DNA of 50,182 nt from Bacteroidota bacterium (GTDB taxonomy: Bacteria; Bacteroidota; Bacteroidia; B-17B0; Aurantibacillaceae): positions 1 through 50,182 of the forward strand of contig CANLAV010000004.1 in NCBI GenBank assembly GCA_947487905.1. Reading direction: 5' to 3'. The notes under the pieces are model-generated. The model saw nothing but the letters and a program-made list of their open reading frames with translations, was not told where the DNA came from and ran no database searches. Shown here piece by piece: positions 1 to 50,182 of the stretch (within the stretch, counting starts at the first letter, position 1; the number at the start of each line of letters is the position of its first letter). A program made the position numbers and the translations under genes.

Positions 1-1
1 A

Positions 2-337
2 TCGCTCGTATTCAGTATTGCGTTTGGTATTGCCACAGACGATACCATTCATTTTATTTCTAGATTAAAAATAGAATTAGCTTACGGAAAATCGTTAGTG
101 TATGCTTTTAAACGAACCTATTTTGAAACAGGAAAACCAATAGTATTGACAACGTTTATTTTAATAGGAGGATTTGTGAGTTTAATGATTAGTGATTTTC
201 AAAGCACATTTTATTTTGGTTTTTTAATTTGCATAACCATTATTATAGCCGTCATTGCCGATTTATTTTTATTGCCCGTTTTATTATTTTGGATTCTTGG
301 TAATAAAAAAAGTAATTCAAATAAAAAGCTCCGTTAA
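2..337 (+). CDS. RND/MMPL-family exporter, C-terminal fragment
   Basis: The gene is cut by the left edge; the open frame runs in from base 2. It holds about 111 residues. The opening part, with GIATDDTIHFISR, matches the membrane motif in the second half of RND/MMPL transporters, where a small Gly/Asp-rich helix is followed by a cytoplasmic helix. Two strongly hydrophobic segments follow and then a short Lys/Asn-rich cytoplasmic tail, as expected at the end of such a protein. These proteins sit in the inner membrane and use proton flow to move lipids or hydrophobic compounds. Substrate and full length cannot be seen. An internal GTG at 98 is not the start, because the conserved motif lies upstream of it. 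Confidence 0.8.
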   Translation, partial: SLVFSIAFGIATDDTIHFISRLKIELAYGKSLVYAFKRTYFETGKPIVLTTFILIGGFVSLMISDFQSTFYFGFLICITIIIAVIADLFLLPVLLFWILGNKKSNSNKKLR

Positions 338-350
338 AACAGAGCTTTTT
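323..350. terminator. Bidirectional intrinsic terminator
   Basis: A 9-bp stem (AAAAAGCTC pairing with GAGCTTTTT) with a 10-base loop overlaps the end of the RND gene. It has A-runs on one side and T-runs on the other, so it can stop transcription both from the RND gene and from the converging surface-protein gene that ends at 358. Confidence 0.75.
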
Positions 351-357
351 ATAGTTT

Positions 358-3300
358 TTATTTACTTAATAATGTAACGTGTCCTACTTTTTCGTAATCT
401 TTTCTATTGAAATCACTAAACGTTATTCGATAAACATAAGCATCAGATTTTAAAAGATCTCCGCTATTACTTTTACGACCATTCCAAGATTTATTGATAT
501 CATTGGATTTAAATACTTCTGTTCCCCAGCGGTCAAAAATACTAATATTAAATGTCGAATAATCAACGCCAGAATCTGGTATAAAAATTTGAAACACATC
601 GTTCAATCCATCTGCATTACCTGGTGTAAATGAATTAGGAACATAAATAACCACATCAGGATTTACAGTTATATATTTTGAGATTGTGTCCATACAACCA
701 TACACATTAGTTGCTATGAGCGTAATCATAAACTGACCTGAATTAGGAAATAGGTGATCTGTGTTTACTTGTGTTGATGTTGCTTCCCCAGCAATATCCC
801 ATGAATATGTATTAGCATTTAAAACCGTAGAATTATTTGTGAATGATATTTGACCATCTACAACTGTAGTAACCTCAGGGCTTGCATAAAAAGAAGCAAC
901 TGGAAGCGAATAATTAGAGACCGCAAACGATGCAATCGTTGTATCTCTACAACCATAGTTGTCAATATATGTTAATGATGCTGTGTATGTTCCAGCATAA
1001 ATATAAGGATGAGACACGTTTAATCCCGTCATGATAGGAGAACCATCTCCGAAATCCCAAGATACCGTTCCTGTTGAAACAGAATTCGTGAAGTAATTTA
1101 TATACAATGGATAATTACATCCATCCGTTTTATCAGATAAAATATTCGCCTCGGGCTTATCAATAACAAATACCGTTGTACTTTGAACATCAGGACAAAG
1201 TGTAGCTGTTGGTAAAGATGTTGTTGTATAAATTAGTGTATTGTTTCCTGTCAATGCCAATGATGGATCAAACACGTTTCCGGTAACTCCAGTTCCAGCC
1301 CATGTTCCTGTTGTAAACTGAGCAATAGCACTTAAATTTACTAATGGATTATAATCACAATATGGTCCTAAAGTTCCTGTTAAGGTCGCAGGAACAAAAT
1401 GCTCAACGCTCACCATAATAGAATCTTTCTTTACACACGGCCCACTTGTTAGGGTATAAAAAAGTTGATTATTTCCAATCAAACTGGCGGATGGTGAAAA
1501 TAATCCACTAGACGTAATTGATGAGGCAGAAGTTGTCGACGTCCAAATACCACCAAGAGGATTTACAGTCATACTTTGCGCTGCAAAATTATCACAATAA
1601 GGTCCTCCCATTGAAATCGTTGGTTGAACCACAGAACTAACTGAAACAACAATACTAGAAGTTGACGGACACAATGTTACTGTTGGCAAAGAATTTGTTA
1701 AGTGCGTGACTGTAAATGTGCCTGCTCCAGAAACGGAAGGGTCGAAAATACTTCCTGAAACGCCCGTTCCTAACCAAACACCTAATGAACTCGTTGAAAT
1801 AGTAACTAAATCAATGGTTGGATTTGAAATACATTGAGGAATGATTGAACCTGTAAACGATGAAGGAACAAACTGTTCTACATTCATCACAATGGAATCA
1901 CGCTTTAAGCAACCATTATTTGAAGCTAAAACATAAACTTTAATGGCGCCTAATCCAGATATACTTGGATCAAAAACACCTGTGACTGAATTTGTAATTC
2001 CTGGTCCTGTCCACGTGTTAGTTACAACACCAGTTGTTGTGCCTGTATAAGCAATCGACAAAGTTGAGGCCGAAAAGTTTGTGCAAAAAGGTGCGGATGA
2101 ACTTAAAGTTGTTGTAAATGCAGGCGTCACTGTAATTCTAACTGTATCTATTTTAGGACACGCACTTGTTCCTATTGGCGAAACCGTAACCGTATACTGA
2201 ATGTTAGACGTAACCCCAACAGCCACGGGGTTTTTAATGGTTGTACTACTTAAAAAAGTTGAAGGGGACCATGAATAGGTAAAACTTGCAGGGTTTTGCG
2301 TGCTTGTGCAATTACCAAATTGAGTATTTGGAAGCCTCATTCCTGTTAACCAAATAGATGTACCTGGGGTCGCAGGGCCACAAGCAATAGTAACGTCACT
2401 ATAAAAAACCTTACTAGCATTGTAAGGCATTAATGTAGATGGGGTAATACAATTTGATGTGAAAGCCGATGTGATTGAATAACATGTTTCTAAAATAATA
2501 TTTGAAACACCATCCCATTCGTAAGCTTGATTAAAATTATGTGTATTCCATCCCGTAACAACATTATACATTGGAGTTGTATATACTTGCACTAAGCCTG
2601 TTTCGAATGCTTGAGTTGTTGGTAAAGTTGCTAAACTTGTGCACTTCATACGAATCGTATAGTTAGGATAATTTGTTGTTCCATTAATGGAGTTAACAAA
2701 AAATGCGGCACTAGATATCTTTCCAGGCACAACGCCTGCAGCTAATAAATCAACAGCTCTATACAAAAACTGATGCCTCGCATTTTTATAAAAATTTCCA
2801 TAAGGAGCAGGCCAAGATGTTGTTCCGTTTACTGTTGTTCCTGTTCCAATTTGAATCGTGGATGGCGAGGAACAACTTGTTGAGGCAAGTCCACATGTTG
2901 TTGGAGCGCCATTTAAAAAATTGACATTTAACTGCACGTTTCCACCGCCACACAGCACCGTATCATTTAATGGTGTTGCACTAAAATTAGCAGCTGATAT
3001 GGGTAAAATAGTAATTGAAACAGGTGCAGACTGCTTTTTACATCCCAATGGACTAACCGCTTGAAGTGTATAAGTATAAATTCCAGGCGTATTATAGGTT
3101 CCTGTTGGAGCTGCTGTATTCGTTGAACTTAAAGCAGCAGAAGGCGCCCACGTGTAAGTATATCCGGCTAAAACAGGCGTTACTGTTGATGTAAATTGAA
3201 CTGAACTACTTAAACAACTATTCCCAACATTAGCACTAGCGGTTAAAGAAAAATCAGGAGCAACCCTAATGACAACAGTATCTGCGTTTACACAATTAAT

Positions 3301-4659
3301 TGCTCCATTGGTATGTAATACATAGGTTTGTGTTGTGACTGGAGAAACAACTGGGTTTTGACACGGATTACAACTAAAGGCGGGACCGACAGGAACTGTT
3401 GCGCCGCTTAGATATTTCCATGTAAACAAAGCGCCTGGCCCAGAACTATTTATAGTGACAGATTGTGTTCCACATATGGTTAAATCAGGCCCAGCATTGG
3501 CGGCAGGCAAAACATCTATCATATATGTATAATACTGCGCGCCCGGCACAGGGCAAGCGTTATCCTTAATAATTACGTTAAAATTTGTATTTGAATTAGC
3601 GGTGCCAACACCAGGTGTCCAACAGATATGAACCGTTAAAGAATTTATAGTAGAATATGAAACGGTATAGGTTGCGCCGGGCAAAGCCGTTAATAAATTT
3701 GGAGAAGAAAACTTAACAGAATCTCCTGGATTTGGGTCTGTAAAGTTGATATCAAAACAGAAAGGAACCCCTTCACAAATTTGTAAATTATAAGGGGTTA
3801 AAGTACTTGTCGTGCCCGCGGTAGGATTAGAAACAGTTCCTCCACTACACCCTGTCGTTAAGTTCGAACAGTTAATGACCACAACCTGAATATCCCTCAT
3901 CACCGTACCAACAATATTCCCCATCGCATCATATTCTGTAACACGAACAACAACTACAAAATCGCCTAATGCGTTTGGCGTAAAATTAACCTGACCCGTT
4001 ACGGCGTTTATAGTAATACCAGATATTGGCGCTAATCCTGTATAAGTACCGGAATAATTAACAAAAGTAGTAACCGTTTGGTAGGCGCTTACTAAAGCAT
4101 AAGAAAGAGTATGTCCATCGTTTTCAACAACACCTAAATTAAAACAAGCGGGTTGGTTTAAACAGAAATATGGTAACGGAGGAGCCGTAAAATAAGGAGA
4201 GTTATTTGTTGGTGCTGCTACATTGTTTAAAGTTGCAAACTGATAATAACTTGCACCTGTTCCTCCTGTTAAATTAGTTATACTTCCTCCACGGCAACAG
4301 CTTCCTAAACCAAATGTCCAGCTATTACAAGCCATTGGCAAGGTAATCGTTCCTACATAATCAATTCTTTTTTTACAAGATAAAGTATACCCAGGACAAA
4401 CGCCAGCGACACTTACACCTGCGCCAGGAGTTAAAGTGCTTTGATACACTGTAACATTTATAGCATTACCACAGCCTGTTGCAGCGATAACCTGCGAAGC
4501 GCCTGGATTAAAACCGCCAATACAATCCCAATAATAACTTAACTTTAATTGATACACGTTTCCGCCTAAAGAGGTGTAAGTGATTTCACCTCCTGCAATG
4601 TGGTTTGAAAATCCTTTAAAAGAAATTAAAATTAATAGTAGTAGAATTAAGCGTTTCAT
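358..4659 (-). CDS. Giant T9SS type B surface protein with PKD domains
   Basis: This 1433-residue protein starts with a signal peptide of about 18 residues. The mature N-terminus begins HIAGGEITY, a pattern seen in gliding-associated cell-surface proteins. A cysteine-rich middle region is followed by four loosely repeated units at about residues 858-1160, each with a G.W.GTGV...FDPS pattern. Two PKD-like domains follow (about 1170-1240, with WDFGDGSP, and 1248-1330). The last 100 residues (VPNSFTPGNADGLNDVF, then FDRWG) form a type B T9SS sorting domain of the TIGR04131 type. It is therefore probably exported through the T9SS and held on or released from the cell surface, possibly as an adhesin. 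The target is unknown. It is transcribed alone and converges on the RND gene. Confidence 0.9.
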   Translation of the reverse strand: MKRLILLLLILISFKGFSNHIAGGEITYTSLGGNVYQLKLSYYWDCIGGFNPGASQVIAATGCGNAINVTVYQSTLTPGAGVSVAGVCPGYTLSCKKRIDYVGTITLPMACNSWTFGLGSCCRGGSITNLTGGTGASYYQFATLNNVAAPTNNSPYFTAPPLPYFCLNQPACFNLGVVENDGHTLSYALVSAYQTVTTFVNYSGTYTGLAPISGITINAVTGQVNFTPNALGDFVVVVRVTEYDAMGNIVGTVMRDIQVVVINCSNLTTGCSGGTVSNPTAGTTSTLTPYNLQICEGVPFCFDINFTDPNPGDSVKFSSPNLLTALPGATYTVSYSTINSLTVHICWTPGVGTANSNTNFNVIIKDNACPVPGAQYYTYMIDVLPAANAGPDLTICGTQSVTINSSGPGALFTWKYLSGATVPVGPAFSCNPCQNPVVSPVTTQTYVLHTNGAINCVNADTVVIRVAPDFSLTASANVGNSCLSSSVQFTSTVTPVLAGYTYTWAPSAALSSTNTAAPTGTYNTPGIYTYTLQAVSPLGCKKQSAPVSITILPISAANFSATPLNDTVLCGGGNVQLNVNFLNGAPTTCGLASTSCSSPSTIQIGTGTTVNGTTSWPAPYGNFYKNARHQFLYRAVDLLAAGVVPGKISSAAFFVNSINGTTNYPNYTIRMKCTSLATLPTTQAFETGLVQVYTTPMYNVVTGWNTHNFNQAYEWDGVSNIILETCYSITSAFTSNCITPSTLMPYNASKVFYSDVTIACGPATPGTSIWLTGMRLPNTQFGNCTSTQNPASFTYSWSPSTFLSSTTIKNPVAVGVTSNIQYTVTVSPIGTSACPKIDTVRITVTPAFTTTLSSSAPFCTNFSASTLSIAYTGTTTGVVTNTWTGPGITNSVTGVFDPSISGLGAIKVYVLASNNGCLKRDSIVMNVEQFVPSSFTGSIIPQCISNPTIDLVTISTSSLGVWLGTGVSGSIFDPSVSGAGTFTVTHLTNSLPTVTLCPSTSSIVVSVSSVVQPTISMGGPYCDNFAAQSMTVNPLGGIWTSTTSASSITSSGLFSPSASLIGNNQLFYTLTSGPCVKKDSIMVSVEHFVPATLTGTLGPYCDYNPLVNLSAIAQFTTGTWAGTGVTGNVFDPSLALTGNNTLIYTTTSLPTATLCPDVQSTTVFVIDKPEANILSDKTDGCNYPLYINYFTNSVSTGTVSWDFGDGSPIMTGLNVSHPYIYAGTYTASLTYIDNYGCRDTTIASFAVSNYSLPVASFYASPEVTTVVDGQISFTNNSTVLNANTYSWDIAGEATSTQVNTDHLFPNSGQFMITLIATNVYGCMDTISKYITVNPDVVIYVPNSFTPGNADGLNDVFQIFIPDSGVDYSTFNISIFDRWGTEVFKSNDINKSWNGRKSNSGDLLKSDAYVYRITFSDFNRKDYEKVGHVTLLSK

Positions 4660-4677
4660 TTATTAAAATTTGAAAAA

Positions 4678-4685
4678 CAAATTTA
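4678..4685 (-). promoter_or_regulatory. Possible -7 element of the giant surface-protein gene
   Basis: The minus strand reads TAAATTTG, which fits the TAnnTTTG -7 element of Bacteroidota promoters, about 19 bases before the ATG at 4659. No clear TTTG -33 element is seen, so this is tentative. The rest of 4660-4895 shows no gene. Confidence 0.35.
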
Positions 4686-4895
4686 ATTTCTTTTTATTAA
4701 AAAAATTGTTTTTTTAATCATTATTATAGTACTTCTACGAGTTTAAAACACTGACTATTACAATAGAATATTATTAAATTAAAATTTTTTAAAATTCATC
4801 TTTTTTCTGGTGTTACTGATTAATAGGTTTTAGAATTAAGTAAAAATAATTGTACTTTAATTGAAGGATTAGTATATTTACTTTTATACTTGAAA

Positions 4896-5462
4896 ATGTC
4901 GAAAAACCCTTTAAATGCCTGGCAAACGCTCAGTTCAGAGCTTGTGTATGAATCGGCTTGGATTGCCGTAAACAAACATCAAACAACAAATCCTGCTGGA
5001 AACCCGGCCATTTATAGTGTTGTTAATTTTAAAAATTTAGCGATTGGCATTTTTCCTTTAGATAAAGATGGGTTTACTTGGTTGGTTGGTCAATGGCGTT
5101 ATCCTTTAAATGCATACAGCTGGGAAATTCCTGAAGGCGGTGGTCCGGTAGGAGAATTGCCTCTGGAAACTGCTAAAAGAGAATTAAAAGAAGAAACTGG
5201 TATTGTGGCTTCTACTTTTGAAGAAATTATGCAGTTAGATTTAAGCAACTCAGCAACAGATGAACATGCTCATGTTTTTTTAGCAACAAATTTATCCTTT
5301 GAAGAATCCGAACCCGAAGAATCTGAAGATTTAAAACTAAAAAAAATTCATTTAAATGATGCCTTTCAAATGGTGTTGAATGGCGAAATTACAGACGCTA
5401 TAAGTGTTGCCGCAATTTATAAAGTAAAATATTTATACGGCTTAAATCAACTGTCTTTTTAA
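4896..5462 (+). CDS. NUDIX hydrolase (ADP-ribose pyrophosphatase-like)
   Basis: The 188-residue product contains a complete NUDIX box, G-x5-E-x7-REL-x-EE-x-GI, beginning in GGGPVGELPLETAKREL. This motif binds the metal ions that cleave nucleoside diphosphates linked to another group. Length and the residues before the box (W.YPLNAYSWEIPEGG) resemble ADP-sugar pyrophosphatases, but the substrate cannot be proved here. The ATG at 4896 (MSKNPLNAW) is preferred to an in-frame TTG six bases upstream. The gene is convergent with the omega-amidase gene, and the four bases TTAA at 5459-5462 carry both stop codons. Confidence 0.88.
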   Translation: MSKNPLNAWQTLSSELVYESAWIAVNKHQTTNPAGNPAIYSVVNFKNLAIGIFPLDKDGFTWLVGQWRYPLNAYSWEIPEGGGPVGELPLETAKRELKEETGIVASTFEEIMQLDLSNSATDEHAHVFLATNLSFEESEPEESEDLKLKKIHLNDAFQMVLNGEITDAISVAAIYKVKYLYGLNQLSF

Positions 5463-6241
5463 GCCATTGTAAAATCATCTCCATCATTTAAAACAGGAAA
5501 CGAGTTTCTAAAATCTGTTAATTCATTTTTTAGTAGCACAACAGTTTCCGTAACCTCTTCGTTTGGTTTTATTTTACTCATTATTTCACCACGCGCGTTA
5601 AGTGCCATGGAGTCTCCTGAATGAAAAACGGCGTTACCGTCCTCACCTACTCTATTGACACCTAAAACAAAACATTGATTTTCAATGGCTCTTGCTATTA
5701 ATAATTGCTTCCAAGGGTAAGACCTAACAGCAGGCCAATTCGCCACATAAATTAAAACATCATACGGTTGTTGTTTGGTATTACGACTCCAAACAGGAAA
5801 ACGCAAATCATAACAAACCAATGGACAAATTTTCCAACCTTTATATTCTATGATTAATTTTTTATCTCCTCCATTATAATGCTTAGGCTCATTTCCCATC
5901 GAAAACAAATGTCGCTTATCATAAAACTCCACCGTTTGGTTTGGAAAAACCCAATACAGTCTGTTAAAAAACTGATTGTTTTCTTTTACAGAAATGCTGC
6001 CTACAAGGGCGCAGTTTTTTTGACGCGCCATTTTTTTCATCCATTGCAAGCCTTTGCCATCATGTTTCTCTGCATAATTAGCAGGGTTCATCGTAAAGCC
6101 CGTTGTAAACATCTCGGGCAACACAACAACATCTGTTGCTTCTAGAATATCATTAATTTTTGTCTCGAACGCTTGTAAATTTTGATCAACCGATTCCCAA
6201 TATAAATGACTTTGTATGATGCTTACCACTAAATTCGCCAT
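5459..6241 (-). CDS. Omega-amidase, nitrilase superfamily (YafV type)
   Basis: This 260-residue carbon-nitrogen hydrolase shows the catalytic triad of the superfamily: Glu43 in LPEMF, Lys109 in YDKRHLF and Cys143 in LVCYDLRFPVW. The RHLFSMG and CYDLRFP context is that of YafV/Nit2-type omega-amidases, which hydrolyse the omega-amide of alpha-ketoglutaramate or alpha-ketosuccinamate. It lies 10 bases after the aminotransferase gene on the same strand, so the two are very likely one operon. Transamination from glutamine makes alpha-ketoglutaramate, and this enzyme would remove it and pull the reaction forward. No signal peptide is seen, so it is cytoplasmic. Confidence 0.88.
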   Translation of the reverse strand: MANLVVSIIQSHLYWESVDQNLQAFETKINDILEATDVVVLPEMFTTGFTMNPANYAEKHDGKGLQWMKKMARQKNCALVGSISVKENNQFFNRLYWVFPNQTVEFYDKRHLFSMGNEPKHYNGGDKKLIIEYKGWKICPLVCYDLRFPVWSRNTKQQPYDVLIYVANWPAVRSYPWKQLLIARAIENQCFVLGVNRVGEDGNAVFHSGDSMALNARGEIMSKIKPNEEVTETVVLLKNELTDFRNSFPVLNDGDDFTMA

Positions 6242-6251
6242 GATCTATTTT

Positions 6252-7394
6252 TTATAATTTACAAATAATTTCTGCTGCTTTTTCTAATGTCTCTTCTTTT
6301 TTAGCAAAACAAAAACGCAATAACTGCTGCTGCTTCGGCACTGAATAAAATCCAGATAAGGGAATAGATGCTAAGCCTTTTTCTTTTATTAAACGAATGG
6401 CAAAATCCGAATCGTTTTCGTCAGAAATGTATTTATAATTTACCAATTGAAAATAGGTTCCTTCGCAAGGCTCTAAAACAAAGCGAGAAGACGCTATTAG
6501 AGATTTAAAATAATTTCGTTTCGTTTCATAAAATAAATGCAGTCCTTTATAGGTTGATTCTTCTTTTAAATAATCGGCTAAGGCCATCTGAAATGGATGG
6601 TTGACGCAAAACACTAAAAACTGATGAATTTTTCTAAACTCTACCATTAATTCTTTTGGTGCTGCGACGTACCCTATTTTCCAACCTGTGGCGTGTATTG
6701 TTTTTCCAAAAGAAGACACGATGATGGATTGTTGAGCCAATGCTTTATATAGCGCCGCACTTTGATGTTGTTTTCCGTCAAAGACCATGTGCTCATATAC
6801 TTCATCACTTATTACAATGATATTTGTGCCCGACACAATAGATTGTAACTCTAATAAATCACTCTCCGAAAGAGTTGTTCCGCTTGGGTTATGCGGAGTA
6901 TTAATAATAATTAATTTTGTTTTCTCAGTGATGGTGTTTTTTACCGTTTGCCAATTAATCGTAAAGTTTGGGTACGTTAAAACAATTGGTTTTACAACAC
7001 CTCCCATTGTTTCGATGGCAGGAATGTAACAATCATAAGCAGGTTCAAAAATAATCACTTCATCGCCCTTATTTACGAATGCCGAAATGCTTGTGAAAAT
7101 GCCTTGCGTAGCTCCTGCCGTAACAGTTATTTCTGTTTCTGGATGATAAGTTGCGCCATAACAATTTTGCATTAATTCGCTTATACCCTCACGCAAAGGC
7201 AATACACCTTGCATGGGAGCGTACTGATTAAACCCAGCATTTACGTATTTATTTGCCAGTTCTTTTAATTTAGCATCGCATTCAAAATCCGGAAAGCCTT
7301 GCGAAAGGTTAATTGCACTGTATTCTTTAGCTAAACCGCCCATTACAGTAAAAATTGTTGTGCCTACATGTGGTAATTTTGAATGAATTTGCAT
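6252..7394 (-). CDS. PLP-dependent aminotransferase, methionine aminotransferase type (YbdL-like)
   Basis: The 380-residue protein is a fold-type I class I/II aminotransferase. It has INLSQGFPDF near the start, NTPHNPSG at about 165-172, SDEVYEH at about 197 and the PLP-binding Lys231 in SSFGKTIHATGWKIGY. Overall it resembles YbdL and kynurenine/methionine aminotransferases, which use glutamine or methionine with 2-oxo acids. The ATG at 7394 (MQIHSKLPHVGTTIF) is chosen over an in-frame TTG at 7418, because homologues begin near this Met. The coupling to an omega-amidase downstream fits a glutamine transaminase role in methionine salvage. Confidence 0.88.
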   Translation of the reverse strand: MQIHSKLPHVGTTIFTVMGGLAKEYSAINLSQGFPDFECDAKLKELANKYVNAGFNQYAPMQGVLPLREGISELMQNCYGATYHPETEITVTAGATQGIFTSISAFVNKGDEVIIFEPAYDCYIPAIETMGGVVKPIVLTYPNFTINWQTVKNTITEKTKLIIINTPHNPSGTTLSESDLLELQSIVSGTNIIVISDEVYEHMVFDGKQHQSAALYKALAQQSIIVSSFGKTIHATGWKIGYVAAPKELMVEFRKIHQFLVFCVNHPFQMALADYLKEESTYKGLHLFYETKRNYFKSLIASSRFVLEPCEGTYFQLVNYKYISDENDSDFAIRLIKEKGLASIPLSGFYSVPKQQQLLRFCFAKKEETLEKAAEIICKL

Positions 7395-7434
7395 TTTTTT
7401 TAAAATTATATAGGGCAAGTTGCTAAAAATATCT

Positions 7435-7442
7435 TATTTTTG
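7435..7442 (+). promoter_or_regulatory. -7 promoter element for tRNA-Cys
   Basis: TATTTTTG matches the TAnnTTTG element of Bacteroidota and lies 38 bases before the tRNA. A 17-base stretch ending in this box (7426-7442) recurs exactly at 39044-39060. A -33 box at normal spacing is not obvious. Confidence 0.5.
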
Positions 7443-7479
7443 CTACCCGTTCTTATAAAAAATTAGTAAGAATAAATTT

Positions 7480-7550
7480 GGTCCTGTGGCCGAGTGGTTA
7501 GGCTCAGCTCTGCAAAAGCTGCTACTCCAGTTCGAACCTGGACGGGACCT
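7480..7550 (+). tRNA. tRNA-Cys (anticodon GCA)
   Basis: A full cloverleaf can be drawn. The 7-bp acceptor stem is GGTCCTG with CGGGACC (one G-T pair). The anticodon stem CAGCT/AGCTG holds the loop CTGCAAA, giving anticodon GCA. The T arm contains GTTCGAA. The discriminator base is T, the identity base typical of cysteine tRNAs. CCA is not encoded. A terminator follows at once, so it is a single-gene transcript. Confidence 0.96.
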
Positions 7551-7553
7551 CAA

Positions 7554-7586
7554 AAACCCTCAATAGTTTAACACTATTGGGGGTTT
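7554..7586 (+). terminator. Intrinsic terminator after tRNA-Cys
   Basis: A strong stem (AAACCCTCAATAG with CTATTGGGGGTTT, including one G-T pair) encloses a 7-base loop and is followed by a T-rich run. It begins four bases after the tRNA. Confidence 0.85.
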
Positions 7587-7627
7587 GTTTTTTTGTTCAA
7601 CTTATACACCTCTTTAATTAAAAAATT

Positions 7628-8185
7628 ATGTCAATTAGCTCAGCATTAAAACAACGAAATCAAGATTTGTGTGAATTGTGTAATGTTGAAACACCAACTC
7701 ATGACTACACCGTGTCGCCAAAAAACGACGATACAATTGATCATCAAGTAGCATTGTGTGATACTTGTTTAGCGGCTATAGACGACAAAGAAGCAAGTTT
7801 TCACTGGCGTTGTTTAGAAGGTAGTATTTGGAGCCAAGAACCAAGTGTAAAAGCATTGAGTTATAGAATTTTACAAAACTTTAAAGAAGAAGATTGGGCC
7901 AATAATTTATTAGGTTCTGTTGATTTAGATGAAACCGTTGTGCAATGGGCCATGAGTGCGCTTGAAGTTGCGGATGTGCACAAAGATGCATTTGGTAATA
8001 TTTTAGAAAATGGAGATACTGTTGTTTTAACGCAAGCACTTAATGTAAAAGGAACAAACTTCACCGCATCAAAAGGAACGGTTGTGAAAAAAATTAAATT
8101 AGTTAGTGATAATGCTGAACAAATTGAAGGGAAAATTAACGAACAAACCATCGTTATACTTTGTAAGTTTGTAAAGAAGAATTAA
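7628..8185 (+). CDS. yjdM: PhnA/YjdM-domain zinc-ribbon protein
   Basis: This 185-residue protein has an N-terminal zinc-ribbon pattern, Cys15-x2-Cys18 and Cys44-x2-Cys47. It has a C-terminal PhnA domain from about residue 120 (DAFGNILENGDTVVL, then VKGT and ILCKFVKK). Proteins of this family were once linked to alkylphosphonate use, but their real function is unsettled, and no phosphonate genes are near. The central part (about 55-115) is longer than in the shortest family members and has WSQEP and a Trp-rich stretch. It is probably a soluble single-gene unit, bounded by terminators on both sides. Confidence 0.85.
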   Translation: MSISSALKQRNQDLCELCNVETPTHDYTVSPKNDDTIDHQVALCDTCLAAIDDKEASFHWRCLEGSIWSQEPSVKALSYRILQNFKEEDWANNLLGSVDLDETVVQWAMSALEVADVHKDAFGNILENGDTVVLTQALNVKGTNFTASKGTVVKKIKLVSDNAEQIEGKINEQTIVILCKFVKKN

Positions 8186-8213
8186 GATAAAAACTCCAAA
8201 ATCATAAAAACAT

Positions 8214-8245
8214 AAAAAGCCTTTACATAGCTGTAAAGGCTTTTT
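8214..8245. terminator. Bidirectional intrinsic terminator
   Basis: A perfect 14-bp stem (AAAAAGCCTTTACA with TGTAAAGGCTTTTT) with a 4-base loop lies between two converging genes. It has A-runs and T-runs on its two flanks, so it serves both the phnA-like gene and the PepSY-like gene. Confidence 0.9.
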
Positions 8246-8261
8246 ACACACGTTAGCTTTA

Positions 8262-8726
8262 TTAGTGTTTTTTATTTATTGAAATTTCAACCTCTTCTTT
8301 TTTAACAAAATTTCCTTGTTCATCAAACAAAAGATCAAATTTTTCTTTTCCCTTTTTTAATTCAACTTCATAGGTTGCTCTTTTATAAACGTCTTTAATA
8401 ATAGCAGCCTCATTCAATTTATAGTCTTTGTAGTTTAAGTGGCAATAATCAATAGCAGCTTTTGGCAAATCAGTTAAAACGATTTCCTGTTCTAACTCTA
8501 TAAAATTACCTTGCTCGCTAAAAAGAGCCGAAGATTCAACGTTGTTTAAATGAAACTCTGCTTCATAATTTGCCGCTTCTTTTTCCCAAGCATCGACTTT
8601 AATGTTTGGATACACCTTTGAAAAACTTTGTTTCACAAGGTCTGGCACTTCCGTTACTTTTAAATCTTGAGCTCTTGCAGTGTTTATCATACATAAACTA
8701 CTTGCTATTAAAATGAGTTTTTTCAT
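8262..8726 (-). CDS. Secreted PepSY-like (PF11396-type) protein
   Basis: The 154-residue product has a signal peptide ending near ARAQ (residue 20). The rest forms two similar halves of PepSY-like fold: VPDLVKQSFSKVYPN with YEAEFHLNN, then LPKAAIDYCHLNYKDY with YEVELKKGK. Each half ends with a LF.EQGNF strand. Such small periplasmic proteins are common in Bacteroidota, and their ligands are unknown. It is alone, with the terminator at 8214-8245 behind it and the long gene-poor parS region in front. Confidence 0.75.
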   Translation of the reverse strand: MKKLILIASSLCMINTARAQDLKVTEVPDLVKQSFSKVYPNIKVDAWEKEAANYEAEFHLNNVESSALFSEQGNFIELEQEIVLTDLPKAAIDYCHLNYKDYKLNEAAIIKDVYKRATYEVELKKGKEKFDLLFDEQGNFVKKEEVEISINKKH

Positions 8727-9045
8727 GGTTAGTTAAGTAAATAAAATAGTAAGTCGAATTTACTGATTTTATTTTATAAACAAGGGGATGAATACACGGC
8801 TAAAGAAATAAAGAATAAAAAAACTCTAATTAATTGATTATCAATAGATTATGGCTTGCATTATGAGATAAATAGGCATAACTGAGCCGTTCAATAATTA
8901 GTTCCATTGTGATCACTTTCATTTTCACAAATGAATATACGAAAACCATTTAAAGTAAAGCTGATTACTCAGGTTGAAAAGTCGTCTTTTGAAAATACTA
9001 CACTGTAAAAATTTATGAAAAATAACAAACTAATCTTCAATCATA

Positions 9046-9061
9046 TGTTCCACGTGAAACC
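9046..9061. promoter_or_regulatory. parS centromere site 1
   Basis: TGTTCCACGTGAAACC matches the widely conserved bacterial parS consensus TGTTNCACGTGAAACA at all but the last base. ParB (Spo0J) binds this palindrome, loads there as a CTP-dependent clamp and spreads, helping to segregate the chromosome. The left flank reads TCATA, giving TCATATGTT, a flank shared with site 3 read on the other strand. Confidence 0.88.
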
Positions 9062-9249
9062 CAATAGAAGAAAAATCTATTTCTGGAGCTTAAACTAAAA
9101 TCTGATAATTAAAATAGTTAGAATAATTTGATTTCATATACTGCAGTAACTTATAAAAATGAAAAGTATCAATATATATTTGCTACTATTAAAACTATTA
9201 AACTAAGTATATTTAATCTGCAAAAACACAACGATTAACGTCATTATAA

Positions 9250-9265
9250 TGTTCCACGTGAAACT
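9250..9265. promoter_or_regulatory. parS centromere site 2
   Basis: TGTTCCACGTGAAACT matches the parS consensus except at the last base. It lies 204 bases from site 1 in the same gene-free region. Confidence 0.88.
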
Positions 9266-9476
9266 GTTAATTCAGTAAATATCTATATAATTCAGATAAA
9301 TTATTGGCGGTTGAATTTGATTAACAAAAGGCATTTTAAACAAAAAACCATCCTCGTATAAAATGAATTGGGTGTATTGGCTATTCTAACAGCGGAAAGC
9401 CTAACAAGAGGTTATTGCAGATGAGCTTAACGTGTTGAGTCCAATTATAAGTAACAACTACTGTTTTATAGTAAAC

Positions 9477-9508
9477 AAAAAAATCCTGCCGAATTTACGA
9501 CAGGATTT
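9477..9508 (-). terminator. Terminator of the methyltransferase gene
   Basis: On the minus strand an 8-bp stem (AAATCCTG with CAGGATTT, plus inner CG pairs) is followed by a T-run, 27 bases after the stop codon at 9535. It ends the minus-strand mnmG-SRPBCC-methyltransferase transcript. Confidence 0.8.
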
Positions 9509-9520
9509 CCTCCATCAATA

Positions 9521-9536
9521 TGTTTGGCGTGAAACT
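9521..9536. promoter_or_regulatory. Degenerate parS-like site
   Basis: TGTTTGGCGTGAAACT differs from TGTTTCACGTGAAACA at three of 16 positions, including the central CA. It overlaps the stop codon of the methyltransferase gene, and its left flank ATA matches sites 1 and 3. It may be a weak or decayed ParB site, or chance. Confidence 0.35.
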
Positions 9537-10419
9537 AATTATGTTTAAATATATAAATAGTGCTAGAGTAGGAGTTAGTGTCTCTTGCTTTAAAGTTAGA
9601 TGTTAATCCAACCAGAAAAGCCTTTACTAAATTAACTGAGCCTGTCTTATATTTCTCGCTCAGCATACTTACATAAAAACTATCAAACTTCATGGGCTTA
9701 GATTCCTGAAACTTAAAGCCAGCCTTTTCAACCAGCGAGGTCATACTGTTTATATCAAAATGGTGCAAGTGACGGGGAACGTCATAAGCAGCCCAAAACT
9801 CTTTATAGTATTGTGCATCATAAGAAACATGATTTGGAACAGCAATAATTAAAACGCCGTCATCATTTAACTTTGATTTAAAAAAAGACAGGCTTGCTTC
9901 CATATCTGTAACATGCTCTAAAACATGCCATAACGTAATGGCATTAAACTTTTTGTCTGCAATACGATCTGACACCTTATCTTTATCAGAAAACACTTCC
10001 AACCCTTTTTCGATAGACATTTTTCTGGCGTTATCGTCGGGCTCCATGCCATAAGTTTCCCAACCGTCATTTTTACAAACGCTTAGAAACATTCCCGTGC
10101 CACAACCATAATCCAACATTGTTCCACGTGAAACATATGAAGAAATTAACTTTAGTTTTTGTTTGAGCGTATAATTCCTAACAGCATGGTAGAGTTTATT
10201 TACAACACCTTTAGTGGTATTAGAATGCGAAACATACTCTTCGGCCTTATAATAATCTCCAATAACAGAATTTTCGGGGCGAGGGTTCGTGAATTTGAAG
10301 CCGCAAGACTTACACGACACGATGTTAAAACTTTCCTGACTAACCGTGTAATCCTTACAAACTAAAAAAGGTTCGAACTGAGAAGAACCACAAACAATAC
10401 ATTTTTCTAAATTTAGCAT
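9535..10419 (-). CDS. Class I SAM-dependent methyltransferase with N-terminal zinc ribbon
   Basis: The 294-residue protein begins with a zinc-ribbon pattern, Cys7-x2-Cys10 and Cys36-x2-Cys39, followed by NPRP. A Rossmann methyltransferase domain follows, with SAM-binding motif I at about residues 101-110 (MLDYGCGTG), an acidic residue after strand 2 (YGMEPD) and WHVLEHV as motif IV. This two-part build is common in methyltransferases of sugars and surface polysaccharides, but the acceptor cannot be named. It starts two bases after the SRPBCC stop codon, so it is co-transcribed with it and with mnmG. A parS site lies inside the codons for residues 95-100, the linker just before motif I. Confidence 0.85.
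   Translation of the reverse strand: MLNLEKCIVCGSSQFEPFLVCKDYTVSQESFNIVSCKSCGFKFTNPRPENSVIGDYYKAEEYVSHSNTTKGVVNKLYHAVRNYTLKQKLKLISSYVSRGTMLDYGCGTGMFLSVCKNDGWETYGMEPDDNARKMSIEKGLEVFSDKDKVSDRIADKKFNAITLWHVLEHVTDMEASLSFFKSKLNDDGVLIIAVPNHVSYDAQYYKEFWAAYDVPRHLHHFDINSMTSLVEKAGFKFQESKPMKFDSFYVSMLSEKYKTGSVNLVKAFLVGLTSNFKARDTNSYSSTIYIFKHN
10120..10135. promoter_or_regulatory. parS centromere site 3, inside a coding region
   Basis: TGTTCCACGTGAAACA is a full 16-of-16 match to the parS consensus. It sits within the methyltransferase gene, where it encodes residues Tyr-Val-Ser-Arg-Gly-Thr before the SAM-binding motif. Confidence 0.92.
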
Positions 10420-10421
10420 AA

Positions 10422-10835
10422 CTAGTATAATTCAGTATAAGATTTAAAATTATTTAAAATAGATTGCCAACCTTGTTGTTGTAAATCCAAAGAGTTTTTA
10501 TTTTCTGGCTCAAATAACTCTGTAAATGCAACACCATTATTGTGTATATCAAATTTAACAGAAACCTTTCTGCCATCTGCCAAAGAATAATCTATTTGTT
10601 TGTTAAGATCAACAAAAGAATAAATACCTTCTAAATCAAAACCAAACGATTTATCTTTAGCTTCCATACGAAAACTAAACTTACCACCAACCTTTAAATC
10701 ATTAATTGCACTAGGACAATGCCAATCTTCTGATGCAAAATACCAATTTACAATATGTGTTGGGTTTGTAAAATAATCCCATACTTTATCAATTGGACAA
10801 TTAACTATAACATTACAATTTAAATAATTACTCAT
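10422..10835 (-). CDS. SRPBCC / AHSA1-like domain protein
   Basis: The 137-residue product fits the START-like (SRPBCC, AHSA1) fold. It has an N-terminal strand with a helix VDKVW-like pattern (PIDKVWDYFTNP), then HIVNWYFASEDW, GGKFSFRM and a C-terminal helix GWQSILNNF. Members bind hydrophobic ligands or act as partners of other proteins, and nothing here shows the ligand. The ATG at 10835 is preferred. An in-frame GTG at 10865 would add ten residues but would start inside parS site 4. The gene follows mnmG by about 36 bases and nearly touches the methyltransferase gene. Confidence 0.8.
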   Translation of the reverse strand: MSNYLNCNVIVNCPIDKVWDYFTNPTHIVNWYFASEDWHCPSAINDLKVGGKFSFRMEAKDKSFGFDLEGIYSFVDLNKQIDYSLADGRKVSVKFDIHNNGVAFTELFEPENKNSLDLQQQGWQSILNNFKSYTELY

Positions 10836-10857
10836 ACTATGTACAAATTTTATTGAC

Positions 10858-10873
10858 TGTTCCACGTGGAACT
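10858..10873. promoter_or_regulatory. parS centromere site 4, at the mnmG stop codon
   Basis: TGTTCCACGTGGAACT contains a perfect 14-base palindrome, GTTCCACGTGGAAC, and matches the parS consensus except at one arm base and the last base. Its edge overlaps the TAG stop codon of mnmG at 10872-10874. Confidence 0.88.
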
Positions 10874-12776
10874 ATCTACCTAAGTGAACTAATAAAACAG
10901 AAATATCGGCTGGATTAATTCCTGAAATGCGACTCGCTTGTCCAATTGTTTCAGGACGAAGCTTTGTTAACTTATCGCGTGCCTCAAGAGACAAACTATT
11001 AACCGCTTTATAATCAAAATCTGCTTTTATTTTATAGTTATCTAGTTTGGCAACTTTTTCAGCGCCTTCTTTTTCGCGCTCAATATAGCCTTCGTACTTC
11101 ATCAAGATCTCTGCTTGCAAAATAGTTTCTTCATCAAAATTAGCAATGGTGTTCTTTAGATCCTTACAATGTTTGGCCAAGTCGGCAATATTAACATTAG
11201 GACGAGACAATACATTAAAATAACGCACCTTTTGAGTTATGGCCGCGGAATTAATTCCTTCTAAATAAGGATTTGCTTCTTCGGGCTCAGCACTGGTATT
11301 TTTAAAGTACTTTATTAAAGATTCATAATTCTTAATCTTTTCAGTTACAGCATCAAAACGTTCTTTACTAGCTAAACCAATAGAGTGGGATAGAGGCGTT
11401 AAACGAACGTCGGCATTATCTTGTCTTAATAGTAAACGATACTCTGAACGCGACGTAAACATACGATATGGTTCATCAGTACCTTTAGTAACTAAATCAT
11501 CTATTAAGACTCCGATATACGCTTCATGTCTTTTTAATACAAAAGGATCTTTTTCATTTATTTTTAGATGCGCGTTTATTCCAGCCATTTGTCCTTGACA
11601 AGCCGCTTCTTCATAGCCTGTAGTTCCATTAATTTGACCCGCGAAATAAAGGTTGTCAACTAACTTTGTTTCTAAAGTCAATTTTAATTGTGTAGGTGGA
11701 AAATAATCGTACTCAATGGCATAACCTGGGCGAAACATTTTCGCATTTTCGAAACCAGGAATTAATCTCATGGCTTTCTGTTGAACATCAACTGGCAAGG
11801 ATGTTGAAAAACCATTTACATAAATTTCAACGGTATCCCAACCTTCTGGCTCAACAAACAACTGATGTCTATCTCTTTCTGAAAACCGAGTAATTTTATC
11901 TTCTATGCTTGGGCAATATCTTGGTCCTAAGCCTTGAATTCTACCTGAATACATGGGCGACTTTTCAAAACCGGTTCTTAAAATATCGTGAACTGCTTGA
12001 TTTGTATACGTAATGTGACAAGGCAATTGTTTTTTGAGAACCGTTTTTTGAGAATGATTATTTGAGAAAAAAGGAGATGTATTATCTAAATACGAAAACT
12101 TATCAGTTCCAAAATCTCCTTCCTGTTCTTCCATTTTTGAATAATCAAGGCTTCTGCCATCTACACGAGGGGGGGTTCCCGTTTTCATTCTACCGTTTTC
12201 AAATCCAAGTTTAACCAATTGCTCCGTAATTCCGTAACTTGCTGATTCTCCGCTTCTTCCGCCTCCAATTTGCTTTTCGCCTAAGTGAATTAAGCCATTT
12301 AAAAACGTTCCATTCGTTAATACAACAGCTTTAGCTTTAAACTCTAAACCCATTCCTGTTACAACACCTTCAATACGTTTGCCATCTTGTGAAATGATTA
12401 ACTCACGGCACATATCTTGCCAAAAATCAACATTAGGTGTTTGTTCTAACATCTCTCGCCAGGTTGAAGCAAACAACATTCTATCATTTTGTGTACGAGG
12501 ACTCCACATAGCAGGTCCTTTAGAACGATTGAGCATTCTAAACTGGATGGCTGATTTATCAGAAACAATCCCACTGTAACCACCAAGGGCGTCAATTTCA
12601 CGAACGATTTGTCCTTTTGCAATGCCTCCCATAGCTGGATTACAACTCATTTGGGCAATCGTTTGCATATTCATGGTTAAAAGTAAAACCTTAGAACCCA
12701 TGTTTGCAGCGGCAGCGGCAGCTTCACAACCTGCATGACCAGCACCAACAATTATGACATCGTATTGTGTTTTCAT
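10872..12776 (-). CDS. mnmG: tRNA uridine-34 carboxymethylaminomethyl-modifying enzyme MnmG (GidA)
   Basis: The 634-residue protein is a full-length MnmG. The FAD-binding motif [11 protein letters not shown] lies at residues 10-20. [22 protein letters not shown] and the conserved active-site cysteine in CPSIEDK are all present, as is the C-terminal helical domain that contacts tRNA. With MnmE, absent from this window, it installs the cmnm5 group on U34 of certain tRNAs, using FAD and methylene-tetrahydrofolate. It is cytoplasmic. In many bacteria mnmG lies near oriC and the parAB genes; here it is flanked by parS sites. It heads an operon with the SRPBCC and methyltransferase genes. Confidence 0.97.
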
Positions 12777-12783
12777 TAGACTG

Positions 12784-12791
12784 CAAATTTA
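12784..12791 (-). promoter_or_regulatory. Possible -7 element of mnmG
   Basis: The minus strand reads TAAATTTG, a fit to TAnnTTTG, only 8 bases before the mnmG ATG. If used, the leader would be almost absent. No clear -33 element is seen. Confidence 0.3.
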
Positions 12792-12949
12792 GAATTAAAA
12801 ACTAAGGAATAGAAATTTGTTTCGTATTTGAAAAACTAATGCTTAAGGATTATCTAAACCATCAAACATTATAAATATTAATGAAATTATATTTCATTAA
12901 TATATAACACTTACTAAGAAAATTCTATTTTATAAAAACAGAAGCTTTC

Positions 12950-13711
12950 TTAAATAAGATTAATTCTTTTCAATAATTCTTCACGATAAGAACCACCGAT
13001 TGGAATAACTTTTTTTATTTCTTCCAAAACAACGGTATGATTTTCGATGGTTTGAATTTTATCAATGCGCACAATAAAGGAACGGTGAACACGAATAAAA
13101 TCTCCATTATCTAATTTCTTTTCAATATCCTTCATCGTTGAATGGATTGTATAACGGGCATAACGAGCGTTAAGCACAACATAATCTTTAAGCGCTTCAA
13201 CAAAGAAAATTTCACTGGTGTTTAATTTAACCAAACGACTATTTGATTTTACAAATAAAATATCTCTAGATGAGTCTTCTTTATTATCTACAAGCGAATA
13301 TAAAAAATCACGTTCTTTTACTACTTCAGAATCTTTTCTATGCTTGTAAACAGCCATTTCAATATTAGACTGTAAATCAACTTCCTTAAATGGTTTTAAA
13401 ATATATCCATAAGGCTCGGTAATTTTTGCCTTTAACAAGGTGCTTTCGTCAGCATAAGCAGTTAAAAAAATACTTGGTATATTGTATTCTTTTTTTATTT
13501 TTTCAGCCACATCAATTCCCGTTAATGGTCCTTTAATCATGATATCCATTAAAACAATGTCTGGCTCTAATTCAACAATTTGTTTAATTGCATCAGCACC
13601 ATTATTACTAATTCCAAGAACATTATAGCCTAATTTTCTTAAACTATTTTGTATGTCTTTTGCAACAATGCTTTCGTCTTCTACAATATAAACGCTCGTC
13701 GTGTTTTCCAT
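12950..13711 (-). CDS. LytTR-family response regulator
   Basis: The 253-residue protein has a receiver domain (about 5-125) with acidic residues Glu11/Asp12, phospho-acceptor Asp56 in VLMDIMIKG, Thr84 and Lys106 in LKPF. A LytTR DNA-binding domain follows (about 150-250), with FVEALKDYVVL and FIRVHRSFIV. Such regulators bind direct repeats upstream of target genes when phosphorylated. It lies three bases after the histidine kinase gene on the same strand, so the two are a cognate pair. The variant receiver motif MIKGPLTGID is typical of the class paired with HisKA_2 kinases. Confidence 0.93.
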   Translation of the reverse strand: MENTTSVYIVEDESIVAKDIQNSLRKLGYNVLGISNNGADAIKQIVELEPDIVLMDIMIKGPLTGIDVAEKIKKEYNIPSIFLTAYADESTLLKAKITEPYGYILKPFKEVDLQSNIEMAVYKHRKDSEVVKERDFLYSLVDNKEDSSRDILFVKSNSRLVKLNTSEIFFVEALKDYVVLNARYARYTIHSTMKDIEKKLDNGDFIRVHRSFIVRIDKIQTIENHTVVLEEIKKVIPIGGSYREELLKRINLI

Positions 13712-13714
13712 TTT

Positions 13715-15559
13715 TTAAATTTTAAATTTTATAATAAACTTAGTTCCATTAATTCTATCTAATTCTAAAGTACCATCTATTTGTTCGATCAACGTGTCCA
13801 CCAATTGCAAGCCCAGTGTTTGAGTTTGTTTTAAATCAACGTGCGTAGGAATTCCTACACCATTATCTCCTACTTCAATTCGAACGATTTGTTTTTCAAT
13901 CGCTAAATTTACAAAGATTATTCCATCCATTCTATTAGTAAACGCATATTTTAATGAATTTGATATAATTTCGTTAATAATTAATCCACAAGGAATAGAT
14001 AAATCAAGATTTAAGAACAAATCGGATAGATTTAAAACCAGTTTAACTTTTTTTGAATTTACCGAATACGTATGAATTAAGTTTTTACTTAAGGTGCTCA
14101 AATACTCCTTAAAATTAACGGCTTCAAAGTTTTTAGTTTGATATAAGCTCTCGTGAATGTATGCCATAGACTTTATTCTATTTTGGCATTCTTTCAGCAG
14201 AGATAGAGCGTAATCGTCGGTAACATAAGAAGATTGTAAATTTAAGATGCTCGAAATAACTTGCATATTATTCTTTACACGATGATGAACCTCTTTTAGT
14301 AATATTTCTTTTTCTTTTAAAGACTGGGAAATTTTTTCCTCGTTTTTCTTGTTTTTAGTAATGTCAAAAGCTATTCCCGAAACTTCAACGATATTGTTCT
14401 CCAAATCTTTAATTGGGCTTAAAATGATTTGTCTAATAATCGACTTTCCTTTGAGCGTGTTTTTATCTAAAAAAAACTCCACCTTTTGTCCTTTAAAAGC
14501 ATCTTGATAACTATCATTCCAAAAAGGATCTACCGCATTTATATCGTTTTCAGAATGACTAATTACTGTTGGTGTATAATTATATAGCTCACTAACGGCA
14601 TTTGAATAATTCTGGTTGTATGAGGTTAAATTTTTTGTTTTTGAAACCGTCCACATTAATTGATCTCCGCTTTCAAATATGGCATTTAACTGAGCTGATT
14701 GTTCTAATGCCTTTAGCTCGTTAACTTTTCTTTCTGTTATATCATGGGAAATAGCAACAACTTCAACCACTTGCTGATTTCCGTCAAATGTTGGATTTAA
14801 AAAAACTTCGCGGTATAGCGTTACATTAGATTTTAGGTTTTGACGCGTTTCAAATACAATGTTTTTACCCTTAAAAGCCGATTCAAATTTATCAATCCAA
14901 AACTGATATTCTTCCTCTTTTAAAATAGATTGGTAAAGCAATTTATAATCGTTTCCCTTTTCTATTTTAGTAGCGTAAAATTCATTCAGAACGTTTTGAT
15001 AGTTCTCATTAAAAGACGACAATTTATAATTACAATCAACAGTCCAAATTAAATGAGTTGATGTATTAAAAATAGTATTCAGTTTTGCTTGTACTGCATT
15101 TCTTTCTCTAATTACTTTTACTAATATATCATTATTTTTTTCTGCTAATCTTGCGCGTAATGATTCGTCCTCTAATTTTTTCTCTGCCGAAATATTAGTA
15201 ATAATTAATAACACACATGGTTTGTTATTAAAAACAATAGGCCGCATTCTTAAATTAACTTCAACATCGGTGTTATTTTTTGTTCTGATATTTACAAAAA
15301 CTAATTCTTCTGTATCTTTATTAGTTTCGCTATTAAGGCATTTCGTAATTAAAGGTTTGTGTTCGTTGATAAATAAATCAATATATGTTTTGTTTGATAA
15401 CATAGTGATTAAATCATCGTCTTCAAATAAATTGATTGCTGAATCATTTAAATAAACACACGCTTCACCATTATATATTAATGCTGCAACTGGTAAAATT
15501 TGAAGTGTAGATACGGTATTAGCATCCATTTCAAGCTGTATCGTTGTTTGATTATTCAT
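13715..15559 (-). CDS. Soluble PAS-domain sensor histidine kinase (HisKA_2 type)
   Basis: The 614-residue protein has no transmembrane segment and no signal peptide. It shows three PAS-like regions: about 15-130, 150-280 (ending in DITERK) and 290-400 (ending in DITKNKK). The HisKA_2 dimerisation domain has KEVHHRVKNN, with likely phospho-acceptor His426. A HATPase domain closes the protein (N-box NEIISNSLKYAF, G-box DNGVGIP). It would sense a cytoplasmic signal and phosphorylate the LytTR regulator encoded three bases downstream. The signal is unknown. The preceding gene ends 16 bases upstream, so all three are probably one operon. Confidence 0.92.
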   Translation of the reverse strand: MNNQTTIQLEMDANTVSTLQILPVAALIYNGEACVYLNDSAINLFEDDDLITMLSNKTYIDLFINEHKPLITKCLNSETNKDTEELVFVNIRTKNNTDVEVNLRMRPIVFNNKPCVLLIITNISAEKKLEDESLRARLAEKNNDILVKVIRERNAVQAKLNTIFNTSTHLIWTVDCNYKLSSFNENYQNVLNEFYATKIEKGNDYKLLYQSILKEEEYQFWIDKFESAFKGKNIVFETRQNLKSNVTLYREVFLNPTFDGNQQVVEVVAISHDITERKVNELKALEQSAQLNAIFESGDQLMWTVSKTKNLTSYNQNYSNAVSELYNYTPTVISHSENDINAVDPFWNDSYQDAFKGQKVEFFLDKNTLKGKSIIRQIILSPIKDLENNIVEVSGIAFDITKNKKNEEKISQSLKEKEILLKEVHHRVKNNMQVISSILNLQSSYVTDDYALSLLKECQNRIKSMAYIHESLYQTKNFEAVNFKEYLSTLSKNLIHTYSVNSKKVKLVLNLSDLFLNLDLSIPCGLIINEIISNSLKYAFTNRMDGIIFVNLAIEKQIVRIEVGDNGVGIPTHVDLKQTQTLGLQLVDTLIEQIDGTLELDRINGTKFIIKFKI

Positions 15560-15575
15560 TAGGATATAATAAATT

Positions 15576-17234
15576 TTACTTATCTAATTTTATCGTTTTT
15601 TGAGTGTTCTTTATCGCTGGATAGTCACGAAGGCTTTCTTCATAAGTAGGTTTTATTTTTACGCCTTGGAATTTTATTTCTATGTCGTTTTCATAAAAGA
15701 TAGTTAAATAATTATATCCAGCTTCGTCATAAAATTTCCAATCGTTTTGTTTCAAACCGCCACTATAAAAACCTTCCGTCATTTTTCTTCCGTTTTGATA
15801 ATAAAATATATGTTTACCATCTTCATCACCATTTACATAGCTTCCTTCAAACTTAATTTTTTCTTTTGGCATATAACATTGTTTCCATAAACTATCCGGC
15901 TTATCGTTCACATATTTTCCTACTTCTTTATATTCGGGCGTTTCATAAAACCAAAGACCTTCTTTTAAATCATCTATATACTCACCTTTAGTAATTATTT
16001 TACCATCTTCAGTATACTCAATCATTATGCCATTTCTTAAGTTATCTAAATATATTTCTTCTCTTAACAGAGAACCATCTTCATAAAACCATTTCCAATC
16101 ACCTTGCAATCTTCCTCTCTTATCAAATTTTCCTTTTTGTTCTAATTTAGAATTTGGATAAAAAAATTCCCATTCTCCTATCCTTTTATCATTAGCATAT
16201 AACCCCTTTGCTTTAAATTCACCACTTGTATGATATTCAATCCACACTCCAATTTTATTTCTTAAGCTATCAACTGGCCCATACTCTACTTTAAACCCTT
16301 CATTAAACATAATTGCAGAATCAGGCACCGCTCTATTTAAACAAATTATCTTTTTAATCATTACTGTACTTGTATCATCACGAGCCACTGGCAAAGAATC
16401 GCACATATATTTTTGTTTGTAATGATAGTGTATCCCAACAGGAATTTCATTTATGTAGCCTCCTTCATACTTCAAGGTTCCATCTTCATAATAATCTTTA
16501 TAAACATCTAACTTTGCAAGTTCAGGCGCATTATTAATTAACTTTCCATTATTAAATTTTTCAGTTATTAATAAATTACCTTTTTTATCAAACGTTTTAA
16601 CATAACCATCAACTAAATCATCTTTATAAACTTTTTCATCCTTTAATACGCCGTTCTCATAAAATGATTTAAAAACACCTTGTTTTTTACCTTGTGTATC
16701 TTTTCTATTAATTCGTTCTATGCTAGCTAAAATTCCAGCTTGATATTTAATAATGGAAATAATAATGGAATCCTCTGAAAATTCATACGAATAACCATCT
16801 GGTTTTCCTTTTACATAAGGCGTAATCTGTTTTGTTTTTCCTGAAGGATAATACCAAAATGAATTTCCTTGCTTTATATCATTTATAAAAAACTCTTTAC
16901 CTGAAATTCGTTGATTTGTATCATAATTTAAAGTGTAACCGGTTTTTTTTCCTTCTAAATAATGAACTGCTTTTGTAATTTTTCCGTTTTCAGAATAAAA
17001 TTTCCAAACACTGTCCAACACAAAGTTTTTACGATTACCTTCTATTTTTAATAATCCATTTTTATAATAGTTTTTCCAGTAACCATCGGCTTTTCCATTG
17101 CGCATTGTACCTTCAGATGATTTTAGTCCATTTTCATAATAAAAAATATTATACCCATTAGGATTAATATCTTGGCTATTAATAACCAAGTAGAAAAAAT
17201 TAAACAGAAAAAATATAATGAAACTTTTATGCAC
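15576..17234 (-). CDS. Exported MORN/YwqK-repeat protein
   Basis: The 552-residue protein starts with a hydrophobic signal segment ending near residue 20 (INSQ). The remainder is built from many repeats of about 22-24 residues with the pattern Y.NG....G.Y..G...G.W..Y, which are MORN_2/YwqK repeats. These form long beta-hairpin rods. In Bacteroidota they are common in exported proteins of unknown role and do not by themselves prove an antitoxin function. Two units carry a Cys pair region (about 278-300). The gene stands first in an apparent operon with the histidine kinase and response regulator, so it may feed or be controlled by that system. Confidence 0.8.
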   Translation of the reverse strand: MHKSFIIFFLFNFFYLVINSQDINPNGYNIFYYENGLKSSEGTMRNGKADGYWKNYYKNGLLKIEGNRKNFVLDSVWKFYSENGKITKAVHYLEGKKTGYTLNYDTNQRISGKEFFINDIKQGNSFWYYPSGKTKQITPYVKGKPDGYSYEFSEDSIIISIIKYQAGILASIERINRKDTQGKKQGVFKSFYENGVLKDEKVYKDDLVDGYVKTFDKKGNLLITEKFNNGKLINNAPELAKLDVYKDYYEDGTLKYEGGYINEIPVGIHYHYKQKYMCDSLPVARDDTSTVMIKKIICLNRAVPDSAIMFNEGFKVEYGPVDSLRNKIGVWIEYHTSGEFKAKGLYANDKRIGEWEFFYPNSKLEQKGKFDKRGRLQGDWKWFYEDGSLLREEIYLDNLRNGIMIEYTEDGKIITKGEYIDDLKEGLWFYETPEYKEVGKYVNDKPDSLWKQCYMPKEKIKFEGSYVNGDEDGKHIFYYQNGRKMTEGFYSGGLKQNDWKFYDEAGYNYLTIFYENDIEIKFQGVKIKPTYEESLRDYPAIKNTQKTIKLDK

Positions 17235-17290
17235 TAGTACTTTATTTAAGACTTAAATTTATCATTAATATTTCATAAAAATAAATTTAA

Positions 17291-18268
17291 TTACAGTCCA
17301 AATTCAGCTGATAATTTTAACATTTTCTCAATAGGCTTTCTAGATTTTATTAATAAATCATCACTCATTATTAATTCTGGTTGCTCGTATTTTAACGTAT
17401 TATAAATTTTTTCTAATGTATTTAATTTCATATACGGACAATCATTACAAGCACAATTATTATTTGGTGGAGCAGGAATAAATGTTTTTGTCGGACTACT
17501 TTTTTGCATTTGATGAATGATACCAGTTTCGGTTAAAACAATAAATTCTTGAGCGTCCGATTTTTTACTGTAATTTAAAAGTGCAGTTGTACTTCCAATA
17601 AAATGAGCATGTTCTAATATATCTGCCTCACATTCAGGATGAGCTAATACCAATGCACTACGATGCTGAGATTTAATTTTTATTAATTTTTCTAAACTAA
17701 ATAACTCATGAACCATACAACTACCGTTCCATAATACCATATTTCTACCCGTTACTTTATTAATGTATGCTCCTAAATTTTTATCTGGTGCAAAAATTAT
17801 TTTTTGATTTTTAGGAAATGATTCTACAATTTGAACTGCATTTGTAGACGTTACAATGACATCTGAGAGCGCTTTTATCTCAGCAGTACAATTTACATAG
17901 GTTAGTACAATATGATCAGCGTGAGCGGCTTTAAAATCCGAAAATTCATTAGTTGGACAAGAATCAGCTAAAGAACAGCCAGCATTTAAATCTGGAATTA
18001 ATACTTTTATTTTTGGATTTAATATTTTAGCCGTTTCGGCCATAAAATGAACTCCCGCAAATAAAATGATATCTGCTTTACTTTTTTCTGCTTGTTGAGC
18101 AAGCCCTAAACTATCCCCAATATAGTCTGCAATATCTTGTATATCAGCACTTTGATAGTAATGAGCAAGGATAATTGCATTCTTTGTTTTCTTAAGATGC
18201 GCAATTTCTTTGAACAAATCAAGAGCCGGATCAATTTTTTTTTCGAGGTAACCTTTTTCTAAATTCAT
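17291..18268 (-). CDS. nadA: Quinolinate synthase NadA
   Basis: This 325-residue enzyme condenses iminoaspartate with dihydroxyacetone phosphate to make quinolinate, the first ring compound of NAD synthesis. It needs a [4Fe-4S] cluster. The likely ligands are Cys98 (AGCSLAD), Cys184 (GSCMVHE) and a cysteine of the CACNDC group at 272-277, by analogy with known NadA structures. Other signatures are LAHYYQ near the start and AHPEC at about 209-212. nadB and nadC are not in the window; nadD is about 17 kb away on the other strand. It is a single gene here. Confidence 0.96.
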
Positions 18269-18720
18269 ATTAAATTAATTATATTTTTTAAAATTTTAAA
18301 TTATAGGTATAGTATATAAGCTGTTAGTATGGTTTAAAATTAATACGTTGTTTAGTTGTTTTTTAACTTGTTATTATTCTATTAACAATTGACAAACATC
18401 TATTAATTATATAAAGCATTGAGAGTTAATTTAATATATAATAATAAACAATACAGCCCTTATTTAATTGTTTAATATTTTTTTAAAAAAGCACATGTTT
18501 ATTTATGTGTGTAAAATTGTAAAAACAACCATTAAATTCTTAAAAGTAAATTTTGTGTGATTAAAATTTTATATAAGTAAAGTTGATGTTAACAACGGTT
18601 ATTTTTTTTATAGATAGTTATTAACGCAAACTTTATTTTTAAACTACTTAATTGTTAATTACACGAGTTTATAAGTATCTCATTGTCAAGCAATTTTTTT
18701 ATGAGTGTTAATTAACGTTG
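18269..18720. other. Gene-free AT-rich region between nfu and nadA
   Basis: No coding frame or RNA gene could be recognised. It should carry the nadA promoter, but no convincing TAnnTTTG element was found. It has several scattered GTTAATTA and GTTATTAAC words but no ordered repeat. Confidence 0.4.
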
Positions 18721-18776
18721 ATTATTAGTTTCACACATTTATAGGTATTTGAAATAATAAATAGTAAACTAATAAT
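18721..18776. repeat. Long nested AT-rich inverted repeat after nfu
   Basis: Three nested arms pair in order: ATTATTAGTTT (18721-18731) with AAACTAATAAT (18766-18776), ATTTAT (18737) with ATAAAT (18757), and TATTT (18746) with AAATA (18752). Together they could form a 22-bp interrupted hairpin. It starts three bases beyond the nfu stop codon and may end or stabilise that transcript, though no T-run follows on the minus strand. Confidence 0.5.
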
Positions 18777-18779
18777 TAT

Positions 18780-19400
18780 TTATAATGCCTCACTAACCAC
18801 TTCCTTTACTGCATCTGGCAATAAACGCTTTAATAGCGCTTCAATTCCTGCTTTAAGTGTCATGGTGCTACTCGGACAGCCACTACAAGCGCCACGCATT
18901 TGTACTGTTACGATTCCTTCTTTTAAATCTTTAAATGTTATTAAACCGCCGTCTTGTTCCACCGCAGGTCTAATGTATTGATCTAAAATTTCAATAATTT
19001 TTGCTTCTACATCATTACTTGGAGCATTGTGTTGTGTACTGATTGTTTTAGTTTCTGTAAAGGTATTATCAATAGCTACTTCTTGTTTAGGAAGCGCTGT
19101 AACAATTAAATTTCCATTATTTAAATATTCAGTAATAAAACTGCGCAATTCGATTGTAATGTCATCCCAATCAATGTTATCCGCTTTTGTAATTGTAATA
19201 AAGTTAGCAGAGATAAAAATTGTTTTTACAAAAGGAAATTGAAACAACTTAGCTGCAATCGGAGCGGTTTGAGTTTCAGAAGCGTGTTTATATTCTGCAC
19301 TAGCTCCCTTTTGGTTAATTAAAATTTTATTTGCTACAAATTTTAATGAAGCAGGATTTGGCGTTGCTTCTGCATATATAATATAAGGTATGTTTTCCAT
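18780..19400 (-). CDS. nfu: NifU/Nfu-family iron-sulfur cluster carrier
   Basis: The 206-residue protein has an N-terminal Nfu domain (about 8-95, with ATPNPASLKFV) and a C-terminal NifU domain (about 128-206). The latter holds the cluster-binding Cys172-x2-Cys175 in GACSGCPSS. A low-complexity Thr/Glu linker of about 30 residues joins them. It carries [4Fe-4S] clusters to target enzymes in the cytoplasm; NadA, encoded next on the same strand, is one iron-sulfur protein nearby, but the 511-base gap argues against one operon. Confidence 0.92.
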   Translation of the reverse strand: MENIPYIIYAEATPNPASLKFVANKILINQKGASAEYKHASETQTAPIAAKLFQFPFVKTIFISANFITITKADNIDWDDITIELRSFITEYLNNGNLIVTALPKQEVAIDNTFTETKTISTQHNAPSNDVEAKIIEILDQYIRPAVEQDGGLITFKDLKEGIVTVQMRGACSGCPSSTMTLKAGIEALLKRLLPDAVKEVVSEAL

Positions 19401-19534
19401 TATTATTTTTGATGGTAAATATCGGTAAGTATTTTTAAATAAGTTGGTCCTTATTCTTAATTTCTAAATAAATACTGACGGCAGTAGGTTTAAAACTTTT
19501 TTTATTTTATTTCTATTTATTAGTATCCAACAAT

Positions 19535-19542
19535 TACATTTG
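19535..19542 (+). promoter_or_regulatory. -7 promoter element of clpP
   Basis: TACATTTG fits TAnnTTTG and lies 23 bases before the clpP start codon. A -33 element is not obvious. Confidence 0.45.
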
Positions 19543-19565
19543 TTTAACAACTTAAAAAACAAATT

Positions 19566-20249
19566 ATGTTTGATCAAAATGAATTTAAAAAATATGCCAC
19601 AAAACATGTGGGCATCAATAGCTTAACCTATGATAGTTACGCTTCTGCAATATCAACAGGAATAAGAAATTTAACGCCTAACATTATTGAAGAAAGACAA
19701 TTAAATGTATCTGTATTAGACGTTTTTTCTCGCTTAATGATGGATAGAATTATATTTTTAGGAACTGGTATAAATGATCAAGTAGCTAATATTGTTCAGG
19801 CTCAATTGTTGTTTTTAGAATCTGTAGATCCTAAAAAAGATATTCAAATTTACCTGAATTCTCCAGGAGGTTCTGTTTATGCTGGTTTAGGTATTTATGA
19901 TACCATGCAAATTATTAAACCAGATGTTGCAACAATTTGTACCGGAATGGCAGCAAGTATGGGCGCTGTTTTGCAATGTGCTGGTACAAAAGGAAAACGT
20001 ACAGCCTTAAAGCATGCTCGTGTTATGATTCACCAACCATTAGGAGGTGCAGAAGGACAAGCATCTGATATTGAAATTACAGCTCGCGAAATTCAAAAAT
20101 TGAAAAAAGAGTTATACGATATTATAGCTACACATAGTGGACAAACTTACGAAAAAGTATGGGCGGATAGTGATCGTGATTACTGGATGACAGCACAAGA
20201 GGCTAAAGACTATGGTATGATTGACGAAGTGTTAATGAAAAAACCATAA
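19566..20249 (+). CDS. clpP: ATP-dependent Clp protease proteolytic subunit
   Basis: The 227-residue protein has the full serine protease triad: Ser131 in AASMGA, His156 in MIHQP and Asp205 in DRDYW. It also has the NSPGGSV loop at 98-104 that shapes the oxyanion hole. ClpP forms a double heptamer and degrades proteins unfolded by ClpX or ClpA/C. The N-terminus is about 30 residues longer than in E. coli, including a likely propeptide. clpX is not beside it. A strong terminator follows. Confidence 0.96.
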   Translation: MFDQNEFKKYATKHVGINSLTYDSYASAISTGIRNLTPNIIEERQLNVSVLDVFSRLMMDRIIFLGTGINDQVANIVQAQLLFLESVDPKKDIQIYLNSPGGSVYAGLGIYDTMQIIKPDVATICTGMAASMGAVLQCAGTKGKRTALKHARVMIHQPLGGAEGQASDIEITAREIQKLKKELYDIIATHSGQTYEKVWADSDRDYWMTAQEAKDYGMIDEVLMKKP

Positions 20250-20260
20250 TTCAAATTAAT

Positions 20261-20305
20261 GACATAAAAAAAACCACGGTAAATGTACTGTGGTTTTTTT
20301 ATGTC
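20261..20305. terminator. Bidirectional terminator between clpP and the 2H phosphoesterase gene
   Basis: A long stem (GACATAAAAAAAACCAC with GTGGTTTTTTTATGTC, one bulge) with a 12-base loop lies between converging genes and overlaps the stop codon of the 2H gene. Confidence 0.85.
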
Positions 20306-20835
20306 GTAAAATTAAAACGTTTATAAATTTTCCAATCCCGGTTTACTTTCTTAAAAACAGCTATATCATTGCACCCAAACTGTGAAGAAAAAGACAATGT
20401 TTTGTATTCTTCCCAAACCTTATAAAAAGTTTGTTTTTTTAGGTCACGAAAAGCAATAGTAATATGGGGATGAAAACCTTTTAAATCATCAGATTGGTTG
20501 AAAATACCAAGATTTTTTTTAATATGTTGAACTAATTCTTTTTGAAGTAAAAAAAGGGAACCGTTTTTAACGATATCAATAAAAACAACTCTAGGCTCAA
20601 AACAGTCAAACCCATTTAAATTGATATTAAATGGAGACTTAAATTTAAAGGCTTCAACACATGCCAACAATTTATCTTCTTTTTCATAACTAAATGGCAT
20701 GTGTAAAGTAATGTGAGCTGGGGATTGAAGCGCGCCATGAGACTGATGTTTTTTTGATACAGACTTTTTAATATCTTCTATTTCCAATAATAAAGAATCG
20801 GAAGGAACAACGGCAATAAAATATTTTTCTAACAT
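20299..20835 (-). CDS. 2H phosphoesterase / 2'-5' RNA ligase family protein
   Basis: The 178-residue protein shows the two HxTx motifs that define the 2H superfamily: His41-Ile-Thr43 (PAHITLHM) and His124-Ile-Thr126 (HPHITIAF). These act on cyclic phosphodiesters or 2'-5' linkages in RNA or nucleotides. The substrate here is unknown. It is a single gene, convergent with clpP and divergent from the msrC-like gene. Confidence 0.85.
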   Translation of the reverse strand: MLEKYFIAVVPSDSLLLEIEDIKKSVSKKHQSHGALQSPAHITLHMPFSYEKEDKLLACVEAFKFKSPFNINLNGFDCFEPRVVFIDIVKNGSLFLLQKELVQHIKKNLGIFNQSDDLKGFHPHITIAFRDLKKQTFYKVWEEYKTLSFSSQFGCNDIAVFKKVNRDWKIYKRFNFTT

Positions 20836-20938
20836 GTGTATTCTACAAAATCAATCTTTCATAAAGTTAATTTTAAAATTAATAGTACAAGCCGCGTTTC
20901 TTTAATAAATTTAACTTCTTAAAATAAACAACTACATC

Positions 20939-21418
20939 ATGTCAGAAAATATAACCATTGTTGGCGAAAGTAAAGAAGATAAGTATGCGTCTTTGCTTCC
21001 ACAAGTAAAATCGCTCATTGGCGCAGAAAACGATTTAATTGCAAACATGGCAAACATATCTGCCGCACTTAAACAAGGGTTTAATTTTTTATGGGTTGGT
21101 TTTTATCTAGTTAAACAAAACGAATTAGTTCTCGGCCCTTTTCAGGGGCCAATAGCTTGTACTCGCATTGCTTTAGGAAAAGGGGTTTGCGGAACGTCGT
21201 GGAATAAAAAAGAAACTATAATTGTTGACGATGTGGATAATTTTCGTGGTCATATTGCTTGTAGTTCCCTTTCAAAATCGGAAATAGTTATACCGCTGTT
21301 TGATAAACAAAACAATGTTTTTGCTGTTTTAGATGTTGATAGCGAAAGCCTCAAAACATTTGATCAAACAGATGCTTACTACTTAGAAGAAATTATTAAG
21401 TTGATTCCACTAGCATAG
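20939..21418 (+). CDS. msrC: Free methionine-(R)-sulfoxide reductase (GAF domain)
   Basis: This 159-residue single GAF-domain protein has the three cysteines of the fRMsr family: Cys74 (IACTRI), Cys84 (GVCGTSW) and Cys108 (HIACSS). Their spacing is the same as in the E. coli enzyme. It reduces free methionine-R-sulfoxide with thioredoxin as electron donor. GPFQGP and FAVLDVDS are further family marks. It precedes the acyl-CoA ligase gene by 59 bases on the same strand. Confidence 0.92.
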   Translation: MSENITIVGESKEDKYASLLPQVKSLIGAENDLIANMANISAALKQGFNFLWVGFYLVKQNELVLGPFQGPIACTRIALGKGVCGTSWNKKETIIVDDVDNFRGHIACSSLSKSEIVIPLFDKQNNVFAVLDVDSESLKTFDQTDAYYLEEIIKLIPLA

Positions 21419-21477
21419 GTTATTTGTTTATTCTCATAAAAATTGTAATCTTTGAATAGCAACCAAAAAAAGCGAAC

Positions 21478-23259
21478 ATGATGGAAATAAAACGCGTATT
21501 TGATATTTTGGATTTATACAAATCGTCGTTTGTAAAAAACGATGTATTGAGCTCCAAAGTAAATAAGAGTTGGAAAAAATATTCGAACGAAGATTTTATT
21601 AATTATAGTAATTGGGTGAGTTGTGCTTTAATAAAAATGGGCATTTCTCAAAATGAAAAAGTGGCGATTATTTCTAACAATCGGCCCGAATGGAATTTTT
21701 GTGATTATGGTTCTCAGCAAGCAAATGTTGTTACGGTGCCCATTTTTCCTACGGCAAGCAAACACGATTTACAATTTATTTTAAATCATTCTGAAGCAAA
21801 ACTTATTTTTATTTCAGATAAATCTATTTATGAAAAGCTTGTTTCTCTTGAAAAAGAACTGCCACACGTCCAACACATTGTTAGTTTTGAGAAGATAGAC
21901 GGACTGTTGACTTTTGATGAATTTATTAATTTAGGAATTGAAAACGATTGTTTTGAAGAATTACAGCGAATAAAAAACGCTATTTTACCAAGCAACCTTT
22001 TAACGATTCTTTATACTTCAGGAACCACTGGCGTTCCAAAGGGTGTTATGATAACACATCATAATTTAGTATCAAATGTTTTAGCGTGTCAAGATTTTGC
22101 TCCATTTAAAAGTACTTGGAGGGCTTTAAGTTTTTTGCCATTAAACCATGTTTACGAGCGAATGGTTTGTACCCTTTATTTATACAAAGGGATTTCTATT
22201 TATTATGCTGAAGGTCTTGAGACCATTGGAGATAATTTAAAAGATATTAAGCCTCAAATTTTTGTTTCAGTTCCTCGTTTGATTGAAAGAGTCTATGAAA
22301 AGATTACAGCAACCGGCGAAAAGTTAACTGGGGTTAAAAGAAAAATTTTTGATTGGAGTATTCGACTAGCGCATCGGTATGAACTAAATAATAAAAACGG
22401 TTCGTGGTATCGCGTGCAACATAAAATTGCAGATAAATTAGTTTACAGTAAATGGCGTGAAGCTGTTGGCGGAAAGTTAGTCTGTATTGCATCAGGTGGG
22501 GCAGCATTGAATCCAAAATTGGAGCGCGTTTTTTTATGCGCCAATATTGTTTGTTTACAGGGTTATGGCCTAACAGAAACTTGTGTGGTTGTAAGTGTAA
22601 ATAGATATGGAGAAGACAATATTCGCATAGGAACATGTGGGCCAGTCATCGAAGGAGTCGCTGTAAAAATAGATTCTGAGAGCGGAGAGATTTTAGTAAA
22701 AGGCCCAAATTTAATGAATGGTTATTATAAGAATGAAGTTGCTACTAATGAAGTTATCGATACTGATGGTTGGTTTCATACAGGAGATGTAGGAACATTT
22801 GTTGAAGGAAAATTTTTAAAGATCACAGATCGAATCAAAGAAATTTTTAAAACAAGTTCAGGGAAATACATTGCTCCATTAATGATTGAAAATAAAATCA
22901 AAGAATCTCGGTTTGTTGAACAATCGATGGTTATTGGAGAGGGAGAAAAACATGCTTCAGCTCTTATTGTTCCGTCGTTCGTTAATTTTAAAGACTACTG
23001 CAAGGAAAATAATATTGAGTGGACAACAAACCAAGAAATGAGTAAGCATGATGCCTTAAAGAAAATAATAAATGATCATATTAAAAACGTAAATAAAGAT
23101 TTAGCTCCATTTGAACAATTAAAACGGTGTCAAATACTATCATCTGACTGGAGTATTGAGGGCGGCGAACTTACTCCAAAAATGAGTTTAAAACGAAAAA
23201 TAATAAAAGAAAAAAACGTACATATTATAAATAAAATTTTTGCCATAGAAGAGGAATAA
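21478..23259 (+). CDS. Long-chain fatty acid--CoA ligase (AMP-forming)
   Basis: The 593-residue protein is an ANL-superfamily adenylate-forming enzyme. The P-loop-like motif LYTSGTTGVPKG lies at about residues 178-190. QGYGLTE precedes the adenylate site, GWFHTGDVG marks the hinge, and LTPKMSLKRK holds the C-terminal catalytic lysine. It activates fatty acids to acyl-CoA through an acyl-AMP step. The domain layout, without a signal peptide, matches bacterial long-chain ligases (FAA1/FadD-like). mutY starts four bases later, so the two are co-transcribed. Confidence 0.93.
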   Translation: MMEIKRVFDILDLYKSSFVKNDVLSSKVNKSWKKYSNEDFINYSNWVSCALIKMGISQNEKVAIISNNRPEWNFCDYGSQQANVVTVPIFPTASKHDLQFILNHSEAKLIFISDKSIYEKLVSLEKELPHVQHIVSFEKIDGLLTFDEFINLGIENDCFEELQRIKNAILPSNLLTILYTSGTTGVPKGVMITHHNLVSNVLACQDFAPFKSTWRALSFLPLNHVYERMVCTLYLYKGISIYYAEGLETIGDNLKDIKPQIFVSVPRLIERVYEKITATGEKLTGVKRKIFDWSIRLAHRYELNNKNGSWYRVQHKIADKLVYSKWREAVGGKLVCIASGGAALNPKLERVFLCANIVCLQGYGLTETCVVVSVNRYGEDNIRIGTCGPVIEGVAVKIDSESGEILVKGPNLMNGYYKNEVATNEVIDTDGWFHTGDVGTFVEGKFLKITDRIKEIFKTSSGKYIAPLMIENKIKESRFVEQSMVIGEGEKHASALIVPSFVNFKDYCKENNIEWTTNQEMSKHDALKKIINDHIKNVNKDLAPFEQLKRCQILSSDWSIEGGELTPKMSLKRKIIKEKNVHIINKIFAIEEE

Positions 23260-23263
23260 ATTC

Positions 23264-24304
23264 ATGCATCCAATATCCAGCACATTAATTCAGTGGTATA
23301 AAATCAATAAGAGAGATTTGCCGTGGAGAAACACAACCGATCCATATAAAATATGGCTATCTGAAATTATTTTACAGCAAACCCAGGTAATACAAGGTTT
23401 AAGTTATTATATAAAATTTGTAGAACATTTTCCAACGGTAAAAGATTTAGCAAATGCTCCTGAAGATTTAGTGATGAGACTTTGGCAAGGACTAGGGTAT
23501 TATTCAAGGGCTCGCAATTTGCACGCCGCTGCAAAGTATATTGTACATGAACACAACGGCTTGTTTCCAAAAACGTATGAGGAAATTAGAAAATTAAAAG
23601 GGGTTGGAGATTACACTGCAGCGGCAGTTGCTTCTTTTGCTTTTCAGTTACCACGCGCAGTTGTTGATGGCAATGTGTATAGAGTACTATCAAGGTTATT
23701 TGATTGTCATACGCTCATAAATTCTTCGCAGGGAAAGAAAGAATTTCAAGCAATCGCAGATGAATTATTACATATTAAAAAACCAGATGTACACAATTCT
23801 GCTATCATGGAATTTGGCGCTTTATTTTGTAAACCACAAAATCCAAGGTGTGATGAATGTCCTCTTCAAGCATATTGTTTATCGTTTCAAAATCAAACCG
23901 TATCATTATTGCCAGTTAAAAACAATACGCTAAAAGTTAAAACGCGTTTTTTTAATTACATTATTTTGAATGATAAGGATAGTGTTTATATAACAAAGCG
24001 GACAGAAAAAGATATTTGGCAAAATCTATATGAGTTTTATTTAATTGAAAGTTTGAAGCCATTGGATTTAGAAATTGTATTAGCAAATGAAAACTTAAAA
24101 AAAATAACAAAGGCTTTTGTATTTAAAAAAGAAACAAAAGTTAGTAAACATATTTTATCACATCAACATATTCATGCTGTGTTTTATGAGTTAGATGTGG
24201 AAGGAAAGATAACAGACAAGCGTTTTAAAAAAGTAAAAAGAACTGAATTAACGAGTTATGGCTTTTCTCGGTTAATCAAGAAGTATTTAGAGCTTGCTGG
24301 TTAA
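23264..24304 (+). CDS. mutY: A/G-specific adenine glycosylase MutY
   Basis: The 346-residue enzyme removes adenine mispaired with 8-oxoguanine. It shows catalytic Glu34 (SEIILQQTQV), the helix-hairpin-helix LKGVGDYTAAA, catalytic Asp135 (VVDGNVYRVLSR) and four cysteines of the [4Fe-4S] cluster, Cys189-x6-Cys196-x2-Cys199-x5-Cys205. The C-terminal NUDIX-like domain (about 225-346), which recognises 8-oxoguanine, has HILSHQHIH. Length is normal. Confidence 0.96.
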   Translation: MHPISSTLIQWYKINKRDLPWRNTTDPYKIWLSEIILQQTQVIQGLSYYIKFVEHFPTVKDLANAPEDLVMRLWQGLGYYSRARNLHAAAKYIVHEHNGLFPKTYEEIRKLKGVGDYTAAAVASFAFQLPRAVVDGNVYRVLSRLFDCHTLINSSQGKKEFQAIADELLHIKKPDVHNSAIMEFGALFCKPQNPRCDECPLQAYCLSFQNQTVSLLPVKNNTLKVKTRFFNYIILNDKDSVYITKRTEKDIWQNLYEFYLIESLKPLDLEIVLANENLKKITKAFVFKKETKVSKHILSHQHIHAVFYELDVEGKITDKRFKKVKRTELTSYGFSRLIKKYLELAG

Positions 24305-24375
24305 AATCTGATAGGGTTAATACGCCCCCACTTTCCATTATTTTATTTATATTTGAATTGTAATTGTATGGAAGA

Positions 24376-25308
24376 ATGATTAGAAAAATTGTGTTTAGTA
24401 TTTTGGTTTGTTTTTCTTTTTCTATGTTGGCACAGGAAAATTTATTAAAGGTAGATATACTGACTTATTACACTCCAAATACCGAGTATGTTTTTCCAAC
24501 GTCTAAGATTGTTAACTCGCAAACAACAGAAACCATTAGGAAAAATTTTTTAGCAGTTAATTTATCGCAGCGCTTTGAAAACGCATATCATTCAACTGTT
24601 AAAAACCCTTTAAATTCAGCAGCACATAATTTTTTCGGACTTGGAAGTATTAGTGACGTTCGTTTTAGTTTGGATTATGGATTAACCAACTATTTGACAT
24701 TAGGGATTGGAAGAAGTAAGTTCAAAGAGATGTTTGATGGTACTTTTAAATGGAGAATGCTTACTCAAACAACGGCTAATCGACCCGTTTCGATTACTTT
24801 TTATGGAAACATAGGTTACTCAACAATGAGCACAGAAAAGCTTTATGCAGGCGTTGTTCTAGTTAAAAAAAACGAATTTCATAGATTGCAATATTGCAGC
24901 CAATTGTTAATCGCCCGAAAAATAAACGAAAAAATTTCTTTACAAATGATGCCAACCTATGTGTATCGAAATTTTATAAAGTTAGATGTTAACACCAAGA
25001 ATTTTGCAGAAGATAAAAATGGATTGTTTTCAATGGGGTTTGCCGCACGCTTAAAACTATCAAAGAAAGCTACTTTCGTTTTCGATTATTTTTATAATGC
25101 ATCAGCATTTCAAAATAAAAATCCTTTAGGCTATTATAATGCTTTTGGTGCAGGCGTGGAATTAATTGTAAGAGGAAGGGTTTTTAATTTTAATTTTTCA
25201 AATAGCGACGCTATTTTAGAAAGTAATTTTATGCCTTACACAAGAAGTACATGGCTAAGAGGTCAATTTAAATTAGGGTTTAATGTTTCAAAATGGTTTA
25301 TCTTATAA
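24376..25308 (+). CDS. DUF5777-family outer membrane beta-barrel protein
   Basis: From the ATG at 24376 the protein has 310 residues; a TTG at 24364 would add four. A signal peptide ends near SMLAQ (about residue 20). The rest is rich in alternating strands, with the family marks NLSQRFE, NFFGLGSISDVRFSLDYGLT and LGIGRSKFKEMFDG. Members are predicted outer membrane barrels of unknown function in Bacteroidota. It runs directly into the DUF4271 gene with overlap or a two-base gap. Confidence 0.72.
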   Translation: MIRKIVFSILVCFSFSMLAQENLLKVDILTYYTPNTEYVFPTSKIVNSQTTETIRKNFLAVNLSQRFENAYHSTVKNPLNSAAHNFFGLGSISDVRFSLDYGLTNYLTLGIGRSKFKEMFDGTFKWRMLTQTTANRPVSITFYGNIGYSTMSTEKLYAGVVLVKKNEFHRLQYCSQLLIARKINEKISLQMMPTYVYRNFIKLDVNTKNFAEDKNGLFSMGFAARLKLSKKATFVFDYFYNASAFQNKNPLGYYNAFGAGVELIVRGRVFNFNFSNSDAILESNFMPYTRSTWLRGQFKLGFNVSKWFIL

Positions 25309-25310
25309 AT

Positions 25311-26090
25311 ATGATTAGCCCAGTTATAGACAAAACGGTAATTTCTCTTGCTTTAAACGATTCTACCAATGTTGTTCCATCCATTTTTTCAGATAATTTG
25401 CTAAGACCTACATCCGGATTGGAACTAGCGTATAACACGAGTCATTATCTAATTTGGCCAACAATTATTCTTTTTGTTTCATTTGTGCTTATGGTTGCTA
25501 TAAAAGTATCAGATGCGAAAAAAATAAGCGATGTGTTATCAGCAGTATTTAGTTTAACCATAGCTAAGCAGTTATATAGAGAAGAATATGGCTTAAGCAA
25601 AAGAAGCGCTATTTTTTTTAGTGTTAACTATATTTTATTAATTCCTCTTTTAATATTTGAGTTCAACCGGTTTTTTAATTTTGGTTTGTTTGAAGCAAAT
25701 TCAGAGTTCTTACAGTATTTGTTTTTGTTAATTATAACACTAACTGTTTATAGTGTTAAGCACTTATTTATTAATTTTCTATCGGGGATATTAAAGGCCC
25801 AAAATTTAGCCAAAGAGTATTGGTTTACCGTTTTAGTATTTTCACATGCGTTTATCATTTTATTGTTTCCAATCGTTCTTATTTTGCTTTTTTCAAGCGT
25901 TCAAACAGGATATTTAATTTATGTCGCCTTATCATTATTTATTGGATTTTACATCCTCCGTTTGGTTCGTCTTTTAGTATTAATGTATTCAGAACAAAAC
26001 GTTGCTATTGTTTATATTATTATGTACCTTTGTGCCTTAGAAATTTTACCTTTTTTAGTATTAATAAAATTTTTATTTATAAATTTTTAA
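25311..26090 (+). CDS. DUF4271 integral membrane protein
   Basis: The product of about 259 residues (265 if an overlapping ATG at 25293 is used) has about six membrane segments from residue 50 on. A central TAKQLYREEYGLSK region and SVKHLFINFLSG lie between them. It belongs to the DUF4271 family, confined to Bacteroidota and usually found just upstream of hemD, as it is here with a 14-base gap. The function is unknown; a link to haem synthesis is guessed only from this pairing. The start at 25311, just after the previous stop codon, is the more economical. Confidence 0.75.
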   Translation: MISPVIDKTVISLALNDSTNVVPSIFSDNLLRPTSGLELAYNTSHYLIWPTIILFVSFVLMVAIKVSDAKKISDVLSAVFSLTIAKQLYREEYGLSKRSAIFFSVNYILLIPLLIFEFNRFFNFGLFEANSEFLQYLFLLIITLTVYSVKHLFINFLSGILKAQNLAKEYWFTVLVFSHAFIILLFPIVLILLFSSVQTGYLIYVALSLFIGFYILRLVRLLVLMYSEQNVAIVYIIMYLCALEILPFLVLIKFLFINF

Positions 26091-26104
26091 GTATTTGTTT
26101 TTAA

Positions 26105-27352
26105 ATGGCGATAAAGAAAAAAACATCAGGTAAGGCAGTGATTGCTAAATCAAAAAAAGGAAGTGGTGCTAAAAAAAGCAAAAAAACACTGCTTGTAAAA
26201 AAGAAAGTAACGGCAAAAAAAGCCATTGTTTTAAAAAAGACAGGTGTTAAAAAACAAACGCCGATAAAAAAGGTAGTGGTTAAAAAGTTGACTACAAAGG
26301 CTAAGCCTATAGTAAAAAATAAAAAAGTTTCTGTTAAAAAATTAGCACCAAAGAAAGCGGTTAAAAAAAGCCTATCAAAAAAGCCTATTAACAAACCAGT
26401 AAAAAAAGCTGTTGCAAAATCAGTTAAACCAACCAACCAAGAACTTAAAACAAAGGTTGAAAAGAAAACTAGTGTTGAAAAAAAGACGCCTGCACAGGTT
26501 GCAGTAAATGTTGAAAAAACACTTAAGGTTGGCGTAAAAACACGTAAGCAGTTAGTGGCAGAGCCCCCTCAACCTGTTATCGAGGTTTCGAATCATCCTA
26601 AAACAAAAGTTAAGACTATTTTAATATCACAGCCTAAGCCTGAAAACGATAAAAATCCCTATTATGATTTATCTAAAAAATATAATTTAATAGAAACTTT
26701 TAGACAATTTATAAAAATAGAAGGATTGCCAGTAAAAGATTTCAGAAATCAACGCGTAGATATTTTAGAACATAAAGCCGTTATTTTAACGAGTAGATTA
26801 GCTGTTGATCATTATTTTAGAATGTGTAACGAAATGAGAGTTACGGTTCCCGAATCAATGAAATATTTTTGTATAAATGAAGCCACGGCCTATTATTTAC
26901 AAAAATACATACAGTATCGTAAACGTAAAATCTTTTTCGGACATCAAACAATTAGAGATTTAGTTGACGTCATAAGAAAAAATAAAGAAGAAAAGTTTTT
27001 ATTGCCAGCTGCAGACGTTCATAAAGAACAGATTTGTGATTTCTTAGATGCTATTGGGATTAAATACACTAAGGCCATTATGTATAGAACAGTAAGCGCT
27101 AATTTATCAGACATCAAGAATTTAAATGATTTCGATATGTTAGTGTTTTTTACATCGGCAGGTATAAATTCATTGAAACAAAATTTTCCTATTTTTAAAC
27201 AAGGCAGTACTCGTATAGCTTGTTTCGGAGCCGCAACAGCAAATGAATTAAAAAAACACGGTTACCGTTTAGACGTATACGCTCCTAATCCAAAGAATCC
27301 AAGTATGTCTGGTGCAATTGACGAATACATTAAAGAAGCAAATAAACGTTAA
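26105..27352 (+). CDS. hemD: Uroporphyrinogen-III synthase with lysine-rich N-terminal tail
   Basis: Residues 168-415 form a Bacteroidota-type uroporphyrinogen-III synthase: VKTILISQPKPEN, FRNQRVDILEHKAVILTSR, VPESMKYFCINEA, RKRKIFFG and FFTSAGINSL. The enzyme closes and inverts ring D of the linear tetrapyrrole in haem synthesis. Residues 1-167 are an added tail. In the first 110 residues I count 42 lysines and no Asp or Glu, in KKA/KKPV-type repeats like histone H1 or AlgP. The catalytic domain alone is the usual length. An in-frame GTG at 26555 (residue 151) could start a tail-free form. The gene sits between DUF4271 and rnpA. Confidence 0.88.
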   Translation: MAIKKKTSGKAVIAKSKKGSGAKKSKKTLLVKKKVTAKKAIVLKKTGVKKQTPIKKVVVKKLTTKAKPIVKNKKVSVKKLAPKKAVKKSLSKKPINKPVKKAVAKSVKPTNQELKTKVEKKTSVEKKTPAQVAVNVEKTLKVGVKTRKQLVAEPPQPVIEVSNHPKTKVKTILISQPKPENDKNPYYDLSKKYNLIETFRQFIKIEGLPVKDFRNQRVDILEHKAVILTSRLAVDHYFRMCNEMRVTVPESMKYFCINEATAYYLQKYIQYRKRKIFFGHQTIRDLVDVIRKNKEEKFLLPAADVHKEQICDFLDAIGIKYTKAIMYRTVSANLSDIKNLNDFDMLVFFTSAGINSLKQNFPIFKQGSTRIACFGAATANELKKHGYRLDVYAPNPKNPSMSGAIDEYIKEANKR

Positions 27353-27399
27353 ACGTTTATTCTTATTTAATTCATTGAAATTTATTAAACTTTTTAACC

Positions 27400-27786
27400 A
27401 TGTTTTCTTTTTCTAAAATAGAGCGCTTGTGTAGTAAAAAGTCGATAGAACATTTGTTTGCTAAAGGCGAATCAAAAACGCAGTTTCCTATAAAGCTTAT
27501 TTACACACTTTCAGAATTCGAAAGCCCATTTCCAGTTCGCGCTATGTTTGTAGTTCCGAAAAAAAAACATAAAAGAGCAAATCAAAGAAATATTTTAAAG
27601 CGTCGCATGCGAGAAATATATCGCTTAAACAAACACGACTTATATCAAGCGGTTACAAATAGTAAGTATGATATTATGTTTGTATACTTGAGTAATGAGG
27701 TTTGTGATTATGAAGCAATCAAGGTTAAAATGATTTTTTTATTAAATCAATTGAAAGAAAAAATAAAACCAGTAGAGGTTATTTAA
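27400..27786 (+). CDS. rnpA: Ribonuclease P protein component
   Basis: The 128-residue basic protein has the RNR signature at about residues 59-72 (RANQRNILKRRMRE) and the FSFSKIERLCSKK start typical of Bacteroidota RnpA. It assists the catalytic RNA in trimming tRNA 5' ends. rpmH and yidD, common neighbours, are absent here. The last eight bases overlap the 3' end of a converging T9SS gene, so no terminator separates them. Confidence 0.93.
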   Translation: MFSFSKIERLCSKKSIEHLFAKGESKTQFPIKLIYTLSEFESPFPVRAMFVVPKKKHKRANQRNILKRRMREIYRLNKHDLYQAVTNSKYDIMFVYLSNEVCDYEAIKVKMIFLLNQLKEKIKPVEVI

Positions 27787-30316
27787 ACACACTTATTGTT
27801 CCTTTTAGCTCATATGGTTTATTATCTAGGCCAGTTGCTTTTATAACGTAATAATAAACACCGTCTGATACAATACTACCAGAATGGTTTTTTCCATCCC
27901 AACTCATTTTTCCAAAATCCGTGGCTTCAAATATTTTTAACCCCCAACGATCAAAAACATACATCGTTATTTGTCCAATATTAAGCGCGTCCAAATAAAA
28001 CATATCGTTTTTTCCATCACCATTAGGAGTAATTACGTTAGGTGCAATTAATCCCGACGGCAAGTCAACGTAAATGAATGTCTTTGCGGTATCTACACAA
28101 AAGCCTTTATTAACTATTAATGTTACTTCGTAAGCCCCTGTATTTAAATAGGTTGATGAGCAATTAGTTGTTGTATACGTTGATGTAGAATTACCTAAAT
28201 CCCACAAGTAAGTTACATCAACACCACTTGTACTTGTATTCAGAAATGATACATTTAATGGAGATAAACCACTATAAGTATCCGCTGTAAAAGAAGCAAA
28301 AACGGTTTCTTTTTCCACTAATTGCGTAGCGGCTACAGTACAGCCATTAATCGAATTAGTTGCAATAACTGTATAGGTGCCAGATTCAAATACACTATAA
28401 TCAGACCCAGACCCAGTTGGTAATTGCCAGTTGTATGAGTAAGGCCCACCACTAATACTATTTGCTGTAAGTACAACGCTATTGGTATTACAAGGAATGA
28501 GTGTTGATGTAGTACTAATAGACACGTCTGCAATTGTACTTGTTGTAACTGAAACAAATGCTGTATTAGAACATCCGTTTGTTGTTCCAGTAACAGTATA
28601 TACAGATGATGATGTAGGAGAAACATTGATAGAATTTGTTGTTTCCCCCGTATTCCAAATGTAAGTAGATGCACCACTTGCACTTATTACGGTTGATTGT
28701 CCGACGCATAATGTTGCAGAATTGACACTGATAGAAGGAAGTGCAGTTACTGAAACGCTTGCTGTAAAAGGCGTTGAGCATCCAAGAGACTCTCCTAAAA
28801 CCGTGTAGGTTGTTGATGAAGATGGAGACACAGCAATCGTGTTACTAGTTGCTCCTGTGCTCCACGTATAGGATGAAGCTCCAAGGGCGCTAATGGTCGT
28901 TGTATCACCAGCGCATAAAGTTGCTGAATTCACAGTAATTGTAGGAGAAGGGTTTACATAAACAGTGGTAGTATTTATGGATGAACAACCAAGTAAACTG
29001 CCAATCACAGAATAAGTTGTTGTACTTGATGGAGAAACACTTAATGTACTTGAAGTTGAGCCCGTATTCCAAGTGTAAGTTGTTGCGCCTGTTGCTGATA
29101 CAGAAGCAATAGTCCCACTACAAATTGTAGGGCTAGGAACACTAATAGTGGGATAGGGGTTTACATTGAGTAATAGTGTATTATTAGCAGAACAACCTGA
29201 TGCTGTTCCCGTGATTGAATAGGTTGTTGTAGTTGTTGGTGAAACAATAATACTTGAAGAGGTTGCGCCTGTACTCCAACTATATGTTGTTGCACCACTT
29301 GCTGTTAATGTAGCGGTTTGGCCATAACAAATGGAAGGAGTAGTTGATACAGGTGAAGAGCTAATACTGATTACTGGAGAAGGAGCAATCGTTAAACTAA
29401 AAGTTGCACCAGTGGCACATGGTCCTGAGGGTGTAAATGTTACAGTGTATGTTCCTGGCGCACTTAATAACACGTTAATTACTCCATTTGTTGGATTTAA
29501 ATTCAGTCCACCAGGACTTGCAGAAAACGCCCCAGTTGTAGCGCCTCCCAATGTTGCTGTTACAAAAGTTGTAGAGCCACAAAAAATACTGCTAGGGTAG
29601 CTTAAGGTTGTTGTTGATGTATAGGGCACTCCTGAAACTCCCATAATAAAGCTTCCTATACTGCCTGTGTTTCCTGTTACAACTATCGATGCAACACTTT
29701 TTAATTGATCGGCACATGAAAGATTTAAATCTAAATAATATAAATTTGGATTGCTTGGAAGTCCGCCACTTGTTGTAACAGAGGTAAGTCTTGCACATCG
29801 ACCTAAGCAACATTTTGCAATAGGTGTTCCGCCAAACCAATCTGCAATAGTCGAACTTCCAAAACTTGTTGCTGTCAGATCAGTGTATTTTACATTAATA
29901 GAAATATTGCTAGTTCCTTCTGTTGAAAATAGTAACAAACTTAATTTACTATAGCTTGCGGGACTTGTTAGTGTTATTGTTTTTGTTGTTGATGTTTGAA
30001 CATAAATAGCATTATTGCCAGTATATGGCATTAATTGATAGGTTCTAGTTCCATTTATTATAGTTCCCGAGTTTGGCAGTCCACCACCAAATCCTAAACT
30101 AGATCCAAAGGATACACTATATAAAACGGTGTTAGACGTTGCAACAGCATCTAATGCTTGAGACGTTGTGGATAATGCGTTTGGCGCAACTTCTGCTACA
30201 GCATCTATATTAAAGCCAGAAACTGTTATTGGACTAAAGGTTTGAGATAAAACACGTGGAAATAAAGATAAAACAAAAACTACGAGATAAAATATATAGG
30301 CTTTTCTTGTAGTCAT
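27779..30316 (-). CDS. T9SS type B surface protein with tandem Ig-like repeats (paralogue A)
   Basis: The 845-residue protein has a signal peptide ending near VLSQ (about residue 25) and an N-terminal beta-rich domain with a CC.GRC cluster (about 170-180). About four tandem Ig-like units of 67 residues follow (about 327-595), each with C.G....SASGA..Y.W.TG....I.VSP...T.Y.V.G...GC. A PKD-like domain lies at about 660-750. The last 91 residues (PNVITPNGDGKND, then FDRWG) are a type B T9SS sorting domain. It is probably displayed on the surface, and its ligand is unknown. Its C-terminal part is closely related to that of the next gene upstream. Confidence 0.9.
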   Translation of the reverse strand: MTTRKAYIFYLVVFVLSLFPRVLSQTFSPITVSGFNIDAVAEVAPNALSTTSQALDAVATSNTVLYSVSFGSSLGFGGGLPNSGTIINGTRTYQLMPYTGNNAIYVQTSTTKTITLTSPASYSKLSLLLFSTEGTSNISINVKYTDLTATSFGSSTIADWFGGTPIAKCCLGRCARLTSVTTSGGLPSNPNLYYLDLNLSCADQLKSVASIVVTGNTGSIGSFIMGVSGVPYTSTTTLSYPSSIFCGSTTFVTATLGGATTGAFSASPGGLNLNPTNGVINVLLSAPGTYTVTFTPSGPCATGATFSLTIAPSPVISISSSPVSTTPSICYGQTATLTASGATTYSWSTGATSSSIIVSPTTTTTYSITGTASGCSANNTLLLNVNPYPTISVPSPTICSGTIASVSATGATTYTWNTGSTSSTLSVSPSSTTTYSVIGSLLGCSSINTTTVYVNPSPTITVNSATLCAGDTTTISALGASSYTWSTGATSNTIAVSPSSSTTYTVLGESLGCSTPFTASVSVTALPSISVNSATLCVGQSTVISASGASTYIWNTGETTNSINVSPTSSSVYTVTGTTNGCSNTAFVSVTTSTIADVSISTTSTLIPCNTNSVVLTANSISGGPYSYNWQLPTGSGSDYSVFESGTYTVIATNSINGCTVAATQLVEKETVFASFTADTYSGLSPLNVSFLNTSTSGVDVTYLWDLGNSTSTYTTTNCSSTYLNTGAYEVTLIVNKGFCVDTAKTFIYVDLPSGLIAPNVITPNGDGKNDMFYLDALNIGQITMYVFDRWGLKIFEATDFGKMSWDGKNHSGSIVSDGVYYYVIKATGLDNKPYELKGTISVFK
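28520..29340 (-). repeat. Four imperfect coding repeats of about 200 bp
   Basis: These encode the tandem Ig-like units of paralogue A. Each unit contains a Tyr/Thr-Trp-(Ser/Asn)-Thr-Gly core followed by VSP and a closing GC. Such repeats can change number by slippage or recombination. Confidence 0.7.
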
Positions 30317-30336
30317 GATTTATGTTTTTAGTTTAA

Positions 30337-33159
30337 TTATTTAAAAACAGAAATGGTTCCGTTTAATTTATGTGGTTTGCTATCTAAGCCAGTTGCAGTA
30401 ATTATATAAAAATACGTGCCATCTGAAACCAAACTCCCAGATTTATTTTTTCCATCCCAACTTATTTTTCCTATGTCTGAGCTTTCATAAATAATTAATC
30501 CCCAACGATCAAAAATAGTCATGCTAATTTCATTAACGTTTAATAAGTCTAAATAGAAGATATCGTTTTTACCATCTCCATTAGGCGTAATAACATTTGG
30601 AACTTTTATATCTGAGACAACATCTACAATAATTATTCTTGTCATTGTATCAACACAAAATCCTTTCGTTGCTGTTAAAACTACCGTGTAAGTGCCTTGG
30701 TTAGAATAAACTGTATTTGGGGAAAGTAGAGGGCCTGTTGTTGTAATTATTGGGGTTCCATTTCCAAAATTCCAAGAATACACAACAGAGTTGCTTGGTG
30801 TATTTATACTCGTATTTGTAAATGTAACCAATAAAGGCATAAATCCTTGATATGGATTTGCAATGAAATTAGCGTTCACTACTTCGCGAGTAACTGTTTT
30901 AGTTGCTATGGCAACACAACCGTTAGCCGCGTTAGTTGCCGCAACAGTGTATGTTCCAGGACTCGACGCAACATAACTAGAACCAGTGGATAACGATGGA
31001 GCCCACGTGTAAGTATATGGACCGCCTAAAGAACTACTTGCATTTAAGGTTAAACTATTTGTTGAGCAAGGAATAATTGAAGAAACTGATGAAATGTTGA
31101 CGTTGGTCAATGTATTTGTTGAAATGGTAATAATTGTTTTTGTTGAACATCCTCCCGGAAAAGAAGCTGAAACAGTATAAGTTCCGCCACTAGTTATTGC
31201 ATAAGGATTTGCACTTCCAGAGCTTACGCCATTATCCCATGTAAAGACTACTCCAGCTAACGATGAAGTTGAAGCGCCTTGTAAAGAACTTGGGATACAT
31301 GTTAATGTTAATTGTGGTGTCACAGTTACACTTAAATTGGGGATTGTTGATTGCACAGTGTATGTGGTTTTACATCCTGAACTTAAATTGGTTGCTGTTA
31401 ATGTAAAAACTCCAGAAGCTGTTGATGTTCCGGGATTACTTACTGGCGAAGCAAAAGGAAGTGTTGGGGCTAGCCAACCTAATGCTATTCCTGCTGTTGA
31501 GGTTGCGTTTAATCCAATCGTTCCAGAGTTACAAGCAACAGAAAAAGTAGCAACAGGCCCAAGCGTGTTTGATGTAATGGTTACTGGGACAGTCGCTGTG
31601 CATAAACTTAAGGTGTTGGTAAGAACGACTGAATAGTTTCCAGCTGTTGTTGCTACAAAGCTTGATGTTGATGTGTTAGTCCAAACGGCTGTTGTGTTTA
31701 CCCCAGTAAAAGCACTTACTGTTATAGTGCTAATTAAACAGGATAAGTTGGCGGTAGTTGGTATTACAGTGTAAGTGGGAGCATTACTGAATGAAAGGAT
31801 TGAAACGGTTGTTGTATTACGACAGCCAAATGCATCTATAACTTGAACGGTATAATTAACGCCAGGACTTAGACCCAAACCTAGCGATGTTGTTGAGGCT
31901 GCCGGAGTCCAACTATAAGTGTATGGGGGCACTCCGCTTGTTACGTTTATGGTGCCTGAGCCAGCTGCGTTGGTACAAGAGGCTTGAGCAGTAAGGTTTG
32001 ATACAATCGGATTTGGGGAAACATTTAAAATCACATATTTAACAGTTGGCCCATAACAAGCACCGGCCGGGGACATGGTTAGTGTATATGTGCCAGGCGT
32101 TGAGGTTGAAATGCTTTGTGTTGTAACAGATGAGACTCCGCTTCCAGAAGGGCCTTGCCATAAATAAGGGCCTAAACCAGTTGGCGCGATTACTAATGCT
32201 GAAATTGCACCACAAGTTGAAACGTTTATTGGGGTTGTTGGTGTAGCATCAAAAATAGTGCTATTTAAACTAATTTCTAAAGGCAAACATTTACAGTCAA
32301 AATAAGCATAACCATAATGTCCTGATTGTGTGCAATCTCCAACTGTGAAGCGTATAGTAACAAAAGATCCGATGTATGGTGATAAATCTAAAGTTTGAAT
32401 AGACCAAGGTTTATAGTGTCCAGCCCCAAAAGTAATCCAGCTAGGATCAGCAGAAGAACAAAGAGTACTTGGTGCCGAGAATGATAAGAACGGACAGGCT
32501 AAAGTGTTGCCAGCACTGTCTATTAAACTAATATTAACATATGGTTGTTGGCTACAGCTATGAGCACCCGCACTATTTAAAACAGCCGCAAAAGCAATTT
32601 GAAAAATAGCATTACTTGAAGTTACATTAAAAGATTGTTCAATTCTATCAACTTTAGATCCGGTTGCAACATTATTAACTCTGGCAATTTTTGAGCCACC
32701 AAACGGAGATGTTAAAGGAAGAGTTGTTCCGCCTACTGCTGGATCGAATCCAGTAGAGTTGATAACAGCAGAGTTAACCGCGCCAACGGTTGGACAGCAG
32801 CCGCCCATAGATACAGAATTTGTACTTGTTCCTGTTGCTCCTATCCAACCAAAAAATGTTCCTGTTTCAAAATCCATATTTGTACAAGATGGCTGAACAA
32901 TGGTCGCTGCGCTTGATTTAAAAGATAAGTTAGGGGATTTATCTTGATAGTATTTTGTGTAGATAAATTCTTTTTTAGCAATTGCCAATTCAATACTTAA
33001 TTGAGGCCCAGATAAGCCATCAGCAATGCTTGTCTTTAAAAATCTAGCTTCATCAAAGCCTTTTAAAGAGTCTGTTATTTGAAATTTTTGTTGTGCTTTT
33101 AAATCAAAATAAGATAAAAAAACAATACAAAAAATAAAACCTAAAAAAAATGTTTTCAT
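30337..33159 (-). CDS. T9SS type B surface protein (paralogue B)
   Basis: The 940-residue protein has a signal peptide ending near LKAQQ (about 23). A jelly-roll-like domain follows (about 90-295), with CTNMDFETGTFFGWIG near its start and YFDCKCLPLEI at its end. Several Ig/SprB-like units come next, then a PKD-like domain with WNFGNGTP (about 755-845). The 91-residue type B sorting domain at 850-940 ends in GTISVFK. By eye about 63 of 91 C-terminal residues are identical to paralogue A, and the similarity reaches back about 260 residues. The two genes are 20 bases apart on one strand and probably form an operon that arose by duplication. Confidence 0.9.
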   Translation of the reverse strand: MKTFFLGFIFCIVFLSYFDLKAQQKFQITDSLKGFDEARFLKTSIADGLSGPQLSIELAIAKKEFIYTKYYQDKSPNLSFKSSAATIVQPSCTNMDFETGTFFGWIGATGTSTNSVSMGGCCPTVGAVNSAVINSTGFDPAVGGTTLPLTSPFGGSKIARVNNVATGSKVDRIEQSFNVTSSNAIFQIAFAAVLNSAGAHSCSQQPYVNISLIDSAGNTLACPFLSFSAPSTLCSSADPSWITFGAGHYKPWSIQTLDLSPYIGSFVTIRFTVGDCTQSGHYGYAYFDCKCLPLEISLNSTIFDATPTTPINVSTCGAISALVIAPTGLGPYLWQGPSGSGVSSVTTQSISTSTPGTYTLTMSPAGACYGPTVKYVILNVSPNPIVSNLTAQASCTNAAGSGTINVTSGVPPYTYSWTPAASTTSLGLGLSPGVNYTVQVIDAFGCRNTTTVSILSFSNAPTYTVIPTTANLSCLISTITVSAFTGVNTTAVWTNTSTSSFVATTAGNYSVVLTNTLSLCTATVPVTITSNTLGPVATFSVACNSGTIGLNATSTAGIALGWLAPTLPFASPVSNPGTSTASGVFTLTATNLSSGCKTTYTVQSTIPNLSVTVTPQLTLTCIPSSLQGASTSSLAGVVFTWDNGVSSGSANPYAITSGGTYTVSASFPGGCSTKTIITISTNTLTNVNISSVSSIIPCSTNSLTLNASSSLGGPYTYTWAPSLSTGSSYVASSPGTYTVAATNAANGCVAIATKTVTREVVNANFIANPYQGFMPLLVTFTNTSINTPSNSVVYSWNFGNGTPIITTTGPLLSPNTVYSNQGTYTVVLTATKGFCVDTMTRIIIVDVVSDIKVPNVITPNGDGKNDIFYLDLLNVNEISMTIFDRWGLIIYESSDIGKISWDGKNKSGSLVSDGTYFYIITATGLDSKPHKLNGTISVFK

Positions 33160-33331
33160 ATAAAAAATAATATTAGCTAATGTAAAATAATATTTAACAA
33201 ATACAAAAATTCTTTAAATACCGCTTAGTCAATACCCACGTTTGAATGAGTGAACATTAAAAAACTGGTTTATTTCTGTATTTTATAAAATAAAAATAGG
33301 TAAAGGAATAAAGAATAGATTAGTTTAAAAA

Positions 33332-33791
33332 TTAAATTCCAAATTGTTCAAAATGGTGGCTTGTATGTTTGTAAAACATATTATTCCATTCTTTGGCAGT
33401 TAACTTTCCCATCGATGGGTTTTCTTTTCCTTCAAAATAAATAGCTCCTTTATCCTCAGTTTCTCTTAAGTTTTCAATGTATTTACTTTTTTCTTTTTCA
33501 AAATCTCTTTTATTAGTAATTACAAATTCTGGTGCAGTTCTTGAATTTTGAGGATATGGTTTTTCGTTAATAATTCCATTTTTAATAAATAGTTTCATAA
33601 GTAATTTTATGAAAAAGATCGCTTTGCTTTTTATTTTCCCAAAAGTGATATTATAGGCAGTGTTTATATGAGCCAACATTTTGAGAGGCATTCATTTTTC
33701 CCCATTTTGGTTGAGAATTAGCATCTAAATTTTCTAACCTTTTTAAAATTATTTCTGTTGTTTCAGAATTGAAAATGTTTGGTAGTGCCAT
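33332..33791 (-). pseudogene. DUF1569 (DinB-like) gene with a frameshift
   Basis: Reading from the ATG at 33791, the first 37 residues (MALPNIFNSE to KWGKMNASQ) match the start of DUF1569 proteins and then run into a stop codon. The rest of the family pattern (MLAHINTAYNITFGK, then SMGKLTAKEWNNMFYKHTSHHFEQFG) continues in another frame to 33332. Removing one base from the A-run at 33679-33682 (minus strand CAAAATG) would join them into an intact gene of about 152 residues. DUF1569 proteins are DinB-like four-helix bundles, likely metal-binding, with His in the last motif. This is a recent pseudogene or a sequencing error. Confidence 0.8.
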
Positions 33792-33793
33792 AT

Positions 33794-34918
33794 TTACACT
33801 TTTAAATTAATCAGTTCATTCGTCTTCATAATTAGATCCATAAATAAAATTTTAGGATTTGCGTTACGCTCAATATAGTAAAATGAGGAGTTGAATTCAG
33901 TAGTAATTTTTTCATAATTACGATGATTAATGAATTTTGAAAACTTTGTCACGAACGTTTTCTCGTCGCCATTAAGTCTTACTAAATCTGCACTTCCAAA
34001 ATTATGCATTAAACAGTCTCTAAAGATTTCTAACCCATATTGTAAAAATTGTTTTTGCCTTTCTCTTCCAACGCGTGCGTTTTCGTCTATCCAAGCCACA
34101 GCTTTAATGGCATCAAAATTTAAGGCAATCATCATAAAACTTCTAAAAAGTTGCAAAAACCCATGCTCATCATCATTTTGTTGCAATAATAATTGAGCCT
34201 CTCTATAGTTACCGTCACACATGAAGGCCGCTTGTTTTGCATTCGATTCTTGACAGTCAAATTGATTTATTAAACCTGAGCTTATATCTACAGTATCTAT
34301 TTTTAAGAACAATAACTGCTGAACCCTTGATAGAATTGTCGTTAACAATTTATCAGGGTGATTACAAACCAACACAAATAATGTTTGTTCAGGAGGCTCT
34401 TCTAATATTTTTAAAAGTTTGTTTGCAGAGTCGGCATTCATCGTTTCGGGCTGCCAAATCAGCATAACTTTGTAACCCCCTTCATAGCTTGTATAAGATA
34501 ATTTTTTTAAAATGGAGCTCGCTTCTTCTGTTGGAATGAGTGGTTGCTTATTTTCCGCATTTAAATTATTAAACCAGTCGTGTAAAGTTATATATGGATT
34601 TTCTAAAAAGCACTCTCTAAATTCTTGCAATAAATCGTCGCTAGTTTTTATCTCTTTACTTTTAGTAATAGGAAAAACTAAATGCAAATCAGGGTGCGTT
34701 AATTTAGAAGTTTTTAAACACGAAGGACAAGCGCCACAAGAATCTTTTTCCTTTTTATTGGTGCAGAACACATACTGAATAAAAGCAAAAGCTGTCGGTA
34801 AATTCCCACTTCCTTCTGGCCCAGTAAGCATCAAGGCATGAGGAATACGATTATCAGCAAACATACTTAGTAGTTTTGCTTTTGCTTCACGTTGTCCGAT
34901 TATATCATTAAAGTACAC
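33794..34918 (-). CDS. holB: DNA polymerase III subunit delta-prime (clamp loader)
   Basis: The 374-residue AAA+ protein has the zinc module Cys52, Cys61, Cys64, Cys67 and the delta-prime features GQREAKAKLLSMF, PHALMLTGPEGSG, LLKILEEPP and SRVQQL. The P-loop reads GPEGSGNLP and lacks the Walker lysine, normal for delta-prime, which does not hydrolyse ATP. It is the stator of the clamp loader that sets the beta clamp on DNA. It is followed two bases later by the broken DUF1569 gene and is divergent from nadD. Confidence 0.92.
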   Translation of the reverse strand: MYFNDIIGQREAKAKLLSMFADNRIPHALMLTGPEGSGNLPTAFAFIQYVFCTNKKEKDSCGACPSCLKTSKLTHPDLHLVFPITKSKEIKTSDDLLQEFRECFLENPYITLHDWFNNLNAENKQPLIPTEEASSILKKLSYTSYEGGYKVMLIWQPETMNADSANKLLKILEEPPEQTLFVLVCNHPDKLLTTILSRVQQLLFLKIDTVDISSGLINQFDCQESNAKQAAFMCDGNYREAQLLLQQNDDEHGFLQLFRSFMMIALNFDAIKAVAWIDENARVGRERQKQFLQYGLEIFRDCLMHNFGSADLVRLNGDEKTFVTKFSKFINHRNYEKITTEFNSSFYYIERNANPKILFMDLIMKTNELINLKV

Positions 34919-34966
34919 AGTTTAAAAATACAGATTAATTTTATAAAAAATGTTTAAATTTACGTT

Positions 34967-35554
34967 ATGCATATAGGTTTGTTTTTTGGTTCATTTAATC
35001 CAGTTCACATTGGCCACATGGTTCTTGCAAATTACATGGTTGAGTTTACTGACATTGACAAGGTGTGGTTTGTTGTATCTCCTCATAATCCCTTAAAGAA
35101 CAAAGAATCTCTTTTGGATCAAAATCAACGCTTGCATATGGTTAATTTGGCTATAGGAGATAGTGATTTATTTAAAAGTAGCAATATTGAATTCGGATTA
35201 TCGCAGCCATCATACACTATTCATACCTTGGCTCATTTAAAAGAGAAATACCCAAATTATACTTTTTCTTTGATTTTAGGTCAGGACAATTTATCCTCTT
35301 TTCATAAATGGAAAAATTTCGATGAAATTCTTAATCAACATAAATTGTTTGTTTATCCGAGGCCAAACACACCAAGCTGTGATTTAGAAAAACATCCGAG
35401 CGTTTATTTAACAGACTCGCCAATGGTTGAAATATCTTCAACTTTCATAAGAAATTCAATTTCTAAAAAGAAGAATATGGCTTTTTTTGTGCCCCAAGCC
35501 GTTTGGACTTATATTGATGAAATGAGTTTTTATAAGAAAAAAACCGCTTCATAA
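34967..35554 (+). CDS. nadD: Nicotinate-nucleotide adenylyltransferase NadD
   Basis: The 195-residue enzyme makes deamido-NAD from nicotinate mononucleotide and ATP. It has the nucleotidyltransferase motif GSFNPVHIGH (residues 8-17, with His14 and His17) and ISSTFIR at 156-162. Length and motif spacing are normal. It is divergent from holB; 48 bases separate the start codons, so promoters overlap. Confidence 0.95.
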   Translation: MHIGLFFGSFNPVHIGHMVLANYMVEFTDIDKVWFVVSPHNPLKNKESLLDQNQRLHMVNLAIGDSDLFKSSNIEFGLSQPSYTIHTLAHLKEKYPNYTFSLILGQDNLSSFHKWKNFDEILNQHKLFVYPRPNTPSCDLEKHPSVYLTDSPMVEISSTFIRNSISKKKNMAFFVPQAVWTYIDEMSFYKKKTAS

Positions 35555-35555
35555 C

Positions 35556-35600
35556 ATAAAAATTAGGAATACTATTTATCTTCAATAAAAATTAGGAATA
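35556..35600 (+). repeat. Direct repeat of 16 bases upstream of a T9SS cargo gene
   Basis: ATAAAAATTAGGAATA occurs exactly at 35556-35571 and 35585-35600. The spacing of 29 bases, close to three helical turns, would put both on one face of the DNA. It lies between nadD and the cargo gene at 35641. Confidence 0.5.
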
Positions 35601-35640
35601 AAAGACCTAAATACGTAACATTGTATTAAAGAATGTAATT

Positions 35641-36396
35641 ATGAATAAATTTTTATTTAGCGCTACCATTATTGTATTTAATTTATTTAATGGTCTTGCC
35701 CAAGTAAGTCTTGAGATATCGAATTATAGTACCGGGGCTATTATTGCAAACAACGCTGTTATTTCTGAAACCGTTATGGCTGGAGGTCAAAGTCATACTT
35801 CAATAAAAGTTAAAAATATTGGTACAGGGACTAAAATTTTTGGTATAACTCGAACTGATATAACAATGAATCCTGGCTCTGTTGCTTATTTCTGTTTCGC
35901 AGGACAATGTTACACACCTGTTGTATTCTCTTCACCGGCCTCTAATCAATTAACATTAACTACCGGCCAATCTGACTTGACTGGAGTATTATATTATGAT
36001 GAAAACGCAACTTTAGCAGGATATTCTGAGGTTAAATATAAAATTTTTGACATCAACAATATATCTGATAATATTGTTTTTACGTTTAAGTTTAATTCAA
36101 TAGTTTCGTCGATTAAAGAAAATAATTTTGGCTTTGCTTCTGTTTCAGATGTTTATCCAAATCCATCTACCGCAAGTAATTCTAAAATTAATATTACTTC
36201 GAATGTAAGTATAAATGATTTAGAAATAAAAATAACGAATGCATTAGGCTCTGTGGTTTCAAGCAGAAAAGTTGATTTAAATTCAGGAAAAAACATTATT
36301 GAATTAGATAATGATTCTTTAAACTCGGGCATTTACTTTGTTTCGATATCATCAACTAATCATAAAATCGTAAAAAAATTCACCATAACTAAATAA
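35641..36396 (+). CDS. Small T9SS type A cargo protein
   Basis: The 251-residue protein has a signal peptide ending near GLAQ (about residue 20). A single beta-sandwich of about 140 residues of unknown type follows (SLEISNYSTGAIIANN, with a CFAGQC pair at about 90-95). The last 80 residues form a type A T9SS sorting domain (DVYPNPS, then GIYFVSISS). Its CFAGQC pair resembles the C..GIC pair in the protein at 38321-39037, which suggests the two globular domains are related. The function is unknown. The next cargo gene follows after 25 bases. Confidence 0.82.
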   Translation: MNKFLFSATIIVFNLFNGLAQVSLEISNYSTGAIIANNAVISETVMAGGQSHTSIKVKNIGTGTKIFGITRTDITMNPGSVAYFCFAGQCYTPVVFSSPASNQLTLTTGQSDLTGVLYYDENATLAGYSEVKYKIFDINNISDNIVFTFKFNSIVSSIKENNFGFASVSDVYPNPSTASNSKINITSNVSINDLEIKITNALGSVVSSRKVDLNSGKNIIELDNDSLNSGIYFVSISSTNHKIVKKFTITK

Positions 36397-36421
36397 TAAA
36401 CAAACAAATAAACCAAACAAA

Positions 36422-38236
36422 ATGAAAAAACAAATACTAACATTATTAACAGTAGGAGCGGCAAGCTCAATGTTTGCTCAGTTACCTGTAGGGACTGCTC
36501 CTCAAAACAAAAAAGCAATATTAGAAGAATTCACTGGAATTCACTGCGGATATTGTCCAGATGGTCATTATATCGCTAATGTAATACAAGCGTCAGATCC
36601 TGCGAACACAGTATTAATCAATATTCACTCTGGTAGTTTTGCAAATGCTGCAGTAGGTGAACCGGATTTAAAAACGGCAATTGGTACTGCTATTGATTTA
36701 ATGCCAGGAAACGGAATTACAGGGTATCCTGCTGGAACGATGAATAGAAGCGTATTAACAGGAACAGCTATGGCTGGAGGAAGAGGAAACTGGGCTGCTT
36801 GGGCAACATCGGTTAAAACTCAAACAGCATATTGCAACGTTGCGGTTCAAGGAAATGTAGACGCGGTTACAAGAGTATTAACATATACTGCACAAGTATA
36901 TTATACTTCTAATAGCCCTGTTTCTACTAACTCTATTACGGTTATGTTATTAGAAAATAAAATTTTAGGAATTCAAGATAATTATGGAACTCCTACTTTA
37001 TATAATGCATCTAACTATAATGCAGATGGAACATATAATCATAATCACGTATTACGTGCAGGCTTAACAGCGGGTAATTTTGGAATTACAGTTCCAGTAA
37101 CTACTTCTGGAACTACGTTTTCTACAACTGGAACGTATACAATACCTGCTACTTATGGAGCTACAGGCAAAGAAAATCCGTGTTTGTTAGGAAATATCGA
37201 GCTAGCAGCATTTGTTACAGAAACAGATAGAAAAACAATAAATGGCTCTTATGGACCAGTTGCTATTACGAATATTGCTAACTCAAGAGATGCATCTTTA
37301 AGCAATATTGTTGCTGACAACGAAACATGTGCTGGAAACTTGCAACCAACAAAGTTTAGATTAGTAAATAATGGAAGCGCAAACATTACTTCTGCTACTA
37401 TCTCTTATGGAATAGTTGGCGGTACAACGCCTTCTTACAGTTTTTCAGGGAACTTAGCTCCATTTACTCAAACGGTGATTACATTACCAGGGTATGCATT
37501 TACAGCGGCAGCAACAAATACATTAAGCATTGTTGTTACTGGAGTTAATGGAAGCACGGATCAAAATCCTGCAAACAATTTATTAACAAAATCTATTCCT
37601 TTAACAACAAAAATCTCTAACGGATTGAATTTAAAAATGGACTTTACACAAGATCGTTATGGTTCTGAATTAACTTGGGAAGTTCGTGACGAAGTTTCTA
37701 ATACTTTAATTGCATCTGGCGGACCTTATGCTGATTTAGCAGCTACTGGAATTTTACTTCACACAGTTCCATTTACAGTTGCTCCAAACAAATGTTATAA
37801 AGTAGTTGTAAACGATTCTTATGGAGATGGATTTAATTCTGGATATGGTGCAGGTAAATATCAAATAATCGCTAATCCAGCAGTTATCTTCACAATGAGC
37901 GGAGTAATGGGAGCTCAAGATATTAAACTGTTTAAAACAGCTTCAAGTGCAACTGGAATTAACGAGCAAAACTCAAATATTGCAAATATTTCGGTTTATC
38001 CTAGTCCAGCAAAAAATGCAGCATCATTATCTTTAGATTTATTGCAAAATGAATCTATTTCAGTAAATGTTGTAAATGCAATCGGACAAGTTGTTTATAC
38101 TGATGCATTAACTAATTTATCAGCAGGAAATCATGTTGTGAATTTCAATACTGAGAATTGGGCAAGCGGCGTATACAGTATTAATGTTTCTTCTACAAAC
38201 GGAACATCTAATATTAAATTAGTAGTTAGTAAATAA
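36422..38236 (+). CDS. Omp28-like T9SS cargo with thioredoxin-like CxxC
   Basis: The 604-residue protein has a signal peptide ending at SMFAQ (about 20). An Omp28-like domain (about 25-280) opens with LEEFTGIHCGYCPDGH, where Cys42 and Cys45 form a thioredoxin-like CxxC. A CARDB-like beta domain follows (about 290-390), then a segment with YGDGFNSGYG (about 460-475) and a type A T9SS sorting domain from about 519 (ISVYPSPAKN). Omp28 relatives are outer membrane or surface proteins. Redox activity is suggested by the motif only. A strong terminator follows, so this ends the transcript begun at 35641. Confidence 0.85.
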   Translation: MKKQILTLLTVGAASSMFAQLPVGTAPQNKKAILEEFTGIHCGYCPDGHYIANVIQASDPANTVLINIHSGSFANAAVGEPDLKTAIGTAIDLMPGNGITGYPAGTMNRSVLTGTAMAGGRGNWAAWATSVKTQTAYCNVAVQGNVDAVTRVLTYTAQVYYTSNSPVSTNSITVMLLENKILGIQDNYGTPTLYNASNYNADGTYNHNHVLRAGLTAGNFGITVPVTTSGTTFSTTGTYTIPATYGATGKENPCLLGNIELAAFVTETDRKTINGSYGPVAITNIANSRDASLSNIVADNETCAGNLQPTKFRLVNNGSANITSATISYGIVGGTTPSYSFSGNLAPFTQTVITLPGYAFTAAATNTLSIVVTGVNGSTDQNPANNLLTKSIPLTTKISNGLNLKMDFTQDRYGSELTWEVRDEVSNTLIASGGPYADLAATGILLHTVPFTVAPNKCYKVVVNDSYGDGFNSGYGAGKYQIIANPAVIFTMSGVMGAQDIKLFKTASSATGINEQNSNIANISVYPSPAKNAASLSLDLLQNESISVNVVNAIGQVVYTDALTNLSAGNHVVNFNTENWASGVYSINVSSTNGTSNIKLVVSK

Positions 38237-38253
38237 TCATTGTACTTTAGTTT

Positions 38254-38281
38254 AAAAAGGTTGGCAATTGCCAACCTTTTT
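38254..38281. terminator. Intrinsic terminator, perfect palindrome
   Basis: AAAAAGGTTGGCAA is followed directly by its complement TTGCCAACCTTTTT and more T residues. It is 18 bases after the Omp28-like gene. Confidence 0.9.
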
Positions 38282-38320
38282 TGTTTTCTTTAAAATCTGC
38301 ACAACTCATTTTAATTAATT

Positions 38321-39037
38321 ATGAAAAAAAAATTTTATATTAAAAAACAAATAGCTCTATGTTTAGTAGGTTTGATTTTGTTTATTAATGGCAAGGCTCA
38401 AAGCTATTCATTTAGTCCAGGAAAGATTTATATCGCTGTGGTAGATACTAGCAAGTTAAATTATAATGGAATAGAAATACAAAACACCGGATCCACTAAT
38501 TTAAATTTTACATGGGAACTTCTGTCAAAAGATACATTAATTGATTCAGAATTTGATTTATGCAATAGTGGTATATGTTTTAATAATTTACCTTACAATG
38601 GCGTGATGCCTACCATACTGCCAGGACAAATAGGATTTTTAAAAATGCACATGTTTTCAGGAAGAACATTAGGTATTAACACAATTAAATATGTATTAAA
38701 AAACGCCCTTTTATCAACGGTTGATACATTAACGTTTATTATCAATGTTGGTAACCCAACAGGATTGAAACCTCTAGATAATAATAACGTGAAGTCCTTC
38801 ACTTATCCAAACCCTTCTCAAGATTTTGCCACTATTAAGTTCAGTAAACAAATGCCTTTAGAGGTTGGTTTAAAATTGGTAGACCCGTCAGGAAAAGTAG
38901 TATATGATAATTGCGCACAAAAAGTTTTAAATCAAGAAATAAGGATTGATATCACTGATTTTATTTCAGGGTACTATTATATTCAGATTGAGACGAATGA
39001 CTTACTTTTAAAAGATAAATTGATTATCAGTAAATAA
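38321..39037 (+). CDS. T9SS type A cargo protein with beta-sandwich
   Basis: The 238-residue protein has an N-terminal hydrophobic signal segment ending near GKAQ (about 27). A domain of about 130 residues follows, with IQNTGSTNLNFTWELLS and a DLCNSGICF cysteine pair. A type A sorting domain closes it (TYPNPSQDFATIKF, then GYYYIQIET). The globular part looks like the bacterial surface Ig-like folds that follow an N-terminal NTG motif. The function is unknown. A hairpin follows at 39061. Confidence 0.8.
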   Translation: MKKKFYIKKQIALCLVGLILFINGKAQSYSFSPGKIYIAVVDTSKLNYNGIEIQNTGSTNLNFTWELLSKDTLIDSEFDLCNSGICFNNLPYNGVMPTILPGQIGFLKMHMFSGRTLGINTIKYVLKNALLSTVDTLTFIINVGNPTGLKPLDNNNVKSFTYPNPSQDFATIKFSKQMPLEVGLKLVDPSGKVVYDNCAQKVLNQEIRIDITDFISGYYYIQIETNDLLLKDKLIISK

Positions 39038-39052
39038 TACTGCAAAATATCT

Positions 39053-39060
39053 TATTTTTG
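39053..39060 (+). promoter_or_regulatory. Possible -7 element before the second Omp28-like gene
   Basis: TATTTTTG fits TAnnTTTG and ends a 17-base stretch (39044-39060) identical to the one before tRNA-Cys. It directly abuts the hairpin at 39061, so transcripts would start inside or just before the stem. Confidence 0.4.
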
Positions 39061-39089
39061 TAAGAGGTTGGTATTTTGCCAGCCTCTTA
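39061..39089 (+). terminator. Hairpin between two T9SS cargo genes
   Basis: An 11-bp stem (TAAGAGGTTGG with CCAGCCTCTTA, one G-T pair) with a 7-base loop is followed by TTATTTTTA. It is most simply the terminator of the gene at 38321. Confidence 0.75.
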
Positions 39090-39101
39090 TTATTTTTAGA
39101 T

Positions 39102-41198
39102 ATGCGTAATAAATTCATAGCACTCACCCTAACTATTATTTCTTATTTTTCTGTTAATGCACAAACGCTTTATTCGGAAAGGTTTAATATACTTACTTTA
39201 AATACGGGCACATACAGTGCGTCTAGTGTTATCCAAACGTATTTGTATAAAGATGTTCCGAGCGGAATGTTTACTATTAACAATGGATTAAAAACGGCGG
39301 ATACTTTATCTGGCAATTACCCATTCAGAGCACCTGGACAAAAACAAAAGGCATTTTTATCTTATAAACAAGCTAATCAAACAGATACTTTTGCTGTTTC
39401 TACATCCTGGTTAAAACCAACAGGTGTAGCCGATGCTTGGTTAATTACACCAACAATCAATTCAATTGCAGCTAATAGTGTTTTAATGTGGGATGCAATG
39501 TCTCCTGATGCCACAAACTTGGATGGGTATGAAATTTACATAACAACAAATACGTCTTCTATTCCTGTTGTGGGCGACTTTTCTGCGGCAAACAAAGTGT
39601 TTAATATATCTGCAGAAAAAAACACATGGCAAACGCGAGGATTATCTTTAGCGGCTTATGCAGGCCAAAACATTCGTATAGCTTTTCGTAATAACTCTAC
39701 AGACAAATACCAGTTGTGGATAGACGATATTATTGTAAAGAACATTACTAACGGTTATGATGCTAGTACAATAATAAACAATACCTATAAATATTCTACG
39801 GTCGGAATTTCAAATATCATTTCTGCAACATTTAAAAATAATGGTTTTAAACCAATTACATCATTACAAATAAACTATAAGGTTGGTTCTAACCCTACAA
39901 TTAGTGAATCTCAAACACTATCGTCTCCGCTTTCTTATTTAGATAGTAAACAAGTAAATTTTTCGGTTCCATATATTACATCCACACCAGCCTATAATTC
40001 ATTAAAAATTTGGGTAACGTTAATTAACGGTTTTGCGGATCAGCAAAATAGTAATGATACCATCTCTGGTTCATTAATCATTTCAAGTAGCTTGCCACCG
40101 AAGAAAGTGCTCGTTGAGAGCTTTACTGGTTCGTGGTGTGGCTGGTGTCCTGACGGCCAATTAAAACTCGCAGATGTTGCTTTAACAAATACGAATGTTG
40201 TTGTTGCATCATTTCATAACGATGATAATATGAGTACTGTTTCGGGAGAAAATCTTATGACTGATTATGCCACTGTTTTTCCCTCGGCTACGATAGACCA
40301 ATATCTGCTTCCGGGAAACTTGGAAGTTTCAGTTGAACGAAATAATTGGAATACTTATATTTCTCAGCGACAAGCAATGTTGGTTCCTGCAAGTGTTTCA
40401 TTAACTGCCATTAATTACAATGCATCAACACGTGTAATCACTGCATCGGTTTCATCTTCGTTTTTAGCTGATGTAAAGGGAGATTATCGTTTGAATTTAT
40501 ACATTAAAGAAAATAATGTGTTTGGTGCGATTGCTGATAGTTTGCTAGATAATGGTTGGAATCAATATAGTTTTTTATATAATATTCCTTCCTCTCCTTA
40601 TTATCAGCATGGAAATTATTTAAATCCAACAACATTTATTATGGGATCTAATAGATACAAACACCAGTATGTTATTGATACCATGTTAAGCGGTTCTTAT
40701 GGTGTTTCCGGTATTATTCCACTGAGTGGATCTACAATCGGACAAACTTATACCAAACCTTACACCTATACGTTAACATTACCAACAGGAACGGAATATA
40801 GATACAATGAAGATAATATTTATTTAATAGGTGTATTAACCGAATTTGATATTGATTCTAAAAAGCGAGCAGTTATTAATGTAGCTGAGAAAAAATTAAC
40901 AGCATCGCCGGAAGTTGTCGGCATTAAAGAGCAGCCAAAGAAAGAATTTCATTTAAATATATTTCCTAATCCAACAACAAGCCTTTGCTATTTAAACTAT
41001 GATTTAACTAAAGAATCAGAAGTAACCGTTTCTGTATTTAATATGTTAGGGGAATTAGTTTATTCAGAAGTGAGTTATAAAAATGCAGGAAACGTATCTC
41101 ATGAATTATCAATAAATAATTTAATGCAAGGTAATTATAGCGTTGAGGTTTTAATCAATGGGTTTAAAACAGTGAAAAAATTAACAGTAATTAAATAG
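39102..41198 (+). CDS. Choice-of-anchor J / Omp28-like T9SS cargo with CxxC
   Basis: The 698-residue protein has a signal peptide ending at VNAQ (about 20). A cleaved-adhesin/choice-of-anchor J domain follows (about 22-210), with AWLITPTI and YQLWIDDIIV. A CARDB-like linker leads to an Omp28-like domain opening with VESFTGSWCGWCPDG, where Cys346 and Cys349 form a CxxC. The end is a type A sorting domain from about 620 (LNIFPNPTTS). It is a larger relative of the Omp28-like protein at 36422. hldD starts four bases after its stop codon, so the two may share a transcript. Confidence 0.86.
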   Translation: MRNKFIALTLTIISYFSVNAQTLYSERFNILTLNTGTYSASSVIQTYLYKDVPSGMFTINNGLKTADTLSGNYPFRAPGQKQKAFLSYKQANQTDTFAVSTSWLKPTGVADAWLITPTINSIAANSVLMWDAMSPDATNLDGYEIYITTNTSSIPVVGDFSAANKVFNISAEKNTWQTRGLSLAAYAGQNIRIAFRNNSTDKYQLWIDDIIVKNITNGYDASTIINNTYKYSTVGISNIISATFKNNGFKPITSLQINYKVGSNPTISESQTLSSPLSYLDSKQVNFSVPYITSTPAYNSLKIWVTLINGFADQQNSNDTISGSLIISSSLPPKKVLVESFTGSWCGWCPDGQLKLADVALTNTNVVVASFHNDDNMSTVSGENLMTDYATVFPSATIDQYLLPGNLEVSVERNNWNTYISQRQAMLVPASVSLTAINYNASTRVITASVSSSFLADVKGDYRLNLYIKENNVFGAIADSLLDNGWNQYSFLYNIPSSPYYQHGNYLNPTTFIMGSNRYKHQYVIDTMLSGSYGVSGIIPLSGSTIGQTYTKPYTYTLTLPTGTEYRYNEDNIYLIGVLTEFDIDSKKRAVINVAEKKLTASPEVVGIKEQPKKEFHLNIFPNPTTSLCYLNYDLTKESEVTVSVFNMLGELVYSEVSYKNAGNVSHELSINNLMQGNYSVEVLINGFKTVKKLTVIK

Positions 41199-41202
41199 TA
41201 AA

Positions 41203-42168
41203 ATGATTGTAATTACAGGCGCTGCAGGCTTTATAGGAAGCTGTTTATTATCTAAGTTAAACAGTGAGGGAATTACCGATATTCTATTAGTTGATGATTT
41301 TTCATTTGCGGATAAAAACAAAAACATATTTAATAAAAAGTTTACTAAAACGATAGATCGTTCTAATTTTTTATCTTGGTTTAAAAACAACTCCGATGCG
41401 GTTTCATTCGTTTATCATATTGGGGCAAGAACAGATACGACAGAATTTAATGTTGACATATTTAAAACCTTAAATTTAGATTACACCAAATCTATTTGTA
41501 AATTATGTACTGAAAACAATATTCCTTTAGTGTATGCTTCATCTGCTGCAACATACGGTTTGGGTGAATTTGGATATGATGATGATGAAGAGAAAATCCC
41601 ATTATTGAAACCACTTAATCCTTATGGAGATAGTAAAAACGATTTTGACAAATGGGCAATTTCACAAAATGAAATGCCATCAAAGTGGGTGGGATTTAAA
41701 TTTTTTAATGTTTATGGTCCTAATGAATTTCATAAATCAAGAATGGCTTCTGTTATTTTTCACTCTTATAATCAAATACAAGATAAAGGATTTGTAAAAT
41801 TATTTAGATCCCATAATCCAAATTATATAGATGGTGGGCAATTGCGCGATTTTATTTATGTAAAAGATTTAGTAGAGGTTTTATTTTTTAGTTATACAAG
41901 TAATTTAAATAATGGAATTTATAATTTAGGAAGTGGAAAAGCACGTACGTTTTTAGATTTAGCAACTGCCACATTTAAGGCATTAAATAAATCAGTAAAC
42001 ATTGAATATATTGATACCCCAATTGATATTAGAGACAAATATCAATATTTTACAGAGGCTAACATGGTTAAATTAGTGCATCAGGGTTATAATAAACCTT
42101 TTACTAGCTTAGAAGAAGGCGTTACAGATTATGTAACAAATTACCTAGATGGGCATCGTTATTTTTAA
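41203..42168 (+). CDS. hldD: ADP-L-glycero-D-manno-heptose 6-epimerase
   Basis: The 321-residue short-chain dehydrogenase has the NAD(P)-binding TGAAGFIGS at 5-13, HIGARTDTTE, YASSAATYG and the catalytic pair Tyr141/Lys145 in NPYGDSKNDFD. FNVYGPNEFHKSRMASV and QLRDFIYVKD are specific to HldD. It turns ADP-D-glycero-heptose into the L-glycero form used in the LPS inner core. A heptosyltransferase-like gene lies 1.7 kb away. Its last 47 bases overlap the converging UbiA-like gene. Confidence 0.93.
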   Translation: MIVITGAAGFIGSCLLSKLNSEGITDILLVDDFSFADKNKNIFNKKFTKTIDRSNFLSWFKNNSDAVSFVYHIGARTDTTEFNVDIFKTLNLDYTKSICKLCTENNIPLVYASSAATYGLGEFGYDDDEEKIPLLKPLNPYGDSKNDFDKWAISQNEMPSKWVGFKFFNVYGPNEFHKSRMASVIFHSYNQIQDKGFVKLFRSHNPNYIDGGQLRDFIYVKDLVEVLFFSYTSNLNNGIYNLGSGKARTFLDLATATFKALNKSVNIEYIDTPIDIRDKYQYFTEANMVKLVHQGYNKPFTSLEEGVTDYVTNYLDGHRYF

Positions 42169-43000
42169 TGATAAAATAAAATACAACTCCTTGTAGTATT
42201 AGTAATCCATCAACCCATAAATAAAAATAAAAACGGTGGTGTTTTTCTTTACTAATTAAAACAGTTATGACGCTAATAATAAATATTGACATCATGGCTA
42301 TGAGTAAATAAATGTTTTCTGTAAAGGCATAGAATGAAAACCCTGCTATAATTAATATTATTAAGCAAATTATTTTTGTGATTATAATTCCAAATCGATT
42401 AGCGTATGTATTGACGCCATTTATAAAGTCACCCATACTATCCTTTATATCAAATAAAATGCACAATACTGAAATAAAACAAAATTGTGCAATTAAGAAA
42501 AATGCACTGTGGCATGTTAGAATATTATTTTCGATCAGCGGAACCGCAGCGCAACTAATGACCCAAATAATTGAAATAATGAATGGCTTTAAGTATCCAT
42601 GTTTTCTTATGTTAAAAGGCGGTAAATAGTAAAATGTAGATATTAATTCGGCGATAACCATAATAGAAATGGAGGTTGCACTTAGCGAATTACATAAAAA
42701 CAAAACTGTAATAAAAGCTAGCCCAACACTGAGGAGTAACGGTTTTTTATGCTTTACTAGCCATTTTGATCGTTCGCTATTTAAGTTAGTTTGATTAACC
42801 AAATAACCACGTTGTACATTATATTGTAGGTAAGTAGATAAAAAAACAAATGCTAAATATGAAGTGTTATTATAATTTACAGGAATTGAGAACACAGCGT
42901 ATGTTACAATAACTTGTGCTAAGGCACACACGGAAATAAATACATTAGCGTAAACCAATGTTTTAAAAATAGAATGAGATATAATTTGATTAATTTTCAA
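42122..43000 (-). CDS. UbiA-like integral membrane protein lacking the first Asp motif
   Basis: The 292-residue protein has about eight or nine membrane segments and an overall plan like UbiA prenyltransferases. YYLPPFNIRKHGYLKPF lies at about 124-140 and FDIKDSMGD at 183-191 resembles the second Asp-rich motif (Asp184, Asp187, Asp191). The place of the first motif, normally NDxxDxxxD, reads YNVQRGYLVNQ at 60-70 with no Asp. It may therefore not be an active prenyltransferase, or may have a different substrate. It overlaps the TatD-type gene by 11 bases, which suggests co-translation, and overlaps hldD at the 3' end. Confidence 0.68.
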   Translation of the reverse strand: MKINQIISHSIFKTLVYANVFISVCALAQVIVTYAVFSIPVNYNNTSYLAFVFLSTYLQYNVQRGYLVNQTNLNSERSKWLVKHKKPLLLSVGLAFITVLFLCNSLSATSISIMVIAELISTFYYLPPFNIRKHGYLKPFIISIIWVISCAAVPLIENNILTCHSAFFLIAQFCFISVLCILFDIKDSMGDFINGVNTYANRFGIIITKIICLIILIIAGFSFYAFTENIYLLIAMMSIFIISVITVLISKEKHHRFYFYLWVDGLLILQGVVFYFIIKNNDAHLGNLLHNL

Positions 43001-43754
43001 AAATATAGCTTGCGTTTTTGGTTGTAATATGTTGCACTTCTTCTATAGATATGTTTTTTATATCTGCTACTTTTTGTGCAATTAGAGGAATGTATGAACT
43101 TTCATTTCTTTTGCCACGATGAGGCATAGGCGCTAAATAAGGTGCGTCTGTTTCCAAAACAATATCTTCAATACTTATGGATTCTAATACTTTATCAAGT
43201 CCTGAATTTTTAAATGTGACTACACCTCCAATACCAAGCTTGAAATGTTTTAATGCTAAAATTTTTTCAGCTTGTTCAATAGTTCCGCTAAAGCAATGAA
43301 ATATGCCTTTTGGTAATGTTTTGTATGAATTAAGAATCGAATAAATTTCGTCAAATGCATTTCTACAATGAATAACAATACTGTAGTTGTATGTTAGAGC
43401 CCAATCAATTTGTTTTTTGAAAGCAATTTCTTGTTCATTTAAAAATGTTTTATCCCAGTATAAATCTATTCCAATTTCACCAATAGCAGCAAATTTTCTT
43501 TTATCTAGCCAGCTTTCTATGATGGCTAATTCTTCAAGGTAGTTTTCTTTTACGGAACAAGGATGAAGCCCCATCATGGCAAAACAGTTTTCAGGAAATT
43601 CCTTTTCTAATTGTAACATGCCATCAATACTTGTAGAATCAACGTTGGGTAAATAGAGTTTTGTTATTCCTTTGGTAATTGAATTTTTTATAATTTCATT
43701 TCTATCGGGATTAAATTCTTCCGAATATAAATGTGTGTGTGTGTCAATAAACAT
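42990..43754 (-). CDS. TatD-family metal-dependent hydrolase
   Basis: The 254-residue TIM-barrel protein has the metal ligands His6 and His8 (DTHTHL), Glu in IGEIGID, His in IVIHCRNA, His in FHCFSGT and Asp in LETDAPYLAP. TatD proteins are 3'-exonucleases or DNases on single-stranded or damaged DNA. Length is normal. It is divergent from the GT9 gene and leads the UbiA-like gene. Confidence 0.92.
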   Translation of the reverse strand: MFIDTHTHLYSEEFNPDRNEIIKNSITKGITKLYLPNVDSTSIDGMLQLEKEFPENCFAMMGLHPCSVKENYLEELAIIESWLDKRKFAAIGEIGIDLYWDKTFLNEQEIAFKKQIDWALTYNYSIVIHCRNAFDEIYSILNSYKTLPKGIFHCFSGTIEQAEKILALKHFKLGIGGVVTFKNSGLDKVLESISIEDIVLETDAPYLAPMPHRGKRNESSYIPLIAQKVADIKNISIEEVQHITTKNASYIFEN

Positions 43755-43761
43755 TATTTAC

Positions 43762-43769
43762 TATTTTTG
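43762..43769 (+). promoter_or_regulatory. -7 promoter element of the GT9 gene
   Basis: TATTTTTG fits TAnnTTTG in the 77-base divergent gap before the GT9 start at 43832. It lies only eight bases before the TatD-type gene's ATG on the other strand. Confidence 0.45.
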
Positions 43770-43831
43770 TATGTAAATTTACTAATCATAGAATAACTAT
43801 TTATGTTATTCTAATTAATTTCATAATAAAA

Positions 43832-44794
43832 TTGAAAGTTTTAATTGTTAGGTTTAGTTCTATTGGCGATATTATTTTGACAACTCCTGTTGTGAGATGT
43901 TTAAAACAACAAGTAGATAATATTGAAATTCATTATCTAACAAAAAATAATTTTATTTCGGTTATAGAAAACAACCCATACATTGATAAAATCCACACAA
44001 TTGGGAATGATTTAAAAAGCCTAAAGCCTTTGTTAAAGCAGGAAAATTTTGACCTTATAATTGACTTGCACCATAATGTAAGAACCCTAAGATTAAAGTA
44101 TGTTTTAGGTAAAAAAAGTGTTTCATTCAATAAGCTTAATTGGAAAAAATTTTTAATCACAACATTTAAAATAAATACATTACCAAAACAACACATTGTA
44201 GATCGCTATTTAGAAACTATTAAATTTTTAGGTGTTGTAAATGATAATAAGGGGCTTGAGTATTTTATTTCAAATAAAGATGAAGTTGAATTAGAGCCTA
44301 TTTTTCCAGCTCATTTTTTAAATGGATATTATGCTTTGGTAATCGGAGGATCTTATTTTACAAAACAAATTCCTCTTAATAAACTAAAAGAAATTTGTGC
44401 AAAAAGCACGTTACCGTTAGTTTTACTTGGAGGAAAGGAAGATGCGACCGCTGCTGAAACGTTGCATAATTTGTTTCCGACCCAAACGTTAAATATGTGT
44501 GGTAAGATGCGTTTAAATCAATCTGCTTCAATTATTAAACAGTCAAAAAAAGTCATAACATCTGATACTGGATTGATGCACATTGCTGTAGCTTATAAAA
44601 AGGATATTATATCTATTTGGGGTAATACCATTCCTGAATTTGGAATGGGCCCATACATGGCAGGAGATGATTCACAGATAGTTGAAGTCAATCATTTATC
44701 ATGTAGACCGTGTTCAAAGTTAGGATATAGAAAATGTCCAAAAGGCCATTTTAAATGCATGAATGAAATTGATTTAAGCGCAATTAATCTTTAG
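43832..44794 (+). CDS. Glycosyltransferase family 9 (heptosyltransferase-like)
   Basis: The 320-residue GT-B protein begins MKVLIVRFSSIGDIILTTPV, the hallmark N-terminus of ADP-heptose:LPS heptosyltransferases. It has the C-terminal nucleotide-sugar region with GGKEDATAAE, SDTGLMHIAVAYKK and a closing cysteine pair region CRPCSKLGYRKCPKGHFKC. The start codon is TTG at 43832, since no ATG or GTG fits this conserved start. It probably adds heptose to LPS core on the cytoplasmic face, in line with hldD nearby. The last 11 bases overlap the converging thioesterase gene. Confidence 0.88.
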   Translation: MKVLIVRFSSIGDIILTTPVVRCLKQQVDNIEIHYLTKNNFISVIENNPYIDKIHTIGNDLKSLKPLLKQENFDLIIDLHHNVRTLRLKYVLGKKSVSFNKLNWKKFLITTFKINTLPKQHIVDRYLETIKFLGVVNDNKGLEYFISNKDEVELEPIFPAHFLNGYYALVIGGSYFTKQIPLNKLKEICAKSTLPLVLLGGKEDATAAETLHNLFPTQTLNMCGKMRLNQSASIIKQSKKVITSDTGLMHIAVAYKKDIISIWGNTIPEFGMGPYMAGDDSQIVEVNHLSCRPCSKLGYRKCPKGHFKCMNEIDLSAINL

Positions 44795-45299
44795 TAAATA
44801 ACGCTTTTAATTCAGTCGCATCATCTGGCTTCATTCTACCTCCTAAAATTAATGAGAGTTGACGTCTGCGTAAAGCACCATCAAATCTTTTTTTCTCTTC
44901 CTCGGTTTCTGGTATCAGTTCAGGAACATGGAGCGGAGAACCGTTTTGATCAATGGCAACAAACGTAAAAATAGCTTCATTACATTTTGTTTTATTTCCT
45001 GTTATTCTATCTTCTACAAATACATCAATAAATACTTCCATACTACTTGTAAATGCACGAGATACTTTTGCTTCTAATGTTACCACTGAATTCTTTGAGA
45101 TAGGATTATCAAATGAAACGTGATTAATAGATGCGGTTACAACCACTCTTCCTGAATGTCGGCCTGCCGCAATCGCAGATGTAATATCCATCCATTGTAA
45201 CAGTTTACCACCAAATAAATTTCCAATATGATTAGTATCATTCGGTAAAACAACCTCTGTGTTTATAGTTAATGACTCTTTTGCTGTTTTTGCTTTCAT
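44784..45299 (-). CDS. Acyl-CoA thioesterase (hotdog fold)
   Basis: The 171-residue single hotdog-domain protein has the thioesterase pattern PNDTNHIGNLFGGKLLQWMD at about 19-38, then FDNPISKNSVVTLEAKVSR and a TFVAID strand. It resembles YciA/ACOT-type acyl-CoA hydrolases, which cleave acyl-CoA to the free acid. The Arg/Lys-rich C-terminal tail is common in Bacteroidota members. It is divergent from the HemJ-like gene. Confidence 0.88.
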   Translation of the reverse strand: MKAKTAKESLTINTEVVLPNDTNHIGNLFGGKLLQWMDITSAIAAGRHSGRVVVTASINHVSFDNPISKNSVVTLEAKVSRAFTSSMEVFIDVFVEDRITGNKTKCNEAIFTFVAIDQNGSPLHVPELIPETEEEKKRFDGALRRRQLSLILGGRMKPDDATELKALFTKD

Positions 45300-45333
45300 A
45301 AAAAGTGTTATTTAAATGTGATGGTAAAAATAC

Positions 45334-45341
45334 TACCTTTG
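45334..45341 (+). promoter_or_regulatory. -7 promoter element of the HemJ-like gene
   Basis: TACCTTTG fits TAnnTTTG and lies 17 bases before the ATG at 45359. Its position also argues against a translation start at the upstream in-frame ATG at 45305. Confidence 0.5.
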
Positions 45342-45358
45342 TTGCAAATAAAATCATT

Positions 45359-45934
45359 ATGGATTATAAATATATATTATCGTTGCACCTTATTTTTGTA
45401 GTGTGTTGGTTTGCAGGCTTATTTTATATTGTTAGATTATTTATTTATACAAAAGAGGCTTTTGAGAAACAAGAACCAGAAAAAAGTATTCTAACAACAC
45501 AGTTATTATTAATGCAAAGAAAACTGTGGTATATTATTACCTGGCCAGCAGCAATACTTGCTGTTATTTTTGGTTCTTGGATGCTTATAGAAAACACGGT
45601 TTTATTGATGCAGCCTTGGATGTGGTTAAAATTAATTTTTGTTGGTATTTTAATTTTGTATCATTTACAATGTCATGTTATTTTTAAACAACAGTCGGCT
45701 AAAGTTTATAAACTATCTTCTTTCAAACTAAGATTGTTTAATGAGTTGGCAACTGTTTTATTAGTAGCTATTATATTTTTAGTAATAGTGAAATCCTCTG
45801 CGGGATTAGTATGGGGAATGCTTGGATTATTTATGTTTGCAAGCCTTTTGATGGCAGGTGTTTATGTTTATAAAAAACAACGAAAAGCAATTCACGATAT
45901 TAAAGAAATCAAAACGCCGGAAGATAACAACTAA
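45359..45934 (+). CDS. hemJ: HemJ-like (CopD-family) membrane protein, likely protoporphyrinogen IX oxidase
   Basis: From the ATG at 45359 (MDYKYILSLHLIFVV) the protein has 191 residues with four or five membrane helices. Helix 1 carries the conserved His (LHLIFVVCWFAG), helix 3 is preceded by WMWLKL with the conserved Lys, and RLFNELAT follows. These match HemJ, the oxygen-independent protoporphyrinogen IX oxidase of many bacteria, within the CopD-like superfamily. An in-frame ATG at 45305 would add 18 non-hydrophobic residues and is not preferred. The stop codon overlaps that of the converging flavoprotein gene (CTAA at 45931-45934). Confidence 0.72.
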   Translation: MDYKYILSLHLIFVVCWFAGLFYIVRLFIYTKEAFEKQEPEKSILTTQLLLMQRKLWYIITWPAAILAVIFGSWMLIENTVLLMQPWMWLKLIFVGILILYHLQCHVIFKQQSAKVYKLSSFKLRLFNELATVLLVAIIFLVIVKSSAGLVWGMLGLFMFASLLMAGVYVYKKQRKAIHDIKEIKTPEDNN

Positions 45935-47511
45935 AGTAAATTGTTTATAGCGTTTACACAGTTAACGCCATCCATAGCTGCACTTACAATGCCGCCAGCG
46001 TAACCAGCGCCTTCAGCACATGGGTATAAATTTTTTATTTGAACATGCTGGAGAGTTTCTCTATCTCTTGGTATACGAACTGGCGTTGAGGTTCTTGATT
46101 CAACAGCAACAATAATGGCATCATCGCTTATATAGCCTTTCATTTTTTTATCAAAAGCTCTAAATCCTTTTTGTAATGTTGTTCCAATCATTTTACCTAA
46201 TACATCGTTCATTTGAACTGAATGTGTGCCTGGCTGGTAAGAGTTTTTAATAAGTTGAGAGCTTACCTTATTATTCACAAAGTCTTGTAAATTTTGCGCT
46301 GGTGCCGTTTGTGTTTTTCCGCCCATTTGCCAGGCGCGTTGTTCAATTTCTTTTTGTAGTTGAAGTCCTGCTAAGGGTCCAAATTTTTTATATGGTTCAA
46401 AATCAGAAAGCTCTAAGCCTACAACAATGCCGCTATTTGCATATGGATTGTTCCGCTTAGATGGACTCCATCCATTTGTTACAATTTCATTTTGCGACGT
46501 TGCACATGGTGCAATTATTCCACCTGGGCACATACAGAAAGAATAGACGCCATGATCTTCAATTTGATTTACTAGGCTATAAGAAGCGGCTGGGAGGTAT
46601 TCTCTTTTTGAATTTACATCTTGAGAATTTACACAACTATATTGTATGCTATCAATAAATTCTTGTGGATGTTCTACCCTTACACCTAGTGCAAACGGTT
46701 TGGCTTCAATAGCAATTTTTTTTCTTTCCAATAATTCATAAATATCTCTCGCTGAATGCCCTGTTGCTAAAATTAAATGAGAGCAATTGTATTCTATAGA
46801 TGTAGTTTCTTTTTCAATGACAACAGATGTAATAATATCGTTGGTGTAATTAATGTCAATGAGTTTTGATTCAAACTGGATTTCTCCACCATTTTTTAAT
46901 ATGGTTTCGCGCATATTCGCAATAATTTGAGGTAATTTATTAGTGCCAATATGAGGATGTGCATCGATTAAAATAACATCGTCTGCACCGTGGAACACAA
47001 AAGTTTTTAAAATATGCTCAATGTCGCCACGCTTACTTGAACGTGTATAAAGCTTACCATCACTATATGTTCCTGCACCGCCTTCTCCAAAACAATAATT
47101 ACTTTCTGGATTTACAATGTGCTCTTTATTAATAGCAGCTAAATCTCTTCTTCGTGCTTTTACATCTTTTCCTCTTTCAAATACAATAGGCTTTATGCCT
47201 AATTCTAAACATCTTAATGCGGCATATAAGCCTGCAGGACCAGCGCCTATGATTGTAATTTCTTTTTTAGAGCTTGCAACATCTTTATAATGTATATGTA
47301 ATGCTTCGTTAGTAACAAATTCATTAATCCAAACACCAAGTTTTAAATTTATTTTAATGTTTTTCGATCTCGCATCAATACTTCGTCTTAGTATTTTTAA
47401 ATGAAATGTATCATTTTTTTGTAACGATAATTGGTCAGCAATTTCTTGTTTTAATAATTGTTCGTTGTAAGCAATGTGTGGAGCAACAGCAAGGGTTATT
47501 TCTTTTTTCAT
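45931..47511 (-). CDS. FAD-dependent dehydrogenase (COG2509)
   Basis: The 526-residue protein has an N-terminal domain of about 80 residues with RRSIDARSKNIKINL. An FAD-binding motif IIGAGPAGLYAALR follows at about 86-100, then FERGKDVKARRRDLAAIN, CFGEGGAGTYSDGKLYTR and ATGHSARDIYELL, and the C-terminal EGAGYAGGIVSAAMDG. This is COG2509, a conserved flavoprotein of unknown substrate. It is not a MnmG relative, despite the FAD fold. It is separate from the outer-membrane genes upstream by 28 bases but on the same strand. Confidence 0.87.
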   Translation of the reverse strand: MKKEITLAVAPHIAYNEQLLKQEIADQLSLQKNDTFHLKILRRSIDARSKNIKINLKLGVWINEFVTNEALHIHYKDVASSKKEITIIGAGPAGLYAALRCLELGIKPIVFERGKDVKARRRDLAAINKEHIVNPESNYCFGEGGAGTYSDGKLYTRSSKRGDIEHILKTFVFHGADDVILIDAHPHIGTNKLPQIIANMRETILKNGGEIQFESKLIDINYTNDIITSVVIEKETTSIEYNCSHLILATGHSARDIYELLERKKIAIEAKPFALGVRVEHPQEFIDSIQYSCVNSQDVNSKREYLPAASYSLVNQIEDHGVYSFCMCPGGIIAPCATSQNEIVTNGWSPSKRNNPYANSGIVVGLELSDFEPYKKFGPLAGLQLQKEIEQRAWQMGGKTQTAPAQNLQDFVNNKVSSQLIKNSYQPGTHSVQMNDVLGKMIGTTLQKGFRAFDKKMKGYISDDAIIVAVESRTSTPVRIPRDRETLQHVQIKNLYPCAEGAGYAGGIVSAAMDGVNCVNAINNLL

Positions 47512-47539
47512 AATGAAAGGTTATTATCCTTTATTTATA

Positions 47540-48940
47540 TTATTTATTCTTAAGCAATGGTTGATCTTTAGAAATACAATCATTTGTACTTTTCATTCTT
47601 TTTTTTCTTTGCCCACAATGAGTAAATAACGCAATTTTCAAATTAAAATAAATATTTGCACCATATGTGTTTCTAACTAAACCAAGTATATAACCAGCTC
47701 TATCGGTCCCTATAATAAAGTTAGTGCCAAGTCTTAAAGCAAAACCAACTTGTGGATACGTCCAATTATATAGTGAAATGGGTAAGGCAGCACCAAAATA
47801 TTTTTTGTCATAACGTGGTGTAATGCTCACTAAATCAGGCCTTTTTAATTGACCAACAATTCGTGGCCCAACGCTTATAGAAGAATTTAAAAAAAAATTA
47901 TTTTCAAAATTATAATCATACTGAACATTTATTCCAATTGGCATAAGGGCAAGAAAATGATTTTTACTGGTTGTTTTTAAACCGTTTCCAACCCTAGAAA
48001 GTTCTTGATCAATGCTTTCAAAGGAATTGGCTTTTGTACTATCTAAATTTATGCTTCCAGAATCATATTCAATTTTTTTAGAGGAAGCATTTTTTTTATA
48101 GTTTATAAATCCTAAATCAGTAATGGAAGCACCTAATTTATATTTGTAACTAATGTGTTTGCACCCGCTTATTTTTTTATTATTTGGAGAATAATTACTC
48201 ACAGCTTCAAGCATTCTGGTGTAACTCCAGCCAAGATCAAGCGCAATACCTTTTCCAGCATTCCATTGGGGGATGTTGTATTTGTAGGAAATAATAGCGT
48301 GTACATTTTCTAAATCCCCTGTGTTTGAAATGTCATAGTCTGCATCATTTACTCTAAAACTGGCATGTGCGATACCAACCAAGTATTTTAAATTAACGCC
48401 TACATTTCTGAAACTATAATGATTTCTTCGATACATGTATGCAGCATTCACGCCAAATTCAGTCCATGCTCCGAATCCAAAAAATGCTCTTTGATTTTGA
48501 ATGCCGTTTTCATTAAAGTAGGATTGGTCTTTTGTTTTCAAAACATAAGAGGCTAATGTTTTTGAAACTTTGGCTTCTGCCATGCTTCTGCCATTGATAA
48601 AAAAACCGAATGAGTAGTTATCAAAAGAGATTCCTGCAGAAGGACCTTCTACATTAAATTCTGCAAAACCCCTTTTAGTAACGTCTTTTAAATTTTGACC
48701 AGGATTGGAAAAATTATTTTTTAAAACGGACGATGTAGATTTAGGATAATAAACGAGATTATTTGCTATAAAGGCATTTGCACCAATAATATTAATATCT
48801 ATAAATATTTTCGAGTTAAGAAAATTTGTTGGGTTTGAGTATATACTGCTTATTCCTGCGTATTCACTATTTATATAACCAAGTTTATCTTGAGAAAGTA
48901 ATTGATTAGCAGCCAATAATAATAACAGTAATTTTTTCAT
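47540..48940 (-). CDS. DUF5723-like outer membrane beta-barrel protein
   Basis: The 466-residue protein has a signal peptide ending near QLLSQ (about 16). The mature start EYAGISSIYSNPTNFLNSK resembles DUF5723-type OmpP1/FadL-like Bacteroidota barrels. Many amphipathic strands follow (SFGFFINGRS, FGFGAWTEFGVNAAYMY). The function is unknown. It ends in a Lys-rich tail. It starts 20 bases after the porT stop codon and is probably in the same transcript. Confidence 0.62.
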   Translation of the reverse strand: MKKLLLLLLAANQLLSQDKLGYINSEYAGISSIYSNPTNFLNSKIFIDINIIGANAFIANNLVYYPKSTSSVLKNNFSNPGQNLKDVTKRGFAEFNVEGPSAGISFDNYSFGFFINGRSMAEAKVSKTLASYVLKTKDQSYFNENGIQNQRAFFGFGAWTEFGVNAAYMYRRNHYSFRNVGVNLKYLVGIAHASFRVNDADYDISNTGDLENVHAIISYKYNIPQWNAGKGIALDLGWSYTRMLEAVSNYSPNNKKISGCKHISYKYKLGASITDLGFINYKKNASSKKIEYDSGSINLDSTKANSFESIDQELSRVGNGLKTTSKNHFLALMPIGINVQYDYNFENNFFLNSSISVGPRIVGQLKRPDLVSITPRYDKKYFGAALPISLYNWTYPQVGFALRLGTNFIIGTDRAGYILGLVRNTYGANIYFNLKIALFTHCGQRKKRMKSTNDCISKDQPLLKNK

Positions 48941-48960
48941 GTCAATTAGATTGAGCTTGA

Positions 48961-49716
48961 TTAGCCTTCAAACGTAATAGAAAAGACAAACATCTTTGAG
49001 TTTACTTTATCTACACTGTTTGAAAATATATTCTGATTTTTATTCAGTAAATTCTTTGTCCCATTTATGACTTTACATTCTAGGCCAAGTTTAAAGTATT
49101 GCAAATAAAAATCAACGCCAGCACCACCGCTGTAAAAGTAATCATCTCGTTTTAAATTAACAGCATCTTCTAACTGACTAGCGCCACCAATAGAATTGAC
49201 ACCTTTTTTCTTTGTCGCTAAATCGAGCGTATAACCACCGCCTAATATAATATAAGCCCCAAAATTATCTAATCGTTTAGATTGTAGTTTTATTTCTGCT
49301 GGAAATATTAAGAAGGTTGATTCTACACTTTTTTTATAAATACGTGTGCTATCAAATTTGGCGTTTTGTAATTTATATTGAATGCTGCGTGAGGCAAAGC
49401 TAATATTTGGTGTAAAACGCAGGCGTACATATTCGTGAAGTTTAAAATCTGAAATAATACCAAGGGCAAAGCCTGGGTCTGAATTAGTTAAAACAGTTTT
49501 CATCCCATAACGCACACTATCAATTAATGTATCTGGAAACGCAGAATTTTTAACGGTATGAATTTTAAAGTTTGTATTGTTGTATGCAATAGCAAAACCA
49601 AAATGCATCTTACCTTTATAAAATTTTGGCAAATTAACACCGCTTTCTTCTTTATGCTGCGAATAAACATGGCTGCATACTAGAAAAAAAAGAAATATGA
49701 ATTTGATAGGCTTCAA
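48961..49716 (-). CDS. porT: PorT-family type IX secretion protein
   Basis: The 251-residue outer membrane beta-barrel protein has a signal peptide ending at VYSQ (about 19). Family marks are LPKFYKGKMHFGFAIAYN, DPGFALGIISDFKLHEYVRLRF, FLIFPAEIKLQSKR, AYIILGGGY and the terminal SVDKVNSKMFVFSITFE. PorT is needed for T9SS export of proteins with CTD signals in Porphyromonas and gliding Flavobacteria. It fits the seven T9SS cargo genes in this window. It lies between lspA and the DUF5723-like gene on the same strand. Confidence 0.85.
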   Translation of the reverse strand: MKPIKFIFLFFLVCSHVYSQHKEESGVNLPKFYKGKMHFGFAIAYNNTNFKIHTVKNSAFPDTLIDSVRYGMKTVLTNSDPGFALGIISDFKLHEYVRLRFTPNISFASRSIQYKLQNAKFDSTRIYKKSVESTFLIFPAEIKLQSKRLDNFGAYIILGGGYTLDLATKKKGVNSIGGASQLEDAVNLKRDDYFYSGGAGVDFYLQYFKLGLECKVINGTKNLLNKNQNIFSNSVDKVNSKMFVFSITFEG

Positions 49717-49744
49717 TGAGTAATAAACGTTTGTTTTTAAATAA

Positions 49745-50182
49745 TTATTGTAATGGAGCTTCTGTTTCTTTTGGTTTAAATAATTTTTTTTGAAAAACTA
49801 AAATGATTCCAATCCCAAAGGAAATAGCCATATCGGCAAAATTAAAAATGGCACTAAAAAACTCGAAGTGCTCACCACCCCATAGTGGCAACCAATTTGG
49901 AAAACGACCTTCAAACAGCGGAAAATAAAACATATCCACCACATGACCTTGTAAAAAACCTGCATAACCACCATCTGAGCTCAAAAATTGCGCAACTTCA
50001 TAATCATTGCTTTCGCTAAATAATAAACCGTAAAAAGCAGAATCTAAAATATTGCCTAAAGCTCCTGCTAGTATGAGTGACACACATACTATAAATGTTT
50101 TGTGTTCGCCATCATTAATTATTTTTTTGATATACATAGCGCCTGCAATGACAGCTAGTATTCGAAATAAACTCAAAGCTAA
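49745..50182 (-). CDS. lspA: Lipoprotein signal peptidase LspA, C-terminal part
   Basis: The gene is cut by the right edge; the open frame continues past base 50182, so the N-terminus is missing. The present part has ALSLFRILA, then the catalytic Asp regions GALGNILDSAFYG and FNFADMAISFG, with membrane segments between. The long insert (VVDMFYFPLFEGRFPNWLP) is typical of Bacteroidota LspA. It removes signal peptides from prolipoproteins in the inner membrane. A TTG at 50176 is not the true start. Confidence 0.92.
   Translation of the reverse strand, partial: LALSLFRILAVIAGAMYIKKIINDGEHKTFIVCVSLILAGALGNILDSAFYGLLFSESNDYEVAQFLSSDGGYAGFLQGHVVDMFYFPLFEGRFPNWLPLWGGEHFEFFSAIFNFADMAISFGIGIILVFQKKLFKPKETEAPLQ

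Follow-up and report, generated by a model that had tools for sequence, protein, structure and literature searches.

The stretch of DNA analysed here (the window; 50,182 nt of contig CANLAV010000004.1) carries at positions 26105-27352, on the forward strand, a single 415-aa ORF with an ATG start, in which a lysine-rich tail, a linker and a HEM4 domain of the HemD (uroporphyrinogen-III synthase) fold follow one another. No further upstream sequence can be included in the ORF, since an in-frame TAA lies directly 5′ of ATG 26105. The tail (residues 1-110; 26105-26434, forward strand) contains 42 Lys, no Arg and no Asp or Glu, and the first acidic residue of the protein is residue 113. The linker (residues 111-165; 26435-26599, forward strand) holds a segment conserved among relatives of the same family, GVKT(K/R)KQLV..PQPVIEVSN.P, and the homologous core begins at about residue 166 (26600-27349, forward strand). 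Reading this 415-aa ORF confirms what had first been noticed at the locus, a stretch of 110 residues with 42 Lys and no Asp or Glu fused to a HemD-fold domain. The gene is flanked upstream by a gene for a DUF4271 membrane protein (25293-26090, forward strand; PF14093, 98.7 bits) and downstream by rnpA, encoding the RNase P protein (27400-27786, forward strand; PF00825, 55.7 bits).

The tail is no chance feature. In a survey of 1428 ORFs that start with Met and encode 80 aa or more, spread over 1.45 Mb (59% of the genome from which the window comes), its peak net charge over 60 aa (+25) ranked second, and only one ORF, an adenylate kinase with a tail of its own (+28), was higher. Within the window's family, coded f1 (f60, f61 and similar codes stand for other families), the protein was found in 82 out of 87 genomes, with every one of the 10 genera represented. 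Nearly all complete frames span ~345-440 aa, short ones being partial or located at contig edges, and the relatives that were read carry an N-terminal tail of ~90-175 aa in which Lys makes up ~25-36% and acidic residues are scarce (mostly 2-9%). A fused tail kept in this way through the family rules out both an assembly error and a separate tail gene. Tail sequences share a mean identity of 39% in f1 vs 77% for the core, and dN/dS in close pairs is 0.10-0.46 for the tail vs 0.01-0.03 for the core. Such synonymous-dominated divergence indicates that the tail is translated and constrained, although more loosely than the core.

It had also been proposed that a second start at GTG 26555 might give two protein forms from one gene. 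An in-frame GTG is indeed present at that position, but of 14 relatives just 4 have GTG as the aligned codon, the others using a different codon for valine, and no Met was found between tail and core in the family relatives read. We therefore regard two forms as extremely improbable.

The core is recognized by PF02602 (HEM4) over residues 216-401 with 111.5 bits, above the 27.5-bit cut-off. An AlphaFold2 model of the core built from 63 sequences reached a pLDDT of 92.9 (the single-sequence model, at 44.9, was unusable) and its 13 best Foldseek matches in the PDB were all HemD, headed by 1jr2 (E 2e-12). A single-sequence PDB search returned no matches; the profile search gave 1jr2 and 3p9z. The claim of a complete catalytic HemD domain thus stands as far as the predicted fold is concerned, whereas catalysis is a prediction. 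By profile alignment and our own position count, the family consensus keeps the positions aligned with Thr103, Tyr168, Ser197 and Thr228 of human UROS, which we take to be pocket residues, so that uroporphyrinogen-III synthase activity may survive in the core. Against the NCBIfam HemD equivalog model the window protein scores 34.2 bits (cut-off 275), and the HemC-HemD protein of the same genome also falls below HemD cut-offs. A basic motif, RKRK (core residues 107-110; 26918-26929, forward strand), is invariant in 14 diverse members under two alignments. In seven f72 genomes of ~2 Mb (G315, G343, G366, G387, G407, G424 and G441) the core has diverged strongly (E ~1e-30, with no Pfam HEM4 match), perhaps reflecting a relaxed or changed function.

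Gene neighbourhood gives a second mark of this protein. The DUF4271 gene lies immediately upstream of the HEM4 core gene in all 167 loci with enough flanking sequence, the ORFs themselves having been inspected in six. The window protein carries both this upstream partner and the core RKRK, the two marks of what we define here as the DUF4271-linked Bacteroidia HEM4 group. The rnpA neighbour was discarded as an invariant partner: its adjacency varies within the class, an RnpA-like ORF being seen in 111 of 194 loci by a motif scan that may under-count. One locus of the Bacteroidia DUF4271-HEM4 type occurs in a record titled Glaciecola amylolytica, a gammaproteobacterium (L105, CP034120.1); this record is probably mislabelled or contaminated.

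Compared with HemD/UROS proteins (PF02602; 1jr2, 3p9z), the window-type core shares the two-domain fold and several pocket positions; it differs in its invariant RKRK, in its place beside DUF4271, in being kept in genomes without HemC and, here, in its lysine tail. The label of haem enzyme given to it at first is borne out by the fold but not by the genome, whose dedicated haem HemD is a separate 525-aa HemC-HemD fusion on another contig (G000:C11). Of 197 Bacteroidia genomes with a completeness of 95% or more, 195 have the window-type core and 128 have HemC. Both genomes devoid of the core (G318 and G328) are HemC-positive, hence all 69 genomes that lack HemC keep it. HemC makes hydroxymethylbilane, the sole substrate of HemD; these 69 genomes cannot make that substrate and yet retain the core. 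A synthase should co-occur only with a source of hydroxymethylbilane, a pattern that the 69 core-bearing, HemC-less genomes out of 197 do not follow. Among the 21 genomes that have both proteins, core sequences are on average 62% identical in pairwise comparison, as against 44% for the HemD part of the HemC-HemD fusion and 61% for HemC. Outside Bacteroidia, our phylum sample returned weak matches only (≤26% identity). The window protein is a member of a distinct, Bacteroidia-wide HEM4 group and a paralog set apart from the haem HemD of its own genome.

These data bear on the possibility that the protein acts as a second HemD, with uroporphyrinogen-III synthase activity and a tail that does no more than localise or stabilise a haem enzyme. 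Besides the fold and the kept pocket positions, such a role would agree with 11 HemC-positive genomes from six families (f9, f10, f41, f59, f70 and f77) in which the window-type protein is the only HEM4 found, bearing in mind that a divergent HemD may escape the Pfam scan (the one beside hemC in G431 was seen by profile only). In four genomes, moreover, hemC sits inside the DUF4271-HEM4 pair, in the order DUF4271-hemC-HEM4 (L313 and L314 in f41; L315 and L316 in f77). Together, sole HEM4 proteins and this gene order suggest that some lineages may use the protein as their HemD, and they soften the notion of a purely non-haem protein. As a general account, however, a second HemD has to face the HemC-HemD fusion of the window's own genome, retention in every HemC-less genome and a core better conserved than the true HemD; we find it unlikely. 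We favour a conserved non-haem role in a protein able to keep or regain synthase activity.

Although the family relatives read carry tails of the same type, most Bacteroidia members of the HEM4 group are tailless, so the tail belongs to part of the class. N-terminal lysine tails occur in f1, in one f60 genus (g132) and, in short form, in one f3 member (L052), while C-terminal ones occur in f61 (two groups), f74, f45 and f62. The f60 N-tail (L061-L064) has an apparent TTG start followed by residues LKAKNILV, similar to the first residues of the core itself (KVKSILV); judging from this resemblance, LKAKNILV looks like a relict of the core start, as if the tail had been inserted just after the original start. 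A ~200-aa C-terminal extension in f70 (L319), of mixed charge and then rich in Lys, Thr and Asn, is possibly another separate gain. On core trees, tail state needs 7-8 changes, which may include losses (L018, with a weakly charged tail, was scored as tailed). Counting strongly supported branches alone, at least two changes are needed for N-tails and at least three for C-tails. Monophyly of the C-tailed sequences is rejected (p-AU 1e-45), and that of the N-tailed sequences of f1 and f60 stays compatible with the data (p-AU 0.32). Lysine tails on the HEM4 core arose more than once, at either end.

Similar lysine tails are found on other proteins in the part of the window's genome that was surveyed (59%): at the C-end of adenylate kinase and of topoisomerase I and at the N-end of RsfS. 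The adenylate kinase (core match at G000:C6:33289-33849, reverse strand; L233 and L301, with relatives L302-L312) has a lysine-rich C-tail of ~200 aa that is family-wide in f1, where 43 of the 45 genomes with a match had frames of 308-496 aa and all 12 frames read were lysine-rich. Topoisomerase I (L294, G000:C64) carries a lysine-repeat C-tail and RsfS (L271, G000:C41) a lysine-rich N-tail. The partner of TopA is DNA and that of RsfS, the ribosome silencing factor, is the ribosome; adenylate kinase being tailed as well, such tails extend beyond enzymes that act on nucleic acid. In f60, f61 and f74 genomes with HEM4 tails, those adenylate kinase frames that were listed have a normal length; HEM4 thus acquired its tail in these families with no tail on adenylate kinase. 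On these grounds we rejected the idea that HEM4 tails came with a general tendency to tail proteins.

The same observations help to weigh whether the tail could be a low-complexity run of lysines that expanded more or less neutrally in a lineage with AT-rich DNA. Its looser constraint, the 39% mean identity within the family and the presence of several proteins so tailed in one genome would fit. Against this, tail dN/dS stays below 0.5, a tail with few acidic residues is kept across 10 genera, families without a tailed adenylate kinase have HEM4 tails at different ends, and tails of this kind occur on only a handful of the 1428 ORFs. We give largely neutral expansion little credence.

Another candidate partner for the tail is the membrane. 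Polycations bind acidic lipids, and the invariant DUF4271 linkage is consistent with a membrane-anchored two-protein module in which the tail would bind an acidic lipid or the DUF4271 protein rather than nucleic acid. Most members, however, are tailless and DUF4271-linked all the same, and the other tailed proteins of the genome include TopA and RsfS; it is improbable to us that the tail serves such a module. This judgement concerns the tail: for the core, a membrane-linked role with DUF4271 is our leading idea.

Among known systems, histone H1-like nucleoproteins (HC2, PF07382; NF038053) resemble the tail in being Lys/Ala-rich, in having almost no acidic residues and in their KKA/VKK repeat texture. 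The likeness is one of composition only: the tail alone scores 15.1 bits (E 0.026) against HC2, where the curated cut-off is 40, and 6.7 bits against NF038053, where it is 80, and unlike those proteins it sits on a protein of enzyme fold. Lysine-repeat C-terminal tails on topoisomerase I, both in actinobacteria and in the window's genome, likewise equip a housekeeping protein with a disordered polycationic extension; TopA, in contrast, itself acts on DNA, and we know of no nucleic-acid role for the HEM4 core. Searches of the literature for DUF4271, for histone-like tails in Bacteroidetes, for HemD with a lysine tail and for Tyr168 of UROS returned nothing relevant.

A window-type protein has very probably been listed before. 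PG0202, annotated 'HemD, putative', was reported as a protein specific to Bacteroidetes (Gupta 2007, PMC1887533) and we infer that it is an orthologue of the window-type core; like the latter it is a phylum-specific HEM4-domain protein, reported with no tail and with its HemD label unquestioned. Porphyromonas gingivalis, described as a haem auxotroph, retains homologues of HemD, HemN, HemG and HemH only (PMC13227078). In a ppGpp-free double mutant of this species, PGN_0310 ('uroporphyrinogen-III synthase') is up 1.9-fold and is listed with ribosomal-protein genes (PMC6994654). This rise is suggestive at most, because orthology is presumed and metabolic genes are found in that list too.

Tails at either end and retention without the haem pathway suggest a protein tied to DNA, RNA or another negatively charged partner for a non-haem job. 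Our main reading, to which we assign a probability of roughly 0.5, is that the window encodes a HEM4 protein with a conserved non-haem job, adjacent to DUF4271 and tethered through the charge of its tail to a polyanionic partner, with nucleic acid or ribosomes as the likeliest candidates; both the tethering and the non-haem function are inferred. The N-tail of f1, 100-175 residues long in this reading, would be disordered and polycationic and would bind its polyanion by charge, holding the HEM4 core near nucleic acid or ribosomes. The core would carry out its conserved non-haem job, with the HemC-HemD fusion covering haem synthesis in the window's genome. Somewhat more tentatively, we suggest that the near-universal 'HemD' of Bacteroidia could be a moonlighting factor whose core has an as yet unrecognised function, exerted with DUF4271 and possibly with nucleic acid or ribosomes, and that several lineages have independently added H1-like tails to it at one end or the other.

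Across Bacteroidia, including haem auxotrophs of the gut and mouth, this gene is habitually assigned to haem biosynthesis; our analysis suggests another conserved function. If true, pathway reconstructions would change and the lone 'HemD' of haem-auxotrophic bacteria would be explained. The H1-like tails at opposite ends of one protein, along with those of adenylate kinase, TopA and RsfS, point to a tethering strategy for housekeeping proteins.
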